Assembly (NCBI RefSeq): GCF_000238775.2
Contig: NZ_AFEJ02000001.1
Span: forward strand, 682,001-746,000
Direction: 5' to 3'
Origin: Acaryochloris sp. CCMEE 5410
GTDB lineage: Bacteria > Cyanobacteriota > Cyanobacteriia > Thermosynechococcales > Thermosynechococcaceae
DNA: 64,000 nt
Every line of letters starts with the position of its first letter. Within the stretch, counting starts at the first letter, position 1. Below the pieces are notes generated by a model. The model searched no databases. It was given only the letters and a program-made list of their open reading frames with translations, and was not told where the DNA came from. Of the stretch, positions 1 to 64,000 are shown piece after piece. A program made the translations under genes and the position numbers.

Positions 1-1184
1 AGGAAGTTTGAACCCATATCTAAAAATCGGATAGCCGAGCCATTATCAAGCTGTTTAATTTTGCTATTAATGGCCTGAATTTTTTCTCTTTTTGGAGATT
101 TTAATTGCTTACCTGTCGGTAAAATGCCAAGCAGCAGAATTTTCGTTGTCGGGCTTTTAGTGTGGATAGCAGCAACAATCTTCTCAATTCCTGCAGCAAT
201 CTGTTCTGAACCATAACCATCTTGCCAGAGATTATTGACACCAATATTGAGAACAACCAACTGGGGCTGGATCTGATCAAATAAGCCATGGTCTATTCGC
301 CAGAGAACTTGTTGGGTACGATCGCCACCAATACCAAAATTGACCGCATCAAGTTTGCCATAGTGTTTCTGCCAGAGCTTTTTATGTTTTAGCCATCCCC
401 GAGTAATCGAATCACCCAGAAAGACAACATTGATTTCGCGTTTCTGTGTTTGTTGAAGATGTTGTTGGTGAAGCTTTTGCCAGGCTTGGGGAAACTTTGG
501 GTAGTGACCCGGCGTCGGAACCGTAGGATTTGGCTGTTTCTTAGCAACAGTGGAATCTTGCTGGTTTGGAGCAGACGATTTTTCAAGCTTCCCGGCAATA
601 TTTTTCACATTAGTGCCAGTCAACTTAACTTCATCCAACCAAGCTTCTCCTTGGCCCTCTAATAGGAGCACAATGCCAAACTTATGGGTCTTGGGCGGTA
701 AGGTCACCTCCTGAGAGAAGGAACTCCAGTCTTGGGTATTGTGGAGATACTGGACTTGCCGGAATTGGAGGGGACGCGATTTTTTAGAAAAGGACTGAAT
801 CGCAACATTGACCTTGACCCTTCCAGTTGATTTGGCAAAACCACTGATAGTGAAAGATTGATTGGGTGAACCTTGGATGAGTTGAAAGGCTTGTCCTTTT
901 GCCGGGCCAGAAGTACTGGCTACTTTTAAGGCCGCAGGCCCCTGTTTAAAGATTTGAGTATCCCGTGTAACAGATATCTTGCCTTTGCCCACCCACTGCT
1001 GATGCCAATAGTTTGGGACAGTCGTTCCCTGGGTCATGGCACCATTCCGTAGTGTGATGGATTGCCTGTCCTTATTTTTTTGAGAGGGAGACTTTTGTGC
1101 CTGAGAAGATTGCAGCGATATGCAGCCTGCTAGGGAAATAAATGCAAGGATCAGCGTGGCTCCGATTGCTCTTTGTCGATCCAT
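1..1184 (-). CDS. SGNH/GDSL-family hydrolase lipoprotein, C-terminus cut by window edge
   Basis: The minus-strand frame is open from an ATG at 1184 to the left edge, so about 394 residues are visible and the stop lies outside. The N-terminus is a lipoprotein signal (hydrophobic stretch ending in a lipobox L-A-G-C near residue 17), so the product is probably an exported, lipid-anchored protein. A beta-sandwich-like region of about 200 residues comes first. The SGNH catalytic core follows: block I VVFLGDSITRGW carries the nucleophile serine, block II is FGIGGDRTQQVLWR, and block III is VLNIGVNNLW, the G-x-N-N form usual in PAF-acetylhydrolase-like esterases. The block V Asp/His is beyond the edge. 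A carbohydrate- or lipid-ester hydrolase is likely from the family; the substrate is unknown. Confidence 0.8.
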   Translation of the reverse strand, partial: MDRQRAIGATLILAFISLAGCISLQSSQAQKSPSQKNKDRQSITLRNGAMTQGTTVPNYWHQQWVGKGKISVTRDTQIFKQGPAALKVASTSGPAKGQAFQLIQGSPNQSFTISGFAKSTGRVKVNVAIQSFSKKSRPLQFRQVQYLHNTQDWSSFSQEVTLPPKTHKFGIVLLLEGQGEAWLDEVKLTGTNVKNIAGKLEKSSAPNQQDSTVAKKQPNPTVPTPGHYPKFPQAWQKLHQQHLQQTQKREINVVFLGDSITRGWLKHKKLWQKHYGKLDAVNFGIGGDRTQQVLWRIDHGLFDQIQPQLVVLNIGVNNLWQDGYGSEQIAAGIEKIVAAIHTKSPTTKILLLGILPTGKQLKSPKREKIQAINSKIKQLDNGSAIRFLDMGSNF

Positions 1185-1375
1185 GATGGGCTGCCCATTG
1201 TTTTGCTGTTAGATTTTCACATCTCTGAGGGTTGAATTGGCGTAACCCAGATTACTCAAGCATCCGTAAGCTAGGTTAGGCTCGGTAGTGGGAATGCGAT
1301 CGCAACTCCAAAAAACAGCGCACACAATTCTCGTAGTTCAGGCAATGAACTTGCCCTGGATACAATGCAATTATT

Positions 1376-2002
1376 CTAAACGTGCTTATTATTCAGGTCC
1401 TGCATTTTTTTCGTTAAAGTCCACCTAAATAAGAGACCTGCTTTCGTATTCGGGATGTGGGCAGCGAGGGCTGCAATGAGTTGCTCAGAACTCAGTTCAG
1501 CCGAATTATTTAATGTTTGTTCCGTAATATAGTCGGCCATGGGGCCAATATGGATCGCTAGCTCTGCTTTACACTGTTTGATCAACACATCATCAATTCC
1601 AGCACCACCTAATTTTGGAGTTTTGATTCTTCCTATATCTCGATCTGATTGAGAAAACTGTTTATTTGGGAAAGTGGGCTTTGTAAAAGCGGGTGGCCAT
1701 TGATAGGTTGTAGGTCTCACTTGTTGTGGATTTACCGTGAATTTCAAAGACTTGCTCGATTGGGCTTGAGTCTCTTGATTGGGACGAAAACGACGCCAAG
1801 CCATAAAGTACAAGGGAAATTCAATCAGTATGTATTGTCGTCCCTGAGAAAGTGACTCTTCACAAAACTCAATTGCTATTTGACGCAATGATTGGGCAAA
1901 TGCAGGGCCAGGTCTAAACCATCTCCCTCGAATCATCAGTGAAGCAGATTGATCCGTCAATATGCCCCGCGCCATTAAATTCGCTGACTGGATAATATAC
2001 AT
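1376..2002 (-). CDS. Hypothetical protein with C-terminal IGPMA-type domain
   Basis: A 208-residue protein with no signal peptide. The first ~120 residues are not recognised. The last ~85 residues (from IDDVLIKQCKAELAIHIGPM) resemble a small helical domain found at the C-terminus of cyanobacterial kinases, cyclases and response regulators. There it reads CxxELxxxIGPxAxxxxxxxL followed by a LSxxQLxxxLAxxIP segment, both present here (LSSEQLIAALAAHIP). By analogy it could be a docking or oligomerisation module. The frame is convincing because the IGPM and AHIP blocks are kept in register; the function is unknown. Confidence 0.6.
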   Translation of the reverse strand: MYIIQSANLMARGILTDQSASLMIRGRWFRPGPAFAQSLRQIAIEFCEESLSQGRQYILIEFPLYFMAWRRFRPNQETQAQSSKSLKFTVNPQQVRPTTYQWPPAFTKPTFPNKQFSQSDRDIGRIKTPKLGGAGIDDVLIKQCKAELAIHIGPMADYITEQTLNNSAELSSEQLIAALAAHIPNTKAGLLFRWTLTKKMQDLNNKHV

Positions 2003-2688
2003 CTTATCCCCCCTGAATTATCCCTAGCCCTACAAATACGGGGTCTGTAGTTCTTTTGACAATTTAGCCCTTAGCGCTCATTGAATAAAAAAACCTAAGA
2101 ACCTTATCTTAAGCATCCCATAATTTCCCAATAGATATTGAGAATTTACTAATCTTGAGTTCAAGTGAAGCTGTCTTAAAAAGCCTTCTTCAAGAGATTT
2201 TAAAGACAGGGAGGTATTGAGCTATATCAATATAAGCAGCAAGGGCGAGATTCCTAACTAGTTGCTAGACCTAGTAATCAGAATGAAGCTTAAACTATTA
2301 AATGGTCTATTCGAGAGAAAAATAGATCAATAATTTCCCATTCTCTAAACCGTAAAAATATTGTGGTGGACTGTTTTTAAACTGGGATAATCTTTAGCTA
2401 TCTTCTAACTAGATATCACGAAAAGCTAAGACAAAAAAACAGGGTTTCAATCTTATCTTTAGATATAGATCTTTAAACTTATACTAAAAAAACGATGTTG
2501 ATGCTATCGAAAAGACGAGTGTTACTGCTGATACCGTGAGAAGATCTGTGGCAAAGAAAATACTAGAGCCCCAAACACAGCGCTTAGGCACTGGCCTGTT
2601 ACCAGGATCTAGCTATAATACCTTCGACGCAACTTAATGTAGAACAATGGTATACGCATACTGTCAGAGTCAGAAGAACCATAAGTGA
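2003..2688. other. Long intergenic stretch, no gene seen
   Basis: About 690 bases, AT-rich for the most part, between a minus-strand gene start and a transposase remnant. No open frame with family resemblance, tRNA or convincing hairpin was seen. Its right end probably holds unrecognisable remains of the IS1-like element that follows. Confidence 0.5.
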
Positions 2689-3176
2689 GGCTTTGATAGC
2701 CTGCAAGATGGGACATGAGTCCAACGAAATCAGTGTAAGGATTGCAATCGGCGTTTCAATGAACGCACAGGTACCCCAATGGCTCGCACCGAAGGAGTGG
2801 GAATTCGTGCTGCAGGTCGTACTTTTGGTAAATCTCATACCACCACTATGCGTTGGGGAAAACGCCTAGCAGACTAGACACAGAACGGGGCACCACCAGC
2901 ACCAGCAGGCTCTGATGTGACGGTAGAAGGAGATGAAGCATACACTCATGTAGACAAAAATCTTCCCCCCAGCCAGTCCCAGAGTTGGACCATCCATTTC
3001 CTTGAACGCGAGAGCAGTTATTGGTTGACAGCCCAGGCTGACTTCAAGGATCAGCATCTCTTTGCGAATGGTGTTCAATCAGCTTGGGAGTGGGTGAAAG
3101 CCCATGATGGGATTCGATGGTTTACTGTTCGTGTAGCGTGCCGAAGGCTTAGGAGAAAGACGCTATGGAAATGATA
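2689..3176 (+). pseudogene. Decayed IS1-like transposase remnant
   Basis: One plus-strand frame, broken by a stop at 2875, reads CKDCNRRFNERTGTPMA (from 2734) and then GVGIRAAGRTFGKSHTTTMR. These are the zinc-ribbon end and HTH of an IS1-type transposase. After the stop the same frame continues with EGDEAYTHVDKN, WTIHFLERESSYWL and AWEWVKAHDGIRWFT, which is the start of the DDE region. It then loses the family pattern near 3130, where an insertion or frameshift gives an arginine-rich tail ending at 3174. The N-terminal metal-binding part and the C-terminal half are absent. This is a dead fragment; no terminal repeats were identified. Confidence 0.75.
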
Positions 3177-3239
3177 CGCACTATTAATAGGCAAGTGCTG
3201 AGAAGAGCCAAAATTATTTTTAATTATTATGCGATGAAA

Positions 3240-3362
3240 TTAGCTTTGCTTCTGAAAGCGATTGGTGCCAGCAAAAGCACCAGAAAGCCACATCATGAAG
3301 AACATTATTAGGGTGATGGCTGAAGCGTGGCCCAAAATTTTGAGAGTGTCGAGAAGAACCAT
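3240..3362 (-). CDS. Possible 40-residue single-span membrane protein
   Basis: An ATG at 3362 opens a 40-codon frame on the minus strand ending at TAA (3242-3240). A GAGGA sequence lies about 7 bases upstream of the ATG, a good ribosome-binding site. The product has one hydrophobic helix (ITLIMFFMMWLSGAFAG, about residues 16-32) followed by a short polar, basic tail. Size and shape resemble the small one-helix subunits of photosynthetic or respiratory complexes, but it matches none I can name. It sits downstream of, and in the same direction as, the deacetylase gene's opposite end, with no overlap. It could be chance; codon periodicity cannot be judged over so short a frame. Confidence 0.4.
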   Translation of the reverse strand: MVLLDTLKILGHASAITLIMFFMMWLSGAFAGTNRFQKQS

Positions 3363-3521
3363 AACATTGTCCTCTGCTGGGTTGATAGGGTTTAGTATGC
3401 TGGGTCAGCCCATCGACAGCAGTGATCGATTTCTGGGGTGAGAGTGATAGTCATCACCCAGGCAAAAGGTGTCCTTGATCCAGCGTTTTAGGAAGAAGAG
3501 ATGCACCGATTAAGGGCTGGA

Positions 3522-4301
3522 TTAAGAGGATTCTCGGTATAGCTCAGTAAGGGTGACAACTCGATATCCTTTCTGTTCAAGCTGGGGCAAAACCTGGTTG
3601 AGGGTTTGGACAGTTCGGGTTCCCCAGGCTCCATCGGGGCCATGATCATGGAGGACAATAATGCTGCCGGGTTGGACATTGGCCAAAATTTGCTGAGCAG
3701 CAAACCCCGAAGAAGGCAGGGACGTGTCATAGGGCCAGGGTGCTCCCAGGGCAATTTTGTAGCCTTGTTGCTGGGCTATCTGAGCCATATCTGAATTACA
3801 TCGACCACTACCTGGACGCATCCATGCCAGAGATGTTTGATTCTCTGAGGCGGTGAGGATCTCCTGTTCGGCCAATTGCAAAGCTGCTTTAAAGTCTGTC
3901 AGGGAAAGGTTAATGCTGGGCTCATCCACGGTGAGATGATTTCCCAACTCGTGGCCCTCGCTAACCATGTGGGAAATTAAGGCTCGGTTTTGCGGGGTAA
4001 TCCGACTACTAATCAGGAAAAAGGTGGCTTTGGCGTCGTGCTCGGCCAAAGTTCGCAAGATGTTTTGGGTGGTATTGACATCTCCATTTTCCTGGTCATC
4101 CGGGCCGTCGTCAATAGTGAGGGCAACGAGCGGTTGATCCGTAGGCAGATAGAATTTAGCCCCTGGACAAATAAAGGGTGTCAAACGATCCAGCGCCCAG
4201 CGGGGCTGTACCCAAAGGATAAGCAGAACGGCAACGAATAGACCTGTGGTTAGGGCTGCGATTTGTAGTCGGTATCGAACAAAGAAGCGAAAGTTAGCCA
4301 T
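3522..4301 (-). CDS. Polysaccharide deacetylase (NodB/CE4 family), membrane-anchored
   Basis: A 259-residue protein. Residues 11-33 form one hydrophobic segment (signal anchor), placing the catalytic domain outside the cytoplasmic membrane. NodB motif 1 is LTIDDGPDD with the two metal/catalytic aspartates. Motif 2 is ELGNHLTVDEPS, where the usual HxxxH is replaced by H-x4-E, a variant of a recognised subgroup. Motif 3 is RPGSGRCN and the late motif is IIVLHDHG. The family removes N-acetyl (or O-acetyl) groups from peptidoglycan, chitin-like or exopolysaccharide chains; the substrate cannot be told from sequence. It is divergent from the small exported protein at 4449. Confidence 0.88.
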   Translation of the reverse strand: MANFRFFVRYRLQIAALTTGLFVAVLLILWVQPRWALDRLTPFICPGAKFYLPTDQPLVALTIDDGPDDQENGDVNTTQNILRTLAEHDAKATFFLISSRITPQNRALISHMVSEGHELGNHLTVDEPSINLSLTDFKAALQLAEQEILTASENQTSLAWMRPGSGRCNSDMAQIAQQQGYKIALGAPWPYDTSLPSSGFAAQQILANVQPGSIIVLHDHGPDGAWGTRTVQTLNQVLPQLEQKGYRVVTLTELYRESS

Positions 4302-4448
4302 TTAAAACAACGGATGAAGGCGGGATGAATCCTATGGTTCAGAACGAGTTCCAGCGGAATCTAACGCAAGAATCGTGACAGGAATTCCAAAAGCTGGAAA
4401 GATAAAGATTACGGAAAGTAAACATATCATTAACAAAATATTCATTCT

Positions 4449-4976
4449 ATGAAGATGAAACAACAATATGTGATGGCAGGCATCTGTTTAGGTGCTTTAG
4501 CGTTTGCTGCTCCCGCTCAAGCGGCTGGTCGAGTGGCTGGCTATCAATATGCTGTATTTAAAGATAGTGAAGCCCCCCTCGAAGATAATATCATTCACTA
4601 TATTCCTTGCTATCCCCAGAACGATTGCAATGCGTTAGCAACCAAGTTAACGACTGAACTCCGGCAAGCGCAGGTGAATCTGACTCGGGCACGGTTAACC
4701 CTAGAAAAGCCAGTTGAAGCATGGACTTTATTTACTCAACTCGATCAGCAGTTCTTGCCTCAGATTACGGATAAGAAGGGTTATAAAACGACCACTACGC
4801 AAAAGAGAGGCGTTTTCTCCTTTTATTGTCCAACCAAAACCTGCTTGGTCTATTCCTTTGGGACGGTTCGCGATCGCTTTAATTATTGGGTCACCGTAGC
4901 CAAGAGTCGCAAGCGTTGGGACTTAGGGCCTGGAAGAGGCTTTATCGAAGACAAACCTGAAAAGCTAGAGAATTAA
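4449..4976 (+). CDS. Exported cysteine-containing protein of unknown function
   Basis: A 175-residue protein with a clear Sec signal peptide (KMKQQYVMAGICLGALAFA, cleavage after AQAA near residue 26). The mature part has four cysteines in two pairs (YIPCYPQNDC and FYCPTKTC), compatible with two disulfides in the periplasm. No family is recognised. It is followed after only 12 bases by another exported protein gene, the pentapeptide protein at 4989, so the two are probably co-transcribed. Confidence 0.7.
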   Translation: MKMKQQYVMAGICLGALAFAAPAQAAGRVAGYQYAVFKDSEAPLEDNIIHYIPCYPQNDCNALATKLTTELRQAQVNLTRARLTLEKPVEAWTLFTQLDQQFLPQITDKKGYKTTTTQKRGVFSFYCPTKTCLVYSFGTVRDRFNYWVTVAKSRKRWDLGPGRGFIEDKPEKLEN

Positions 4977-4988
4977 GGTAGCGGAACT

Positions 4989-5612
4989 ATGAACTATAAA
5001 TCTTTAGCCCTGGCGTTGGGTTTGGCTGCGATCGCACTTCCAGTACAGGCAGAATTACCCGAGCATATTCAAGAATTGCTCAATACCCGTCGCTGTATCC
5101 GTTGTGATTTGTCCCGCGCCAATTTTGGCGGCATGGATCTGAGCGTCACCAACCTCCAAGGGGCAAACTTGATTTTCTCCAACTTGGAGAATGTCAACCT
5201 CAATGCCTCCAACCTGACGGGAGCCAAGCTGATTCAGGCTCGGATGTCCGATGCGAATTTGCAAACCACCAACTTAAGCGTTACGGACTTAAGTAAAGCG
5301 GATTTGCGAGGCGCTAACTTGGTGGGGGCAGATTTGCGCAGTAGTCGCATGACCTCTGCCAACCTGAAAGGGGCAAAACTGCAGCAAGCCAAGCTTCAAG
5401 GGGTTAACCTAGGGGCCGCCAATCTGAAAGGGGCGAAGCTAAATGGAGCCAATTTGTTCTCGGCTGATTTGCGCGGGGCCAACCTCCAAAATGCGGACCT
5501 ATCAGGAGCCAATCTCAAGGAAGCCGATTTAAGTGGTGCAAATGTGAAGGGAATAAAACTCACGGACGCCGACCTAACGGGGGCCACCCTTCCGGATGGC
5601 ATCCCCCAGTAG
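4989..5612 (+). CDS. Exported pentapeptide-repeat protein
   Basis: A 207-residue protein. Residues 1-21 are a Sec signal peptide ending VQA. A short helix carrying RRCIRC (a CxxC pair) precedes about 30 tandem A(D/N)LxX pentapeptides that run to the C-terminus and would form a right-handed quadrilateral beta-helix. The layout, signal peptide plus LxxxxRC-x2-CDL plus repeats, is the same as in the convergent neighbour at 5616-6485, so the two are paralogues. The function of such exported pentapeptide proteins is not established; the CxxC cap may bind metal or form a disulfide. It is probably in an operon with the 4449 gene. Confidence 0.85.
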   Translation: MNYKSLALALGLAAIALPVQAELPEHIQELLNTRRCIRCDLSRANFGGMDLSVTNLQGANLIFSNLENVNLNASNLTGAKLIQARMSDANLQTTNLSVTDLSKADLRGANLVGADLRSSRMTSANLKGAKLQQAKLQGVNLGAANLKGAKLNGANLFSADLRGANLQNADLSGANLKEADLSGANVKGIKLTDADLTGATLPDGIPQ

Positions 5613-5615
5613 GTC

Positions 5616-6485
5616 TTACTTACAGGTTGCCAAGGCTTGAAGGGAAGCGGGGATATCCATCTGACAGAGTTTAGCCCCGCTTAAGTCTGCATTGCTAAGG
5701 TTGGCACCTCGGAGGTTGACATCTTTCATGGCAATCTTGCCCAGGTGAGCGCTGCTGAGGTCGGCTTCACTAAGATTGACGCTTTCTAAAGACGCTTTTC
5801 GTAGATCTGCGTTATTCAGCTTGGCCCCATTGAGGTTGGTGTACTTCAGTTGGGCCTGCTTGAGTTTTGCCCCTTTTAAGTTGGCTTCGCTCAGGTTGGC
5901 ATTGGCTAAATAGACTTGATTAAGGGTGGCATTCTTAAGATTGCTTTTATTGAAATTAGCCTCTCTCAAATCGCTGAAATAGACACGACGAATGCCTTGG
6001 GTCGTTTCCACTACCGCGACACTAAAGTCCGCATCTTCGAGGGTTGCTTCAAATAAGTTGGCACGACGCAAATCGGCACCTTTGAGCTTGGTTTTGACTA
6101 AGGTTGCCTGGGTAAGATTGGCGTCTTGCAAGTTGGTGGCTTGCTTGAGGGTTGTGGTTAAGCTGGCTCGTCGGAGAGTGGCTTTGCTGAGATTGGCAGA
6201 CTTTAAATTAGCGCTTTCTAAATTGGCATCGTCCAAATTAACGCCCTGCAAATTGGCGCCTTGCAGGTTTGCCCCTTGCAAGCTGGCACCTTTTAGATTT
6301 TGATCTTGCAAATTGGCTCCCCTAAGGTCACATCCATCACAACGGTTGGTGGCCTGTAGCTGCTGGAGATGCTCCGGGTTGGGAGTCTGAGCGCTATTGC
6401 TGGCAGCACTCAGGGGCAAAAATGCGATAGAGAAGGAAGCCAGGGCTGTTCCTATGACAAGACTGCCTTTATTCAACTGTTTCAT
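5616..6485 (-). CDS. Exported pentapeptide-repeat protein
   Basis: From the ATG at 6485 it encodes 289 residues. An upstream ATG at 6515 would put ten residues before the signal peptide, whereas the chosen ATG has GGGTGGA about 6 bases before it and starts MKQLNKGS directly ahead of the hydrophobic core. The mature protein opens with LQATNRCDGCDLRGANL, the same CxxC cap as the neighbour, and then about 45 pentapeptide repeats. One break near the middle (VVETTQGIRRVYFSDL) would be a loop out of the helix. The stop codon lies 3 bases from the stop of the convergent paralogue. Confidence 0.85.
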   Translation of the reverse strand: MKQLNKGSLVIGTALASFSIAFLPLSAASNSAQTPNPEHLQQLQATNRCDGCDLRGANLQDQNLKGASLQGANLQGANLQGVNLDDANLESANLKSANLSKATLRRASLTTTLKQATNLQDANLTQATLVKTKLKGADLRRANLFEATLEDADFSVAVVETTQGIRRVYFSDLREANFNKSNLKNATLNQVYLANANLSEANLKGAKLKQAQLKYTNLNGAKLNNADLRKASLESVNLSEADLSSAHLGKIAMKDVNLRGANLSNADLSGAKLCQMDIPASLQALATCK

Positions 6486-6614
6486 GTAATCCACCCAAAT
6501 TAAAACGGTCTGCAATAGGTATTTATTCTCTAATCACTGTACTGTGATCAGGGCAAGGTTACAAAATGCTAAGGAACCAGAAAACTGCTAAACACCTGCC
6601 TGAAAGGATTCTCA

Positions 6615-6779
6615 TTACAGCACGCGCCAAATTAAGGTCCAAAGGGTCAAAAGACTGGTGGTTAAAACCGCTTTTTGCGGGGCCAGGGACTTAACGCCCC
6701 AGTACAGTAACCATAAGGACCAAAGGCTACCGACCAAGACCAACCAAAATAGCACCTGTATAAAGGGTCGTGCATAAAA
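6615..6779 (-). pseudogene. C-terminal fragment of a small membrane protein, cut by an IS1-type element
   Basis: The minus-strand frame reads FYARPFIQVLFW from the edge of the IS and contains two hydrophobic segments (VLFWLVLVGSLWSLWLLYW and AVLTTSLLTLWTLIW) before its stop at 6615. Upstream the frame runs only into antisense IS sequence and has no start of its own outside the element. About 54 residues remain. The missing N-terminal part was not found on the far side of the IS. The family is not recognised. Confidence 0.55.
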
Positions 6780-7654
6780 AAAGTGTGGGTTTGCTAAACC
6801 TATAAGGAGTTGAGTTTTTCTATTCCCTGATGCAATGTCCTCTATGTGGTCATCCCAAGACCCACAAACACGGTACAACTAGTAAAGGCAGCCAACGTTA
6901 CCGTTGCCCCCACTGCCACCAAACCTTCAGTGAAACCTTTGATACCCTCTATTATCGCCGTCAGATTTCTCCTCAAACGATTCAGACCATCCTTCAATCT
7001 CATGCTGAAGGCATTAGCCTGAGGGGCCTATCCCGCATCACAGGTGTGGCCTATAACACTTGTGTAAGTGTGATTCGTTCAGCGAGCCATAAAGCCCAAC
7101 TGATTCACAATCAAGACGTTCAAGCTGTTTCGACTAACGTCATCAATGCAGATGAGTTGTGGTCCTTTGTCAAAAAAAGCAAAAGCACTGTGAACCAGAA
7201 GAATTGAACGTAGGGAACTGCTGGGTGGCATTAAGCCTAGCCAAAGACAGTGGCTTGGTGCTCAGTAGCCGTATTGGCAAACATACCGACGAACTCGCTC
7301 AAGAATTAATTGAGAATACTGAAGGCAAAACTGCCTGTCACCATTGGCAAACCGATGGCTGGGAAGGGTATTCACGACAATTACCCGATGAGGTGAGCCA
7401 TCAAGTGAGTAAAGCCCTGACCCAACGGTTAGAGCGGACCAATGGAATAGTACGTCAACAGACTGGGCGATGGCATCGACGACAGAACAAATTTGGCAAA
7501 GTCTGGCAACAGAGTGCAGTGACCTTAAGACTGGTGCTGACCTATTTCAACTGGATCTGGTGCCACTCTCGATTCAAGAATACGGCTGCCCAACGAGCTG
7601 GACTGACGGAGCATTCCTGGGAATGGCAAGACTTAGTCACCTATCCCACACTTT
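6780..7654 (+). mobile_element. IS1-family insertion sequence
   Basis: A 10-bp perfect inverted repeat (AAAGTGTGGG at 6780-6789 and its complement at 7645-7654) encloses one IS1-type transposase read through a frameshift. The stop of the transposase falls a few bases past the right repeat, so the true right end may be slightly further out. No convincing 8-9 bp target duplication was seen. It interrupts the membrane-protein gene on its left and abuts an IS630 element on its right. Confidence 0.65.
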
Positions 7655-7659
7655 GTTGA
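6830..7659 (+). CDS. IS1-family transposase, two frames joined by a -1 shift
   Basis: The first frame (6830-7204) encodes a zinc ribbon (CPLCGHPKTHKHG, then RCPHCHQTF) and an HTH-like segment, ending with NADELWSFVKKS. The catalytic part continues in the -1 frame to 7659 with KKQKHCEPEELNVGNCWVAL, SRIGKHTDELAQEL, WQTDGWEGY and RQQTGRWHRRQNKFG, the IS1 DDE region. The switch point is a run of seven A at about 7171-7177. IS1 elements use -1 programmed frameshifting at A-runs, so this may be an active element. A simple one-base deletion would look the same. Confidence 0.8.
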
Positions 7660-7725
7660 GGCACAATCGTATAAAGACTTGACTGCTCAGGGTTTGACTG
7701 TATAGGCTCAGCCAAGCCAGGCATA

Positions 7726-8738
7726 GCCCTACGAAACCATGTTAGTACTATTGATATAGAAGATATCCCTAAATTAATATGCCAGCACCCTAGAGTTATG
7801 ACCTTCGTCGTAAAGCCGTTGATGCCTTCAAGAATGGTGAACGGAAAGTCGATATCTGTCGAATGTTGAACATCAGCGGTAATACCTTGCATCTATGGAT
7901 AGTCCGCGAAGAAGCTACGGGTGACTGCCAGGCGATTACCAACTACCAACAAGGGGCTCGCCACAAGATCACAGATTGGGACCGCTTTCGTGAATTTGCT
8001 CAAGAACATGGGGGGAAAACCCAGGCCCAAATGGCCAAGCTATGGGGCGATAATGTCACCCAGCAAAATATCAGTGATGCCCTGAGGAAGCTGAGATTGA
8101 GTCGCAAAAAAAAACTTATGGCTATCGAGAACGGGATGAAACCCAACGTCAAGCCTTTATAGAGCGGTTGCAGACCAAACATCCCCATCAGATCGTCTAT
8201 GTGGATGAAGCGGGCATTGATAATCGGGCAGACTATCCTTATGGATACTGTCCTGTGGGCCAACGATTTTATGACCTTAAATCCGGCAAGCGGACAGAGC
8301 GAGTCAGTTTCATTGCTGCGCTCAAAGAAAGCAAGTTATTTTCTCCTATGACCTTTGAAGGATCATGCAATCGTTTGCTATTCGAAGCATGGTTGCAGCA
8401 GAGTCTCTTACCCCAGTTACAACCTGGCGATATCATCGTGATTGATAATGCCAGTTTTCATCATGGTCAGGGTATCGAAGAAATTGTAGCTGAGGCAGGC
8501 TGTGAGATTTGGTATCTACCGAGTTATTCTCCAGATCTCAACAAAATTGAGCGATGGTGGTTTGTGCTCAAAAACTGGATGAAGCAGCGGTGGGATGAAT
8601 TTGACACCTTTCGTGGTTGTGTGGACGCTGCTTTCAAAGAGTGTACTAACGTATATGCGTATTGCTATACACCAGGAAAAGTGTTATCGCATGGGAGTGG
8701 TTTTGACTTAAACCAACATGGATCACAGGTGTAGGACA
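7726..8738 (+). mobile_element. IS630-family insertion sequence (first copy)
   Basis: It is bounded by TA dinucleotides at 7724-7725 and 8739-8740, as expected for the TA target of IS630/Tc1 elements. The ends are imperfect inverted repeats: GCCCTAC..CCATGTTAGT on the left and GTCCTAC..CCATGTTGGT as the complement of the right end, the left copy lacking about five bases. It contains a single IS630-type transposase gene that is broken (see the pseudogene). Confidence 0.6.
7779..8734 (+). pseudogene. IS630-family transposase with nonsense codon and frameshift
   Basis: The frame from ATG 7779 reads M-P-A-P-stop-S-Y-D-L-R-R-K-A-V. Family members have an aromatic residue where this TAG (7791-7793) stands, so the gene has a nonsense mutation at codon 5. 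The HTH region follows (DICRMLNISGNTLHLWI). A run of nine A at 8106-8114 is followed by a -1 frame change into TYGYRERDETQRQAF and the DDE domain: D in YVDEAGID, D in VIDNASFHHG, E in LNKIERWW. The frame change could be programmed, but with the early stop the gene is most likely dead. Confidence 0.8.
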
Positions 8739-8786
8739 TATCTCACCCGATGGAAACATGATGCTTTGGGTTGGATGCTGTTCGAT

Positions 8787-10250
8787 CTACTGTGCTGATG
8801 AGCCACCTGGAAGGGCTGCCACAATCGCGTCGGCAACTCGGGCGACGGGAATCACCTCTATATCCAAACTGGGAAAGGATTGGCCTTTGGGGATAATGGC
8901 CCGTTTAAATCCCAATTTAAGGGCTTCTTTGAGACGTAGTTCGGTTTGCGATACGGAGCGAACTTGACCCCCCAATCCCACTTCACCAATCACAACGGTG
9001 GTCGGGTCCACTAGGCGATCACGGAAGCTGGCTGCGAGTGCGATCGCAACCCCCAAATCTGCTGCAGGTTCAGCCACACTCAATCCCCCGGAAGAGGCCA
9101 CATAGGCATCTAGTTTCGAGAGGGGAATGCCAAGCCGTTTCTCCAACACAGCCAGAATTTGCAGCAACCGATTATATTCAATGCCCGTGGTTGAGCGGCG
9201 AGGTGAACTGTAGCTGGTGGGGCTAACCAGGGCCTGCAGTTCCACCACAATGGGGCGGGTGCCTTCACAAGCTACAATGGTGGCCGTTCCGGGCGATACC
9301 TCTTCGCGATCGCCCAAAAATAACTCCGATGGATTCAAGACTTCCCGCAAGCCTCGATCAATCATTTCAAATACCCCGACTTCGTGAGTCGCGCCAAACC
9401 GATTTTTCACTGACCGGAGTAATCGGTGATTGGCAAACCGATCCCCTTCAAAATAGAGCACCGTATCAACTAAATGTTCTAAAACCTTGGGACCGGCGAT
9501 GGCACCTTCCTTCGTCACATGGCCAACGATAAACAGCGTAATGTGGTTCCGTTTCGCCAAGCGCATCAGAGCGGACGTACATTCCCTCACCTGGGCAACG
9601 GAACCAGGGGCCGACGTTAAAGTGGAGAAAAATAGGGCTTGAATACTATCAATAATGGCCACTTGGGGTTGCAGGGAATCTAGTTCTTGCAACACCATTT
9701 CTAAATCTGTTTCCGGCAACAGGTATAAATCGGCATTCGTTGATTTGTCTTTTGATTTGGGAGGCGGATCCGTGATTTCTTTATTTAAATTTAAGGTTCC
9801 AATTCCCAATCGCTGGGCACGCAATTTAACCTGCTGGCCAGATTCTTCTGCACAAACATAGAGAACCGTTTGTCGGGCACTTAAAAAATTGACAATTTGC
9901 AACAAAAGAGTCGATTTACCAATTCCTGGATCACCGCCCACCAACACCAAGGAACCAGGGACAATACCGCCCCCCAACACCCGATCAAGTTCACTATAAC
10001 CGGAGCTAAACCGCTGAATTGGCTGCTCAGAGATCTGGGTCAAAGTCAGGGAAGAAAGGGCCTTGGGTGAAGTGTTTTGACGTTGGCGATGTCGTTGTGC
10101 CAAGCGGGTTCCGTCGGTTGCTGCCGGAGTATTTGGCACCACTTGTTCGACCAAAGAATTCCAAGTGTGACAGGAGGGACATTTACCAAAAAACTGAGGA
10201 GAAGCTGCACCACATTCTTGGCAAATGTAATGAGTTCGTATTTTTGCCAT
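8787..10250 (-). CDS. radA: DNA repair protein RadA (Sms)
   Basis: A 487-residue RecA-like helicase that promotes branch migration in recombination intermediates. An N-terminal four-cysteine zinc finger (CQECGAASPQFFGKCPSC) is followed by the ATPase with Walker A GGDPGIGKSTLL and Walker B-type LQPQVAIIDSIQAL. Next come the RadA signature KNRFGATHEVGVFEM and a C-terminal Lon-protease-like domain without protease function (SSGGLSVAEPAADLGVAIALAASF, VGEVGLGGQVR). Length and domain order are normal. The start at MAKIRTHYICQECG fits the family. It is convergent with the IS630 remnant and divergent from rpaB, separated by about 158 bases. Confidence 0.97.
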   Translation of the reverse strand: MAKIRTHYICQECGAASPQFFGKCPSCHTWNSLVEQVVPNTPAATDGTRLAQRHRQRQNTSPKALSSLTLTQISEQPIQRFSSGYSELDRVLGGGIVPGSLVLVGGDPGIGKSTLLLQIVNFLSARQTVLYVCAEESGQQVKLRAQRLGIGTLNLNKEITDPPPKSKDKSTNADLYLLPETDLEMVLQELDSLQPQVAIIDSIQALFFSTLTSAPGSVAQVRECTSALMRLAKRNHITLFIVGHVTKEGAIAGPKVLEHLVDTVLYFEGDRFANHRLLRSVKNRFGATHEVGVFEMIDRGLREVLNPSELFLGDREEVSPGTATIVACEGTRPIVVELQALVSPTSYSSPRRSTTGIEYNRLLQILAVLEKRLGIPLSKLDAYVASSGGLSVAEPAADLGVAIALAASFRDRLVDPTTVVIGEVGLGGQVRSVSQTELRLKEALKLGFKRAIIPKGQSFPSLDIEVIPVARVADAIVAALPGGSSAQ

Positions 10251-10408
10251 ATAATTCTTAAATAAAATTGAACTGTAAATATTCTTAAAGTCTTTAGTCT
10301 GAAAGCATTTCAGCGTTTTTTCCTGTTACTAACTTCATGCTAACTTAATAACAGAGGACTAAAATTTAACTTTTAGAAATGACTCGCAATTAAGGAGCAT
10401 TACGGAAA

Positions 10409-11140
10409 TTGGAAAATCATAAAGAGAAAATTCTGGTGGTCGACGATGAAGCGAGTATTCGTCGCATTCTAGAAACACGCCTCTCCATGATTGGCTACGA
10501 TGTCGTCACCGCCGCAGATGGAGAAGAAGCCATCGACACATTCCATCACGCCATTCCTGACTTAGTTGTCCTTGATGTCATGATGCCAAAACTAGACGGC
10601 TATGGTGTCTGCCAAGAACTCCGCAAAGAATCCGACGTTCCCATTATTATGTTGACCGCACTAGGGGATGTCGCTGATCGAATTACCGGTTTGGAACTCG
10701 GTGCGGATGACTATGTGGTTAAACCGTTTTCACCGAAAGAATTAGAAGCTCGCATCCGCTCCGTGCTAAGGCGCGTAAGCAAAAATGGTAACTCTGGTAT
10801 TCCCAGCTCCGGGGTGATCAGTGTCCATACCTTGAAGATTGATACCAATAAGCGCCAAGTCTATAAGGGAGATGAGCGCATTCGGCTCACCGGCATGGAG
10901 TTTAGCTTGCTGGAACTGTTGGTGAGTCGGTCTGGCGAAGCCTTCTCTCGTTCCGATATTTTGCAAGAAGTTTGGGGCTATACCCCAGAACGCCATGTGG
11001 ATACTCGGGTGGTTGATGTTCATATTTCCCGATTGAGAGCCAAACTGGAAGAGGATCCCAGTAATCCTGAGCTGATTTTGACCGCTAGAGGCACAGGATA
11101 TCTGTTTCAGCGAATTGTTGAGCCTGGGGAAATGCCTTAA
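10409..11140 (+). CDS. rpaB: OmpR-family response regulator RpaB (Ycf27-type)
   Basis: 243 residues: an N-terminal receiver domain (DDE in the acidic pocket, phospho-acceptor Asp in VVLDVMMP, K in YVVKPFSP) and a C-terminal winged helix (ILQEVWGYTPERHVDTRVVDVHISRLRAKLE). The sequence KILVVDDEASIRRILETRLSM and the linker ELEARIRSVLRRV are characteristic of RpaB, the essential cyanobacterial regulator of light-stress and photosystem genes paired with the kinase NblS. The start is TTG at 10409, with AAGGAG 11 bases upstream; no ATG fits. The cognate kinase is not in the window. Confidence 0.93.
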   Translation: MENHKEKILVVDDEASIRRILETRLSMIGYDVVTAADGEEAIDTFHHAIPDLVVLDVMMPKLDGYGVCQELRKESDVPIIMLTALGDVADRITGLELGADDYVVKPFSPKELEARIRSVLRRVSKNGNSGIPSSGVISVHTLKIDTNKRQVYKGDERIRLTGMEFSLLELLVSRSGEAFSRSDILQEVWGYTPERHVDTRVVDVHISRLRAKLEEDPSNPELILTARGTGYLFQRIVEPGEMP

Positions 11141-11178
11141 GGGTTAGCTGCGCCACATTCAATTTAGTAAAGCGATGC

Positions 11179-11206
11179 CCTATAGATTGATATCTATAGG
11201 CGTTTT
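11179..11206 (+). terminator. Probable terminator after rpaB
   Basis: A perfect 9-bp stem (CCTATAGAT / ATCTATAGG) with a 4-base loop is followed by CGTTTT. It lies 38 bases beyond the rpaB stop and just before the convergent TetR gene's stop at 11218, so it could serve rpaB on the plus strand. The T-run is short. Confidence 0.5.
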
Positions 11207-11217
11207 GCTATGGGAAC

Positions 11218-12006
11218 TTATCTCTCATTTTTCAACATCACTGACTCCACAAACTGTTTCCGACAATCCTTGCAGACATAGCATTGTTGGTTTCGGCGTT
11301 TCCCATTTTTCGATAGTCGATCCGATTGGCAATGGGGGCATGTCATTACTTTCATTACATTTTGACTACGAGGAACCCCAACATGGGGTTCTAAATATGA
11401 CGTGAGTAGGCTCTCGATTTGCTCCGTTAGGCGTTGACGATGGGCGACGTCGCTTGTTCGCAAGGCGGATAAGATGACGGCATTACTGCTATGGACACTG
11501 ACTTCAGCTAGCAGATGACATTGGTCCGCTGGTAGAGATGGATTTCGCTCTCGCAGGATATTTGCTAAAAAGTTGATGGCCTCTTGGGTCATGCTTTCAT
11601 CAATGGATTGGAACATGTCCTGTGAGGTATAAAACTGAATAAAGATGATCCGCGATACGGGATGCTCAAACAGTTCAACGGCTGCAGTGATCAGCTGATG
11701 CATCATCTGCTGTAAGGGTAACTGCACCACCTCTGGGGTATTGAGTTTACTCCAAAAAGTTTTGACCCGCTCAATGTGGCGCAGCTCCATGGCGTTAAAG
11801 ATGGCGGCTTTATTGGGGAAAAACTGGTAGAGGGAGCCGACAGCAGTTCCGGCTTGGGCGGCAATTTGATGGGTAGTAGCCGCTTCATAACCGACTTGGT
11901 CAAAGACTTCTGCTGCCGCATTTAAAATTTTATCGACCCGGTCTTTGCCTCGTTGTTGTTTAGGCTGTCGACGAAGATGACTTGACGAATATGAATTATC
12001 TGTCAT
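11218..12006 (-). CDS. TetR-family regulator with C-terminal transposase-type zinc ribbon
   Basis: From the ATG at 12006 (MTDNSYSS) it encodes 262 residues. The longer frame to 12120 would run into the divergent Rieske gene and adds nothing TetR-like. The N-terminal HTH is clear (ILNAAAEVFDQVGYEAATTH and IAAQAGTAVGSLYQFFPNKA), followed by an all-helical ligand/dimer domain. After residue ~215 comes a second domain MTCPHCQSDRLSKNGKRRNQ and CYVCKDCRKQF, a CxxC..CxxC zinc ribbon like the N-terminus of IS1/InsA transposases. It is divergent from the Rieske gene with a 49-base gap, so it probably controls that gene and itself. The inducer is unknown. Confidence 0.85.
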   Translation of the reverse strand: MTDNSYSSSHLRRQPKQQRGKDRVDKILNAAAEVFDQVGYEAATTHQIAAQAGTAVGSLYQFFPNKAAIFNAMELRHIERVKTFWSKLNTPEVVQLPLQQMMHQLITAAVELFEHPVSRIIFIQFYTSQDMFQSIDESMTQEAINFLANILRERNPSLPADQCHLLAEVSVHSSNAVILSALRTSDVAHRQRLTEQIESLLTSYLEPHVGVPRSQNVMKVMTCPHCQSDRLSKNGKRRNQQCYVCKDCRKQFVESVMLKNER

Positions 12007-12055
12007 ATTTTTAAAACACGACGAATCTTTCACAATTTTATAGCGAGCAAAGAAG

Positions 12056-13054
12056 ATGATGCGATCTATGCTTCCGGGTGCGCCTTGGCTATTGGCGCAC
12101 AAGTCGATGCTGCCCGTCAATCAACCCCTGAAGGTAACCCTGTACGGAGAAGACTATGTGCTTTGGCAAGATGGCTCAGGGACAGTGCAAGCCTTACCCA
12201 ATCGCTGTCCGCATATGGGAGCGATGCTGTCGGAAGGTTGGTGTGAACCCTTGATAGACGATGGCCAATCGGGAATTGTTTGTCCCTTTCATGCGCTGCA
12301 GTTTGATGGGGCGGGCTGTACGGTTTTACCAGGATCAAACCAGAAAACATTACCTCAATTACAGCCTCCGGAGCTAATCATTCAAGGCGATTTTATCTGG
12401 TCCTATGGAGGCCATGAGCCGAAGCTTCCGATTCCCAAGATTATGAATGAAATTGCTCAAACCTATGACTTTATCGGACCTGCCGCTGACTATAGTGTGC
12501 AGACCGATTTACTGAGCATGCTGCTGGTCATGCATGACTACAATCATCAAAATGGCACTCACCGAGATTTATTTCAGATCACCGAGGTTGAATTTCATCA
12601 GTTTATCGACAATGGGCATCAATCCCATGCCTTTTACGATATGCCCACAGAAACCTATTCTTGGACGGAAAAACTGCGAAAGCCCGACTTAATGCTATTG
12701 CCCAAAACCATCAAGGCGCATTTAGAGAACTACTTTCCCAGCCTAGTGATTTTGCATGCCCAAACCCCCATGGGCAAAATTGCTCAGTGTCATTTTTTTG
12801 TGCCTGAAACGGAAAACCAGACTCGCACCTATATTTTGCTGTTTGGTCGAGTGAAGCATCCTATTTTAAAAGGGGCAGGAGGGACGTTTTTGAAATTTGG
12901 ACAAGTTGCTGTTGAGCAGGATGTAGATATTTTGGGCAAGCTGTATTCGGATTCTCCCCAACAAATTAAGCTCAACAACGAAGTGGGAATGGATTGGGTG
13001 CGACGAAATTTTGAGAATTTTCCAGAAGTTGTGGCGCCAAATCTATCCAAGTGA
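12056..13054 (+). CDS. Rieske-type non-heme iron oxygenase
   Basis: A 332-residue soluble protein. The Rieske [2Fe-2S] ligands are C51-P-H53 and C76-P-F-H79. The mononuclear iron site matches the D-x2-H-x4-H pattern (D161, H164, H169 in HDYNHQNGTH), so both redox centres of an oxygenase alpha subunit are present. The remainder is the usual helix-grip domain. The family hydroxylates or demethylates aromatic, terpenoid or pigment-type substrates using electrons from a reductase; no reductase gene is adjacent. It is divergent from the TetR regulator. The start could also be the Met at residue 5 or 18. Confidence 0.85.
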   Translation: MMRSMLPGAPWLLAHKSMLPVNQPLKVTLYGEDYVLWQDGSGTVQALPNRCPHMGAMLSEGWCEPLIDDGQSGIVCPFHALQFDGAGCTVLPGSNQKTLPQLQPPELIIQGDFIWSYGGHEPKLPIPKIMNEIAQTYDFIGPAADYSVQTDLLSMLLVMHDYNHQNGTHRDLFQITEVEFHQFIDNGHQSHAFYDMPTETYSWTEKLRKPDLMLLPKTIKAHLENYFPSLVILHAQTPMGKIAQCHFFVPETENQTRTYILLFGRVKHPILKGAGGTFLKFGQVAVEQDVDILGKLYSDSPQQIKLNNEVGMDWVRRNFENFPEVVAPNLSK

Positions 13055-13079
13055 ATTGGGCAGTAGGATGGTTCTATCC

Positions 13080-13107
13080 CTAATCTTGAGCGGCGGTTTG
13101 AGATTAG
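13080..13107. promoter_or_regulatory. Inverted repeat between the Rieske and fusion genes
   Basis: CTAATCT and AGATTAG are separated by 14 bases, 26 bases after the Rieske stop. There is no T-run, so it is either a weak processing or attenuation hairpin or a protein-binding site ahead of the gene at 13177. Confidence 0.3.
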
Positions 13108-13176
13108 AACCACTGGTTTGAAGGGAATGAAAATACAGCCTTTCTGACCACACCTACATTGAGGAGAAAAATTCCC

Positions 13177-15705
13177 ATGGCATCCTCAGAGGACAAAAAG
13201 GCTTGGTTACAGGAGCATACTGATTTAAATATCTTTCCTGAAAAGATCCTGGATCGGCTGGCGAGAAAGGTAAAAGTACAGACCTTGGAAGCCAATCGGC
13301 GGTTAATTTTAGAGGATACGTTGCCGGATGCTGTATATATTTTGCGTCAAGGCCATCTTGAAAGTTATCACACCAGTTTGGTGGATACGGCCCAGGTCTG
13401 TAGCTTGTTACCGGGGGCGGTGCTACATCTATTCGATATCTTGCTTGAACAGCCGACGCTTCAAACCATCATTACTTTAACGGATTGCGAATTTTGGGTC
13501 ATTTCTAAACAAGACCTGCTCAAGATCGCGGGTGAATATCAAGACGTGACCCGAATTGTGTCGCAAAAGCTATCTAAGGATTTAGCCCATGTTTCACGGG
13601 AATTGGTGGCTGAACAGGAACGACAAGCCATCCTCAGACCCTATTTGGTCCCTAGAGTAAATAGGGGAATCGTCGGTTCTAGCCGCTATGCAAAGCGGTT
13701 GCGAGAACAGCTAAAAGAGGCAGCACGCACCCGCCATTCAGCGATTATCTTTGGTGAACCCGGTCTAGAGAAGGATAATGCTGCTGCTTTGATTCACTTT
13801 GGCTCAAACCAACGACGGGAGCCGATGGTGAAGATCAACTGTAATACGCTTCAAATCAGTGGGGCCGATTTGTTCGGTCGCGTGGGGGGTAAGCCTGGGC
13901 TGCTAGAAGCGGTAGGTGAGGGTACTGTTCTTCTCAATAATATTCAAGATCTGCCGCCTTCATTATGTCCAAAGCTACGACAGCTGTTAGAAACCCAAAC
14001 TTACTTACCGGTTCAAAGAGACGGGGCTGCTGTTAAGCCCCGAACCAGCAACGCTCGTTTAATCTTTACGGCTGAGAAAATTCAGCCGGAACTGGATGGG
14101 GAGATTTTTCATCGAATTAAGATACCGCCGTTGCGAGTCAGTAAGGCGGATGTGGGTGCCCAAGTTCAGTACTATATCAGTCTGCTTTCTAAAGAACAGG
14201 GTTTTGCTAAGCGCCAGCTGACCCCTGAAGCTTTACGACGACTCCAAAGCTACAATTATCCGGGCAATATTGTCGAGTTACATAGCTTGGTGGAGCGTGC
14301 GATCGCACAATCGTCTCCCAACGAAGATCTCACCGCAGAAATCTTTTGGGCGGCCCAAGATCGCCAGCAGCGCTTCCGCCTTAACCTGCTGAATGCTAAC
14401 CCTTGGTTGCGCCGCTTTCTCCGTAGTCCCTGGTGGCCCACCCGCATTAACTATGGATTAGTCTTACCCCTGTTTATTTTTGTGGTGATCATTTTATTTG
14501 TGGGGCCTCAGCAGCGAAGCCAGAACTTTGCCTTGAACTTATTTTGGGCTTGGTGGTGGCCGTTGATATTAATCGGTTTTCCCTTTGTGGGCCGCCTCTG
14601 GTGCTCTGTTTGTCCCTTTATGATTTGTGGTGAACTGCTGCAAAAACTGTCTTTGTGGCTGGTGCCTAGGCAGCTGCAGCGCTGGCCCCGGCAGCAGGCC
14701 GAGCAGTGGGGGGGCTGGTTCTTGTTTAGTCTGTTTGCTTTGATTTTTCTCTGGGAAGAGCTGTGGAATTTAGAAGATACGGCCTATCTGTCGAGTTGTC
14801 TGCTGCTGTTGATTACGGCGGGGGCAGTGATTTGTTCTCAGATTTTTGAACGGCGGTTTTGGTGTCGATATCTCTGTCCCATCGGGGGAATGAACGGGCT
14901 ATTTGCCAAACTGTCCATGACTGAGCTGAGGGCGCAACAAGGCACCTGTTCTGCTGAGTGCAGTACCTATCAATGCTATAAAGGTGGACCTGAAAAAGGA
15001 GAAGGACAGGAAACTGACGGTTGCCCTCTCTATTCCCATCCCGCCCAGTTGGAAGACAACCGAGACTGTGTGCTCTGTATGACCTGTTTACAGGCTTGCC
15101 CTCACCGCTCCGTTGAGTTCAATTTGCGTCCACCAGGCATTGAACTGTGGACGACCCATACCCCTCGGATCTATGAGGCCGCTCTGCTCCTACTGTTGCT
15201 AGGGGGGATATTCCTGCATCGATTACCCGAGCTGCAGACCTGGCTGGGGTTAGATTTGCAATTACAGCAATTCTCAGCTCATTTACTGGTGTCGGTGTTG
15301 GTGTTGGGAATCGCTGCTTTAATTCCTTTGCTCACCCATACAGTTCTATGTCGCATCAGTACTAAATTGAAACCTCGACCCTTTATCGAATTGGTCTATG
15401 GATATTTGCCTTTAGTTCTGGGTGGTACCTTAGCCCACTATTTAAGGTTGGGACTCACAGAAGCAGGCCAAATCCTTCCGGTCACCTGGGCCACGTTTGG
15501 TTTTTCTGGTGTCGGTCTACCCGTGTGGGTAGCTCATCCTGCGGTGGTTAGTTTTCTTCAGGGTTCTACGATATTGACGGCAGTTTTTTTGACATGGGTG
15601 CTAACTCAAAAAATTGCCCGGCAACCCATTACTGTTCTGCTGCCCCAGCATATGACCAGCCTAGGACTAGGATTCTGTTTATGGTCTGTGATTGTGGGGA
15701 TTTGA
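13177..15705 (+). CDS. Fusion: cyclic-nucleotide-binding domain, sigma54-type AAA domain, NapH-like 4Fe-4S membrane domain
   Basis: The start is ATG 13177, preceded by GAGGAG; an in-frame TTG at 13159 would overlap that site. 842 residues. About 20-140: a cNMP/CAP-like sensor domain. About 165-390: an AAA region related to sigma-54 activators (IVGSSRYAKRLREQLKEAAR, NYPGNIVELHSLVERA) but with a degraded Walker A (GEPGLEKDNAA) and no GAFTGA loop or HTH. From about 410: transmembrane helices with WCSVCPFMICG (near 474) and WCRYLCPIGG (near 561), a four-cysteine ferredoxin motif CVLCMTCLQACPH (near 630), then more helices. The back half resembles NapH/NosR/CcoG-type membrane electron carriers. 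It may be a redox device gated by a signal domain; the physiological role is unknown. It lies 122 bases after the Rieske gene, possibly supplying electrons to it. Confidence 0.8.
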   Translation: MASSEDKKAWLQEHTDLNIFPEKILDRLARKVKVQTLEANRRLILEDTLPDAVYILRQGHLESYHTSLVDTAQVCSLLPGAVLHLFDILLEQPTLQTIITLTDCEFWVISKQDLLKIAGEYQDVTRIVSQKLSKDLAHVSRELVAEQERQAILRPYLVPRVNRGIVGSSRYAKRLREQLKEAARTRHSAIIFGEPGLEKDNAAALIHFGSNQRREPMVKINCNTLQISGADLFGRVGGKPGLLEAVGEGTVLLNNIQDLPPSLCPKLRQLLETQTYLPVQRDGAAVKPRTSNARLIFTAEKIQPELDGEIFHRIKIPPLRVSKADVGAQVQYYISLLSKEQGFAKRQLTPEALRRLQSYNYPGNIVELHSLVERAIAQSSPNEDLTAEIFWAAQDRQQRFRLNLLNANPWLRRFLRSPWWPTRINYGLVLPLFIFVVIILFVGPQQRSQNFALNLFWAWWWPLILIGFPFVGRLWCSVCPFMICGELLQKLSLWLVPRQLQRWPRQQAEQWGGWFLFSLFALIFLWEELWNLEDTAYLSSCLLLLITAGAVICSQIFERRFWCRYLCPIGGMNGLFAKLSMTELRAQQGTCSAECSTYQCYKGGPEKGEGQETDGCPLYSHPAQLEDNRDCVLCMTCLQACPHRSVEFNLRPPGIELWTTHTPRIYEAALLLLLLGGIFLHRLPELQTWLGLDLQLQQFSAHLLVSVLVLGIAALIPLLTHTVLCRISTKLKPRPFIELVYGYLPLVLGGTLAHYLRLGLTEAGQILPVTWATFGFSGVGLPVWVAHPAVVSFLQGSTILTAVFLTWVLTQKIARQPITVLLPQHMTSLGLGFCLWSVIVGI

Positions 15706-15824
15706 TTGTTGCTGGAAGAGACAAATGGATTTTATGTAGCGCTTAAGATTATCTCTAACAATTTCCCATGTCATCAACTGAAACTCACTTTTTGAACTGC
15801 CCAAATTAGATTGACGAATTAGAG

Positions 15825-16412
15825 ATGTGGAATCAACGTTACGCTAACGACGACTATATTTACGGAACGGAACCGAATTCCTTCCTGGCTGAACATGTAG
15901 ACATGCTCAGTAACCCAGTCTTATCCTTAGCGGAAGGAGAAGGACGGAATGCTGTATTTCTAGCCTCATTAGGATTTTCGGTCCTTGGCATTGATGGCTC
16001 AGAAGTGGGCCTTGCCAAAGCCCTCAAGCTGGCGCATGCCAAAGGCGTAGACATCCAAACAGAAGTGGCTGATCTTAGCCTGTTTGAACCACCAGCACAT
16101 CATTACGGATCGGTTATTTCAATCTCAGCCCATCTTCCCAGCACAGTTCGCAACAGGCTTTACCCATTAGTGGAGCAATGCCTAAAACCCAACGGTATCA
16201 TCCTGTTAGAGGCCTACTCAGAAAACCAAATTACTCGCGACACAGGCGGTCCAAAAGACCTTGATATGTTGATGACCTGTGCCAAAGTTGAACGTGAATT
16301 CCCCAACTGCGACCCCATACTCATGAGGGAACTGGAACGCGAAGTCCTTGAAGGGGAATATCACACTGGTATGGCCTCCGTCGTTCAGTTCATTGCCAGG
16401 AAGAGCGCTTAA
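15825..16412 (+). CDS. Class I SAM-dependent methyltransferase (TehB-like)
   Basis: 195 residues. It starts MWNQRYANDDYIYGTEPNSFL, typical of small TehB/thiopurine-type methyltransferases. Motif I is LSLAEGEGRNAVFLASLG, followed by the acidic VLGIDGSEVGLAKA and the post-motif NGIILLEAYSENQ. The family methylates thiol, selenium or tellurium compounds or small metabolites; the substrate is not determined. It stands alone, 119 bases after the fusion gene, and is convergent with another methyltransferase of a different subfamily. Confidence 0.8.
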   Translation: MWNQRYANDDYIYGTEPNSFLAEHVDMLSNPVLSLAEGEGRNAVFLASLGFSVLGIDGSEVGLAKALKLAHAKGVDIQTEVADLSLFEPPAHHYGSVISISAHLPSTVRNRLYPLVEQCLKPNGIILLEAYSENQITRDTGGPKDLDMLMTCAKVEREFPNCDPILMRELEREVLEGEYHTGMASVVQFIARKSA

Positions 16413-16455
16413 ATTGCCAATACCAACTTCAGACTTGATAACTGAGTTAGCTCTC

Positions 16456-17088
16456 TCAGGCTTTTTGTAGAACAATTCGGGTCCAAGTCACATTTCTCTT
16501 GCCTTTGACCAAGCTGGGCTGGTTTTCCAATACCTGTAGCGGCTCCAAATTCACTCTTTCTGCATCTCGCACTGTTTCCTGTCCATCTGTAGGAAATATA
16601 TGTGTGCCCACTCCAGCAGGACCATGACGCAGAGAAAGAGCAAAAATCCCTGTGGGTCTCAGCAAATCAGCAATGCGCGATAAGGCAATCCTGCGTTCAT
16701 GCTGATCGAGATGATGCCACACGGCTGAGGCTAGAACAAAGTCAAACCCTTCATTTCGATCTCCAAGGCTGGGCAAGAACGGGAACGAGTCATTGATCCA
16801 CTCAATGCTTGTGCCATAGAGTCTTTGTGCAACCGACAGAAATTCACTAGTGGGTTCTACTGCAACTACGGTATGTCCCATATCGGCAAGCGCAGCAGCA
16901 TCCCGGCCAATCCCTGAACCAACATCCAGTACATCGGATGAATCTGTGGGGATGAACTTAAGGATAGATTGATGCAGCTCTTGAAATGCGATTTTATGAG
17001 TCGCTGTCATAAATCCTTCGGTCGCTGCCGAATATCCCTTAGTTCCTTTGACCTGCAACATACTCGTTACGATCGCATTTCTACTCAC
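16456..17088 (-). CDS. Class I SAM-dependent methyltransferase
   Basis: 210 residues from a GTG at 17088; ATG codons at residues 10 and 27 are alternative starts. SAM-binding motif I is VLDVGSGIGRDAAALADMG, then VVAVEPTSEFLSVAQ. Motif II/III region FVLASAVWHHLDQHERRIALSRIADLLRPTGIFALSLRHG is typical of ubiquinone/menaquinone-type (Methyltransf_11) enzymes. The last 30 residues end in a basic beta strand (RNVTWTRIVLQ). The substrate is unknown. It starts 39 bases downstream of the large hybrid kinase gene in the same direction and could share its transcript. Confidence 0.8.
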   Translation of the reverse strand: MSRNAIVTSMLQVKGTKGYSAATEGFMTATHKIAFQELHQSILKFIPTDSSDVLDVGSGIGRDAAALADMGHTVVAVEPTSEFLSVAQRLYGTSIEWINDSFPFLPSLGDRNEGFDFVLASAVWHHLDQHERRIALSRIADLLRPTGIFALSLRHGPAGVGTHIFPTDGQETVRDAERVNLEPLQVLENQPSLVKGKRNVTWTRIVLQKA

Positions 17089-17127
17089 TTCAATACCAAA
17101 GAGCTTTCACTGCAGATTCCGTTCCTT

Positions 17128-20100
17128 TCAAGCTGCTTGGTTCTGAGACGTCTTCTGGGGAATAGCCTGAATGGCTCTGACTAGCTGTTCGACTTGAATG
17201 GGTTTACTAATATAAGCATTCATTCCAGCATCAAAGCATCTTTGTCGGTCCCCTTGCATTGCATTAGCTGTCAACGCAATAATATAGGGTCTTTCAGCCT
17301 CCGAATACTCCTCACAAATCTGACGAGCAGCGGTCAACCCATCCATTTCGGGCATCTGCATATCCATCAGAATTAAATCATAAGGTTGTCGATGTAGGGC
17401 ATCTAAAGCTTCCAATCCATTTTGGACAACATCAGCCCGGTATCCCATTTTCTGTAACAGCAGCAGTACTAATTTTTGGTTCACAACCACATCTTCAGCC
17501 ACTAATATCTTTAAGGGGAATTGCTGAGCTAACTCTTCATCAATCTTAGGGGCAGTGGATTGAGGCACTTTTGTAGAGAGTTCTGGTGCTGCAAATACGT
17601 CCAGTAATGATTGTCGTAATAGTTTTGGCTTAATTGGTTTATGGCATCGAGCTTGAAAGAGCAATTTATCTTCAGCTTTCAGTTTTGAATCAATCACCGT
17701 GGACAATACAATCAAAGGCATTGTGGCTAAGGCCGATCGATTCCGAATTTCTTGGGCTAAAACGCCTCCATCCTTTTGAGGCATCTGCCAATCAATAATG
17801 GCAACATCAAAAGGCTCCGGCACATTCTGCAACATTTTAAGGGCATCTTCAACCGAGTTTGCCGATTTTGGTTTCATTCCCCAGTCAATGGTTTGTTGGG
17901 CCAGCAGTCTTCGACTAGTCGCATTGTCATCAACAATTAAGACTCGTTTGTTGGCGAGTGCCGGAGTCCAGGTTTCGGCTGCCAATCCTGCTGACTCTGG
18001 TTTGACCTGTAGTTGCACCGTAAAGGCAAAGCTAGAGCCCTTGCCGACCTCACTTCTAACCCACATTCGTCCCCCCATCAGTTCACATAAGTGTTTACTG
18101 ATCGTGAGCCCCAAGCCTGTCCCCCCGTACTGCCGAGTAATGGATGAGTCAACTTGGCTAAAAGAGTCAAACAAACGACTCATTTTGTCCGGTGGTATCC
18201 CAATCCCCGTATCATTCACCGCAATTTCTACTTCAAAGTGCTGAACATCTTCGGTAATTTTTTGAGGATCTAAAGCACAAACATGTTGTATTTCACGGGC
18301 ACCAACAGCTACCGTCACCTCCCCCACATTGGTAAACTTAATGGCATTCCCTATCAAGTTGACCAGAATTTGACGTAACCGAGTTGGGTCCCCCTCTACC
18401 TGTTCTGTGATGTCGGCATGCCAAAGGTAATTGAGTTCCAACTGCTTTTGCGCTGCCTTCACTGCCAATAAATCTAAGGCTTCTTCAATGCAGGTTCGTA
18501 AGTTGAAGGAACATTCCTCTAAATCAAGCTTTCCTGCTTCAATTTTGGAGAAATCGAGAATATCGTTGATAATCACCATCAACGAATCCCCACAGTTCTG
18601 GATCGTTTCCACAAAGTTGCGTTGCTCAGACTGTAGTTCTGTATCTAATAACAACCCCGCCATCCCCAAAACCCCATTCATAGGGGTTCTAATTTCGTGG
18701 CTCATATTGGCGAGGAACTCACTCTTGGCTTGTACAGCCTCTTCTGCAGCTTTCCGAGCGTCTTTCAAAAGTCGGTTATTTTCTCGTTCTTGCTTCAATA
18801 AATAGGCCTGATTAATGGCAATTTCTTCTCCCTGCATTAGCAGAGACTGGGTTGTCTCTAACTCTTGCAATGCCTGCTGTAAATCGGCAGCCTGTTGTTG
18901 AGTCTGCTTTAAGAGTTCTGCTTGTTGGAGAGCCACTCCCAATTGATTTCCAACTTGGGCCAATAAGGATGCTTCATCCTCCTGCCAGTAACGGGGTCTT
19001 GCGCTTTGGTAGGCAATTAATAATCCCCAAAACTTATCTCCCAACACAATGGGGACAAAGGTTTCATGACGGGGATAAGTCCCTTCTTTGTCTAACTTTG
19101 CCAATACGGTTTCTACAGGAGCTTGAGGATTCAGGTTAGGCGCCCATCCATCCACAATGGAATCCGCCACAAAGGAGCCACTCCAATCTGAGTTGAACCG
19201 ATAAATAGCCACCCGGTCCACTCCTAGCAATTGACGAACTTCAACCGTTGTCGTCTGAAAAATATCATCAATATTCAGAGATTGCCTGATTTTATCAATC
19301 GTTTTAGCTAAAGACTTTTGCCGTTCAGCTGCTTGATTAAGTTGAGCTGTTTTTTCTTTGAGTTCTTGGAGGTAATTTCCCTGTTGTAAGGCCACGCCAA
19401 GTTGGGCTGCGACCTGCGTCAATAAACTAATCTCATCCTGGGACCAATGTCGAGACTTAGAATTTTGAAATGCACCAAACAACCCCCATAGCTGTTCGCC
19501 TAAAAAGATGGGGGCCAAAGCACAAGCTTTGACATCTAAGGTTTCCCATAGTTTGAGTTGATACTTTGCCAGGTCAGCTGCATAAATATCATCAATAATA
19601 TCAATTTCATTATTGACGAAATTCCCCCCCTGGGAGGCTTGCAAATATGCATCCTCGACGGGCGGGATATTCCCAACTAAAGGAGAACAACCATACTTAA
19701 AGGATTCGGCAATAAACGAATAGCCCCAACTAGAATTGAACTGGGCAATGGCAATTCGATCCACGTCTATCAGCTTTAAGACTTCTTCTGTAGCCGTCTG
19801 AAAAACAACATCCGTATCTAGAGATTGGCGCACCTTATCAATGGTGTCTACTAATACTTTTTGATGCTCTGTCGTTTTTTTAAGTTCAATACTCTGTTGG
19901 TAGACTTGATCAACTGAGGCAGCCTGGGTAAGAGCAGCACTCAGTTGTTCACTAATTTGCTGGCTATATCTCAGATCATCCTCTAACCATTCTCGAATAT
20001 TTGAACATTGATGAATAACTAGACATCCCCAGAGAGAATTCTCTTGGAACAATGGTAATAACAAGAGAGTTTTGACGTCGAAATGTTGTAGGTGAGCTTT

Positions 20101-21084
20101 GAGGCTTCCTTCTGCTAGGGTGGCATCGATATTTGAAATGACTTGCGGGGTCTGTTTTCGAATGAGGTTTGTGAGTTGCTGGCAATAGTTGCGATCGCAA
20201 GTGGGTTCTGTCAATATTGACGTCCTGCCTTCCCTGACTTGTTCAGCAATATATTCCCCTTGCTTCAATTGATTTGATTTAAATTGAAAGACTGCCACCC
20301 GATCCACATCCAGTAGATGCTGTAATTCCACCGTTGCCGAGCGAATCAGGGCATCAATTCCCAAGGATTGATGGATCTTACCAAAGGTTTCCGTTAAACG
20401 TTTCTCTCGCTCTAATGCAGCAGAAAGTTGATGAGTTCTAACTTTTTCTTCTTGAATCAACTCTGCTTGAGAAACGGCAACTCCAAAATGCTCTGCTAAA
20501 TTCTGAACAAACTGAATGTCCTCTTGCTGCCATTCACGGGGGGTATGACATTGATGGACACATAACAACCCCCAAAGATATTTTTCTTGCAAGACAGGAA
20601 CCACTAAATTGGCCCTAATCTGCAATTTTCTTAAAACATCAGCATGACACTCGCTAATTTCACCTGACTCAACATCCGCTAGAGCTTGGTATCTTCCTTG
20701 TCGATAGGCAGCCACAAAACGATCACCAAAACAGTGGTCACAAGCTGGTTGCCCCAGTATGGATGAACAATTACTTGCAACAGATTGAGCCACAAATGCC
20801 CCGCGAGATTGATTGTCTCGCTCCAACTGAAACACTGCTACGCGATCTGCATTTAGAACGGTTCGTGCCTCTTCAGCCGTCGCCTCCAAAATAGCCGTTA
20901 AGTCTAGTAATTTCCGAATCCGGCTGATACTGCTCGAAAGGGTTTGCAAGCGTCGAGCATAATGAACAGCATCCTGACCATCATCCAATTTTGAGGAGGC
21001 AGAAATATTATGCAATGCCGGTCCAAATACCTGCTCATTACTCTCTGGTGCCAGATCTAGGGAAATCCCTTTAGGGTCTTTCAT
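17128..21084 (-). CDS. Hybrid histidine kinase with four GAF domains; first GAF is a probable DXCF cyanobacteriochrome
   Basis: 1318 residues, no membrane segment. GAF domains lie at about 50-205, 230-390, 410-565 and 590-725. Then come a coiled-coil linker, HisKA with phospho-acceptor H796 ([15 protein letters not shown]), HATPase (N box, [23 protein letters not shown]) and two receivers ([30 protein letters not shown]). GAF1 holds D116-H-C118-F and C146-H147, the second and the chromophore-binding cysteines of DXCF cyanobacteriochromes, followed by [11 protein letters not shown] and [13 protein letters not shown]2-4 lack the chromophore cysteine; at the aligned position GAF2 has S327. It is therefore probably a bilin-binding blue/green-range light sensor signalling through phosphorelay. 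No partner is adjacent. The second receiver is close to that of the kinase at 40352. Confidence 0.9.
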
Positions 21085-21590
21085 GTGCAGTGTCTATCCA
21101 AGGATGCCGGAATGGAGAAAACTTCAATTCCTACCTATTAAAAATAGTAGAAAAAGCAAATAAAATCTCGTTTAATACACCTTAGTTTTCCCAGCAGCAA
21201 AAGAGTTCGATCAATAATAATTGGATCACCCAAAACTCCCAGTTTTTCGTCAAAAAAAACACTGCCCATAGATCAATCTATCAGTAGAAATATTTATCCT
21301 ATACAAGCAGACTATCACCACATCAATAAAGCAGATAGAATTCATTAAGATCGCAATTAAATTTCCCAATAACCTACTAAAATACCAAGATCAATAATCC
21401 TATTTAATTATCAGAATTCCAGCTTTATCTACTATTTGAAAATCGGCATTTAGTTGCACCAGCGCAGCATAAAAGTCCTCAGCCAGATACTGTTATTCAC
21501 CGAACAAACTAGAAGATATCAATTGATATATAAAGACCAGACTAAAAACATTTAAACTGAGGTCTAATTGCCAAAGGATTTGCCTGTTCC
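21085..21590. other. Divergent intergenic region, no gene seen
   Basis: About 500 AT-rich bases between the divergent starts of the hybrid kinase and the HAD phosphatase. It presumably carries both promoters, but no motif stands out clearly enough to place. Confidence 0.5.
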
Positions 21591-22331
21591 ATGGCCACTA
21601 TTCACTGCCTAGACCATTCATTTACCAATATTGAAGCCATCGTTTTTGACAAAGACGGTACTTTAGCTAACGTAGAATCCTATTTAATGAGCTTGGGACA
21701 GATCCGGTCTCGCTTGATAGAGGCAAAAGTTCCAGCCGTTCAGGCACCGATATTACTCGCTTTTGGCCTAGAAGAGACCTATATCAACCCTGCTGGCTTA
21801 CTCGCCGTGGGGAGTCGTTATGAGAATCAAATTGCTGCTGCAGCTTCTGTCGCATCAACTGGATACAACTGGTTAGAGGCACTAGAAGTGGTTGAATCCG
21901 CTTTTGACGAGGCCGATACCTATTTAATACCGAAAGCAGAGCATACTCCTTTACTCGCCCACACCTTAGAAACCTTAACGACCTTATCTAAGGCAGGGGT
22001 GAAGCAGGGAATTTTATCTGCGGACAGCAGCAAAAATGTCCAAGCGTTCCTAGATACCTATCACCTGCAGGAGCTATTTCAAGCCGCCCAAGGGGTTGAC
22101 GGGTCAATTTCAAAACCCGATCCTTCCCTCTTCATTAACATTTGTGCTCAAATGCAGACCTCCCCCAACCGAACCCTGATGATTGGGGATGCTCCTGTGG
22201 ATATGAAAATGGCAAAATCTGCCCATGCGGCAGGTTGCATATACGTCAATTGGGGATGGCATCATCCAGTCCCCACGGATCTCGCTGATGTTTCTTTAGA
22301 CAGCTGGCAACAACTCACCTGCAGTTTATAA
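21591..22331 (+). CDS. HAD-superfamily phosphatase (phosphoglycolate-phosphatase-like)
   Basis: 246 residues. HAD motif I is IVFDKDGTLAN (nucleophile and acid/base aspartates), motif II GILSADSS, motif III KPDPSLF and motif IV MIGDAPVDMKMAK. The helical cap is inserted between motifs I and II (C1 type), as in Gph/CbbY enzymes. It cleaves a small phosphomonoester; 2-phosphoglycolate is possible but not shown. It precedes metK by 140 bases, which contain a palindrome. Confidence 0.85.
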   Translation: MATIHCLDHSFTNIEAIVFDKDGTLANVESYLMSLGQIRSRLIEAKVPAVQAPILLAFGLEETYINPAGLLAVGSRYENQIAAAASVASTGYNWLEALEVVESAFDEADTYLIPKAEHTPLLAHTLETLTTLSKAGVKQGILSADSSKNVQAFLDTYHLQELFQAAQGVDGSISKPDPSLFINICAQMQTSPNRTLMIGDAPVDMKMAKSAHAAGCIYVNWGWHHPVPTDLADVSLDSWQQLTCSL

Positions 22332-22388
22332 AAACTCCCTCTCATCGTGAATGTAGGGTTCTAGCAATCCCCTCAAAGTCTTTTCAGG

Positions 22389-22408
22389 AGAGAATGCTAT
22401 AATTCTCT
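22389..22408 (+). promoter_or_regulatory. Palindrome over a TATAAT box upstream of metK
   Basis: AGAGAAT and ATTCTCT (7 bp, perfect) flank GCTATA, so a consensus -10 hexamer TATAAT (22398-22403) lies inside the inverted repeat, 69 bases before the metK start codon. No good -35 is visible at 17 bases. It could be an operator overlapping the -10 box, or simply a hairpin ending the HAD transcript. Confidence 0.4.
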
Positions 22409-22471
22409 GGACTCACAGGAATTTTTGCTCATTATTGTTCTCTCGCTTTGCTCCACAGGAGGATCAAGATC

Positions 22472-23728
22472 TTGCCTAAGCGTTATCTCTTCACTTCAGA
22501 ATCTGTGACTGAAGGCCATCCCGATAAGGTTTGTGATCAAATTTCTGACACGATTCTTGATGCTCTACTTTCTCAAGACCCCGCTAGCCGGGTTGCGGCT
22601 GAAGTAGTGGTTAACACTGGCCTCGTTCTTTTAACTGGAGAAATCACCACGAAAGCCCAAGTCAACTTTGTTGATTTGGTTCGTCAGAAAATTACTGAAA
22701 TTGGCTATACCGATTCCGATAATGGCTTTGCCGCCAATAGCTGTTCTGTCCTGGTCGCCCTCGATGAGCAATCTCCAGATATTGCCCAAGGGGTTGACTC
22801 CGCCCAAGAGACCCGCGAAGAAAAAAGCGATCAAGAATTAGATGCCATTGGGGCCGGTGACCAAGGCTTAATGTTTGGGTTTGCCTGCAACGAGACCCCT
22901 GAACTGATGCCGTTGCCGATTAGCCTCGCCCATCGAGTCACTCGCCGCTTGGCTGCCGTGCGTAAAACTCAACTAGGCTATTTAAGACCCGATGGCAAAT
23001 CTCAGGTTACAGTCATCTACGAAGAAGGACGTCCCGTCGGTATCGATACGATTCTGGTTTCGACCCAGCATGACGCCACCATTGGTGACATTACTGACCC
23101 TACCGCAGTACAGGCCAAGATTAAGGAAGATCTGTGGAATGCGGTTGTACTCCCTGTCTTTGCTGATATTGACATCAAACCCGACGAGAATACTCGGTTT
23201 CTTGTCAATCCCACTGGCCAATTTGTTGTAGGGGGTCCCCAAGGCGATGCCGGACTCACGGGACGGAAGATTATTGTAGATACCTACGGAGGGTATTCCC
23301 GTCATGGCGGTGGTGCCTTCTCCGGTAAAGATCCCACAAAAGTAGACCGTAGCGCTGCCTATGCCTGCCGATATGTGGCTAAGAATATTGTCGCTGCCGG
23401 GCTGGCCGAGAAGTGTGAAGTCCAACTCAGCTACGCCATTGGTGTTGCTCGCCCCGTTAGCATTTTGCTCGAGACATTCGGCACTGGCAAGGTGGATGAA
23501 GATCGTCTGCTGCAGGTTGTTCAAGAAAATTTCGAACTTCGTCCAGCAGGATTGATTCAAACCTTCGGCTTAACCAAACTCCCAGGTGAGCGAGGCGGTC
23601 GGTTCTATCAAGATGTGGCGGCCTATGGCCATTTTGGTCGTACCGATTTAGATCTGCCTTGGGAAGCCACCGATAAAGCAGATCTGCTTAAGCAGGCCCT
23701 CAGCCCTGCATTATCTGGTAACGCCTAA
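22472..23728 (+). CDS. metK: S-adenosylmethionine synthetase
   Basis: Makes SAM from methionine and ATP. The start is placed at TTG 22472 ([11 protein letters not shown]), with AGGAGG at 22457-22462, nine bases before it; the in-frame TTG at 22448 would put the Shine-Dalgarno inside the gene. About 418 residues, a normal length. Signatures are [14 protein letters not shown], the ATP loop [10 protein letters not shown], and [19 protein letters not shown] with the active-site lysine and aspartates. The last codons overlap by 4 bases the stop of the convergent glycosyltransferase gene. Confidence 0.97.
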
Positions 23729-24480
23729 CGAATCTCTTCGTAAAAGCGCTTTAAAAATTCGGCGGGTAAACCCATAAACCACAGCCAACCTATCGAGTGA
23801 TAGATGAACGTGGCTTTCCAAGCCCCCCATTGCTGCAATCTGCGATCGGAGGTTTGGACAATGCGGTTGACCAGCCGAATTTTGCCATATTGGACAATTC
23901 TGGTACAGAAGTCTGCATCTTCCATAATGGGCAGGTCCGGATCAAAGCCGCCACAGTCCCAAAAGGCTTGTTTGCCACAGAAGATAACCTGATCACCAAA
24001 TAAAACCCTAAATCCTTTGCATAGATAGAGATAGGGATGAGTAATCGCAGCAGCAAGATAGGTTTTTAGATAGTTCTGCAACGTGATACCCCAGCAGGTA
24101 CTTTGATCGCCACACATCAAAGCGATAAAGCCCCCACAGACGGTATTGGGATGGGCTAGCGTTTGGGTCATTAAGCCTACGAGATCATCAGGAACAAGGG
24201 TATCCGCATGGAGAAAACACAGAATGTCTCCGGTTGCGATCGCAGCACCGTAATTCATCTGCGAGGCCCGACCTCGCTCCGTTGCAGTCACCACCGCAAG
24301 GTTCGTTTCTCCCCAGGTCTCAGCATACTGTTGGGCAATGGCAATCGTCCTATCAGTACTGCCCCCATCCACCAAGATAATTTCATGGGCGGGAGGCTCC
24401 AAGGCCATCAAATGCTTGAGGGTCCGACTGAGCACCGTTGCTTCATTGAGCAGGGGCAGGATGATAGACACTTGAGACAT
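23725..24480 (-). CDS. Family 2 glycosyltransferase (TIGR04283-like)
   Basis: 251 residues. GT-A fold: [10 protein letters not shown] at the N-terminus, the nucleotide-binding [13 protein letters not shown], and the metal-binding D-x-D-like FLHADT. The later SVANK-like region ([17 protein letters not shown]) contains the ED acceptor/catalytic motif. It resembles the TIGR04283 subgroup, often linked to pigment or glycolipid gene sets. A C-terminal amphipathic stretch ([20 protein letters not shown]) could attach it to the membrane. Donor and acceptor are unknown. Confidence 0.85.
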
Positions 24481-24604
24481 GAAAACTCAGTTCAGCAGCA
24501 GAATATAAACAAAGCCCCATTGATGATACGTGACCACCACTCCCATCACGCAGGAACTGAGATCATTGTGTGCCAGAATCAGGAGTGTTGCACAGGGGAC
24601 CTTT

Positions 24605-26608
24605 ATGCTGGGTACTTTGCTCGATCAGCGCTATAGGGTAACGGCAGTCTTAGGGGCCGGTGGATTTGGCCAAACCTATATTGCCGAAGATACTCGCCGA
24701 CCGGGTAATCCCCAATGCGTGGTGAAGCATCTGAAGCCAGCCAGCTCTGATACCCAATTTATTGATGTGGCCCGGCGCTTGTTTCGAACCGAAGCGGAAA
24801 TGCTGGAGAAGCTAGGACGCCATGATCAGATTCCCCAGCTACTCGCCTACTTTGAAGATCAAAAGGAATTTTATCTCGTTCAAGAATTCATTCAAGGTCA
24901 GCCTCTGAGCGATGAAATGCCCCTGGGCAACCCTCTACCCGAAGCCCAAGTGTTGGGCATTGTTCAAGAAATTCTCAACGTCTTGCATTTCGTTCACTAT
25001 CACCAAGTAATTCACCGAGATATCAAGCCGGACAACCTGATTCGCCGCCGAGCCGATGGTCATTTGGTTTTAATTGATTTCGGAGCCGTCAAAGAAATCC
25101 GCACTCAAATTGCCCCCGCAGGCCAATCCGTCGGCTATACCGTGGGCATCGGCACCCAGGGCTATATGCCAGGGGAACAGCTATCGGGCCGCCCTCGCCT
25201 CAACAGCGACATTTATGCCGTTGGCATGATTGGCATTAAAGCCCTGACGGGGGTAGAACCCCTACAGCTCCCCTTTAATGAGCAAACGGCAGAGATTCAG
25301 TGGCGTTCCCTAGCCCCCCAGGTATCTCCCCGATTTGCCGAAATTTTGGAACGGATGGTGCGATCGCAATTTAATACTCGCTACCCATCGGTTGCAGACG
25401 TTCTTCAAGATTTGCAGCTCCTTTCCCAACCCACCCCTGCCGCCATTCCTCCCACGGAACCCGTTATTCACAGTGGATCCATCCCCCCTACCACCCCCAT
25501 TCCCAACCCAGCCCCAACCGACTTACCTGCTACCAATGTTGTGAGTCCAAAACCCGTTTCTCCCCAACCGTCTCGGGGATCTTGGTGGATTGCTGCTGGA
25601 ATCGTTGGTTTATCGGGTTTAGGAGGCGCTTACGCCCTCGGTTTGATGCCTAATTTTTCAGGACTCAATGGACGATCCTCAGATCCGACCGTCAGTCCTT
25701 CTGCTTCTGTTGAACCCTCTGCTGAGCCCTTCCCCACCCCTTCATTCAGTCCTCCCCCCACCAGAAACGTTACGCCGCTTCCCTCCAACTGCAAGGTCAC
25801 GGTCAATGACCCAAACCCTCCCCTAAATATTCGGTCCAGTCCAGAAGTCACCCCCGGCAATATCGTTGCCACCGTTGACAATGGCACCTCCTTGTCAGTG
25901 CTCGGTTCCCAAGGGAAATGGCTGCAAATTCAATCTCCTGACGGTTGGGTTTCCAAAAATCTTACCCGGCAAGTATGCTCATTAGGCGCGAATCGGGTTC
26001 GGTTTGTGCCAGGAGCAACAGAAGCGGTATTGGCTCAAACCTTGAATCAGCATGAACGGCAACCGTTCCTCCTCCAAGCTCAAGCCCAACAAACCATGAC
26101 AGTGCGCTTAACCAACGGCGATGTGGAAGTCCAAGTCCTCGATCCTCAAGGTCGTATGATTGCCCAAGCTGATCGCCAAAACCCTGTGGATGAAACAAAC
26201 TTACCCACCAATGGCGACTACACTATCGCGGTAGAAAATCAGCAGCCTGGGGCTGAACGATTTTCCGTAGACGTTGAAGTGGTCACTCCCAGACCAATAT
26301 CTCCAAAAGACACCACCTCAAGGGTGCAGTTCGCCCCTGGTTCAACGGGGACTCAACTCAACAACACGATTCAACCCGGCCAACAACAGCGATATTTACT
26401 CAATGCCGGAGCACAGCAGTTTATGGGAGTCAAGATCAGCCAAGGGGATATTCAGTTAACAATCTTCAGTCCCAGTGGCCAACTCATCGGTCAACTCGAC
26501 TCTCAGGCAGCCAATTGGCAAGGACAACTGCCTCAATCTGGAGATTATCGCTTCGAAGTATCGACCAATCAAACCAGCCCCTACAGCATCAATATTGAGA
26601 TTGAATAA
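24605..26608 (+). CDS. Membrane Ser/Thr protein kinase with SH3b and two PPC-like domains
   Basis: ATG 24605 (MLGTLLDQRYRV) has AGGGGA upstream; the longer frame from 24530 has no kinase-like residues. About 667 residues. Kinase domain, residues 8-270: glycine loop GAGGFGQTY, VVKHLK lysine, HRDIKPDNL, IDFGAVKE, all catalytic residues present. Then a proline-rich linker, one transmembrane helix (about 325-347), and outside the membrane an SH3b domain (NIRSSPEVTPGNIV, about 395-458) and two pre-peptidase-C-terminal-like beta domains (about 465-558 and 572-668). The outer part suggests sensing of cell-wall or envelope state. It is upstream of, and co-directional with, a second kinase. Confidence 0.88.
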   Translation: MLGTLLDQRYRVTAVLGAGGFGQTYIAEDTRRPGNPQCVVKHLKPASSDTQFIDVARRLFRTEAEMLEKLGRHDQIPQLLAYFEDQKEFYLVQEFIQGQPLSDEMPLGNPLPEAQVLGIVQEILNVLHFVHYHQVIHRDIKPDNLIRRRADGHLVLIDFGAVKEIRTQIAPAGQSVGYTVGIGTQGYMPGEQLSGRPRLNSDIYAVGMIGIKALTGVEPLQLPFNEQTAEIQWRSLAPQVSPRFAEILERMVRSQFNTRYPSVADVLQDLQLLSQPTPAAIPPTEPVIHSGSIPPTTPIPNPAPTDLPATNVVSPKPVSPQPSRGSWWIAAGIVGLSGLGGAYALGLMPNFSGLNGRSSDPTVSPSASVEPSAEPFPTPSFSPPPTRNVTPLPSNCKVTVNDPNPPLNIRSSPEVTPGNIVATVDNGTSLSVLGSQGKWLQIQSPDGWVSKNLTRQVCSLGANRVRFVPGATEAVLAQTLNQHERQPFLLQAQAQQTMTVRLTNGDVEVQVLDPQGRMIAQADRQNPVDETNLPTNGDYTIAVENQQPGAERFSVDVEVVTPRPISPKDTTSRVQFAPGSTGTQLNNTIQPGQQQRYLLNAGAQQFMGVKISQGDIQLTIFSPSGQLIGQLDSQAANWQGQLPQSGDYRFEVSTNQTSPYSINIEIE

Positions 26609-26811
26609 AACGGGACAATTGAGGTGATCTTTATCATTCAAACAGGACCTAAACTGAGCTAGGTTATGATGTGAACGCAGGAAGTCTCAGACATCCTATT
26701 AATCCTCATACTGAAATTTTCAATGGCTACACGCCAGTATGGGAAAGGGATAAACCATTTCTGCGTTTCGTTTGGTTTGGACAATGCTGCATTAATTGAA
26801 ATGCTAATTCT

Positions 26812-28749
26812 ATGACTCAGATTACGTGTAGTTCCTGTGGGCGAGAAAATTCATCAGATTCTCGATTCTGCCAATATTGTGGGACTTCATTGTTGAAACC
26901 GCCGACAACAGGCTCAAACAGCCCTGCAGTCGTTCCTCAAACCAGCAATCAATCTGACACTTCCCCTACCCAAGCGACTGCAAACATAGACCCCACAGAA
27001 AATATCCATACCTCGCTACCTCCTGGAACGCGACTCCGCGATCGCTATGTGATTCAACAACAGTTGGGACAAGGTGGATTTGGCAGAACCTACCGAGCAG
27101 AGGATACCGGGCGCTTTAACGAAATTATTGTTCTCAAGGAATTGACCCCATCCGTTCAAGGCACCTACGCCCTAAAGAAAGCAGAAGAACTCTTCCAAAG
27201 AGAAGCGGCCACCCTCCATCGCCTTGAGCATCCTCAAATCCCCAGATTCTGGGAGCTTTTTACCGCCCAAAAACGGCTATTCCTGGTCCAAGATTTTGCC
27301 GAAGGCTCCACATACCAGCAATTATTAGAAGGACGCCAACAGCAAGGGCAAACCTTTAGCGAAACCGAAGTCACGCAACTGTTCCGAGATCTGCTGCCTG
27401 TCCTCAGTTATCTCCATGGCCAGGGAGTGATTCATCGAGATATTTCCCCCGATAACATTATCCGGCGGAACAAAGATGGTTTACCTATCCTGATTGACAT
27501 GGGTGGGGTAAAGCAAGTGGCTCTGGACGTTGCAACAGAAGTGGCCACTCAAGGGAGTTCTCCTGGAGCATCCACAGGCGGGACTCGGTTAGGGAAAATT
27601 GGCTATGCGCCCGATGAGCAGATGCGCCTTGGCTTAGTCGCCCCCCATAGTGACTTATATGCCCTAGCAGTGACGGCTTTAGTGCTGATGACGGGACATC
27701 CACCCCAACAGCTCCAAGATCCCCAATCTCTAGAGTGGCTATGGCAAAAACAACTCAGCTTAAGCCCTAACTTGGCTGATATCCTCAACAAAATGTTAGC
27801 GCCCCGTCCGGTGGATCGTTACCAGTCCGCGGCAGAAATCATTCAAGCCCTCAATACTCAGATAGAGCCGCCCCCCACCAAAATCATGCAGCCGCCCCCT
27901 GCTGCTGGGGTACCACCAACGATGCCGCCCACCATGCCCGCGGCCCCGCCTCCGACACAGCCTTCCCCTCAACCCACCCAGTCATCCAATCCTTTTGCTG
28001 CTAACTATTCTGCTCCTGTACAACAAGTTGCGGCAGTGGATGAGCCCAGCAATAATAACGTTAAGTTATGGGGCATTGCCGGTGGATTGACCTTTCTCAT
28101 CCTGGGTGGCCTTGTCTACGCTGGCTTTAATAACAGCGGCAATCGAGTCGATCCGGTTGTAACGACGGAAGAATCCAGTTCACCGATTGCGTCTAGCTCT
28201 CCTTCTCCTCGGGTAAGACCATCACCTAGCCCATCCCCGTCCAGTCGGCGGCGATTTAAGTCCGTTGAAATTGATAAGTTATCCACCTACACCCATAAAA
28301 CGAATGCCTTTTCCTTGCTGGTTCCTGATGGATGGAAAAGCAAAGATAATAGCAAGCCGGGTGAAGTGATTGTGTTATGGACCGATCCGACCCGTAACGG
28401 TGGACTCGTCGCCGATATTTTCGATGTTGACTACAATCCCACCCAGGATGACTTAACCAAATTACTCCAAGATTTCCTCAAGAACTCTTTTGAGAAGGAA
28501 CCGGACTTCTTCCTCCGGGATGCAAAGCCCCAAAAAGATGGCAGTGTTTTGCTTATCTGGGGGTATACCGCCAAAGCAACTGGCAATATTAAAGTTAAAC
28601 TGCTGGGCAATAGCTTTATTGAGCGAAAGGGCAAACGAGTAGCCATTCTCAGCTTTATCGTCCCCAATGATCAATTCAAGGAACTGGAAAAACCCCTCAA
28701 TCGAATTATCAATAACTACAAGATCAATACAGAAGCCAAAATACCTTAA
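26812..28749 (+). CDS. Membrane Ser/Thr protein kinase with N-terminal zinc ribbon
   Basis: 645 residues. A zinc ribbon (CSSCGRENSSDSRFCQYCG, residues 6-24) precedes the kinase (about 72-345). The glycine loop is GQGGFGRTY, the catalytic loop HRDISPDN (Ser for the usual Lys) and the metal loop IDMGGVK, where the F of DFG is Met. The HRDIS form is common in cyanobacterial kinases of this type. After a proline-rich stretch and a transmembrane helix (about 420-440), a C-terminal domain of about 150 residues (YTHKTNAFSLLVPDGWK) resembles PsbP-like or stress-surface folds. The substrate is unknown. The 203-base gap after the previous kinase is large enough for its own promoter. Confidence 0.87.
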   Translation: MTQITCSSCGRENSSDSRFCQYCGTSLLKPPTTGSNSPAVVPQTSNQSDTSPTQATANIDPTENIHTSLPPGTRLRDRYVIQQQLGQGGFGRTYRAEDTGRFNEIIVLKELTPSVQGTYALKKAEELFQREAATLHRLEHPQIPRFWELFTAQKRLFLVQDFAEGSTYQQLLEGRQQQGQTFSETEVTQLFRDLLPVLSYLHGQGVIHRDISPDNIIRRNKDGLPILIDMGGVKQVALDVATEVATQGSSPGASTGGTRLGKIGYAPDEQMRLGLVAPHSDLYALAVTALVLMTGHPPQQLQDPQSLEWLWQKQLSLSPNLADILNKMLAPRPVDRYQSAAEIIQALNTQIEPPPTKIMQPPPAAGVPPTMPPTMPAAPPPTQPSPQPTQSSNPFAANYSAPVQQVAAVDEPSNNNVKLWGIAGGLTFLILGGLVYAGFNNSGNRVDPVVTTEESSSPIASSSPSPRVRPSPSPSPSSRRRFKSVEIDKLSTYTHKTNAFSLLVPDGWKSKDNSKPGEVIVLWTDPTRNGGLVADIFDVDYNPTQDDLTKLLQDFLKNSFEKEPDFFLRDAKPQKDGSVLLIWGYTAKATGNIKVKLLGNSFIERKGKRVAILSFIVPNDQFKELEKPLNRIINNYKINTEAKIP

Positions 28750-28803
28750 TCCAGGCATAGTCTGCCGTAACTTTCCACAACATATGAATCCAAGAAATGC
28801 TGC

Positions 28804-29952
28804 TTAATGGCTTTTAATATGTTTCTGATTAAGCTCTTGGTAGGTTAAATCCTCAAAGGTAAGGTCACGACGAATCACTCTTCCATTAGGCCCAACCAGT
28901 TGTCTCGGAACTTGCGCCAGAGCGATCGTTTCCCTGGCCCCTAGATCATAAGTCGTATACTGAGTTGTCTGAGAGGCAAGATTGACATCCACAATCGTAA
29001 GGGTATTAATGGGAGCCTTTGCAGATTCCAACCAAGATCTTGGACCACTTCCCAATGCTCCACAATGAAGCATCTCAAGTTTCCCAACTTTACCCGGGTA
29101 ATAAACATGATGGTGTCCACAAATATAGGTATGGACAGAATTCTGCTCTAACAAACTTCTGAGTTCATCAGCCTTGGATAAAATTTCACCGGGGCGATCT
29201 CTTCCTTGAGAAACAGCATATAAAGGAAGGTGCCCCATTACTATTCTCATCTTGGCTGATTGGGCCTCTGCACTGGCTAAGTTTCGAGCAGCCCAAATCC
29301 AATCATCACTGGAGACCTTAGCAGAAGACGCATCCCAAATTAAATAGTAGATTTCTTTATGGGTAAAGCTGTATGAGAAGGGGAATTTATATCGATCTAC
29401 AAAATCTAGTCCCGGATTCTTGTCTGACCAATACTTATTTGTTTCACGTCGATCTGTTTCATACACATATTTCCCATCCAACCCTTTGAAGCTAGAAGCG
29501 TCATGGTTCCCTATGGTGAAAGCGTAGGGTAGTCCAAAGTTACGGATAGGATTAAATATCTTTTGATCAAATCCTTTCCACATTGCAGCGACTTGAGAGG
29601 AGGAAAGTTTTAAGCTTTGTCCAGCAACCATATCCCCAGCACAAAGGACGATATCTGGATTCCAGTCAGGAATTAGCTGGATGGCCTGTTCAACCCCTGA
29701 ACGATACGTTACAGAACCATATTGACTATTTAGATCGCTAATTACAAAAAGGCGAACATCACCTTTTTTGGGTGCATAAAATCCAGGTGGAGCAGTTGAA
29801 GTATTTAACTCTAAACTATCGCTAGAGGCACTATGCGTTTTTTCGACACGAGTCTTATCTACTATTGCCTGCGGATTAACAGCTTTGTTGGAGCAGCTAA
29901 GCCCCAGTCCAACTGAAAGCCCTCCAAGATATAGAAACCTTCTTCGCTTCAT
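28804..29952 (-). CDS. Exported metallophosphoesterase lipoprotein
   Basis: 382 residues. The N-terminus MKRRRFLYLGGLSVGLGLSC has twin-arginine character and a lipobox ending in Cys20, so export and lipid anchoring are likely. The calcineurin-type metal motifs are present: FVISDLNSQYG (variant of DxH), CAGDMV, IGNHDAS, MGHLPLYA and CGHHHVYY. The first motif lacks the usual His (D-L-N in place of D-x-H). It acts on phosphomonoesters or diesters outside the membrane; the substrate is unknown. It is convergent with the kinase gene. Confidence 0.85.
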   Translation of the reverse strand: MKRRRFLYLGGLSVGLGLSCSNKAVNPQAIVDKTRVEKTHSASSDSLELNTSTAPPGFYAPKKGDVRLFVISDLNSQYGSVTYRSGVEQAIQLIPDWNPDIVLCAGDMVAGQSLKLSSSQVAAMWKGFDQKIFNPIRNFGLPYAFTIGNHDASSFKGLDGKYVYETDRRETNKYWSDKNPGLDFVDRYKFPFSYSFTHKEIYYLIWDASSAKVSSDDWIWAARNLASAEAQSAKMRIVMGHLPLYAVSQGRDRPGEILSKADELRSLLEQNSVHTYICGHHHVYYPGKVGKLEMLHCGALGSGPRSWLESAKAPINTLTIVDVNLASQTTQYTTYDLGARETIALAQVPRQLVGPNGRVIRRDLTFEDLTYQELNQKHIKSH

Positions 29953-30343
29953 ACAGCAATCTCTATTGAGTATTAGGAGCTAACCCAGGTTCAACCGATG
30001 GGAGTAATTCTTCATTAATCAAGGATTGAACCAGAATTATTCTAGACTGAACTCACCAGAAGAGGTTCCGGCATTAGGGGCGATATTAGCAATACATTTC
30101 TTCAGTTCACCATTTACGGCCAAAAAATCCAGAGAACCAAGGATAATACTGGTCTCTCAGTAGGATCAGTTCTATACACTTCAAAGTCCATGGAGACAGA
30201 AAGTCCTATATGCATATTAAAAACGAGGAAATCTAGATTCTCACAGGAGACCAATTCCCAATTACAACCCATCAAACTCCATAACTTTCAAACAGACAGT
30301 CTCTGTATCATGGGAAGCTGTTGCCACCCTGGAAAAAAGACTC
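29953..30343. other. Divergent intergenic region, no gene seen
   Basis: About 390 bases between the divergent starts of the metallophosphoesterase and the photolyase-related gene. No open frame or clear hairpin. It must contain at least the photolyase-gene promoter; GGAAAAAAG precedes that ATG. Confidence 0.5.
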
Positions 30344-31804
30344 ATGGAGTCAACTCTGATTTATCCTCATCAGTTGTATGAAAGACATCCCGCTGTCACG
30401 CCCAATCGAATCCTCTTTTTAATCGAAGAACCCCTCTTCTTTCTTCAATATCTATTTCACCAGAAAAAGATTATCCTGCATCGAGCATCGATGAAAAGCT
30501 ATGCCGAACGCTTGAAAGATCAAGGGTTCACAGTCCAATACATAGCAAGCCATAAGCTTGAGTCATCATCCACCGTTTTCGCCATTCTCAAGAGCCAGGG
30601 CATCCGCTATGCCCATATCTGCGAAGTAACGGATGACTGGTTAGAGCAACGGATTACTAAAGCAGCACAAACCTTCGACATTCAGCTGTATTGGTATCCA
30701 ACCCCTAACTTCCTCACCCAAACTTCAGAATTAGAATCCCTATTGCCTGCCCACAAATCCTTACGGATGAATTCCTTCTATATCAAACAGCGCCAGCGAT
30801 TAGGGATTCTCCTAGACGGGGAAGGACCAGTCGGGGGCAAATGGAGCTTCGATGCGGACAATCGTAAGCGCTTACCTAAAAAAATTGAGCTTCCTCGTAT
30901 TCAGTGGCCTGCAGCTAACACCTTTGTCAAAGAAGCGGTTACCTATACCCAGCAACACTTTGCCAGTAATCCAGGCAGTAGCCACGGTTTTGTCTATCCC
31001 ATTGACCACGACAGTGCTCGGCAATTCCTGTATCAATTTCTAGAAACCCGCATTGACCAATATGGTGCCTACCAAGATGCCATCGATGCAGACCAATCCT
31101 ACTTATTCCACTCCGTGTTGACGCCTGCCCTGAACATTGGTTTATTGCATCCAGAAGAAATCGTCCAAGCCACCTTAGACCGGCATGCAGATCGCCCCAT
31201 TCCTCTCAACTCCTTGGAGGGGTTTATTCGTCAGGTGATTGGTTGGCGGGAATATGTCCGAGGCGTCTACCTACTAAAAGGACGAACCCAAAGAACCACT
31301 AATTTTTTCCAGCACCATCGGCCTATCCCTGAACAATTTTGGAGCGCCAATACAGGTATTCTTCCTTTTGATACGGCCATGGCACGGGCGCTGGACAGTA
31401 GCTACGCCAACCATATTGAACGACTCATGGTGTTTAGTAACCTATTCTTGCTCTGCGAATTCGATCCAGATCAGGTTTATCGGTGGTTTTCATCGTTGTT
31501 TATCGATGCCTTTGACTGGGTGATGGTCCCTAATGTGTATGGCATGGGCCAGTATGCCGACGGGGGCCTAATGATTACTAAACCCTATGTCAGTTCTTCC
31601 AATTACCTGCGCAAGATGAGTTATTTCAAGTCCGGGGACTGGAGTGCCCTTTGGGATGGTCTATATTGGCGGTTTATGCACAAGCATCGATCGTTATTTG
31701 AACGTAATCCTCGCACGCGGATGACCGTCAGCCATCTTGATCGCATGGGTGACAAGCTCGACCAGCATTTGCAGGTATCCGCAGCCTTTCTTGATAGCTT
31801 TTAG
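30344..31804 (+). CDS. Cryptochrome/photolyase-related protein (CryB/PhrB clade) without the FeS cysteine region
   Basis: 486 residues. The N-terminal Rossmann-like part begins TLIYPHQLYERHPAV. The C-terminal FAD domain has GFIRQVIGWREYVRGVY, NHIERLMVFSNLFLLCEFDPDQVYRWF and FDWVMVPNVYGMGQYADGGLM, the signature of the FeS-type bacterial cryptochrome/(6-4) photolyase family. In FeS members the next stretch is MSxYCxxC..ACPFNxLYWdF. Here it is MSYFKSGDWSALWDGLYWRF with no cysteine, so the 4Fe-4S cluster is probably absent. It is either a cluster-free photolyase or a photoreceptor. Confidence 0.85.
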   Translation: MESTLIYPHQLYERHPAVTPNRILFLIEEPLFFLQYLFHQKKIILHRASMKSYAERLKDQGFTVQYIASHKLESSSTVFAILKSQGIRYAHICEVTDDWLEQRITKAAQTFDIQLYWYPTPNFLTQTSELESLLPAHKSLRMNSFYIKQRQRLGILLDGEGPVGGKWSFDADNRKRLPKKIELPRIQWPAANTFVKEAVTYTQQHFASNPGSSHGFVYPIDHDSARQFLYQFLETRIDQYGAYQDAIDADQSYLFHSVLTPALNIGLLHPEEIVQATLDRHADRPIPLNSLEGFIRQVIGWREYVRGVYLLKGRTQRTTNFFQHHRPIPEQFWSANTGILPFDTAMARALDSSYANHIERLMVFSNLFLLCEFDPDQVYRWFSSLFIDAFDWVMVPNVYGMGQYADGGLMITKPYVSSSNYLRKMSYFKSGDWSALWDGLYWRFMHKHRSLFERNPRTRMTVSHLDRMGDKLDQHLQVSAAFLDSF

Positions 31805-31825
31805 GTCCCATGAGCCAACAGCAGC

Positions 31826-32278
31826 TTAGCAGTGGGCTGCAATTTGGTTGGCTTCGCGAGGTGGATAGGTCAAGGCGGCGAATATCAGCACGATGAGGTC
31901 AAACGCCAGTTTCAAGCTCTGGACTACCACGTTTTTCACCACTACTAAGCAGCCCATCAGCAAGAGTTTCAACAGCGTTCGGCCAGACTGAGCGACTGCA
32001 GGGGTGGTCGAGGTGACGAGGTGACCAGGTAAATACAAAAAGCAGGACAAAGCCAACAAGTTGACGATCAGAATGCCGATTAGCAGATAGCTACCAATAC
32101 CTGCCAAAAATGACCCTTTTTGCATGGAAGGGAGAAGCTTATCTAAAGCGGACAATACCCCCACCATGCCGAAGGGAGCTAACCACCGAGGTAAGCATAT
32201 TCCCTGGGTAAATTGCTTCAGTAGGTGAAATCCATTATTGACGACCACCGATAACCATTCGCCACTCTGATCAGCCAT
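31826..32278 (-). CDS. Membrane protein of unknown function
   Basis: 150 residues with three or four hydrophobic segments (WLAPFGMVGVLSALDKL, FLAGIGSYLLIGILIVNLLALSCFLYL, LLKLLLMGCLVVVKNVVV, AFDLIVLIFAALTY). It starts MADQSGEW. No family is recognised. Convergent with the photolyase-related gene, 21 bases between stops. Confidence 0.6.
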   Translation of the reverse strand: MADQSGEWLSVVVNNGFHLLKQFTQGICLPRWLAPFGMVGVLSALDKLLPSMQKGSFLAGIGSYLLIGILIVNLLALSCFLYLPGHLVTSTTPAVAQSGRTLLKLLLMGCLVVVKNVVVQSLKLAFDLIVLIFAALTYPPREANQIAAHC

Positions 32279-32455
32279 GAACTAGCCCTACCCATAGACG
32301 TTGAAGATATCTTACACATAATCCAGGGATTGTCAACCTTTTTCCTCCAAATAAAGGGATTTAGCAAAATCTTTTGCTCTTATTCACAGAAATGCGGCGA
32401 AAAAATTTTTTCAGAGTTATTTTAGTGGAGATGTTAGGGGATTTTGGAGTCGAGC

Positions 32456-33610
32456 ATGGCGAGTCGAGAGCATCTAAACATACTGAATCAGGGCGTTAAA
32501 GCCTGGAATCAGTGGAGAGATGCCAACCCTAATATTCGTCCTAATCTGCAATTGGCAAACCTGAATGGCAAAAACCTCAGCAAGATCAATTTCAGTCGAG
32601 CGGATCTGAGCGGTGCGGATCTGAGTGGAACAGAACTCAGGCATGCTCACCTAATTGGCGCTAATCTCAGCCGGGCCTTTATGCGTTGGTCGGATTTGAG
32701 TCGAGCCACCTTGAGAGGGGCCTATTTATGGGGAGCCGATTTAAGTGGCACCACCCTGGAACAGGTGGACCTAAGCTATGCCAAACTGCGTGGGGCAACC
32801 ATGCGTTGGGCTGACCTTAGCTTTGCCAGACTCACCCAGGCTAACCTCCGAGGGGCCACCCTGAGTGGGGCCACCCTTTGCCGTTCGATTCTGAGAAAGG
32901 CAGATTGCAGTTGGACAGAACTTCGCTGGGCCGATATGCGGGGAGCCAACCTATATGAAACGGATTTACGATGGACGGATCTGCGCGGGGCCGATTTGCG
33001 GTATTCGTCGTTAGATTATGCGATCGCACTTTCGTCTGACTTTACTGGAGCCACCTTTACTGGGGCCAGTATCGAAAACTGGAAAATCAGTAACGACACT
33101 AAATTTGATGAAGTGGACTGTGCTTATATTTACCTCAAATCTTCCCAACGCGATCGCCATCCCCTAGCAGGTGACTTTATCTCCGGTGAGTTTATCAACC
33201 TGGTGCAAAAACCCGTTGGAACCATTGACTTACTCTTCTTGCACGGTATCGATTGGTTGGCCTTTGTCGCCGCTTATCAAGCACTTACCAATGAATTTGT
33301 CCAGTGTGATATCGATATTCAGGCCATTGAGAAGAAAAGTGGAGGCGCTTTTACCGTCCGATTAGAAGTTCCTGTTGATGCCAATTATGAGGCGATTGAA
33401 GCTCAGGCAAAACAGCATTACACTGCTCAGCTTAAAGCGATTGAGAGACGATATAAATCTCAGCTCAATGCCACTGACGTGGAATTAAAAATTTACCGCC
33501 AGAAAAATGCTGATATCAAGGAGATTACCAAACTGCTAGCAGTTAGACCGTTAAAAGCGAGGAATAAAGCGGCTCTTCAACATCAGCCTAATTTGCGAGT
33601 GCCCTCTTAA
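32456..33610 (+). CDS. Pentapeptide-repeat protein with C-terminal alpha/beta domain
   Basis: ATG 32456 (MASREHLN) has TTGGAG 8 bases upstream; the in-frame GTG/ATG-like codons before it lie inside that site. About 384 residues, cytoplasmic. It opens LNILNQGVKAWNQWRDANP, the short N-terminal cap seen before pentapeptide repeats in many cyanobacterial proteins. About 30 A(D/N)LxX repeats follow (residues 30-210). From about residue 240 a conserved domain follows (HPLAGDFISGEFINLVQKPVG, TIDLLFLHGIDWLAF). It ends in a charged helical tail. The same C-terminal domain occurs with pentapeptides in other cyanobacteria, but its role is not established. Confidence 0.82.
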   Translation: MASREHLNILNQGVKAWNQWRDANPNIRPNLQLANLNGKNLSKINFSRADLSGADLSGTELRHAHLIGANLSRAFMRWSDLSRATLRGAYLWGADLSGTTLEQVDLSYAKLRGATMRWADLSFARLTQANLRGATLSGATLCRSILRKADCSWTELRWADMRGANLYETDLRWTDLRGADLRYSSLDYAIALSSDFTGATFTGASIENWKISNDTKFDEVDCAYIYLKSSQRDRHPLAGDFISGEFINLVQKPVGTIDLLFLHGIDWLAFVAAYQALTNEFVQCDIDIQAIEKKSGGAFTVRLEVPVDANYEAIEAQAKQHYTAQLKAIERRYKSQLNATDVELKIYRQKNADIKEITKLLAVRPLKARNKAALQHQPNLRVPS

Positions 33611-33649
33611 AAGCTGCTTCCAAAATACCTGCCGATCCAGGTCGTTCAC

Positions 33650-34591
33650 TTAAATCGGTAAATTTGCTCGCGGTTTATAGGTTTCAATTTGGCGGATTTG
33701 TTCGTATAGTTCCCGCTCTCTTGGGCTAATATTTTTAGGCGATTCGATGCGAATCTCAACTAATTGATCGCCTCGTTTCCCATTAGACGTGGGATATCCT
33801 TTTCCCCCCAGCCGCAGCCGCTGACCGGAACGAACCCCGCTAGGAATAGTCACCTTCACCCATCCATCTAAGGTGGGGGCTTCGATTTGTCCCCCCAGGA
33901 TGGCTTCTGCACAGGTAATTGGTAGTTCGCAAATAATATCGTTCCCTTCTAAGCGATAGAAGGCATGAGGAGAAACATCAATTTTGAGATAAAGGTCACC
34001 GCCAGAAGTTCCCTGTCCTTTCAGACGAATACGCTGGCCTGACACCATCCCCATGGGCATCGACACTTCTAAAGACCGTCCATCTTCCAAGCGAATGCGC
34101 TCTCTGCCCCCGGCATAAGCCTTTTCCAAGGGCAGAGTCAGGCGAGCTTCGGCATCTCTCTGGCCCGCAGCAGACGATTTCGGCTTGCTTCTCGTTTGCT
34201 TACGAGCATTGCTTTTCTTGCCATAGGGCCGTTCTAAGAGCTGATCTAAAAATTCTTGAAAATCTGCAAATTCACTAAAATCCACCTTGTCCGAGACAAA
34301 GGGATTGGTCTGTCGTCCCCATTTCTTCGTCGATTGGGGACTGCTCGATTTTTGAAATCCCTGCTGTTGCCAATATTGGCCGAACTGATCATACTTAGAA
34401 CGCTTTTCGACATCCGACAAGACATCGTAGGCTTCACTGATGGTTTTGAACTGCTCTTCCGCCGCCTTATCGCCCGGGTTCAAATCAGGATGATATTGTC
34501 GGGCTAATTTTCGATAGGAACGCTTAATCTCTTCCGTGGATGCCTCTTTAGACACCTTAAGAATGTCGTAGTAATTGCGGAAGTTCTGCAT
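33650..34591 (-). CDS. dnaJ: DnaJ-type co-chaperone (type II, CbpA-like)
   Basis: 313 residues. J domain at 1-75 with the HPD motif in ARQYHPDLNPG, a linker, then the two beta-sandwich substrate-binding domains (from residue ~150: LPLEKAYAGG..RIRL and DGWVKVTIPSGVRSGQRLRLGGKG). There is no cysteine-rich zinc domain, so it is the CbpA/DnaJ-B kind. It stimulates DnaK's ATPase and delivers substrates. It lies 49 bases downstream of dnaK on the same strand, an operon. Confidence 0.93.
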   Translation of the reverse strand: MQNFRNYYDILKVSKEASTEEIKRSYRKLARQYHPDLNPGDKAAEEQFKTISEAYDVLSDVEKRSKYDQFGQYWQQQGFQKSSSPQSTKKWGRQTNPFVSDKVDFSEFADFQEFLDQLLERPYGKKSNARKQTRSKPKSSAAGQRDAEARLTLPLEKAYAGGRERIRLEDGRSLEVSMPMGMVSGQRIRLKGQGTSGGDLYLKIDVSPHAFYRLEGNDIICELPITCAEAILGGQIEAPTLDGWVKVTIPSGVRSGQRLRLGGKGYPTSNGKRGDQLVEIRIESPKNISPRERELYEQIRQIETYKPRANLPI

Positions 34592-34640
34592 CTACCTCTT
34601 GTTAGCCTAGTTCGCCAATTTTGCAACGATACCGTTGAGT

Positions 34641-36653
34641 TTACCAATCATCATCATCCCAGTCTTCCCAGAAGTCACCATCCATTCGACTCGAAGATCG
34701 ACGAGGGGGTGGATCATCTGACGACGGTCGCCCGGTCACCAATTCCACACCTTTATTCACCCCTTTGGAGACCGCCTCACTAATCGAAGACATGGAAGGC
34801 AAGGGGAACAGCTCTTCTTCGTCATCGTAGTACTCTTGATTGACACGAGCTACCTCTTGATTCAGTTCGTATAGGGCATCCTGGAGGTTAGCATAGTCCA
34901 AATCAATTTGGCGATCCTGATCCTGGTTAATGCTGTCTTGTAAATCTCGGGAGAGGGTTTCGACTCGTCTTCTCAAGTTGCTGGCAAATTGGGGACCAAA
35001 ATCGAGGGTGATTTCTCGTAACTTGCGATCGCATTGGCTAATCAGATCTTGCCCCCGGTTTCGCTTATCAATTCGCTCCCGACGCAGGCGATCCTTGTCG
35101 GCAAACTGCTCCGCTTCCTGGAGCATGCGGTTGACTTCAGAATCCGACAGATTGGCCGCCCCTTGGACCGTAATGGTTTGTTCTCGGCCCGTATATTTAT
35201 CCATCGCCGTCACTTGCAGAATGCCATTGGCATCGATATCAAAAGACACCTGCACCTGGGGCACCCCTCGGGGGGCCGGGGGGATACCCCGCAGCTGAAA
35301 TCGTCCCAAGGATTTATTGTTATTGGCTAGCTGTCGTTCCCCTTGAAGCACATGGACTTCCACCTGATTCTGATTGTCCTGGGCCGTCGAGAAGACATCA
35401 GATCGCCGCACCGGAATCGTCGTATTGCGCGGAATTAGGGTCTTCATCACCCCACCAATGGTTTCTAAACCAAAAGACAGGGGGGTCACATCCAGCAAGA
35501 AAATATCTTGCAAATCCCCTGCCGTAATCCCAGCCTGGATCGCCGCGCCCACGGCCACCACTTCATCCGGGTTGACATTCTGATTGGGACGCTTGTTGAT
35601 CATCTGACCGATCAGGGTCTGGACCATGGGGATGCGGGTGGAGCCGCCCACTAACACCACTTCATCAATATCGATGGAGCGCAGATTACTATCCCGCAAA
35701 GCCCGCTCCACCGGAGCCTGTAGTCGCTCTGCTAGATCGGCACATAAATTTTCAAACTGGCCCCGACTCAACACCATATCCATATGTTTGGGGCCTTCTT
35801 CCGTCGCCGTGATAAAGGGCAGACTCACATTGGTCTCCGGTAAGCCCGATAGCTCGATTTTGGCCTTTTCTGCTGCTTCCGTTAGGCGCTGTAGAGACTG
35901 GGGTTCCCGGCGCAGATCAATATTTTCTTTCTCTAGAAACTGTTCCGCCAGCCAATCGACAATAACCCGGTCGAAGTCCGTGCCGCCTAACTGCGTGTCT
36001 CCAGCCGTCGCTCGCACTTCAAAGACCGAATCTCCCACATCTAGGATCGAGACATCAAAGGTACCACCGCCTAGGTCAACCACCATCACCGTTTGGTTAT
36101 ACTGATTGTCCAATCCATAGGCTAGGGCTGCCGCCGTCGGCTCATTAATAATCCGCTTGACCTCTAACCCGGCAATTCGCCCCGCATCTCGCGTGGCCTG
36201 TCGCTGAGCATCATTAAAGTAGGCAGGCACGGTAATCACTGCCCCAGTAATGGGTTCTCCCAGAAAGCGACTCGCCTCATCCGCAAGCTTCCGCAGAATC
36301 ATGGCCGATACTTCTTCCGGGGCGAATTCTCGTTCCAAGGCTGGGCATTTTATTTTGACATTGTCCGCCTGATCCCGCCGGATGGTGTAGGGTACTCGTT
36401 TGGAAAAAGCGGATAATTCACTATACCGACGCCCCACATATCGCTTAAAGGCATAGAAGGTATTTTGAGGATTGAGGACAGATTGTCTGCGGGCCAATTG
36501 ACCAATCAGCCGTTCTCCCTCTTTACCAAACGCCACCACAGAAGGAGTTGTACGGCTGCCTTCGGTATTGGCAATCACAACTGGCTTGCCCCCCTCCATC
36601 ACTGCCACCACTGAATTAGTAGTACCTAGGTCAATGCCGACAATTCTGCCCAT
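34641..36653 (-). CDS. dnaK: Hsp70 chaperone DnaK
   Basis: 670 residues. It starts MGRIVGIDLGTTNSVVAVMEGG with the ATPase phosphate loop, then VMVVDLGGGTFDVSILD and VLVGGSTRIPMV. The substrate domain begins LLDVTPLSFGLETIGG. The C-terminal tail is very acidic and ends DDDDW rather than the EEVD-like end of DnaK2. Cyanobacteria have several DnaK paralogues; the A-x-R-x-S-V-L-N-P-Q-N-T-F-Y start resembles the DnaK1/DnaK3 group, but there is no long DnaK3-type extension, so the number is left open. It is followed by its J-protein. Confidence 0.95.
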   Translation of the reverse strand: MGRIVGIDLGTTNSVVAVMEGGKPVVIANTEGSRTTPSVVAFGKEGERLIGQLARRQSVLNPQNTFYAFKRYVGRRYSELSAFSKRVPYTIRRDQADNVKIKCPALEREFAPEEVSAMILRKLADEASRFLGEPITGAVITVPAYFNDAQRQATRDAGRIAGLEVKRIINEPTAAALAYGLDNQYNQTVMVVDLGGGTFDVSILDVGDSVFEVRATAGDTQLGGTDFDRVIVDWLAEQFLEKENIDLRREPQSLQRLTEAAEKAKIELSGLPETNVSLPFITATEEGPKHMDMVLSRGQFENLCADLAERLQAPVERALRDSNLRSIDIDEVVLVGGSTRIPMVQTLIGQMINKRPNQNVNPDEVVAVGAAIQAGITAGDLQDIFLLDVTPLSFGLETIGGVMKTLIPRNTTIPVRRSDVFSTAQDNQNQVEVHVLQGERQLANNNKSLGRFQLRGIPPAPRGVPQVQVSFDIDANGILQVTAMDKYTGREQTITVQGAANLSDSEVNRMLQEAEQFADKDRLRRERIDKRNRGQDLISQCDRKLREITLDFGPQFASNLRRRVETLSRDLQDSINQDQDRQIDLDYANLQDALYELNQEVARVNQEYYDDEEELFPLPSMSSISEAVSKGVNKGVELVTGRPSSDDPPPRRSSSRMDGDFWEDWDDDDW

Positions 36654-36929
36654 GAACTCTATTTCTCCTATCGCCAGCCTGGTGCGATCTGTATCGTGAA
36701 CCGTTGAATTTAATATTTTATCCTGCTAAACGGATTCTGTTCTGTGCTTAAGATCTGTTCCGTGCTCAAGAAGGGTCTCTCCCAAAGAACGAATGCTTCT
36801 GCTGACCATAAACATCTTTAAGAGTCACCCCGATTGGGGAGAAACCTCCCTGTTGTTAACCCCCCATCGGTTCTATGCCTCTCTTTAAGTCTACAGAATA
36901 CCTCAGCCGTCTTCTCTCCGGGGCAGCCA

Positions 36930-38048
36930 TCAACCCTCCTGGGCCACCTGAGCCTTCTCCTGACATTGGCAAAGCACCAGTCCAAACCATTGGTTGGCAT
37001 CCGTCCAAGTTCGCAAAGGGGTTAATTCCTTTGATGTAGGGGTTTCCCTGCCCCCCGAAGACTGCACCCAGGTCTGAGAGACGGAGCGCAACTGTTGCTT
37101 TAAAGTCTCTAAATCAAATTTACGGGAGATTTCCGTACGGATGGTTTCTGCCGGTTCAAACTCAACCGTCAAATCCAGAGCAGCTAGGTTCACCTGCTGA
37201 GCTTTTTGGCTCACGAGATGCATTTCGATCTGATGCTCCTCTCGATTGTAAAAAGATTGGTGGTGGAAATGTTCCACCTGAAAATCCCCTTGAAATCGCT
37301 GATTGAGATGATGCAGCATATTCAAATTAAACGCAGCCGTGACCCCTTGGCTATCGTTATAGGCGGCTTCCAATTGCTGTACTGATTTCTGCAAATCTAC
37401 CCCCAACAGTAGATACTCGCCGGGCTGCAGGGCTTGGGTTAACTCAGCAAAGAAGCGTTCACATTCTTGAGGGTTGAGATTTCCTAGAGTACTGCCCAGG
37501 AAGCAAATCATACGGGTCGGCAGTTGAGAGGGGGATAAGGCAGCAAGCGCTGCTTCATAGGTGCCCACATAGCCATGAATATTGAGGGTGGGATAGTCCT
37601 TTAGCAAATGGATGGCGCTCTGTTTGAGGATGCCGCCGCTGACATCAATCGGGCAGTACCAGGAGGCCAACCCCATACCCACATAGGCATCTAACAACAA
37701 TCGTGTCTTGGTAGAGCTGCCACTGCCCAGTTCCACTAACTCACTCGGGCCAGTGATGGTGGCGATTTCGGCTGCATAGGCCTGCAGAATAGCGGTCTCA
37801 GTTCGGGTTGGGTAATATTCCGGCAGCTCACAGATTTGTTCAAACAGCTGGGAGCCTTGATCATCGTAAAAATACTTGGCCGGGAGCGTTTTGGGGGTTT
37901 TCGATAGCCCTTGAATCACATCTAATCCGGGCTGGGTAGTGGTCGAAGACGAATCCGAGGTTAATTGGGTAATCTGTAAACGAGATTGAAGGTCAGTGGG
38001 GGATGGTGCCGACAGGGGTTGAGTTTCTGTATGCACAGACTCAAGCAT
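36930..38048 (-). CDS. egtD: L-histidine N-alpha-methyltransferase EgtD
   Basis: ATG 38048 (MLESVHTE) is preferred to the frame start at 38081; about 372 residues. It trimethylates histidine to hercynine with SAM, the first step of ergothioneine synthesis. Signatures are TLPAKYFYDDQGSQLFEQICELPEYYPTR, the SAM site LVELGSGSSTKTRLLLDA, MICFLGSTLGNL and VEHFHHQSFYN. It is the third gene of the egtC-egtB-egtD series on the minus strand, 86 bases after egtB. Confidence 0.93.
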   Translation of the reverse strand: MLESVHTETQPLSAPSPTDLQSRLQITQLTSDSSSTTTQPGLDVIQGLSKTPKTLPAKYFYDDQGSQLFEQICELPEYYPTRTETAILQAYAAEIATITGPSELVELGSGSSTKTRLLLDAYVGMGLASWYCPIDVSGGILKQSAIHLLKDYPTLNIHGYVGTYEAALAALSPSQLPTRMICFLGSTLGNLNPQECERFFAELTQALQPGEYLLLGVDLQKSVQQLEAAYNDSQGVTAAFNLNMLHHLNQRFQGDFQVEHFHHQSFYNREEHQIEMHLVSQKAQQVNLAALDLTVEFEPAETIRTEISRKFDLETLKQQLRSVSQTWVQSSGGRETPTSKELTPLRTWTDANQWFGLVLCQCQEKAQVAQEG

Positions 38049-38134
38049 GGGTGAGGGGTCTCCAACAGGGAGGCAACACAACGGTCACCTTAGGTTCCCA
38101 ACCACTGTAAACCATCCCCAACAAACCCGCACAA

Positions 38135-39424
38135 TCACCCATAGGCACAGCGAAACCCTGCAAAATGAATTCGAATCCGAGGCTCATACCAATTACGGAA
38201 GGCCCCCCGAAGGACAGGGGCCTGGGTAGCCCAACTCCCCCCTTTTAAGATGCGATGCTGGTGATCAAAATAAGCCATGGAATAGCCTTTATAGGGATAG
38301 GGGTCAAAATCAGGAAAGGGATGAAACCAAGTATTCGTCCATTCCCAAACATTGCCTAGTAAATCAAAACAACCATAGGCACTTTGCCCTTTTGCATACT
38401 GATGGACGGGGGTCGTCCCCCAATGCAAGCCCCCATGATTACAGTGGTGGTTTTCCGGGGTCTGGTTGCCCCAAGGATAGATTCGCTTGGTGGGTAGATC
38501 CTGGGGGTTAGGCTGCCAACAGGCTGCCTTCTCCCATTCCGCCTCAGTTGGCAGGCGTTTGCCCACAAACCGAGCATAGGCATCTGCTTCATACCAGCTC
38601 ACCCCACAGACGGGATGATCGGCTCCCCCCTCGGCAATCCAATGGGTGGGATGGTTAACGGGATTCTCTTGTAACCATTGCCATCCCTCATCCGACCAAA
38701 ATTGGGACTGACGATATCCCCCCGCTTCGATGAACTGTTGATACTGGCCTTGGGTCACGGGAAATCGATCGATCCAAAATGCATCCACCTGAACCCAATG
38801 GGCTTTTCTTTCGTTATCGAGGGCTTCCACACCGTCATTGCCTAAGAGAAACGGTCCCCCTTCAATGGGAACCATGTCTTGATCTGGCAGGGTGGGCTTC
38901 TCTTCAGAGGTACTGGCAGCAGGCCATGGCTTATTCTTGGGTACAAACGAAACGGGCTGTAATTGTCGGTGATGCAGTTGGAGCACCCAAGTGATCGTCT
39001 CGCAATGCTGGCTTTCGTGCTGGACTAACCAATGCCATAGCCAAGCCCGAGTGTCTAGAGGGGCTTCTAGCAAATAGTCCCAAACTTGACTCCGGATTTG
39101 CTCTAGATAGGCACATATTTCCGCAAAGGAGGGCAGGTTTTGGCGCTCAGCCTTCGGTAAGCCATCCGCCGCAAATAACCGCCGATACTCAGGAAACAGG
39201 GGGGCATATCCAGCTTCATGTTCTAAAAGCCACAGTCCTTCCGTAAAGCCAATATGTCCCAAATGCCACCCCACCGGGCTAAAGTCAGGATTGGCTTGTA
39301 GGCGAAACGTCTCTTCGCTGATGCCTTCAAAAAGCTGAAGGGTGCGGGTGCGGGATTGGGTCAGGGTTTCCTTAATCGCTAATTGCAGTGGTTCGGTTCC
39401 AGAAAATAGTTTCTTAGAGGGCAT
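38135..39424 (-). CDS. egtB: Ergothioneine synthase EgtB (iron-dependent sulfoxide synthase)
   Basis: 429 residues. It forms the C-S bond between hercynine and a thiol donor (gamma-glutamylcysteine or cysteine) with O2. The N-terminal DinB-like helical bundle carries the iron ligands as WHLGHIGF and HESQHCETITW. The C-terminal FGE/C-type-lectin-like domain begins VPIEGGPFLLGND and has WEKAACW, GNVWEWTNTWF and LKGGSWATQ. Its start overlaps the end of egtC by 11 bases, so translation is probably coupled. Confidence 0.93.
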   Translation of the reverse strand: MPSKKLFSGTEPLQLAIKETLTQSRTRTLQLFEGISEETFRLQANPDFSPVGWHLGHIGFTEGLWLLEHEAGYAPLFPEYRRLFAADGLPKAERQNLPSFAEICAYLEQIRSQVWDYLLEAPLDTRAWLWHWLVQHESQHCETITWVLQLHHRQLQPVSFVPKNKPWPAASTSEEKPTLPDQDMVPIEGGPFLLGNDGVEALDNERKAHWVQVDAFWIDRFPVTQGQYQQFIEAGGYRQSQFWSDEGWQWLQENPVNHPTHWIAEGGADHPVCGVSWYEADAYARFVGKRLPTEAEWEKAACWQPNPQDLPTKRIYPWGNQTPENHHCNHGGLHWGTTPVHQYAKGQSAYGCFDLLGNVWEWTNTWFHPFPDFDPYPYKGYSMAYFDHQHRILKGGSWATQAPVLRGAFRNWYEPRIRIHFAGFRCAYG

Positions 39425-40226
39425 GGGTGGCGATTTCTCCCCTGGGATTGATGGTTAATAAGCGATTGGCTGGAATGGATTGCCAACGCTCCCCAAACTG
39501 CGATCGCATCTCTACATCGGCATCCAAAGGCTCCGATGCCACCAGCACTCCTTTCACTGGGTGGGTCACCTCTAACCAGTACAAAGATGGAGGCGGATCG
39601 GGATAGGCATAGCGAGACACGGTCATAGATTCACCATCACTGAGCACAATATTCAGGCTCACCCGCACCTCATAGGATTTTGCCCAAGCTTGGATCTGGT
39701 GCAAGGATTGGGTCAAAGCCTGGGCCAGGGTCTGGGTCGGATTTTGGGCCAGGGTTTCATAAATTAAAGCCAGAATATGTTCTGAGTCCGTCGTTCCTTC
39801 AATACTTTGGTAGCGTTCGTCACTGAGGCATTCTCGCATCGGTCGATAGAGGGTTTGACGGAACTGATCAATAAAGCCATTGTGAATCCCCAGCAATTGG
39901 CGATCGCCGAAGGGCTGGCAATTACTGAGCTGCAGGCTTTGTCCCAGGGTGGCGCTGCGAATATAGGCGAGAAAACTCCCGGACAAAATATAGCGACAGA
40001 GTTCCTCAAAATTGGGATCATTCCAAATGGGTAAACTATTGCGATACCGATAGGGGGGGTGTTGGGAGGCTGGCTTATACCAGCCCATACCAAATCCATC
40101 GGCATTAATTAAACCCGCCGTCATTTCTTTGGGCTGGTAGCTCTGGGCCACGAGGGAATGGCGGGGGGCAATGAGAAAGGTATCTAACGAAACCGGTTCA
40201 CCTAAATAGCCCAACAAACGGCACAT
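39414..40226 (-). CDS. egtC: Class II glutamine amidotransferase EgtC
   Basis: 270 residues. The initiator Met is followed by Cys2 (MCRLLGYLGEPV), the N-terminal nucleophile of class II amidotransferases. Other markers are NADGFGMGWY, AYIRSATLG, NCQPF and GIHNGFIDQF. EgtC hydrolyses the gamma-glutamyl group from the EgtB product. Being first in the cluster and overlapping egtB, it suggests that gamma-glutamylcysteine is the sulfur donor. No egtA or egtE is in the window; cyanobacteria can make gamma-glutamylcysteine with their glutathione enzyme. Confidence 0.9.
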   Translation of the reverse strand: MCRLLGYLGEPVSLDTFLIAPRHSLVAQSYQPKEMTAGLINADGFGMGWYKPASQHPPYRYRNSLPIWNDPNFEELCRYILSGSFLAYIRSATLGQSLQLSNCQPFGDRQLLGIHNGFIDQFRQTLYRPMRECLSDERYQSIEGTTDSEHILALIYETLAQNPTQTLAQALTQSLHQIQAWAKSYEVRVSLNIVLSDGESMTVSRYAYPDPPPSLYWLEVTHPVKGVLVASEPLDADVEMRSQFGERWQSIPANRLLTINPRGEIATHAL

Positions 40227-40351
40227 AGAGAGGAACGTCCTTATCCATCAGTGAACACTGTAACAAGGTCAATGCAGGTCTTTGAAGGAGCATGCCATAA
40301 TTACGTCAGCCTTATCCCTCTTTGTTTGATCAGTTGAGGGAATCAACGGTT

Positions 40352-42832
40352 ATGCCCATGTCCCACCAGCCCGCTGATCCATTCGACATTGCGTCCCCTT
40401 TGTCCTTGGCCAATCCCTTCGCGGCCTTTATCGACCAAACGGTTGATATTTTTGTGGCCTACGACCAGGATCTGCGAATTATCACCATCAACCGCATCGG
40501 GGCACAGCGGTTGCAGCGACCCTATGAACAAATCCTGGGACAAACCAATCAGCAACTCTTTGGACCTCAGGCAGAACTGATCGATCCGTTTCTGATATCG
40601 GCCTTAGAATCTGGGGAACGAGTGTTTGCTGAACAAGAACTTGTGTTTAATCAGCAGCGCTACTATTACGACACGATTTATACTCCAACCACAGATGCCC
40701 GAACAGGCGAACGGCAGGTGTGGGGAATTTGCCGAGATATCACCATCAAAAAGGATCTACAAAAGAAACGGGAAGCTCTCCTCAAACAGCAAACCATCCA
40801 GATCGAGGAGCGATTTCGGACATCGTTTAATAATGCGGCCATCGCCAAGGCATTAATTGCCCTGGATGGGTCATGGCTTCAAGTCAATCCAGCCCTCAGC
40901 CAACTCCTCGGCTATGACCCAGCTGAATTGCTGAAGTTACGCATTGAAGACCTCACTCACCCGGAGGATCAAGACATTGATCGGCATCAAGTCCGCCAGC
41001 TACTAATCGGCCAAACGTCTAGCTACCAAATTGAAAAACGGTTCCTCCATCGTTTAGGCCACACTCTGTCCGTCCTTTTAAGCGTCGCCCTCATCCGCAA
41101 TTCCCAAGGCAACCCCTCCTATTTCATTGCTGAAATGCAGGATGTTACCCAACGCAAACAAGCCGAAGCCGCCCTGTATCTTCAGCTCCAGAAAACCCTG
41201 CAATTGCAGACTGCCCTCCAAACCAAAAACCAAGCGCTACAAGAAAGTAGCCAAGCAGCCCAAGCGGCGAACCTAGCTAAAAGTGAGTTTCTAGCCATGA
41301 TTAGTCATGAAATCCGCACGCCCATGAATGCTGTCATTGGCATGACGGATCTACTGAAAGATACTCACCTCGATCCCCATCAGCAAGATTTTGTGGAAAC
41401 GATTCGAACCAGCGGTGAGTCACTCCTCAATATCATTAATGACATTCTCGATTTCTCCAAGATCGAGTCGGGGAAACTAGAACTAGAGCTTCACCCTTTC
41501 CCTCTTTCCACTTGTATTGAAGAAGCCTTAGATATCGTTAATTCCAAAGCGACGGCCAAAGGGCTGGAACTGGCATATTTGATTGAACCTGGAACCCCCA
41601 ATCATATCCAGGGAGATGCCAATCGTCTCCGGCAAATCCTCGTTAACTTGCTGGGGAATGCGGTGAAGTTCACGGCTGATGGCGAAGTGATTGTGACCAT
41701 CTCTGCCCGAGATGTTGCCACTGCTGAAATGACCCCGGAAGTTCCTTTATTCCTCCATGAACTCCTCTTTGAAGTCAAAGATACCGGTATTGGTATTGCG
41801 CCAGAACATCAGCAGAAGTTGTTTCAGTCCTTTTGCCAACTGGACTCTTCCATTACCCGGGAGTATGGTGGAACGGGCTTAGGATTGGCCATTAGCAAGC
41901 AACTCTGCGAGCTGATGGGTGGAACCATTTGGGTGGAAAGTCAGGTGGGAATAGGCTCAAGATTTTTCTTTACCATTGCCGCTTCTGCCTTACCCGGCCT
42001 GGAGGATCACCGAGCCACGGAGTCCCAATTTCAAAACAAGCGGGTTTTAATCGTCGAGGACAACGCCAGTACGGGGCAGATTCTTTGCCAACAAGTCCAG
42101 GCATGGGGTTTAGTTCCTACCCTGGCTTCTTCTGGCTTGGAGGCGTTGGCATGGGTCAAGAAGGAACGTTTTGATGTTGCGATCGCAGATCTGCAACTCC
42201 CCACCATGACCTGGTCCCGACTCCTATCTGAACTAACCCAAAATCATATCCAAGCCCCGCTTCCAATTATTGGCTTATGTGCCATCGGGGAAAGTGCTGC
42301 CGTCTGGCAATATCAGCCCCTGCTATCCGCCTCCCTCAGCAAACCGGTTAAGCAATTTAGGCTCTACCAAACCCTTCTTAAGGCGCTCTCCACCCACCAA
42401 TCTGATCTTACCCAGCCTTCCATATCCCAACCCCCTCCCAAACCAGCGCCCTCCTCCGTCAGAATTTTGGTAGCAGAAGATAATGTTATTAACCAAAAGG
42501 TCATTCTTAAACTGTTAGACCGCTTAGGTTACCAGGCGGATTTAGTCACCAATGGCTTGGAGGTACTCACTGCCCTGCAAGAGCAATCCTATGACGTGGT
42601 GCTAATGGATGTACAAATGCCGGAGATGGACGGCATCACCACGGCCCAGAGCATTTGTGAACAGTGGGATAAAACGACTCGGCCTCACATTGTGGCCATG
42701 ACAGCCAATACAATGCAAGGCGATCGCGAGTCCTATTTAGCTGCAGGCATGGATGACTACATTGCCAAACCCATTCGTCTTAAAGGACTCGAACAAATAT
42801 TGTCAGAATTCACAGAGGCAAAGTGCACCTAA
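40352..42832 (+). CDS. Hybrid histidine kinase, PAS-PAS-HK-REC-REC
   Basis: ATG 40352 ([10 protein letters not shown]) has GAGGG 11 bases upstream; the frame opens at a TTG ten codons earlier. About 826 residues, soluble. Two PAS domains ([21 protein letters not shown] and [25 protein letters not shown]). HisKA with the phospho-acceptor His near residue 318 ([18 protein letters not shown]), HATPase ([23 protein letters not shown]). Receiver 1 is [15 protein letters not shown] with Asp in VAIADLQLP; receiver 2 is [14 protein letters not shown] with Asp in VVLMDVQMP. The HK-REC-REC half resembles the CBCR-type kinase at 17128. The first PAS could bind a small ligand; none is identifiable. No HPt partner is adjacent. 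Confidence 0.92.
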
Positions 42833-42941
42833 ACAAACCAGATTTCATACCAAAATTTAGAAATTTATCTTATCAGTTGAGGGGATTGTAGCGAATCTCA
42901 ATACCTCGGAATACCTCCAAAGAAATAACCGCAAGGTTTCT

Positions 42942-45917
42942 CTATATACAAGCTAAATTCTCTAGTGCTCTGTGGCGCTCTATCGCAACTTTGACTAGAT
43001 CGGTGGCTTTAGCAACTAAATCAATATCTCTCGAACCAGGTGCTCTAGGTTCTCGATAATACATAGCAAAGGTGGCTACAACTTCATCATTGATGATGAT
43101 TGGAGTAGACCAACATGCTCTGAGTCCATACTGTAAAACTACATCCTTGACTGATTGACAACGAGGATCAGTAGCAATATCCGTGATTGTAACGGTTTGT
43201 TTTGAATAGGCAGCCGTCCCACAGGAACCAACCATGGGTCCAATTTTTAAACCATCAATGGCTTGATTGTAAGCTTCAGGTAGGCTTGGAGCAGCCCCAT
43301 GATGTAGCTTGCCAGTAAAATTATCTAACAAGAGAATAGAACATAAAGATTGATCTGAAAGATCCTCAATCATCTTAGCCAGAAGATTTAAGGTTTCCAA
43401 AAGAGCTGCTCCCTTGGCAATCAAGTTTAATACCTTATTCTGTCCATCCACGAAGTCTTGAATCCATTTACGTTCAGAGATTTCCTGATGGAGTTGATGA
43501 TTCTGTCGATCCAATTGGAGCATTTGCTCCTTTCCTTTTTCAATGAGCTTAGCTTGTGCAAGAGCAATTCCTACTCTCAATGCTACAGATTCAGACAATT
43601 CAATTTCTTCTTGAGTCCAATGCCTAAATCGATCACATTGTTGGATCAGGATCAATCCATTGGGTTCGCCGTGACAGGACGTTCGAATGGCAATCATTGA
43701 CTTCAAGCCAGTAATATTAACCCCATCTGGCAGAGGTTCCATCAGAGAATTTGTATGTACATCTGGAAGAGAAATGGCTTTATCGTTCGCTAAACTCTCT
43801 CGTACAAAAGGGATATCAATGATGGAACGACTCCAATCCAGCGAAGAAGTGAAACCTGTTTCACAGTATTCCGCAGCCCATGGTAGTTGAGCAGTTGGAT
43901 TGGGTAAGTAAGTATAAATTAAACAGCGATTGGCTTGGAAGACTTTGCCAATTTGATTTGCCGTGGTTTGCAATATCTGTGTTGTGTCAAGACTCTGTCG
44001 GATTTTCTGAGTAATATGCTCCAAGAGCAATACTTGCTCTAAATGCTTTGCTAACGCTGCCTCAGTTTTCTTCCTCGTTAGTTCTGCTCCCGCACGAGCA
44101 GCAAAAATTTTTAGAATAACAATCTCATCTGAAATATTTTCTTTAGACGGCTTTGTATCCATCACAGCCAAATGGCCTAAATAGTCTCCCTGGCTATCTA
44201 AGATAGGTATGCCGAGATAGCTATGAGCATTTAAAGGGATTAAATAGGGATCGTTAGGGAATAGGGTTTGGAGAGAGTGAGGATAATGGCAGATTTCAAG
44301 CCTTTGAATAACCTGCTCACAGGGAGTTCCAGCAATCTCATACTCCCAGCAATTGCCCAACTCATCATCACCACTGTAAGCCAAAGTCATGGCATGGGTG
44401 TGGTTTTTATCATCCAAGACAGCAATGAGAGCGTACTCAACATCTAAAATTTCAGCAAGGCAGCGCACACAGGAGTAGAAGAATTCATCTCCAATTTTGG
44501 CAGCGGTACCTTCCATAATTAAACGCAAGGCGTCTTCTCGTCGTTTTTGCTCTATGTTCTTAGCGCTTTCTAAGGCTAAACGTTCTTCAACAAGTTGCTT
44601 ATCTAAGGCTTGGCTCGCGGCAAGGAATTGATAGTCTTGATTGGTTAAACTTCTTCCTAAAGACCAAGCTTGAGCATCAGCTAATGCCTGACCTCGAAGC
44701 AACCGAGATTCATCCTGAGCACCAGAATTCATCCAAGCAGTCAATGCCTCAGAGTACGGCCTTAATTCTTCCAGTTGGTCTTGAACCCACATCTGATCAA
44801 AAACGAACTTGTAAATGCGGTTTGAAACTTTCAATAAACCATTTCGCTTAACAACTAAGCCTGAAAGTAATAATTCCACTTGAGTATCGCTATTCGTTTC
44901 AGCTAAAACTCCATCCTGGAGAATATGCTGATACATTCCTAATAGTCGGGTGGCTTTATGTTCGTTTCTTAGCAGTCGAGTATGAATAGTACGAAGATGT
45001 TCGGGGTTATCTTGAGATTTCCAATTTTGAATGATATGGGACTGAACAATATGCTCAATAAAATCCTTAATAGAATATTGAGAGTCAGATAAAAGAGCAG
45101 GTGGACAGTTGCATTTTTCTTCAACTTCAACATGCTGGACAACAATTTGACAGAGCTTTTGAGTTAAGAAAGGCTGTCCATTTGTCCAAGATAAAATTTC
45201 TTCCAAAAATCTATCGGGGTGATCGTACTTATCTACCATTCCTTGTACAAGAGAATGGCATTCTTCTAAATGGAACCCATTTAATTCAATGGCTTGGCCA
45301 GTGTTAAAGGGGGTGCGATTTCGATCTTGGATTAAGTCTGAGGGTGTGGAAACCCCAAACAGGGCAAAGGCCAGGCGATTATATTGAGGATTATCTGCTC
45401 GTTGGTTATAACATGACCGGATGAGTGCAAAAAAATCATCCATGGGGAAATCGAGACTGAGGATACTATCAATTTCATCGATGAAGATGAAGATCTTCTC
45501 ACCTGCAATATGGGTCAACAGTACATTTTCAATAAAAAGACTCAGCTTTTGAACAGGAGTCAACCCATATTGTTGTTTCCACCAATGATTGAAGTGAAGT
45601 GTTTCCTGTAAATTGAATCCGTAAAATATTTCATTGGCAACTCCTTTATACCACTGTTCAGGTGAAGTCCTTTCGCTGCCAATGCTCGTGATATCGATCG
45701 ATACCGAATTATAACCAGCTTCTCGAAGTCTGTGTCTAACACGAACTCGTAAACTAGATTTACCCATTTGACGTGAATTAAAAACGTAGCAGAAATCACC
45801 TCTCACAAGGGCGTCAAATAATAAAGAATCGGCTTCACGTTCAACATAACTTGGAGAATCAATGCTGAGGCTACCCCCGACTTGGTACTCATAGTTCTTG
45901 TGGTTGTTGGATAGCAT
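42942..45917 (-). CDS. AAA-like (AAA_35) ATPase fused to three GAF domains, no output domain
   Basis: 991 residues. The N-terminal ATPase (about 1-400) begins YEYQVGGSLSIDSPSYVEREAD, with Walker A FNSRQMGKSSL and Walker B KIFIFIDEIDSIL, as in cyanobacterial AAA-like signalling proteins. A helical linker is followed by three GAF domains: about 465-625 (AGTPCEQVIQRLEICHYPHS), about 630-800 (phytochrome-like family, FRHWTQEEIEL, but no bilin cysteine) and about 830-985 (GPMVGSCGTAAYSKQTVTITD). Similar proteins often continue into a histidine kinase or cyclase; this one stops right after the third GAF. It lies 18 bases downstream of another AAA-like gene, so the two form an operon. Confidence 0.85.
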   Translation of the reverse strand: MLSNNHKNYEYQVGGSLSIDSPSYVEREADSLLFDALVRGDFCYVFNSRQMGKSSLRVRVRHRLREAGYNSVSIDITSIGSERTSPEQWYKGVANEIFYGFNLQETLHFNHWWKQQYGLTPVQKLSLFIENVLLTHIAGEKIFIFIDEIDSILSLDFPMDDFFALIRSCYNQRADNPQYNRLAFALFGVSTPSDLIQDRNRTPFNTGQAIELNGFHLEECHSLVQGMVDKYDHPDRFLEEILSWTNGQPFLTQKLCQIVVQHVEVEEKCNCPPALLSDSQYSIKDFIEHIVQSHIIQNWKSQDNPEHLRTIHTRLLRNEHKATRLLGMYQHILQDGVLAETNSDTQVELLLSGLVVKRNGLLKVSNRIYKFVFDQMWVQDQLEELRPYSEALTAWMNSGAQDESRLLRGQALADAQAWSLGRSLTNQDYQFLAASQALDKQLVEERLALESAKNIEQKRREDALRLIMEGTAAKIGDEFFYSCVRCLAEILDVEYALIAVLDDKNHTHAMTLAYSGDDELGNCWEYEIAGTPCEQVIQRLEICHYPHSLQTLFPNDPYLIPLNAHSYLGIPILDSQGDYLGHLAVMDTKPSKENISDEIVILKIFAARAGAELTRKKTEAALAKHLEQVLLLEHITQKIRQSLDTTQILQTTANQIGKVFQANRCLIYTYLPNPTAQLPWAAEYCETGFTSSLDWSRSIIDIPFVRESLANDKAISLPDVHTNSLMEPLPDGVNITGLKSMIAIRTSCHGEPNGLILIQQCDRFRHWTQEEIELSESVALRVGIALAQAKLIEKGKEQMLQLDRQNHQLHQEISERKWIQDFVDGQNKVLNLIAKGAALLETLNLLAKMIEDLSDQSLCSILLLDNFTGKLHHGAAPSLPEAYNQAIDGLKIGPMVGSCGTAAYSKQTVTITDIATDPRCQSVKDVVLQYGLRACWSTPIIINDEVVATFAMYYREPRAPGSRDIDLVAKATDLVKVAIERHRALENLACI

Positions 45918-45935
45918 AAACCTAAACCAAATTTC

Positions 45936-47273
45936 CTAAAATTGACTTGTGCAATTGCGAAAATATCGTCTATATAACTCGCACATTGGTACCACTTGAT
46001 CTTTTTCAAATCGAATCAAGCCCAGGCTTTCGAGCTTATAAGCTGAAACATATGGTATTGATATGGGCTGTTCCACAGACACAATCTCTTTAAAGTGACG
46101 AGCTAATTCAGGATGCTGTTGAAGCGTAAACAACTGGTTACTTAGATGGCTGCTAAAGAGTCCAGTCGGTATCGGGGCATCATCAATAAGCTCCTGAAGA
46201 GAGAGATCTTTATGAAAAAGGTGATAAAAAGCCAGGTTCAATAAATAGGGGTGACCTCCACATAAGTCACATAGGCAGGATATTTTTGTTCGACCAGATT
46301 TACCTTTTGTCCAAGTACAACCATATCTATCTGCTAATTCTTGGACCTGATCGACAGTTAACGCTTGTAACTGAATGGGAAGGCCTACATTAAAAGGGGA
46401 CTGATTGAGATTGAGGGGGATATAGGCTTCCGTACTATGGGCAACAATGAGTCGGAGTTTTTTCCATACCTCAAAATTATTCGCTTCTTCATGCCAATAC
46501 CTCAGCATGGGCAGAAAGTCTTGAGCTGTTTGAGAATACTCAAACAATCGATCTAAATCATCCAATGCAATCACGAGGGGATCACTCAGTTGGTTTAGGA
46601 TGTATCTTCTAAAATAATTCGTGCAACTTACTTTGCTGCCTAGGTCTCTATCCCAAAATTCATCAACTTTCGATTGTATTTGGAGTTGATTAGTCAAGTT
46701 CAAACATATCCACCTCAACAGCTTGTCTAAACTCATGAGAATAGATTGATCTGCCTGATTAAAATTTAATCTAACTGTATTAAAATTTTGTGACTCGGCA
46801 TAAACTAATATCCTGAGCAGTAAAGAGGTTTTTCCCCACTTTTTTGGTGCTTTTATCCGAATGAGGGATCCAGGTCGGACAACCGTTTCATAGGACCGTT
46901 TCTCGGCTAGGTTCCTCTTGATGTAAAAAGGTGATTCCAAGGGAACTGAACCGCTGGGGAAATCAGGTATAGGATGAGATTTCTGGCAATATTCTGTATC
47001 AGGGGTATTCTGGGTGTCAGAATTATGGCTTTGTTGCCTGAGGACGGAACGAAAGTTACTTTTTGTGACTTTTTCTAAAAATAAATCCGTTAATTCAAGC
47101 CAAAGCTGCGATCCGACTCGCCGAATATAGTCATTGTCATATCCAGCTAACGCCGCAATATCTTGATACGTAAGTCCCTTCCAGCATTGCTTAAAGATTA
47201 ACTCCTGGAGAGCATTAAGACGTTGGGGTGCAAGCGCAACATCAATAATTTCTAGTGCTTCATCAACTGTCAT
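45936..47273 (-). CDS. AAA-like ATPase with N-terminal vMAP-type HTH
   Basis: 445 residues. The N-terminal ~75 residues (MTVDEALEIIDVALAPQRL, LTYQDIAALAGYDNDYIR, GSQLWLELTDLF and EKVTKSNFRSVL) match the HTH found at the start of vWA-MoxR-associated proteins. The ATPase follows: Walker A IKAPKKWGKTSLL and Walker B VIALDDLDRLF, then a winged-helix-like end. Such proteins belong to regulated, STAND-like NTPase systems in multicellular or complex bacteria. The gene for a second AAA-like protein with three GAF domains starts 18 bases later. What they control is unknown. Confidence 0.85.
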   Translation of the reverse strand: MTVDEALEIIDVALAPQRLNALQELIFKQCWKGLTYQDIAALAGYDNDYIRRVGSQLWLELTDLFLEKVTKSNFRSVLRQQSHNSDTQNTPDTEYCQKSHPIPDFPSGSVPLESPFYIKRNLAEKRSYETVVRPGSLIRIKAPKKWGKTSLLLRILVYAESQNFNTVRLNFNQADQSILMSLDKLLRWICLNLTNQLQIQSKVDEFWDRDLGSKVSCTNYFRRYILNQLSDPLVIALDDLDRLFEYSQTAQDFLPMLRYWHEEANNFEVWKKLRLIVAHSTEAYIPLNLNQSPFNVGLPIQLQALTVDQVQELADRYGCTWTKGKSGRTKISCLCDLCGGHPYLLNLAFYHLFHKDLSLQELIDDAPIPTGLFSSHLSNQLFTLQQHPELARHFKEIVSVEQPISIPYVSAYKLESLGLIRFEKDQVVPMCELYRRYFRNCTSQF

Positions 47274-47757
47274 TAGATGTGATTCACAGGTCTATATCCA
47301 TCAAAGAAGTCGTCACACCAATCCTAATGTACAGAACCGATTGGTGTGAATAGTATCTCTTAAAATCAAAAGTAATGACTATAACCATGAAATCCTCAAC
47401 ATCAAGCACACAATTAGATAGCTTCTCATAAGAAAAATAGTAACAATATCACACAGACTTTTTTAATATTCAGGTACAAGCTAGTAACGAGGAGCAATCT
47501 TGCAATTCACTAAGTAAATAAAATCACTTGGCTCAATATCATAAATTCATCTACCTTATTGGGACTCTCACTGAAATAATCTATATTGAATCAATCCCAA
47601 ATCAAGGTTGGACTATTTTATGAGCAGCCTTTTCATTTCGATTACTTTTCCTGGTTAATTTAGTAGGTGATACTGCCTTCCATGAAGAACATAGAGTATA
47701 TAAAACAACTCACCATATTGCCAACATAAATACTGATTAGTTTTTGAGAGATTGAAA
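47274..47757. other. AT-rich intergenic region, no gene seen
   Basis: About 480 bases between the start of the vMAP/AAA gene (leftward) and a small rightward gene. It is very AT-rich, with no frame of note. It should hold the promoter of the AAA operon. Confidence 0.5.
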
Positions 47758-48114
47758 GTGATAGCAGACGATATCATAGAATACTATTTACAGAATTATC
47801 AATCTAAAATAAGCAAGATTTCATTGTCTTCGCTATGCTCTTCTATCATAGAATCTTGGCTTTGTGTTGACGTTGATAAAAAGGTAATCATCTTTGGTCA
47901 AATTCACAATCACCCAAATCATCCATCATGTAAAAGGCTAAAAACCTCACCGATCCAGGGTTATTTTTCGAAAAATGGTCGTATTTATGTGAATACCAAG
48001 AATTCCATGTACGAGCTTGGTTTACCACATCAAGATTTTGCTGGAGATTCAAAGTTGTTTTTAGAGGATGATCAGGAGCTGAAATGGGAAAAACTAACCT
48101 ATTGGACAGAATAA
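47758..48114 (+). CDS. Hypothetical protein
   Basis: About 118 residues from GTG 47758, chosen because GAGAG lies 7 bases upstream; a TTG two codons earlier is nearly on top of it. It has short blocks such as SSLCSSIIESWLCVDVDKKVIIFGQIHNHP and YFSKNGRIYVNTKNSMYELG, the second looking like a beta hairpin. No family is recognised. AT content is above that of the neighbours. Confidence 0.5.
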   Translation: MIADDIIEYYLQNYQSKISKISLSSLCSSIIESWLCVDVDKKVIIFGQIHNHPNHPSCKRLKTSPIQGYFSKNGRIYVNTKNSMYELGLPHQDFAGDSKLFLEDDQELKWEKLTYWTE

Positions 48115-48256
48115 ATTATTCTCTTGAATAGCTAAGTAACTTTGTGCTTAATTAGTATGTATTTCGTATAAATTATTTAAGCTTACTTCCCATAAAGTCA
48201 GTTGAACTGGTAAATAGTCTTGAACATTTTTGCTCAATTATCAAAGGTTGATTATA

Positions 48257-48628
48257 TTGAATTTCCAGGATATCTTTAGTTACTTCCAAAGCCCACCCCC
48301 CATTTATTTAAATAGAGAAGTTGCTGTTTGCTGTATTCTCACAATTTTAATTAAAAATGGTGAATCCTATGGCTCTGCTCTCATGCAATATGTAGAAACC
48401 GAGTATCCACCCTACCGTTTATCCGATACGGTTCTATATAACTCATTGAATTTTCTTACCCATGAAGGTATTGTTACTTCTTATTGGAAGAATTTTCCCG
48501 GAAGAGGTCGGCCTAGGCGTATGCTGATCATCCCATCAAGTCGACAGAATGAAGCCAATCAGTTGTCAAAGCTTTGGCTCGACTTTCTGGAACTGAATAG
48601 CCGAAAATATGCATTGGCAACCATCTAA
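48257..48628 (+). CDS. PadR-family (Pex-like) winged-helix protein
   Basis: About 123 residues from TTG 48257, with AAAGG nine bases upstream. The core LNREVAVCCILTILIKNGESYGSALMQ, YPPYRLSDTVLYNSLNFLTHEG and FPGRGRPRRMLII is a PadR winged helix. It matches the compact cyanobacterial subgroup that includes the circadian period extender Pex. It would bind DNA as a dimer; the target is unknown. The name Pex is not claimed. Confidence 0.7.
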   Translation: MNFQDIFSYFQSPPPIYLNREVAVCCILTILIKNGESYGSALMQYVETEYPPYRLSDTVLYNSLNFLTHEGIVTSYWKNFPGRGRPRRMLIIPSSRQNEANQLSKLWLDFLELNSRKYALATI

Positions 48629-48949
48629 TTTACTGATGCTAATTTCGTTGATTTTTAATGCCTAAAAATTATTGAGAATGCTTAGCTCATTGAAGGCTCT
48701 TTATTTTGAGATCGGCCCTAGTAGGGATAGGCAATGGTGTTTTAGCGGAGGAATTTGTCTTTAAGGTTTTCAAAGATACTGCATTCTCAATCAGCTTATT
48801 TCAAAGACTTCCAATCTTTTCCTTCATATCTCTAAGCTTCAAAAACGAAGAATATTTTTATTTGATTTTGGACAGTTCTCATGGGTATATAGGCGCAAAG
48901 ATCCCATAAAAAAATGGAGAATGTCTCTAATGAGTGTTGTTATTGAACC
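48629..48949. other. Intergenic region, no convincing gene
   Basis: About 320 bases, AT-rich. A 67-codon frame from a TTG at 48706 has no family resemblance and a poor start, and is not called. Confidence 0.45.
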
Positions 48950-49205
48950 ATGAATAATCTGATACCCATTCATGACCTTGCTTGTGAAATAGTTTTGTCT
49001 TATCCAAATACCTTTGCTGAAGCGGCGATCGATGCACAAGCCTTAAAAAAGGGACAGCTATTGCTCGTCAGCTTAGGCAATTTACCCTATGAATCTGCTC
49101 AACGGATTACTGACTTTCTAGCAGGTAGTACCCACTCCCTTATGGGTCAGGTTAGAGAGATTGGCAATGGTGTTTATCTGTTCGCCCCGCCTAGCATCTC
49201 TATTC
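48950..49205 (+). pseudogene. SepF-domain protein, 3' end cut by IS3
   Basis: The first 85 residues form a SepF (DUF552) domain: CEIVLSYPNTFAEAAIDAQA, LLLVSLGNLPYESAQRITDFLAG and VREIGNGVYLFAPPSISI. SepF bundles FtsZ at the division septum. This gene lacks the long N-terminal region of normal cyanobacterial SepF, so it is a solo domain or already a fragment. The frame then runs into the IS3 end at 49206 and finishes at 49312 with IS-derived residues. Only a few native C-terminal residues may be lost, so a folded product is conceivable. A complete sepF must exist elsewhere if this one is non-functional. Confidence 0.65.
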
Positions 49206-49230
49206 TGACCTTTACTCGAAAAAGTGGACA
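49206..49230 (+). repeat. IS3 left inverted repeat
   Basis: 25 bases identical to the complement of 57188-57212. Begins with TG, as IS3-family ends do. Confidence 0.9.
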
Positions 49231-49265
49231 TTCCCGAAGAGTCGATAACCTAGGAGAATGTTTAC

Positions 49266-49574
49266 ATGACACAAAGACCCCGTCGAACCTTTACTACAGA
49301 ACAGAAGGCTGAGGCCGTCAAAATTGTTCAACAGTCTGGTAAATCTGTTAATCAAATGGCGAGAGAACTGGACTTAACCCCGAGTGCCTTACGCAAATGG
49401 ATCAAACAAGCCCAAATTGACCAACACCCTATCCCCGGTGGCCCCTTGACATCTGCTGAGCGTCAAGAACTCAACCAATTGCGTCGAGACCTCAAACGCG
49501 TTCAGATGGAACGAGATTTCCTAAAAAAAGCAGCAACCTTCTTTGCTCAGGAAAGCTCAACCCCTATGAGTTAA
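49266..49574 (+). CDS. IS3 OrfA (transposase N-terminal HTH protein)
   Basis: 102 residues. HTH RRTFTTEQKAEAVKIVQQSG and MARELDLTPSALRKWIKQ, followed by a leucine-zipper-like helix. A run of seven A at 49523-49529 (codons AAA AAA preceded by A) is a standard -1 slippery site. The -1 frame runs into OrfB, which would give the fused OrfAB transposase. Confidence 0.9.
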   Translation: MTQRPRRTFTTEQKAEAVKIVQQSGKSVNQMARELDLTPSALRKWIKQAQIDQHPIPGGPLTSAERQELNQLRRDLKRVQMERDFLKKAATFFAQESSTPMS

Positions 49575-49588
49575 TCAAAGCAGAGAAG

Positions 49589-50182
49589 GTGAACTTCCCC
49601 ATTGTCTTGATGTGTAAAGTCCTCAAGTTATCGAGAAGTGGCTACTATGCCTGGGTAAAGCGAAAGCCCTCCCCTAGACACCAGGAGAATGAAATCTTGT
49701 CAGAGCAGATTCAACAGATTCATGATGAGAGTCGTCAAACTTACGGCTCACCCCGAATTCATGCATCGTTGGTTGAAAAAGGATTTCCAGTCAGTCGCCA
49801 ACGGGTGGTCCGACTCATGGCAAAGCTAGGGATTTGTGCTCAAGCGAAGCGTCCATTCAAAGTCACTACTCATTCTGAGCATGATGGGCCGATGGCCCCG
49901 AATATCCTAGACAGGACGTTTACGAGCGAGAAACCTGACCAAGCTTGGGTTGCAGATATCACCTATATCTCGACCCATGAAGGATGGTTATATTTGGCCG
50001 TCATTATTGACTTGTTCTCTCGACGAGTCGTAGGTTGGTCCATGGCTGAGCATATGCGGACACAATTAGTTCTCAATGCCCTAAAGGCTGCCTTAGGACA
50101 ACGGATACCAGCACAGACTGGATTAATCTTTCATTCTGACCGAGGCAGTCAATATGCCAGTGGGGACTATCAACAGGCTTTA
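49589..50182 (+). pseudogene. IS3 OrfB (DDE transposase), 5' part
   Basis: Integrase-core part: SRSGYYAWVKRKPSPRHQE, the HTH-like RQTYGSPRIHASL, first Asp in AWVADITYISTHEG, second Asp in LIFHSDRGSQYAS. It ends at QQAL where ISAzo13 enters; the few extra codons to 50197 are ISAzo13 sequence. The rest is at 56918-57181. Confidence 0.9.
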
Positions 50183-50209
50183 GGGATCTACAAATAAATA
50201 AGGTACCCA

Positions 50210-50283
50210 TCAATTGGGCACAATCTTGATATCCCATTTGGGTAACGCTTCAGAACATAGCCATTGTTGTTTGTAGGCTTCTA
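50210..50283 (-). pseudogene. ISAzo13-type transposase, C-terminal tail
   Basis: Reads LEAYKQQWLCSEALPKWDIK and stops at 50210. Fusing it to the DEL end at 55716 across the IS630 (keeping one TA) gives PSDELEAYKQQW.. in frame, the expected C-terminus of this family. Confidence 0.85.
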
Positions 50284-50300
50284 GTGCTTCACCACAGTGA

Positions 50301-50762
50301 TTATGACAGGGTAGTTTGGGGATAGAGTCGGCTGAGTTTAGTTCGTGCATCATCCACTGTAAATAACCAATTAACCGTCGTTTTATCTCGGTTACGCCTT
50401 TGTTCCCATGCGGTGACCTCATGCCGGAGTTTTTCAATATCAGGAATTCGTCGATTTAAGCACTGCCTAGAAAGAGCCGAAAACTCAAACTCAACCATAT
50501 TGAGCCAACTGCCATGTTTTGGAGTGTAGTGAAACTGGATGCGACTGAGAATCCTCAAAGCTTCATCAGGTTTGAAGGTTTTGTAGAGTGCAGCGGGAGT
50601 ATGGGTGTTGAGATTGTCTAAGACAACGTGCACTTGTTGAGCATCAGGAAACAGACCATCTACTAGATACTGCATGCACACCCCAAAGTCCTCACTTTTT
50701 CGATGCTCAGTCACCTTCAAATGTCGCCAACTTTTAAGCGGTTGAAAAAAGCCAAATATATT
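50301..50762 (-). pseudogene. IS630 transposase, C-terminal part
   Basis: Resumes after IS21 with NIFGFFQPLKSWRHLKVTEH. It contains the second Asp (VVLDNLNTHTPAAL) and the HYTPKHGSWLNMVEFE region with the catalytic Glu. Stop at 50301, just inside the inverted repeat. Confidence 0.88.
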
Positions 50763-50946
50763 ACAAGTTATTGGATGTCAACCCCATAGGCGATGTCGCG
50801 ACAACCAAAAGTCGGATCAGCCCCTAAAATTGAACCGTATTATTTGGCGCACACCTCCTTTGCGCTAGCTCTTTTTCAGACCTAACACGACACTTTCAGA
50901 TCAAAACGACAACCCGTGATCGAAATGACAACCTGTGATCGCTCGA

Positions 50947-51789
50947 TTATTTGGACTGAGATTTTTGAGGTTGAGACTGAGTTTGAGTAGTCCTCTGAGT
51001 CGCTGATTTACGTCGATAACTATCGGCTTGAATTTCGATAATCAAACCGTGATGAATTAAGCGATCAATGGCAGCCACCGCCATCATCGAATCAGTAAAG
51101 ATGTCGTCCCACTGGCTAAAGGGTTGGTTGGCTGTAATCAACAAACTCTTACGTTCATAGCGATGCGCAATTAATTCAAACAGAACGGATGTTTCCGCTT
51201 CCGACTTTTTGCAATAGCCCAAGTCATCCAAGACCAATAGATCATAGCGGTCCAGTTTTTTGAGCACCGGATGCAGCTGCAGTTGGAGCTTAGCCTGTTG
51301 CAATTGTTGGACCAATGCATTGGCTGCAAAGAACTTCACCCGTTTACCAAACTCCAGCATCTTTTGGGAGACCCCAGTAGCCAAATGTGTTTTTCCAACG
51401 CCCGAAGGCCCCAGAAGGAGGCAGTTCTCGGCCCGCTCCAACCACCCTGGATCTGCGGCTAATTGCATTAAGGGAGCTGGATTGAGCTGGGGGCAATGGC
51501 TAAAGTCAAAGTTGGTAAAACTTTTTGCGTTTGGGAGTCTGGCTTCGGTGAGAGCTCGCTTTAGACGAGCTTGTTCTCTTCGTTGAGTTTCCGTTTCGCA
51601 CAAGGCCAGTAAGAATTCCGCATAGGACCAGCTTTCCTGCATAGCTTGGGATTCGATAGATTCCCAATGGGTCAGCATGTGGGAGAGCCTGAGCTTTTTT
51701 AAATAGAGGCTCAGGTGTTGGTAGGGGCTTAGCGGGGACTGAGTAGGAGGGGAGGAGTTTGTCATAAAGGTCGAGGGAATGTTGTTCAA
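50947..51789 (-). CDS. istB: IS21 helper ATPase IstB
   Basis: 280 residues, or about 272 from the Met at residue 9. AAA+ ATPase of the DnaC/IstB type: Walker A LLLGPSGVGKTHLA, Walker B DLLVLDDLGYCKKSE, sensor-type SLLITANQPFSQWD and ending DRLIHHGLIIEIQADSYRRK. It selects the target and activates IstA. The reading frame is intact, although its IstA partner is broken. Confidence 0.9.
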   Translation of the reverse strand: MNNIPSTFMTNSSPPTQSPLSPYQHLSLYLKKLRLSHMLTHWESIESQAMQESWSYAEFLLALCETETQRREQARLKRALTEARLPNAKSFTNFDFSHCPQLNPAPLMQLAADPGWLERAENCLLLGPSGVGKTHLATGVSQKMLEFGKRVKFFAANALVQQLQQAKLQLQLHPVLKKLDRYDLLVLDDLGYCKKSEAETSVLFELIAHRYERKSLLITANQPFSQWDDIFTDSMMAVAAIDRLIHHGLIIEIQADSYRRKSATQRTTQTQSQPQKSQSK

Positions 51790-53199
51790 TGCTGAGGTCA
51801 GGAACCTGCTTCATCTGAGGAGGCTCAAACTGCTTTTTCAGGCGATTGAGGGTGAGACTGGACGCCTGGAGTTGCTGCTGTAAGTATGCTGCTACGGCCT
51901 GCTCTTTATCTTGAACTGCAGCAATATAGAGACCTTCAACGATGATTTTGGCAGCCTGCTCCAGGTCAAATTGAGCTTTGAGCTGTTTCCAAATTTGGCG
52001 GTATTCAGGATTGGGAAGTAGGTCTGATTGCCAGGTGCAATAGATAAAAGCACGAGGCTTCAATCGCATTGAACCAATCACATGGCGATAGTTGATGCAA
52101 CGGTCTCGACGTTTGCCTTTGCCACTGACGCGTTTTCTTGGCAGTTCCACAACCGGGTGTCGTTCCAGATAGCCGACAATCCGGTCGTGGTATAGATGCA
52201 GTTCCAATTGACGGCCAATTAGCCGAGAAGGAACGGTGTATAGAATGCAGCGGACATCAATGGTGCTGCGTTTGCTGACTTTGGCCGTGAGCACTTCATA
52301 GTCAGGGGTTCGATATTTAGGTAAGGGTTGCAGATGCTCTTTTTCCTGCTCATACTTGGTTTGGCACTGCTGATTTAACTTGGCGACCTGTGCATCAATC
52401 AAGGCTTGATATTCAGCAACGCTCGTAAAATCTGCACTGCCGCGCAGATAGATCGCCTGCTTAATTCGGTTCTTCAAATGACCATGGGGAGACTCGATTG
52501 AACCGTTTTCATGGGCTATACCTTTGTTGTTACGAGTGGGTTCTAGCCGATAGTGGTCACACAGTTCGTCGTACAAACGCGTGAGATTTTGGACCGACGG
52601 CCGCCCATGTTGCGATAGGCTGCACTCAAACTATCGGTACGATGCTGTTTAGGAACACCTCCACAGGCTTCAAAGGCATTTTGTAATCCTTCTGAAAGGG
52701 CGACAAAGCTTTCGCCTCCTTGGATAATCTGGGCATATCGCCAGCCGCTATATCCCAGACGGTAATGGTATATCAGATGCTCAAACGGTTTACCGGCAAT
52801 GGTAATCGTGATGCCCTTGAGTTCTGTAAAATCGGAGAACCCTTGTACCCCTGGTTCATGACGTAGTTCAAACATCACTTCAGGGCTCGGACCATGCAAG
52901 GCTTTCCACGTTCTTACCCGACGTTGCAGGGTCCGCAGGACTTGGGGATACTGGCCTGGATATTTATCCTGCAGATACTCGTACAGGGTCATGGGTTTGA
53001 GGCGCGGATCTCGACGCAGCATTGGCTCTAGCTCGTCTTCCCACACATCCGCCAAGGGGTCAGGGACGGTGCGTTGGTCCTGCATGCGGCCGCGATTAGG
53101 TTGATGGGTACCGGCCTCAATTCGTTGGCCGGTTCGGGGGGATATTTCGGCAATGTAAGCTGCATCAGCTTGTTTCAAGCCGAGGTCTCTTCCGTTCAT
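51790..53199 (-). pseudogene. istA: IS21 transposase IstA, frameshifted
   Basis: The first frame (53199-52543) starts MNGRDLGLKQADAAYIAEIS, then DPRLKPMTLYEYLQDKYPG. The catalytic aspartates are in GFSDFTELKG and HRTDSLSAAYRNMG. A one-base loss near 52603 shifts to the second frame (52576 on), which has MYDELCDHYRLEPTRNNKG and the catalytic Glu in ENGSIESPHGHLKNR. That frame stays open to 51506, well into istB, so the native stop also seems lost; the 3' limit given is the istB start. Confidence 0.85.
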
Positions 53200-53441
53200 A
53201 TAAACACGAGTATGATAGGAATCAATTGTTTGTTAGGCACTTGTACAGCCCTCTATCGAATGGGGATGTTAAAAGTGTCTTTTTTCTTGAGATTAAATTC
53301 TAGAAACGCGATCTCACACATCGTTTCTAGAGAATTGAGATTTTGTTTTATCCCTCTCAGGGGATGGCTGGTTTCTTCATAGCTATAGCCGACACGACAT
53401 CGTCATTAATCCGTCAGCTCGATTGTCGTCTAATAACAAGT

Positions 53442-53980
53442 GCCCTTGCGCTCATATTCATGGTCGTAGCGTTGGGGACGACCGGGCTTTGGTGGACGGG
53501 GCACCCGGGTTTCGCCAATCAGTTGGCAAGGCCGTTCATCAAAACAAACAACAGGCTCCTCAGGATGGTAGGGTTGGGCATACAAATCTAGAACGTTCTC
53601 CATCCGCCAAACAAAGTCTGCGCCTACAGTAGAAAAACACCACTGCTCTTTAGCCACGGCTTAAGCTGTTTTTTTCGAGCGTGCGTCGCACCGTTTCATC
53701 CGATAGGCTTTCGACGACGTTGAGTTCAACTAGCCGTTCTGCCAATAGCTGCATGGTCCACCGGCAACAACCGGTAGGTGGGTCGCTACAAGCTGTCGCA
53801 ATGAGCAAGGCCTCTGCTTTGCTATCGAGCTTCTTTTGCCCCCCTGGTCTGGGCCGCTCATTGAGGGCGAACTCCACACCACCTTCCACAAATTTCTGGC
53901 GAGTACGATGCACGGTAGAGATGCCTGCATTGAGCATTTGAGTAATGGTGTCGTCTTTGTGTCCCTTATCTGCCAACATC
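53442..53980 (-). pseudogene. IS630 transposase, middle part
   Basis: Continues MLADKGHKDDTITQMLNAG, then RPRPGGQKKLDSKAEALL and SDETVRRTLEKN. A frameshift near 53655 (one base gained or two lost) moves to AKEQWCFSTVGADFVWRME and VVCFDERPCQLIGET, where the first catalytic Asp lies (CFDERP). It ends at YERKGTC, where IS21 enters. Confidence 0.87.
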
Positions 53981-55529
53981 GTTACTGCCCAGGCTGAAGC
54001 ACTGGTCTAACAGGATTGTCAGCAAAAATACTTTTGAGTGCATCCAGTACAGGGATATCTTGCTTTCTCAAAGTTGAAATATAACCGCGAATGCGGCAGA
54101 ACTGCTGGGCACCTGCCAAGGAGCGAAAACATCCCGATATCTTCTGCTTCAACTTCATCATGCGGATATCGCGCTCAGCCTGATTGTTATCAAAAGGCAC
54201 CTGAAAATCATACCTAAACGCCAAGACAGCAGCTTGGTGCTTTCGAAGTCGGTCGAGCAAGTTTTGGGTGTACTCTGCTTCTGCTTGCCTCGTTTCTTGG
54301 GTGCATTTTCATCGACGGTTGGCATTGGATTATGCTTGAATCCATCGGCTAACACTTGGCGATACCGCTGCTCAAACGCCTCGACTTGTCTCGCATCGAG
54401 AACGCTTAAGTGTTCAGCTTTTGCCCGCTCTACCTCAGCTTTGATATCTAGCAGCAGTGAGATCATCTCCTCAGCCCAAGGTTGTTTGTAGCGTTCAACA
54501 ATAAATCGGAGTTCGCGCAAATGATGGGCATTGCATAAGCTATGCGTACAACCATAGCGGGCATAGCTCTTCCAACCATCATGAATACTCGTGCCCGTAA
54601 AGTTTGGCAGAATATCCATTTCGTCCATCGCTGCTGTGCCGCGTTTGGCATGGACAAAGTAGTAGGTTAATCCACTCGTACAAGCGACATGCAGCCACCA
54701 CAACTTGCTGTTGACTCGCAACCCCGTCTCGTCAAAATGTCCCACAGCTGCTTGCTCAATAGCGTCTTTGATCTGGGCTTCAATCGGTTCTAATTGCTGG
54801 GCACAGGTTGTACGGGTGTTGCACAGGGTTCCTTCAGAAACCTGACAACCCAAGAGGTCTTTAAGCAGTTCACGGGTGCGCTCAAACGGCAACAGTTGAG
54901 CCTCCATCAAATACACCATCAAGCCTTTGAGATTACTGCCATACTGAACCACATTGGTGACATCGCTGGGGAATTTACCCCGGTTCAAGGTTTGACAGTG
55001 CTCACAATATTTGACTTCTGCTTGATGCTCGATGACCTGTAATGACAAGGAGGGCAGCTCATGAACCTGGCGCAGTTCATACTCAAGGACGGCGACCTCT
55101 GTTAACGAGGCACCACAGCCTTGACATTGAGTGACTGGATGTAACACTACGGCATCGACGGTTTCACGCCATTCCAAGGTACTACCGGGATGGCCTTTTG
55201 ACCCCCACTTTTACGCTTACTCTTACCCCGTAGACTTTTGGTCCGCTTCCCAAAGCCATCGCTTGAGGGTGGTTTACTACTGTTCCGACTATCTTTGCCA
55301 AGATGCTCTTCTAGTCGCTCTATCCGTTTAATAAGAAGGGTGACCAGCTCAACAACTGCATCCTCTCCTTGATGGTAGATTGCTCGAATATCAGATTCAC
55401 TAATTTTCTGGTCAGAGACTTTCTTGTTCAACGAATGAGTACGGATTGACTGCTGGTGTGCTTAAAACATAGTCTCAGATAGAGTTATACCTTCATTCTC
55501 AACACAATGATTTAAGCCTGGGCAGTAAC
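53981..55529 (-). mobile_element. IS66-family element inside IS630
   Basis: A perfect 15-bp inverted repeat at the ends (GTTACTGCCCAGGCT) and an 8-bp target duplication CCAACATC (53973-53980 and 55530-55537), as known for IS66. Length 1549 bp with only the tnpC-type gene, so it is the short kind without the tnpA/tnpB accessory genes. Confidence 0.93.
53982..55431 (-). pseudogene. IS66-family transposase (TnpC), frameshifted twice
   Basis: Starts MNKKVSDQKISESDIRAIYH and has DSRNSSKPPSSDGF. A one-base loss near 55190 (QKAIPVV for QKGHPGSTLEW) leads to the second frame with the zinc motif CQGCG..CEHCQ, VGHFDETGLRV, SIHDGWKSYARY and NAHHLRELRF. A second one-base loss near 54220 leads to LLDRLRKHQ and [20 protein letters not shown]. 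All IS66 blocks are present but in three frames. Confidence 0.9.
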
Positions 55530-55537
55530 CCAACATC

Positions 55538-55647
55538 AAAATCTGGGCTCGTTTCATTTTTCGCGCTGACAAGGTTCCACGTCGGGTGAGTTGCATCAGC
55601 TCACTGCGTTCTTCAGGCGTTAGCGTCACAATATATTTATCAGGCAT
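55538..55647 (-). pseudogene. IS630 transposase, N-terminal part
   Basis: MPDKYIVTLTPEERSELMQL and RRGTLSARKMKRAQILML, the N-terminal HTH start of this IS630 subgroup. It is broken by IS66 and continues as ADKGHKDDTITQML at 53972 and below. Confidence 0.88.
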
Positions 55648-55715
55648 GATTGGTTGGCTAAAAACAGCTAGATTGTTTCTAGCTTACCTATCTAATTCAG
55701 TGTGGTCGAGCACTA

Positions 55716-56833
55716 GCTCATCTGAGGGCACAGTAATGTTCTTTTCATAGGTGCCCTCAATCAAATGAACCAAAGGCTTCAATCCATTCCAGGTCATATT
55801 CGATGCCCACTGGACAGCCGTATCAATGGAGTTGAGGATAGTGCCATTCCAATATTGTTCCAAGGCTGCCCAACATCGCTCAATCGGATTGTATTTGCTG
55901 TGATAGGGCGGATAGTAAATCAGATGAACCGATAATCGTGTCATTTGGACAAACTCAACCATACGCTTGATAAATTGTGTGCGGTTACTGCGCACTGCAG
56001 AGCCGCCATCAAGGTTAATTTCTAATCCCTCTATCTGAGGATAGTTATCGTGATGTTCGCGCCACCAAGCCTCTAAACAATCAACAATAAAATCAGTAGT
56101 TTCAGCAGACTGACCAAAGTAAATTGACAGTTGCCCTGCGAGCACATCGAGAATCCCGAAGGGTACCAAAATAGCGTCCCAATGGTCATCATGGTCATTG
56201 GCTTTTGTCGCGTCTAGGGTACGAGCTTTGCCGCCACGAGAGAGGTTGCCAATTTTAACTTTGGCTTTGCTATCAATCGAGATGCGCAATAGGTTGGGGG
56301 CCGCATCGGCAGCATAATTGGCTTGAGCGACATTTGCGAAAATCGCATCGGTTTGCGGCAGTTTTTTCAGGGGTTTAACTTTTGGGTTTTTAAGCGATAA
56401 CCCATTCGATTCAATAGATTGCCGATGGTTTGACGGGTTGGTAATGCCTCATCGCTGTAGCCTTTCTCCTCAATCAATGCCTCACGCACGGCCCTGGCAC
56501 TGATACGGGTGTAGTACAACGTTGATTTGAACTTCAGATCAGCTTGGGCTTCACCATCAACTAAATCCGAATGTCAGTTGCTAAATGGGGTAGTTTCGTT
56601 TCGCTAAGCTGACGACCTCGGGCTTGATAGTTGTCAACGCATCTAATGCCAGTCCGTCGTTCATCAAGGCCCAGTTGAACACTGGTACGTCTCCAACCTA
56701 AATGACGCTCAGCTTTGCGGGCAGAGCCGTCCAGGTAGTCTTCAGCCACTTTTGCCATGAATGCTCGCTTGTGTGGGCCTGTCAGTTTCTTGGCGGCATC
56801 TCGAAACGTCTCTTTTATAGGGGCATCTAGCAT
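55716..56833 (-). pseudogene. ISAzo13-type transposase, main part, frameshifted
   Basis: It starts MLDAPIKETFRDAAKKLTGPHKRAF and YLDGSARKAERHLGWRR, typical of the Rhodopirellula-type/ISAzo13 family. One-base losses near 56570 (after LATDIR) and near 56385 (before KPLKKLPQTDAIF) break the frame. The catalytic domain follows in the last frame: IDSKAKVKIGNLSRGGK, EINLDGGSAVRSN and YYPPYHSKYNPIERCWAALE. It ends at PSDEL, where IS630 enters. Confidence 0.85.
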
Positions 56834-56917
56834 CAGATATCCTCAAAACAATCGGTCAATCATGTATTGACTTGTTTCTTAGATTCGCAGGTACTTTATT
56901 TCTTAGCAAGTCCCTTA

Positions 56918-57181
56918 ATCAAGAAGGGAATCACTTGTAGTATGAGTCGTCGAGCCAATTGCTGGGATAATGCGGTGGCTGAAAGCTTTTTGGGGACCCT
57001 CAAAACTGAGTTAATTTATCCCACAACGTTCCCTAATCGAGCGATGGCTAAGACGGCTATTGCAGAATGGATTGAGGTTTTCTACAACCGACAACGACTT
57101 CATTCAACCCTTGGATATTGCGCCCCTGTCCAATTTGAAGAAAATTACTGGAGGACACGAAATCAAACACTCGCAGCTTAA
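56918..57181 (+). pseudogene. IS3 OrfB, 3' part
   Basis: Starts I-K-K-G-I-T-C-S-M-S-R-R and carries the catalytic Glu in DNAVAESFLGTLKTEL, then IEVFYNRQRLHSTLGYCAP. Joining codon TTA of 50180-50182 to ATC at 56918 gives QQALIKKGITCSMSRR without a break, the expected IS3 sequence. Confidence 0.9.
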
Positions 57182-57187
57182 ATGAAC

Positions 57188-57212
57188 TGTCCACTTTTTC
57201 GAGTAAAGGTCA
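57188..57212 (-). repeat. IS3 right inverted repeat
   Basis: Complement of 49206-49230 with no mismatch; ends in CA. The base after it (57213) is already inside an IS5-type transposase frame. Confidence 0.9.
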
Positions 57213-57356
57213 AGCAACGTTTCAGCGTGAAGGACGCAAACGAGCTTACGGTGGCGGCAGAACCGCTCATTTGAGAAGCCTTGAGGATAAGTTGCTATTC
57301 ATCTTGGTCTATTTCCGCCTATATCCGACCCAAGAAGTCCAAGGATATCTATTTGG
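57213..57356 (+). pseudogene. IS5-type transposase, 5' part (truncated on both sides)
   Basis: Frame reads ATFQREGRKRAYGGGRTAHL and RSLEDKLLFILVYFRLYPTQ, the usual N-terminal region before the DDE core. Its own N-terminus (about 40 residues) is missing because the IS3 end abuts at 57212. It ends at GYLFG, where the IS1182-type element enters. Confidence 0.85.
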
Positions 57357-59045
57357 GGTTTGCTGAAAAAGTAAATTGAGCTAATTCCTGGCATCAAATC
57401 GTACAATCAACCCAGTTGTGACGGCCAGGGCCATATTCCTTCACTGGCCCTAGAAAAGCCCCAAGGCAGCCCTGGCAGCTCCATAACGCTTTCCAACACC
57501 AGCAATCCCACCCAAAATGAATGATAAAAGGTGGCGGAGCCACCGCTCTAGATTCATCACCAAGAACGTGATAGCAATCGCACTAGCAGCCGTATCCGCT
57601 AACTTCGCCATCACTCGATTCAAGCCAATCTTCGCTTGGCCTGCCCAAACTTGCCCTCAATTTGGACTCTCACCTTTTCGTCCTCCCGTGCTTGTTGCTT
57701 GAGTTGGCCCTGCACCTGGGGGTCTTGTTGAGGTCTTCCTAACGGTGGTCCACTCAATCGGATACCTCGAGCTTTACACCATCGTCGATTAGCTCGGGTT
57801 CGATAGATTTGGTCGGCATGGACTGAGAGAGGATAATGGCCAAAGCGACGATGAAAAGCTTCCACTTGATATTGAAGATGCTGGGATTCATTGAACGCAT
57901 CCCAGCTTAAACGTTCCAGAAACACACATCCGTTGACACAACTGAGGGATAGCTTGGCCCCAAACTCAACAGGTACTCCAGCTTTGCCTCGGACCATCGG
58001 TCGGACATGAGGCTGAGTGAGGCTGACAATACGGTCATCTACTCGACGCACGTGCTGTTGATACATCCACTCTTGCTGTCGAAAGACTTCATGAATCACC
58101 AGCAACAGACGGTACTGTCGCCGGGACAGTCGGGACAGAGACGCTCCTAAAGCTATCAATCCATCAATGTGGGCTAGATTCCGACGCACATAGCCCAACT
58201 GCTGACGAATCCCTTTACGAATCAGCTTGCGACTCGGTTGACGTTTCTTGGCAATGGCCAGATAAGCTTTGCGGGCCTTTGGCGGTAGGTGCGAGGTTTG
58301 CCCTTGAGAGACAGCATGACTTGAGCATATAAAGCATCAAGGATGGCTTCACTCGCTTTGCGGGCATCATTGAGCAGATCTAAGTCTGTCGGATAGCGAA
58401 TATCGGCTGGCGCACAGGTCGCGTCTATCAACAATTGGCCCTGGTTGGGAGGGCAGGAGGCTCATCTTCGTCATCTTCAGGAGAAGGAGATGACTCAGGG
58501 GACATCACAACAGGAGAACCCTCAGATGCGAGCACTGATTCCACGACTGCGTCGTTGACTTGAGTCAGTAGCTCTAGATTCAACCGTTGGCGAAAGTGAA
58601 CCAGCATGGAGGCATCAAACGGAGCACTCTCTCGATATTCACTAAACCCCAGAAAGTACTGCAAGTAGGGGTTCTCTCGAATCTGTTCTACGGTCTCTGC
58701 ATCGGATACACCCAGTTTCTCTTTGATGATTAAGGTCCCTAAGGCCACACGAAAGGGTTTGGCAGGTGCCCCATGGTCTGACTGAATTGCTCTGCATACT
58801 CTGACTCAAAGCTCTCCCAAGGAATCAGCTCGGCGAGTTTGACCCAGCGATTCTCTTCTGATAGTTTGCCTCCGAAGGGCAAGTAGAAGTTCTTAAAGGA
58901 CAGTTGACCGGGGGATGGACGACGATACATTGGGGTGCATGTGCAAAGGTTTTGAGTATTTTGAACGATTTTCCTTGCACTTCTCAAGGGCGCTCAACAC
59001 TTGGATACACTGCAAATATTCAACCTTAGACTTTCGAAGCAAGCC
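57357..59045 (-). mobile_element. IS1182/IS5-type element inside the IS5-type transposase
   Basis: An 8-bp duplication CTATTTGG (57349-57356 and 59046-59053) and imperfect inverted ends (GGTTTGCTGAAAAAGT against GGCTTGCTTCGAAAGT). Length 1689 bp, with one minus-strand transposase gene in pieces. Confidence 0.88.
57450..58930 (-). pseudogene. IS1182-type transposase broken by four one-base deletions
   Basis: Starts MYRRPSPGQLSFKNFYLPFG at 58930. The expected blocks appear in order but in successive frames: VALGTLIIKEKLGV and NPYLQYFLGFSEY (N-terminal DUF772-like region), LLIDATCAPADIRYPTDLDL, YVRRNLAHIDGLIALGASLS, RIVSLTQPHVRPMVRGKAG, SVHADQIYRTRANRRWC, IEGKFGQAKRR and GLNRVMAKLADTAASAIAIT. 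Each change (near 58768, 58448, 58290 and 57625) is restored by adding one base. Stop at 57450. Confidence 0.88.
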
Positions 59046-59053
59046 CTATTTGG

Positions 59054-59717
59054 GATGAGTCAAGCTCAAGCGAATGAATGGATCCATCGACTCAGTGGTG
59101 TGCTCAATCAAGCCTTAGGTTATGAGAAGCAACTGCCAGAGTGGGAACCAGCGAACCTAGAAGCAGTGCTTGACGGCTGCCCAAGCTTAGAATTCATGAT
59201 TGATGGAACAGAACGTCCCATCAATCGACCGAAGGATAAGAAGGACCGCAAGACCTATTACAGTGGCAAGAAAAAAGCCCACACGGTCAAAAACAATATC
59301 ATCAGCGAACGAGGAGGCAAGGTATTGTTTTTGAGTGATACCTATGAAGGCAAAAAGCATGATAAGAAGATTGCTGATGAAGAAGGGTATCGGTTCCCAG
59401 AAGGGAGTAAGCTTTGGCAAGATACTGGGTTCCAAGGATTTGCCCCAGGTGGGGTGAGCATCAAGCAACCGAAGAAGAAACCTCAAAAAGCAGAATTGAC
59501 AGATCCACAGAAAGAGGAAAATCGACAAATTTCAAAGGTCCGAGTTGAGGTGGAGCATCAAATTGGGGGGATTAAACGCTGTCAGATAGTGGTTCAGAAA
59601 TTTAGAAATTGGGTTGACCATTATGTTGATGATGTGATGGAAACGGCTTGTGGGCTTCATAATTTCCGGTTGACTCACCGGCGCGGGAAAATTACCGGGC
59701 AATTTGGAACTGCCTAA
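59054..59717 (+). pseudogene. IS5-type transposase, 3' part
   Basis: Continues MSQAQANEWIHRLSGVLNQA and contains the DDE residues in FMIDGTERPINRP, LWQDTGFQGFAP and VRVEVEHQIGGIKRC. An ATG-like frame start at 59001 lies inside the other element and is not native. Joining with 57356 and keeping one CTATTTGG gives GYLFGMSQAQAN in frame. The stop is at 59717; the right end of this IS is somewhere before 59780. Confidence 0.87.
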
Positions 59718-59779
59718 TCACAAACGTGAAAGTAAAAAGCGCTTCTGCAAGGTGTCTATGCTATTTCCGATAAGGTCTA

Positions 59780-60049
59780 ATGGCCGAGCACTTACAAGTT
59801 GAGTTCATCCAAGCCACACCATCTCAAAATCTTTTACCCTCCTCAGCTGAGGCGTCTGACAGTACCATGATCTTGCAGGATCTTAAACACCTATCAACAG
59901 CATGGCAAATTCAGCTTCTCAAAGCATCCCAATCCCTAGACACCTTAAAAATCGAGCAGCTTCTCACTCAAGTCCCTGCCCAGTATGCCCCTTTGACCCA
60001 GATCCTCGCTGAGTTTGTCAAAGGTTACAGATTTGATCTGAATCATTGA
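59780..60049 (+). pseudogene. C-terminal tail of a signalling protein, 5' part lost
   Basis: 89 codons from an ATG at 59780, just beyond the IS5-type element. The end, AWQIQLLKASQSLDTLKIEQ, LLTQVPAQYAPLTQILAEFV and GYRFDLNH, resembles the tail that follows the last receiver in many cyanobacterial hybrid kinases. The kinase part is not present, so the gene was probably cut by the IS. A short independent gene is less likely. Confidence 0.5.
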
Positions 60050-60164
60050 TGCCCTCGAACGTCTCAACTTACTCTCCCATTCTTAACATTCAGTCTTCCT
60101 TTTGCCCTATCGCCTATTACTAATTCACTGATACAATCCCAAGGTGAACTGAGCAAACCTTGAC

Positions 60165-60455
60165 ATGGCAAATCCTTCCAACACAACGGGTGCAGAGGCT
60201 GTTGATGCTGCTATCTCAAATGGTCTCGATCTCGATGGCTCTCCTATCCCCGCTGCCAAACTCAATCTCTACAAACAGGTGATGGGCCTAGAGTCTAATC
60301 GGCAGCGCAGTGGCGTATCGAATACGATGCGATCGCGGATTGTCCGCATTGGAGCCAAGCATATTGCTCAAGCCGAACTCAATCAAATGCTCTTGGATGC
60401 CGACTTCGCTCCCTTAAAAGATAAGGAAATCGCTTTTTATTACGGTGGCAAATAA
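60165..60455 (+). CDS. Small conserved-looking hypothetical protein
   Basis: 96 residues, soluble: MANPSNTTGAEAVDAAISNG then SGVSNTMRSRIVRIGAKHIA. No family recognised. Its stop lies 11 bases inside the start of the AlkD-type gene, so the two are translated from one transcript, which supports it as a real gene. Confidence 0.65.
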   Translation: MANPSNTTGAEAVDAAISNGLDLDGSPIPAAKLNLYKQVMGLESNRQRSGVSNTMRSRIVRIGAKHIAQAELNQMLLDADFAPLKDKEIAFYYGGK

Positions 60456-61161
60456 CCTGACTGCGGAAGCTGTTCATGAACAGCTCCTATCCCTAGCCAA
60501 TCCAGAGATTGCCGAGCATTCTCAGCGATTCTTTAAAACTGGGGCAGGTGAATATGGCGAGGGTGATCAGTTCTTAGGAATCCGGGTGCCTGTGCTTCGG
60601 CAGCAGGTCACTCGATATCAAAAACTTCCCAATGATGAATTGATTCGTCTTCTGCAATCCCCTTTTCATGAAGAGCGCTTGTTTGCTCTTCTCATCTGGG
60701 TGAAGCAATTTCAGACAGGCTCTGAAAAAGAACAAGCCCATCTATACGATCTCTATCTCCGCCATACCCAGTTCATCAACAACTGGGATTTGGTGGACAG
60801 TTCTGCCTATCAAATCGTGGGAGCGTTTCTAGAAAGGAAAGATCGTCAACCCATCTACCCCCTTGCCCAATCTCAAAGCCTATGGGAGCGACGGATTGCG
60901 ATGATGGCGACCTTTCAATGGATTCGCAACCATGATTTCGAGGATGCATTAGCGATTGCCAAACTACTACTACACGACAAAGAAGATCTCATCCATAAAG
61001 CCGTAGGCTGGATGCTGCGGGAAATTGGCAAACGGGATTTAGAAACGGAGAAAGCCTTTCTCAAAGCCCATTACCAGGAGATGCCCCGGACAATGTTACG
61101 GTATGCCATTGAGAAATTTCCCCAATCTGAACGACAAAGATATTTGAAAGGGTTAGTTTAG
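60445..61161 (+). CDS. AlkD-type DNA alkylation repair protein
   Basis: 238 residues from GTG 60445, overlapping the previous gene. HEAT-like repeats as in AlkD: GEGDQFLGIRVPVLRQQVTR, SPFHEERLFALLIWVKQF, INNWDLVDSSAYQIVGAFL with the NWD-x-VD-S signature around the catalytic Asp, and MLREIGKRDLETEKAFL. AlkD removes bulky or positively charged N3/N7-alkyl purines from DNA without base flipping. A strong hairpin follows its stop. Confidence 0.9.
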   Translation: MANNLTAEAVHEQLLSLANPEIAEHSQRFFKTGAGEYGEGDQFLGIRVPVLRQQVTRYQKLPNDELIRLLQSPFHEERLFALLIWVKQFQTGSEKEQAHLYDLYLRHTQFINNWDLVDSSAYQIVGAFLERKDRQPIYPLAQSQSLWERRIAMMATFQWIRNHDFEDALAIAKLLLHDKEDLIHKAVGWMLREIGKRDLETEKAFLKAHYQEMPRTMLRYAIEKFPQSERQRYLKGLV

Positions 61162-61195
61162 CTGGCCAGGAGATCAACTTCATCTCCTGGCCAGC
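61161..61195 (+). terminator. Strong hairpin after the AlkD-type gene
   Basis: A perfect 14-bp stem (GCTGGCCAGGAGAT and its complement) with a 7-base loop, beginning at the last base of the stop codon. No T-run follows, so it may act as an mRNA-stabilising or processing hairpin or a Rho-independent terminator of low efficiency. Confidence 0.55.
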
Positions 61196-61254
61196 ATCGA
61201 CACAAATAAGAATACACTGGGGGCTAAATCAGCTTTTCTACCCAACAAACCGCC

Positions 61255-61983
61255 TTGCAGCTCTATATTGAACACCTTGATCAGCAACCCTTTATTCATA
61301 TGGTTGAGATACCAGGAGGGGAATTTATCATGGGGGCATCTGAAGAAGAGGACGGAAGTTGGGATAGGGAACGGCCTCAACATCATGTGAGCATCACCCC
61401 ATTTTTGATGAGTCGATTTACTGTGACTCAAGCCCAGTGGGAAGCCATCATGGAGTCAAACCCTTCCCAATTCAAAGGAGCAAATCGGCCCGTCGAAAAT
61501 ATTACTTGTAATGAAGCGGTGGACTTTTGCCAAAAACTGTCCCAGAAAAGTGGCAAGAACTATCGCCTTCCGAGTGAAGCAGAGTGGGAGTATGCCTGCC
61601 GAGGCGGAACGTCGACCCCCTTTCATTTTGGAGAGACGATTACCCCCGCCCTTGCCAACTATACTGACGCTTACGGTTCCGAGGGAGAGAATCGGCAACA
61701 GACAACAGAGGTCGGATATTTTCCTCCCAATGGGTTTGGTTTATACGACCTGCATGGGAATGTTTGGGAATTATGTCTGGATACTTGGCATGAGAACTAT
61801 AAAGGTGCACCAACAGATGGGAGTGCCTGGATGGATCAGAATCCCAAATATCATGTAGTCCGTGGTGGTTCTTGGATCAGCGGTCCGAGGCTCTGTCGCT
61901 GTGCGAATCGCGGTCGCAGTCCTATTGCTGGCCTGATTCAGGGGTTTCGGATTGTCTGCTCTATCCCCAAGTCTGTTGAGTAG
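61255..61983 (+). CDS. Sulfatase-modifying-factor (FGE) domain protein
   Basis: About 242 residues from TTG 61255; the start is uncertain and no clear Shine-Dalgarno is seen. FGE/C-type-lectin-like fold: FIHMVEIPGGEFIMGASEEE, FTVTQAQWEAIM, RLPSEAEWEYACRGG, GLYDLHGNVWELCLDTW and VVRGGSWISGPRLCRCANR. Domains of this kind in cyanobacteria are often effectors of kinase or caspase-like systems, not true sulfatase activators. No sulfatase is nearby. Related to the C-terminal half of egtB but without the DinB part. Confidence 0.82.
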   Translation: MQLYIEHLDQQPFIHMVEIPGGEFIMGASEEEDGSWDRERPQHHVSITPFLMSRFTVTQAQWEAIMESNPSQFKGANRPVENITCNEAVDFCQKLSQKSGKNYRLPSEAEWEYACRGGTSTPFHFGETITPALANYTDAYGSEGENRQQTTEVGYFPPNGFGLYDLHGNVWELCLDTWHENYKGAPTDGSAWMDQNPKYHVVRGGSWISGPRLCRCANRGRSPIAGLIQGFRIVCSIPKSVE

Positions 61984-62010
61984 CCCGCAAGTTGCGATCG
62001 CATCTCGGTA

Positions 62011-62067
62011 TTGAATGTGCTATCGCACATTCAAAAACTCCCCCGCATAATGACAGACAGGGGAGTT
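62011..62067. terminator. Two hairpins between convergent genes
   Basis: First: TTGAATGTGC / GCACATTCAA, 10 bp with a 4-base loop (62011-62034). Second: AACTCCCC / GGGGAGTT with a 16-base loop (62036-62067). They lie after the FGE gene and before the end of the convergent coiled-coil gene, so they can serve both strands. Confidence 0.5.
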
Positions 62068-62102
62068 ACAAAACAAACGTAAAGCGCTTTATAAATTTAC
62101 GC

Positions 62103-62696
62103 CTATGCTACGCAGGGCAAAGCTTCTGGCACTTCTGAAGAACCCCAGTCTTTTAAAGGTTCCATAGAGGCAAACAAACTCTCGCTTTCCTTCTGATAAG
62201 CCTCTATCAGTTCTTTTTCTTCCTGGCTCAGGTCAGGATCACTGTTGAGCGCGATCTCTTGCAGGGTTTCTTCAACTAGCTCCATCTGCTGTTCCGCCTC
62301 TACCAGCATGGTTTGAGGCTCAGACTCTAATAGGGATTCAAAACCAGCCACAACTTCGTACTTCGTCTGAAAGTCCTGGAGGGCCGTTTGTAAATCAGTA
62401 TTTTCCTTCGTCAGGGTATTGACTGCCATCGACAGCTCAATCTCTTTCGCTTGCAGGGTGAGCTGATTGTCCTCCAAATGCTGCTGTCGCTCTGTGAGCG
62501 TCTGAACCGTACGTTCAAGTTCGGCTTTATCCAGCTGAAGCTGTTGGATTAAGGAACGATAGCTGTTGATGGCTTTAACGGCAGGCAACAGTTTTTCCTT
62601 GAGGTTCATATGAGCCACGTCAAGCTGATGAAATTTGTCAGAGAGTTTGACATAAGCTCCGGCGAGACTTTTATAGCGTTCAGCGATAGATTTCAT
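62103..62696 (-). CDS. Coiled-coil protein of unknown function
   Basis: 197 residues, starting MKSIAERYKSLAGAYVKLSD. Residues about 20-125 are predicted coiled coil from their heptad-like leucine and charged pattern (LQLDKAELERTVQTLTERQQ, MAVNTLTKENTDLQTALQ). The acidic C-terminal third (LSQEEKELIEAYQKESESLF) is not recognised. No signal peptide or membrane segment. Confidence 0.65.
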   Translation of the reverse strand: MKSIAERYKSLAGAYVKLSDKFHQLDVAHMNLKEKLLPAVKAINSYRSLIQQLQLDKAELERTVQTLTERQQHLEDNQLTLQAKEIELSMAVNTLTKENTDLQTALQDFQTKYEVVAGFESLLESEPQTMLVEAEQQMELVEETLQEIALNSDPDLSQEEKELIEAYQKESESLFASMEPLKDWGSSEVPEALPCVA

Positions 62697-63086
62697 GGAA
62701 GTTTGTAAAGGGTATTATTCATCTTCTCTATTATCATCAATCTTGGCCAATCTGGCTGTACCTGGGTATACGTTTGAGAGCAATTAAAACGCAGAGAGAG
62801 CTAAGTTCAACTCAACGACCCAAAAGCTAGAGGGTTAATACCAGCATGTTAAAGGGTGAATCACCAAGGGTCAGTTTTTTTCTAATCTCACAATCCTTTA
62901 GCGGCAACCTCACCATAAGTATCGGTAACTAATGACAAGTTGACTAATAATTAAAATCACTAAATTCAAATAAACAACAGACAAATCAATACTAAAAAAT
63001 CTTGGTTCAGTTCTTCTTCAACGAAATAGGTTGTTACTAGGGATGAATCACACCATTTTCCTTAACTGCAGTAGTTCATAAACGAT
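62697..63086. other. Intergenic region, no gene seen
   Basis: About 390 AT-rich bases upstream of the coiled-coil gene and beyond the terminator of the RTX gene. No open frame or repeat of note. Confidence 0.5.
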
Positions 63087-63118
63087 AAAAAAAGAGAGGA
63101 GGTTTCCCCCCTCTCTTA
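63087..63118 (-). terminator. Rho-independent terminator of the RTX-type gene
   Basis: On the minus strand AAGAGAGG..CCTCTCTT forms a stem of about 8 bp (11 with one mismatch), followed by seven T. It lies 24 bases past the stop at 63142. Confidence 0.85.
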
Positions 63119-63141
63119 GATGACCTCATAAGTCGTTGGTT

Positions 63142-64000
63142 CTAGACAGCCCAAGCTTGCTTCAGGGTTGAATCTAACTGAGTCTTAGCCGCTAGAGTAG
63201 CCCCTGCGTTCTCATACGCATCCCAAGCTTCCACCATGTCATTGACTTGAGAGCTCTGGATAGAAGCTCCGTTGCCAATTTGGATGGTGTCAACCTGCTG
63301 GGATAGAGGCGTTGCATACCAATCCTTGAGGATAACCACCTCATTGGTGTCTAAGACATTAAGCTGGACATCATTGCCGCTTCTGGAGAAGTCTATATTG
63401 CGGTAATCAACATTGGCCCCTAGCAATAGCTTGTCAGTGGTGCTGGCGTCGCCTTGGTTATCGATAGTGGTGGTGCGCATTCCACCAGGATTGGCCCCCA
63501 GAGAAGCGCCAAACGCATCTTTGCTACCGATTTGGTAAGTGTCGTTGCCAGCCCCACCCGTCAAGGTGATGTTGTTACCGATAGAAATCAGGGTGTCATC
63601 TCCAGCACCAGCATCGTAAGTATTGGACTCACCGCCTGCATGGATTGTGTCCTTATCTTGTCCACCCTGGATAGTGTTGTTCTTACCGGCACCGTAGATG
63701 CGGTTCAAACCACCCAGGCTCATAAAGCTATTCTTGGCCCCCTTGACCAGGACGATATCGTTACCGGAACCGGACTTGATTTTGGTTTCCTGACCGAGGC
63801 CAAGGATAATATCATCGCCTTTGCCACCGTCAAAGGTGTTTTTTTGACCGATAGCCAGGATAAAGTCATTTCCCTTGCCACCGATAAGCTTATTTTCCTT
63901 ACCGCCACCGATGAGGATGTCATCCCCAGCACCACCTTTGAGGGTGTTCTTCTTACCGCCCCCGATGAGGATGTCGTTACCTTTGCCACCAGTGAAGCTA
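63142..64000 (-). CDS. RTX-type calcium-binding repeat protein, N-terminus beyond window
   Basis: The minus-strand frame is open from the right edge to 63142 (286 codons visible). RTX nonapeptides of the form GGxGxDxxx (GGKGNDILI, GGAGDDILI, GGKGDDIIL, GAGDDTLIS) alternate with a variant in which the aspartate is replaced (GGGKKNTLK, AIGQKNTFD, GAGKNNTIQ). Repeats end near residue 110 before the C-terminus. A domain with YRNIDFSRSGNDVQLNVLDT and EVVILKDWY follows, as in RTX proteins exported by type I secretion, whose signal is C-terminal. It is likely a secreted, Ca2+-folded surface protein. The activity domain, if any, is outside the window. Confidence 0.85.
   Translation of the reverse strand, partial: SFTGGKGNDILIGGGKKNTLKGGAGDDILIGGGKENKLIGGKGNDFILAIGQKNTFDGGKGDDIILGLGQETKIKSGSGNDIVLVKGAKNSFMSLGGLNRIYGAGKNNTIQGGQDKDTIHAGGESNTYDAGAGDDTLISIGNNITLTGGAGNDTYQIGSKDAFGASLGANPGGMRTTTIDNQGDASTTDKLLLGANVDYRNIDFSRSGNDVQLNVLDTNEVVILKDWYATPLSQQVDTIQIGNGASIQSSQVNDMVEAWDAYENAGATLAAKTQLDSTLKQAWAV

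Follow-up and report, generated by a model that had tools for sequence, protein, structure and literature searches.

We analysed a window of 64,000 nucleotides, the whole stretch of DNA taken from contig NZ_AFEJ02000001.1 of Acaryochloris sp. CCMEE 5410. Its open reading frames include a single uninterrupted chain of 842 residues at positions 13177-15705 of the forward strand, exactly where the original prediction had placed one protein combining a cNMP-type sensor domain, an AAA region and an iron-sulfur membrane part. Pfam searches recovered cNMP_binding at residues 35-118 (42.8 bits, cut-off 27.5), followed by Sigma54_activat at residues 165-300 (55 bits, cut-off 20.2) and AAA_lid_14 at residues 323-390, which we refer to together as the head. 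The membrane part comes after the lid and matched Fer4_5 (27.2 bits, cut-off 22); no Pfam family of HTH DNA-binding domains was matched in the 842-residue chain. An AlphaFold model predicted from an alignment of 36 sequences (mean pLDDT 83.9) has nine membrane helices after the AAA part, and its pTM of 0.55 leaves the placement of the head relative to the membrane part unsure. Within the family described below, the protein belongs to group A. The features are as follows:

13177-15705, + strand: whole gene, 842 residues, group A family member (open reading frame, homologue searches)
about 13161-13168, + strand: probable ribosome binding site GAGGAGAA, GAGGAG-type, preceding the ATG at 13177 (sequence)
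13279-13530, + strand: CRP-like fold (Pfam cNMP_binding, residues 35-118) lacking the phosphate-binding Arg motif (Pfam, alignment)
13669-14076, + strand: AAA core of the enhancer-binding-protein type, residues 165-300 (Pfam, structure overlay)
13753-13776, + strand: degenerate Walker A GEPGLEKD, residues 193-200, Lys199 invariant (alignment)
13936-13941, + strand: Asn254-Asn255 in place of the Walker B acids (alignment)
14143-14346, + strand: AAA lid, residues 323-390 (Pfam)
14431-14844, + strand: NapH-like module of four membrane helices, residues 419-556 (NCBIfam, AlphaFold)
14602-14616, + strand: CxxCP motif, residues 476-480 (alignment)
14863-14880, + strand: CxxxCP motif, residues 563-568 (alignment)
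14947-15027, + strand: first probable 4Fe-4S motif, C591/C595/C600/C616-P617 (alignment; stretch of low pLDDT)
15067-15102, + strand: probable ferredoxin-type 4Fe-4S motif, C631/C634/C637/C641-P642 (Pfam, alignment)
15169-15696, + strand: C-terminal membrane module of five helices, residues 665-840, without a Pfam family (AlphaFold)

Scans for promoters and terminators around the gene gave results at chance level only. Upstream, the reverse strand encodes a TetR-family regulator (11218-12003) whose C-terminus continues as a zinc-binding segment of the IS1/IS1595 type, giving the appearance that an insertion sequence has taken the place of its end; the same TetR/IS1-type reading frame is also found in a second Acaryochloris (L013). 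Directly downstream lies a TehB/TPMT-like methyltransferase at 15825-16412 (+).

A widespread family with a degenerate AAA head

Collinear full-length homologues with 54-89% identity were found across the cyanobacteria. Whole-genome searches, which had been proposed as a check on the architecture, detected full-length relatives in most sampled members of the host family and across the class. A scan of 84,980 species genomes yielded 380 confirmed relatives, and the best 80 of these 380 were all cyanobacterial; relatives from outside the cyanobacteria were sampled through plasmid records only. The single-chain fusion is thus real and widely conserved. It is also apparently unstudied, as we found no published description of the architecture in the open-access literature (most subscription journals lay outside this scope) and no mention of it in genome papers on sulfide and photosynthesis.

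Alignment and a tree of the membrane part, built with a quick maximum-likelihood method, divided the family into three groups. Group A, the type found in the window, shares about 60% identity with the window protein outside Acaryochloris. Group B has the same architecture and about 40% identity to group A, and group C, the small-genome family f2, lacks the CRP-like domain. Both A and B are present in the window genome, with the group B copy located at C6:144797-147340 (L093). Between Acaryochloris species, all domains are under purifying selection. The lowest dN/dS values were obtained for TM1-4 and for the Fe-S region (0.010-0.014), and the AAA core came next (0.036); dS exceeds 1 in this comparison, so that the ratios are approximate. 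Three family genes (L110, L128 and L121) are split by apparent frameshifts and are either pseudogenes or draft errors; the split copies L110 and L128 belong to group B and still adjoin a cysteine synthase gene.

In the AlphaFold model, the AAA part overlays NtrC1 (3m0e) with a TM score of 0.84 by target length, and its best sequence match in the PDB is VpsR. Like the sigma-54 activators NtrX, NtrC1, VpsR and FleQ, the family has the AAA core and lid fold, but it is devoid of a receiver domain. The GAFTGA loop that contacts sigma-54 was absent from 148 of 148 sequences examined, in line with the original description of a degenerate AAA region without GAFTGA or HTH. The P-loop of group A reads GEPGxxKD, its K199 being invariant, and 96 of 97 aligned group A rows have Asn-Asn where Walker B would have Asp-Glu. 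Enhancer-binding proteins (bEBPs) that lose the Walker B acids no longer hydrolyse nucleotide, although they may still bind it. The group A sequences therefore suggest that their AAA part is a conserved pseudo-ATPase, which may bind nucleotide through the retained P-loop lysine and should not hydrolyse it. In contrast, group B has an intact GxGKT P-loop and usually keeps the Walker B Asp, with only the Glu missing. One relative, G053 (L106:7143-10508), contains the AAA domain as a tandem duplicate within the chain, the first copy having a different P-loop, GEAGVGKV, and a Walker B motif with Asp.

The fold of CRP/FNR proteins was recovered at the N-terminus, as predicted, but none of the 103 aligned rows containing the CRP-like domain has the phosphate-binding Arg motif of the cNMP cassette. 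This makes classical binding of cAMP or cGMP unlikely, and only the structural half of the proposed cNMP-type sensor stands. The CRP-like domain is missing in group C and in some members of group A, whereas the AAA core was present in every intact cyanobacterial member seen.

The premise that cyanobacteria lack sigma-54 held: rpoN scored over the cut-off in none of 58 genomes of relatives and in none of the 291 genomes examined across the phylum, while the positive controls (E. coli, B. subtilis, Caulobacter and Bacteroides) were all detected. Within the cyanobacterial class, every Sigma54_activat match at E 1e-10 or better lay at the coordinates of a member of this membrane-protein family, and the other matches of that strength came solely from three genomes outside the class. 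Weak matches near 1e-8 occurred in frames of about 900 residues, which look like Clp ATPases. The confinement of strong matches to one family suggests that these cyanobacteria retained the AAA domain solely within this membrane protein. The three genomes outside the class, all within the phylum, carry strong enhancer-binding AAA domains with E values down to 1e-71 (G146:C1:127803-129032, G172:C5:12231-12731 and G078:C42:143772-144269) and no detectable rpoN. Separately, a 207-residue frame of a Nostoc-like genome (G163:C1:411956-412339) matched the last 128 positions of rpoN with 62.9 bits, below the cut-off; it is possibly a remnant or an acquired fragment.

The NapH-like membrane part and its conserved cysteines

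The membrane part had been described as NapH/NosR-like, with two CxxxCP motifs and one ferredoxin motif. The second cysteine pair has this form (C563-x3-C567-P), but the first is CxxCP (C476-x2-C479-P), and two probable 4Fe-4S motifs follow rather than one: C591-x3-C595-x4-C600-x15-C616-P and C631-x2-C634-x2-C637-x3-C641-P. These twelve cysteines are invariant in groups A, B and C. The full set of motifs was found in 145 of 148 sequences of at least 600 residues, and the three exceptions include one match outside the family and one head-only fragment. An extra group A copy (L134) has altered cysteine motifs.

NapH, NosR and RdhC (PceC) have in common a four-helix module carrying two CX3CP motifs, which matter for function through a chemistry that is unsettled, and NapH has been proposed to oxidise quinol (PMC5928378). 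The window protein has four such helices and two cysteine pairs ending in CP, only the second of them being CX3CP, and two 4Fe-4S motifs, predicted here from the cysteines at residues 591-616 and 631-641, are also a trait of NapH and NosR. The match to the NapH/MauN profile of NCBIfam at residues 470-649, however, scored 47.9 bits, far under the cut-off of 213. The family further differs from NapH/NosR/RdhC in the CxxCP form of its first motif, in having no FMN domain, and in the addition of the five-helix C-terminal module and the CRP-like/AAA head. Nor was a periplasmic reductase, NapG or an FMN-domain partner found as a conserved neighbour at 121 group A loci, though such a partner could be encoded at a distance. 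The missing FMN domain agrees with a survey in which flavinylated electron-transfer systems were strikingly underrepresented in cyanobacteria (PMC8238504). We regard the fusion as a variant of the NapH-like kind and not as a new kind of system. In the window genome, the group A and group B proteins are the only two Fer4_5 proteins.

Neither profile searches nor Foldseek found a solved structure resembling the membrane part, and no Pfam family was found for the five C-terminal helices. Recurring weak matches to TSPO (VIA-align Z of at most 7.1) were judged to be chance similarity among helical bundles and were rejected. A head-less counterpart is WP_027463891.1 of Deinococcus ficus, a stand-alone 4Fe-4S binding protein that aligns collinearly with the membrane part along its entire length (30% identity over 408 columns; hhalign E 6.8e-49). 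It differs by the absence of the CRP-like/AAA head, by the replacement of one CP proline and by its other neighbours. Considering that a complete membrane part occurs there without a head, the head is an addition.

Gene neighbourhoods of groups A and B

The original prediction tentatively assigned the electrons to the Rieske oxygenase encoded just upstream. This gene precedes group A in four Acaryochloris loci and is absent at a fifth (L005/L015), and at no other of about 120 loci was one found beside the family. A close Rieske homologue is missing from most group A genomes and is unlinked where both occur. All 10 genomes with such a homologue carry group A, but we did not take this as a link, as group A is present in most of the 58 genomes and four of the 10 are Acaryochloris. 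We therefore rejected the Rieske oxygenase as a general operon partner, since the arrangement is restricted to the Acaryochloris lineage. No neighbour of group A was conserved across the 121 loci; the commonest neighbour cluster occurred at 17 of them and at varying offsets.

The surroundings of group B are different. A cysteine synthase gene lies within 7 kb at 14 of 17 group B loci, mostly as the next gene, compared to 4 of 121 group A loci (Fisher p 3.6e-13, a value that overstates independence because the loci are related); there is none near the window gene. Group B loci also contain genes for rhodanese-like (5 of 17), nitronate-monooxygenase-type (5), SQR-like flavoprotein (3), DUF302 (3) and petC (3) products, none of which occurred at any group A locus. 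DsrE genes are found in these islands as well, and single loci hold ArsR-type regulators, a persulfide-dioxygenase-like enzyme, TauE, HdrB/C-like proteins and an extra psbA. Neighbours named without a family search were read from their sequences. The island of the window genome itself (C6:138000-154000, L093) encodes cysteine synthase, ArsR, a persulfide-dioxygenase-like enzyme and TauE, and plasmids of Aulosira laxa and Pseudanabaena galeata (L158, L159) bear group B islands that also include petC, psbA, rhodanese or DsrE. Members of the cluster of the TehB/TPMT-like methyltransferase adjoin group B copies in L100 and L110, perhaps by chance.

In cyanobacteria, sqr is known to cluster with arsR, and anoxygenic or micro-oxygenic psbA with sqr (PMC5061849). 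The coupling of group B to cysteine synthase and to sulfide/low-oxygen genes suggests that the redox work of the family is done when photosynthetic electron flow is upset by sulfur species or by a shortage of oxygen. For the window gene itself, such a role can only be guessed at.

A proposed membrane electron carrier with a regulatory head, and its alternatives

The original idea that the AAA part was reused as a regulatory or scaffold domain remains the most economical reading, as this part is degenerate, is not accompanied by an HTH and is attached to a membrane module of the electron-transfer type. Our best reading, to which we give an even chance, is that the protein is a single-chain membrane electron carrier, controlled or assembled by a non-hydrolysing regulatory head, and not a transcription factor. 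The NapH-like core, with its four helices, two cysteine pairs and two putative 4Fe-4S sites, would pass electrons together with the five-helix module. Ferredoxin or other cytosolic iron-sulfur partners would stand at one end of this path, and the quinone pool or a site on the far side of the membrane at the other, while the cytosolic head, possibly nucleotide-bound and non-hydrolysing, would set the state or the assembly of the carrier. The sequences themselves establish the order of the domains, the conserved cysteines, the lost GAFTGA and Walker B acids, the purifying selection, the lack of sigma-54 and the sulfur/low-oxygen setting of group B; occupancy of the clusters, quinone or ferredoxin as partners and gating by the head are what we infer.

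Support for a carrier comes from the twelve invariant cysteines, the strongest selection falling on TM1-4 and the Fe-S region, the NapH-like match and the head-less Deinococcus homologue. It also comes from the constrained AAA domain, kept even where the CRP-like domain is lost, with its dead Walker B and without GAFTGA, in genomes without sigma-54, and from the group B context (cysteine synthase, psbA, petC, DsrE, rhodanese, ArsR and SQR-like genes). Against it count the lack of conserved group A neighbours, which leaves no redox partner visible, the lack of a solved-structure relative and the low NapH score. Conservation alone, moreover, fits a head that controls the membrane part as well as one that reports on it.

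The latter possibility is a serious rival, and the sequences fit both. Control would then be reversed: the Fe-S membrane part would sense how far the quinone pool or sulfur/oxygen species are oxidised or reduced, and the head would be the output that binds a cytosolic partner, making the protein a sensor instead of a carrier. A head made of two regulatory folds, the stress-type islands of group B with their ArsR-type regulators and the solitary group A gene without a catalytic partner alongside are all consistent with this, and RdhC itself was originally proposed as a transcriptional regulator (PMC5928378). However, twelve invariant cysteines and nine helices exceed the needs of a simple sensor, a complete membrane part exists head-less in Deinococcus, and no DNA-binding domain is present, which together make a sensor possible but rather unlikely.

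A reductase or oxidase of copper or iron, serving import or detoxification like CcoG or FtrD and carrying a regulatory head, appears improbable. Rhizobia and azospirilla have FtrD-like proteins similar to the Fe-S half of the membrane part (a rhizobial one at hhalign E 4.8e-16), and the plasmid stretch encoding the head-less Deinococcus ficus relative includes genes for a heavy-metal P-type ATPase and a His-rich exported protein. But the FtrD match stops before the C-terminal helices, FtrD of the FtrABCD iron uptake system has no head, and the surroundings of groups A and B show no conserved genes for iron uptake or other metal transport. Far less probable still is a membrane-tethered activator of the sigma-54 type: although one record names the group B paralogue "nitrogen assimilation regulatory protein" and the AAA part matches NtrX/NtrC, the absence of rpoN over the cut-off in 291 genomes of the phylum, of GAFTGA, of Walker B acids from group A and of an HTH refutes this mechanism. 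A misjoining of two genes by assembly or reading, a concern raised from the outset to which only the two frameshifted draft-genome copies of group B lend any colour, is refuted by hundreds of independent genomes, many assembled as one contig, that encode the same collinear chain, and has practically no chance of being correct.

Returning to the electron carrier, a more far-reaching proposal can be made tentatively, and we think it somewhat less probable than its opposite: the enhancer-binding AAA domain may have survived in cyanobacteria without sigma-54 only as a non-hydrolysing, ligand-responsive gate on an Fe-S carrier, with one branch of the family dedicated to sulfide or low-oxygen conditions. 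The family is present in hundreds of cyanobacterial genomes, and the records examined call it a nitrogen regulator or name just its cNMP domain. Sulfide and low oxygen give experiments a direct way in through the paralogue linked to cysteine synthase, and the sulfide/low-oxygen island of group B is itself worth studying. If the proposal is true, the family would represent a class of AAA-controlled electron transport proteins. If the carrier reading alone is right, the protein takes part, so far unstudied, in electron flow near the plastoquinone/ferredoxin level. Its control head would then derive from a transcription-activator machine and would illustrate the fate of enhancer-binding AAA domains where a whole class lacks sigma-54.
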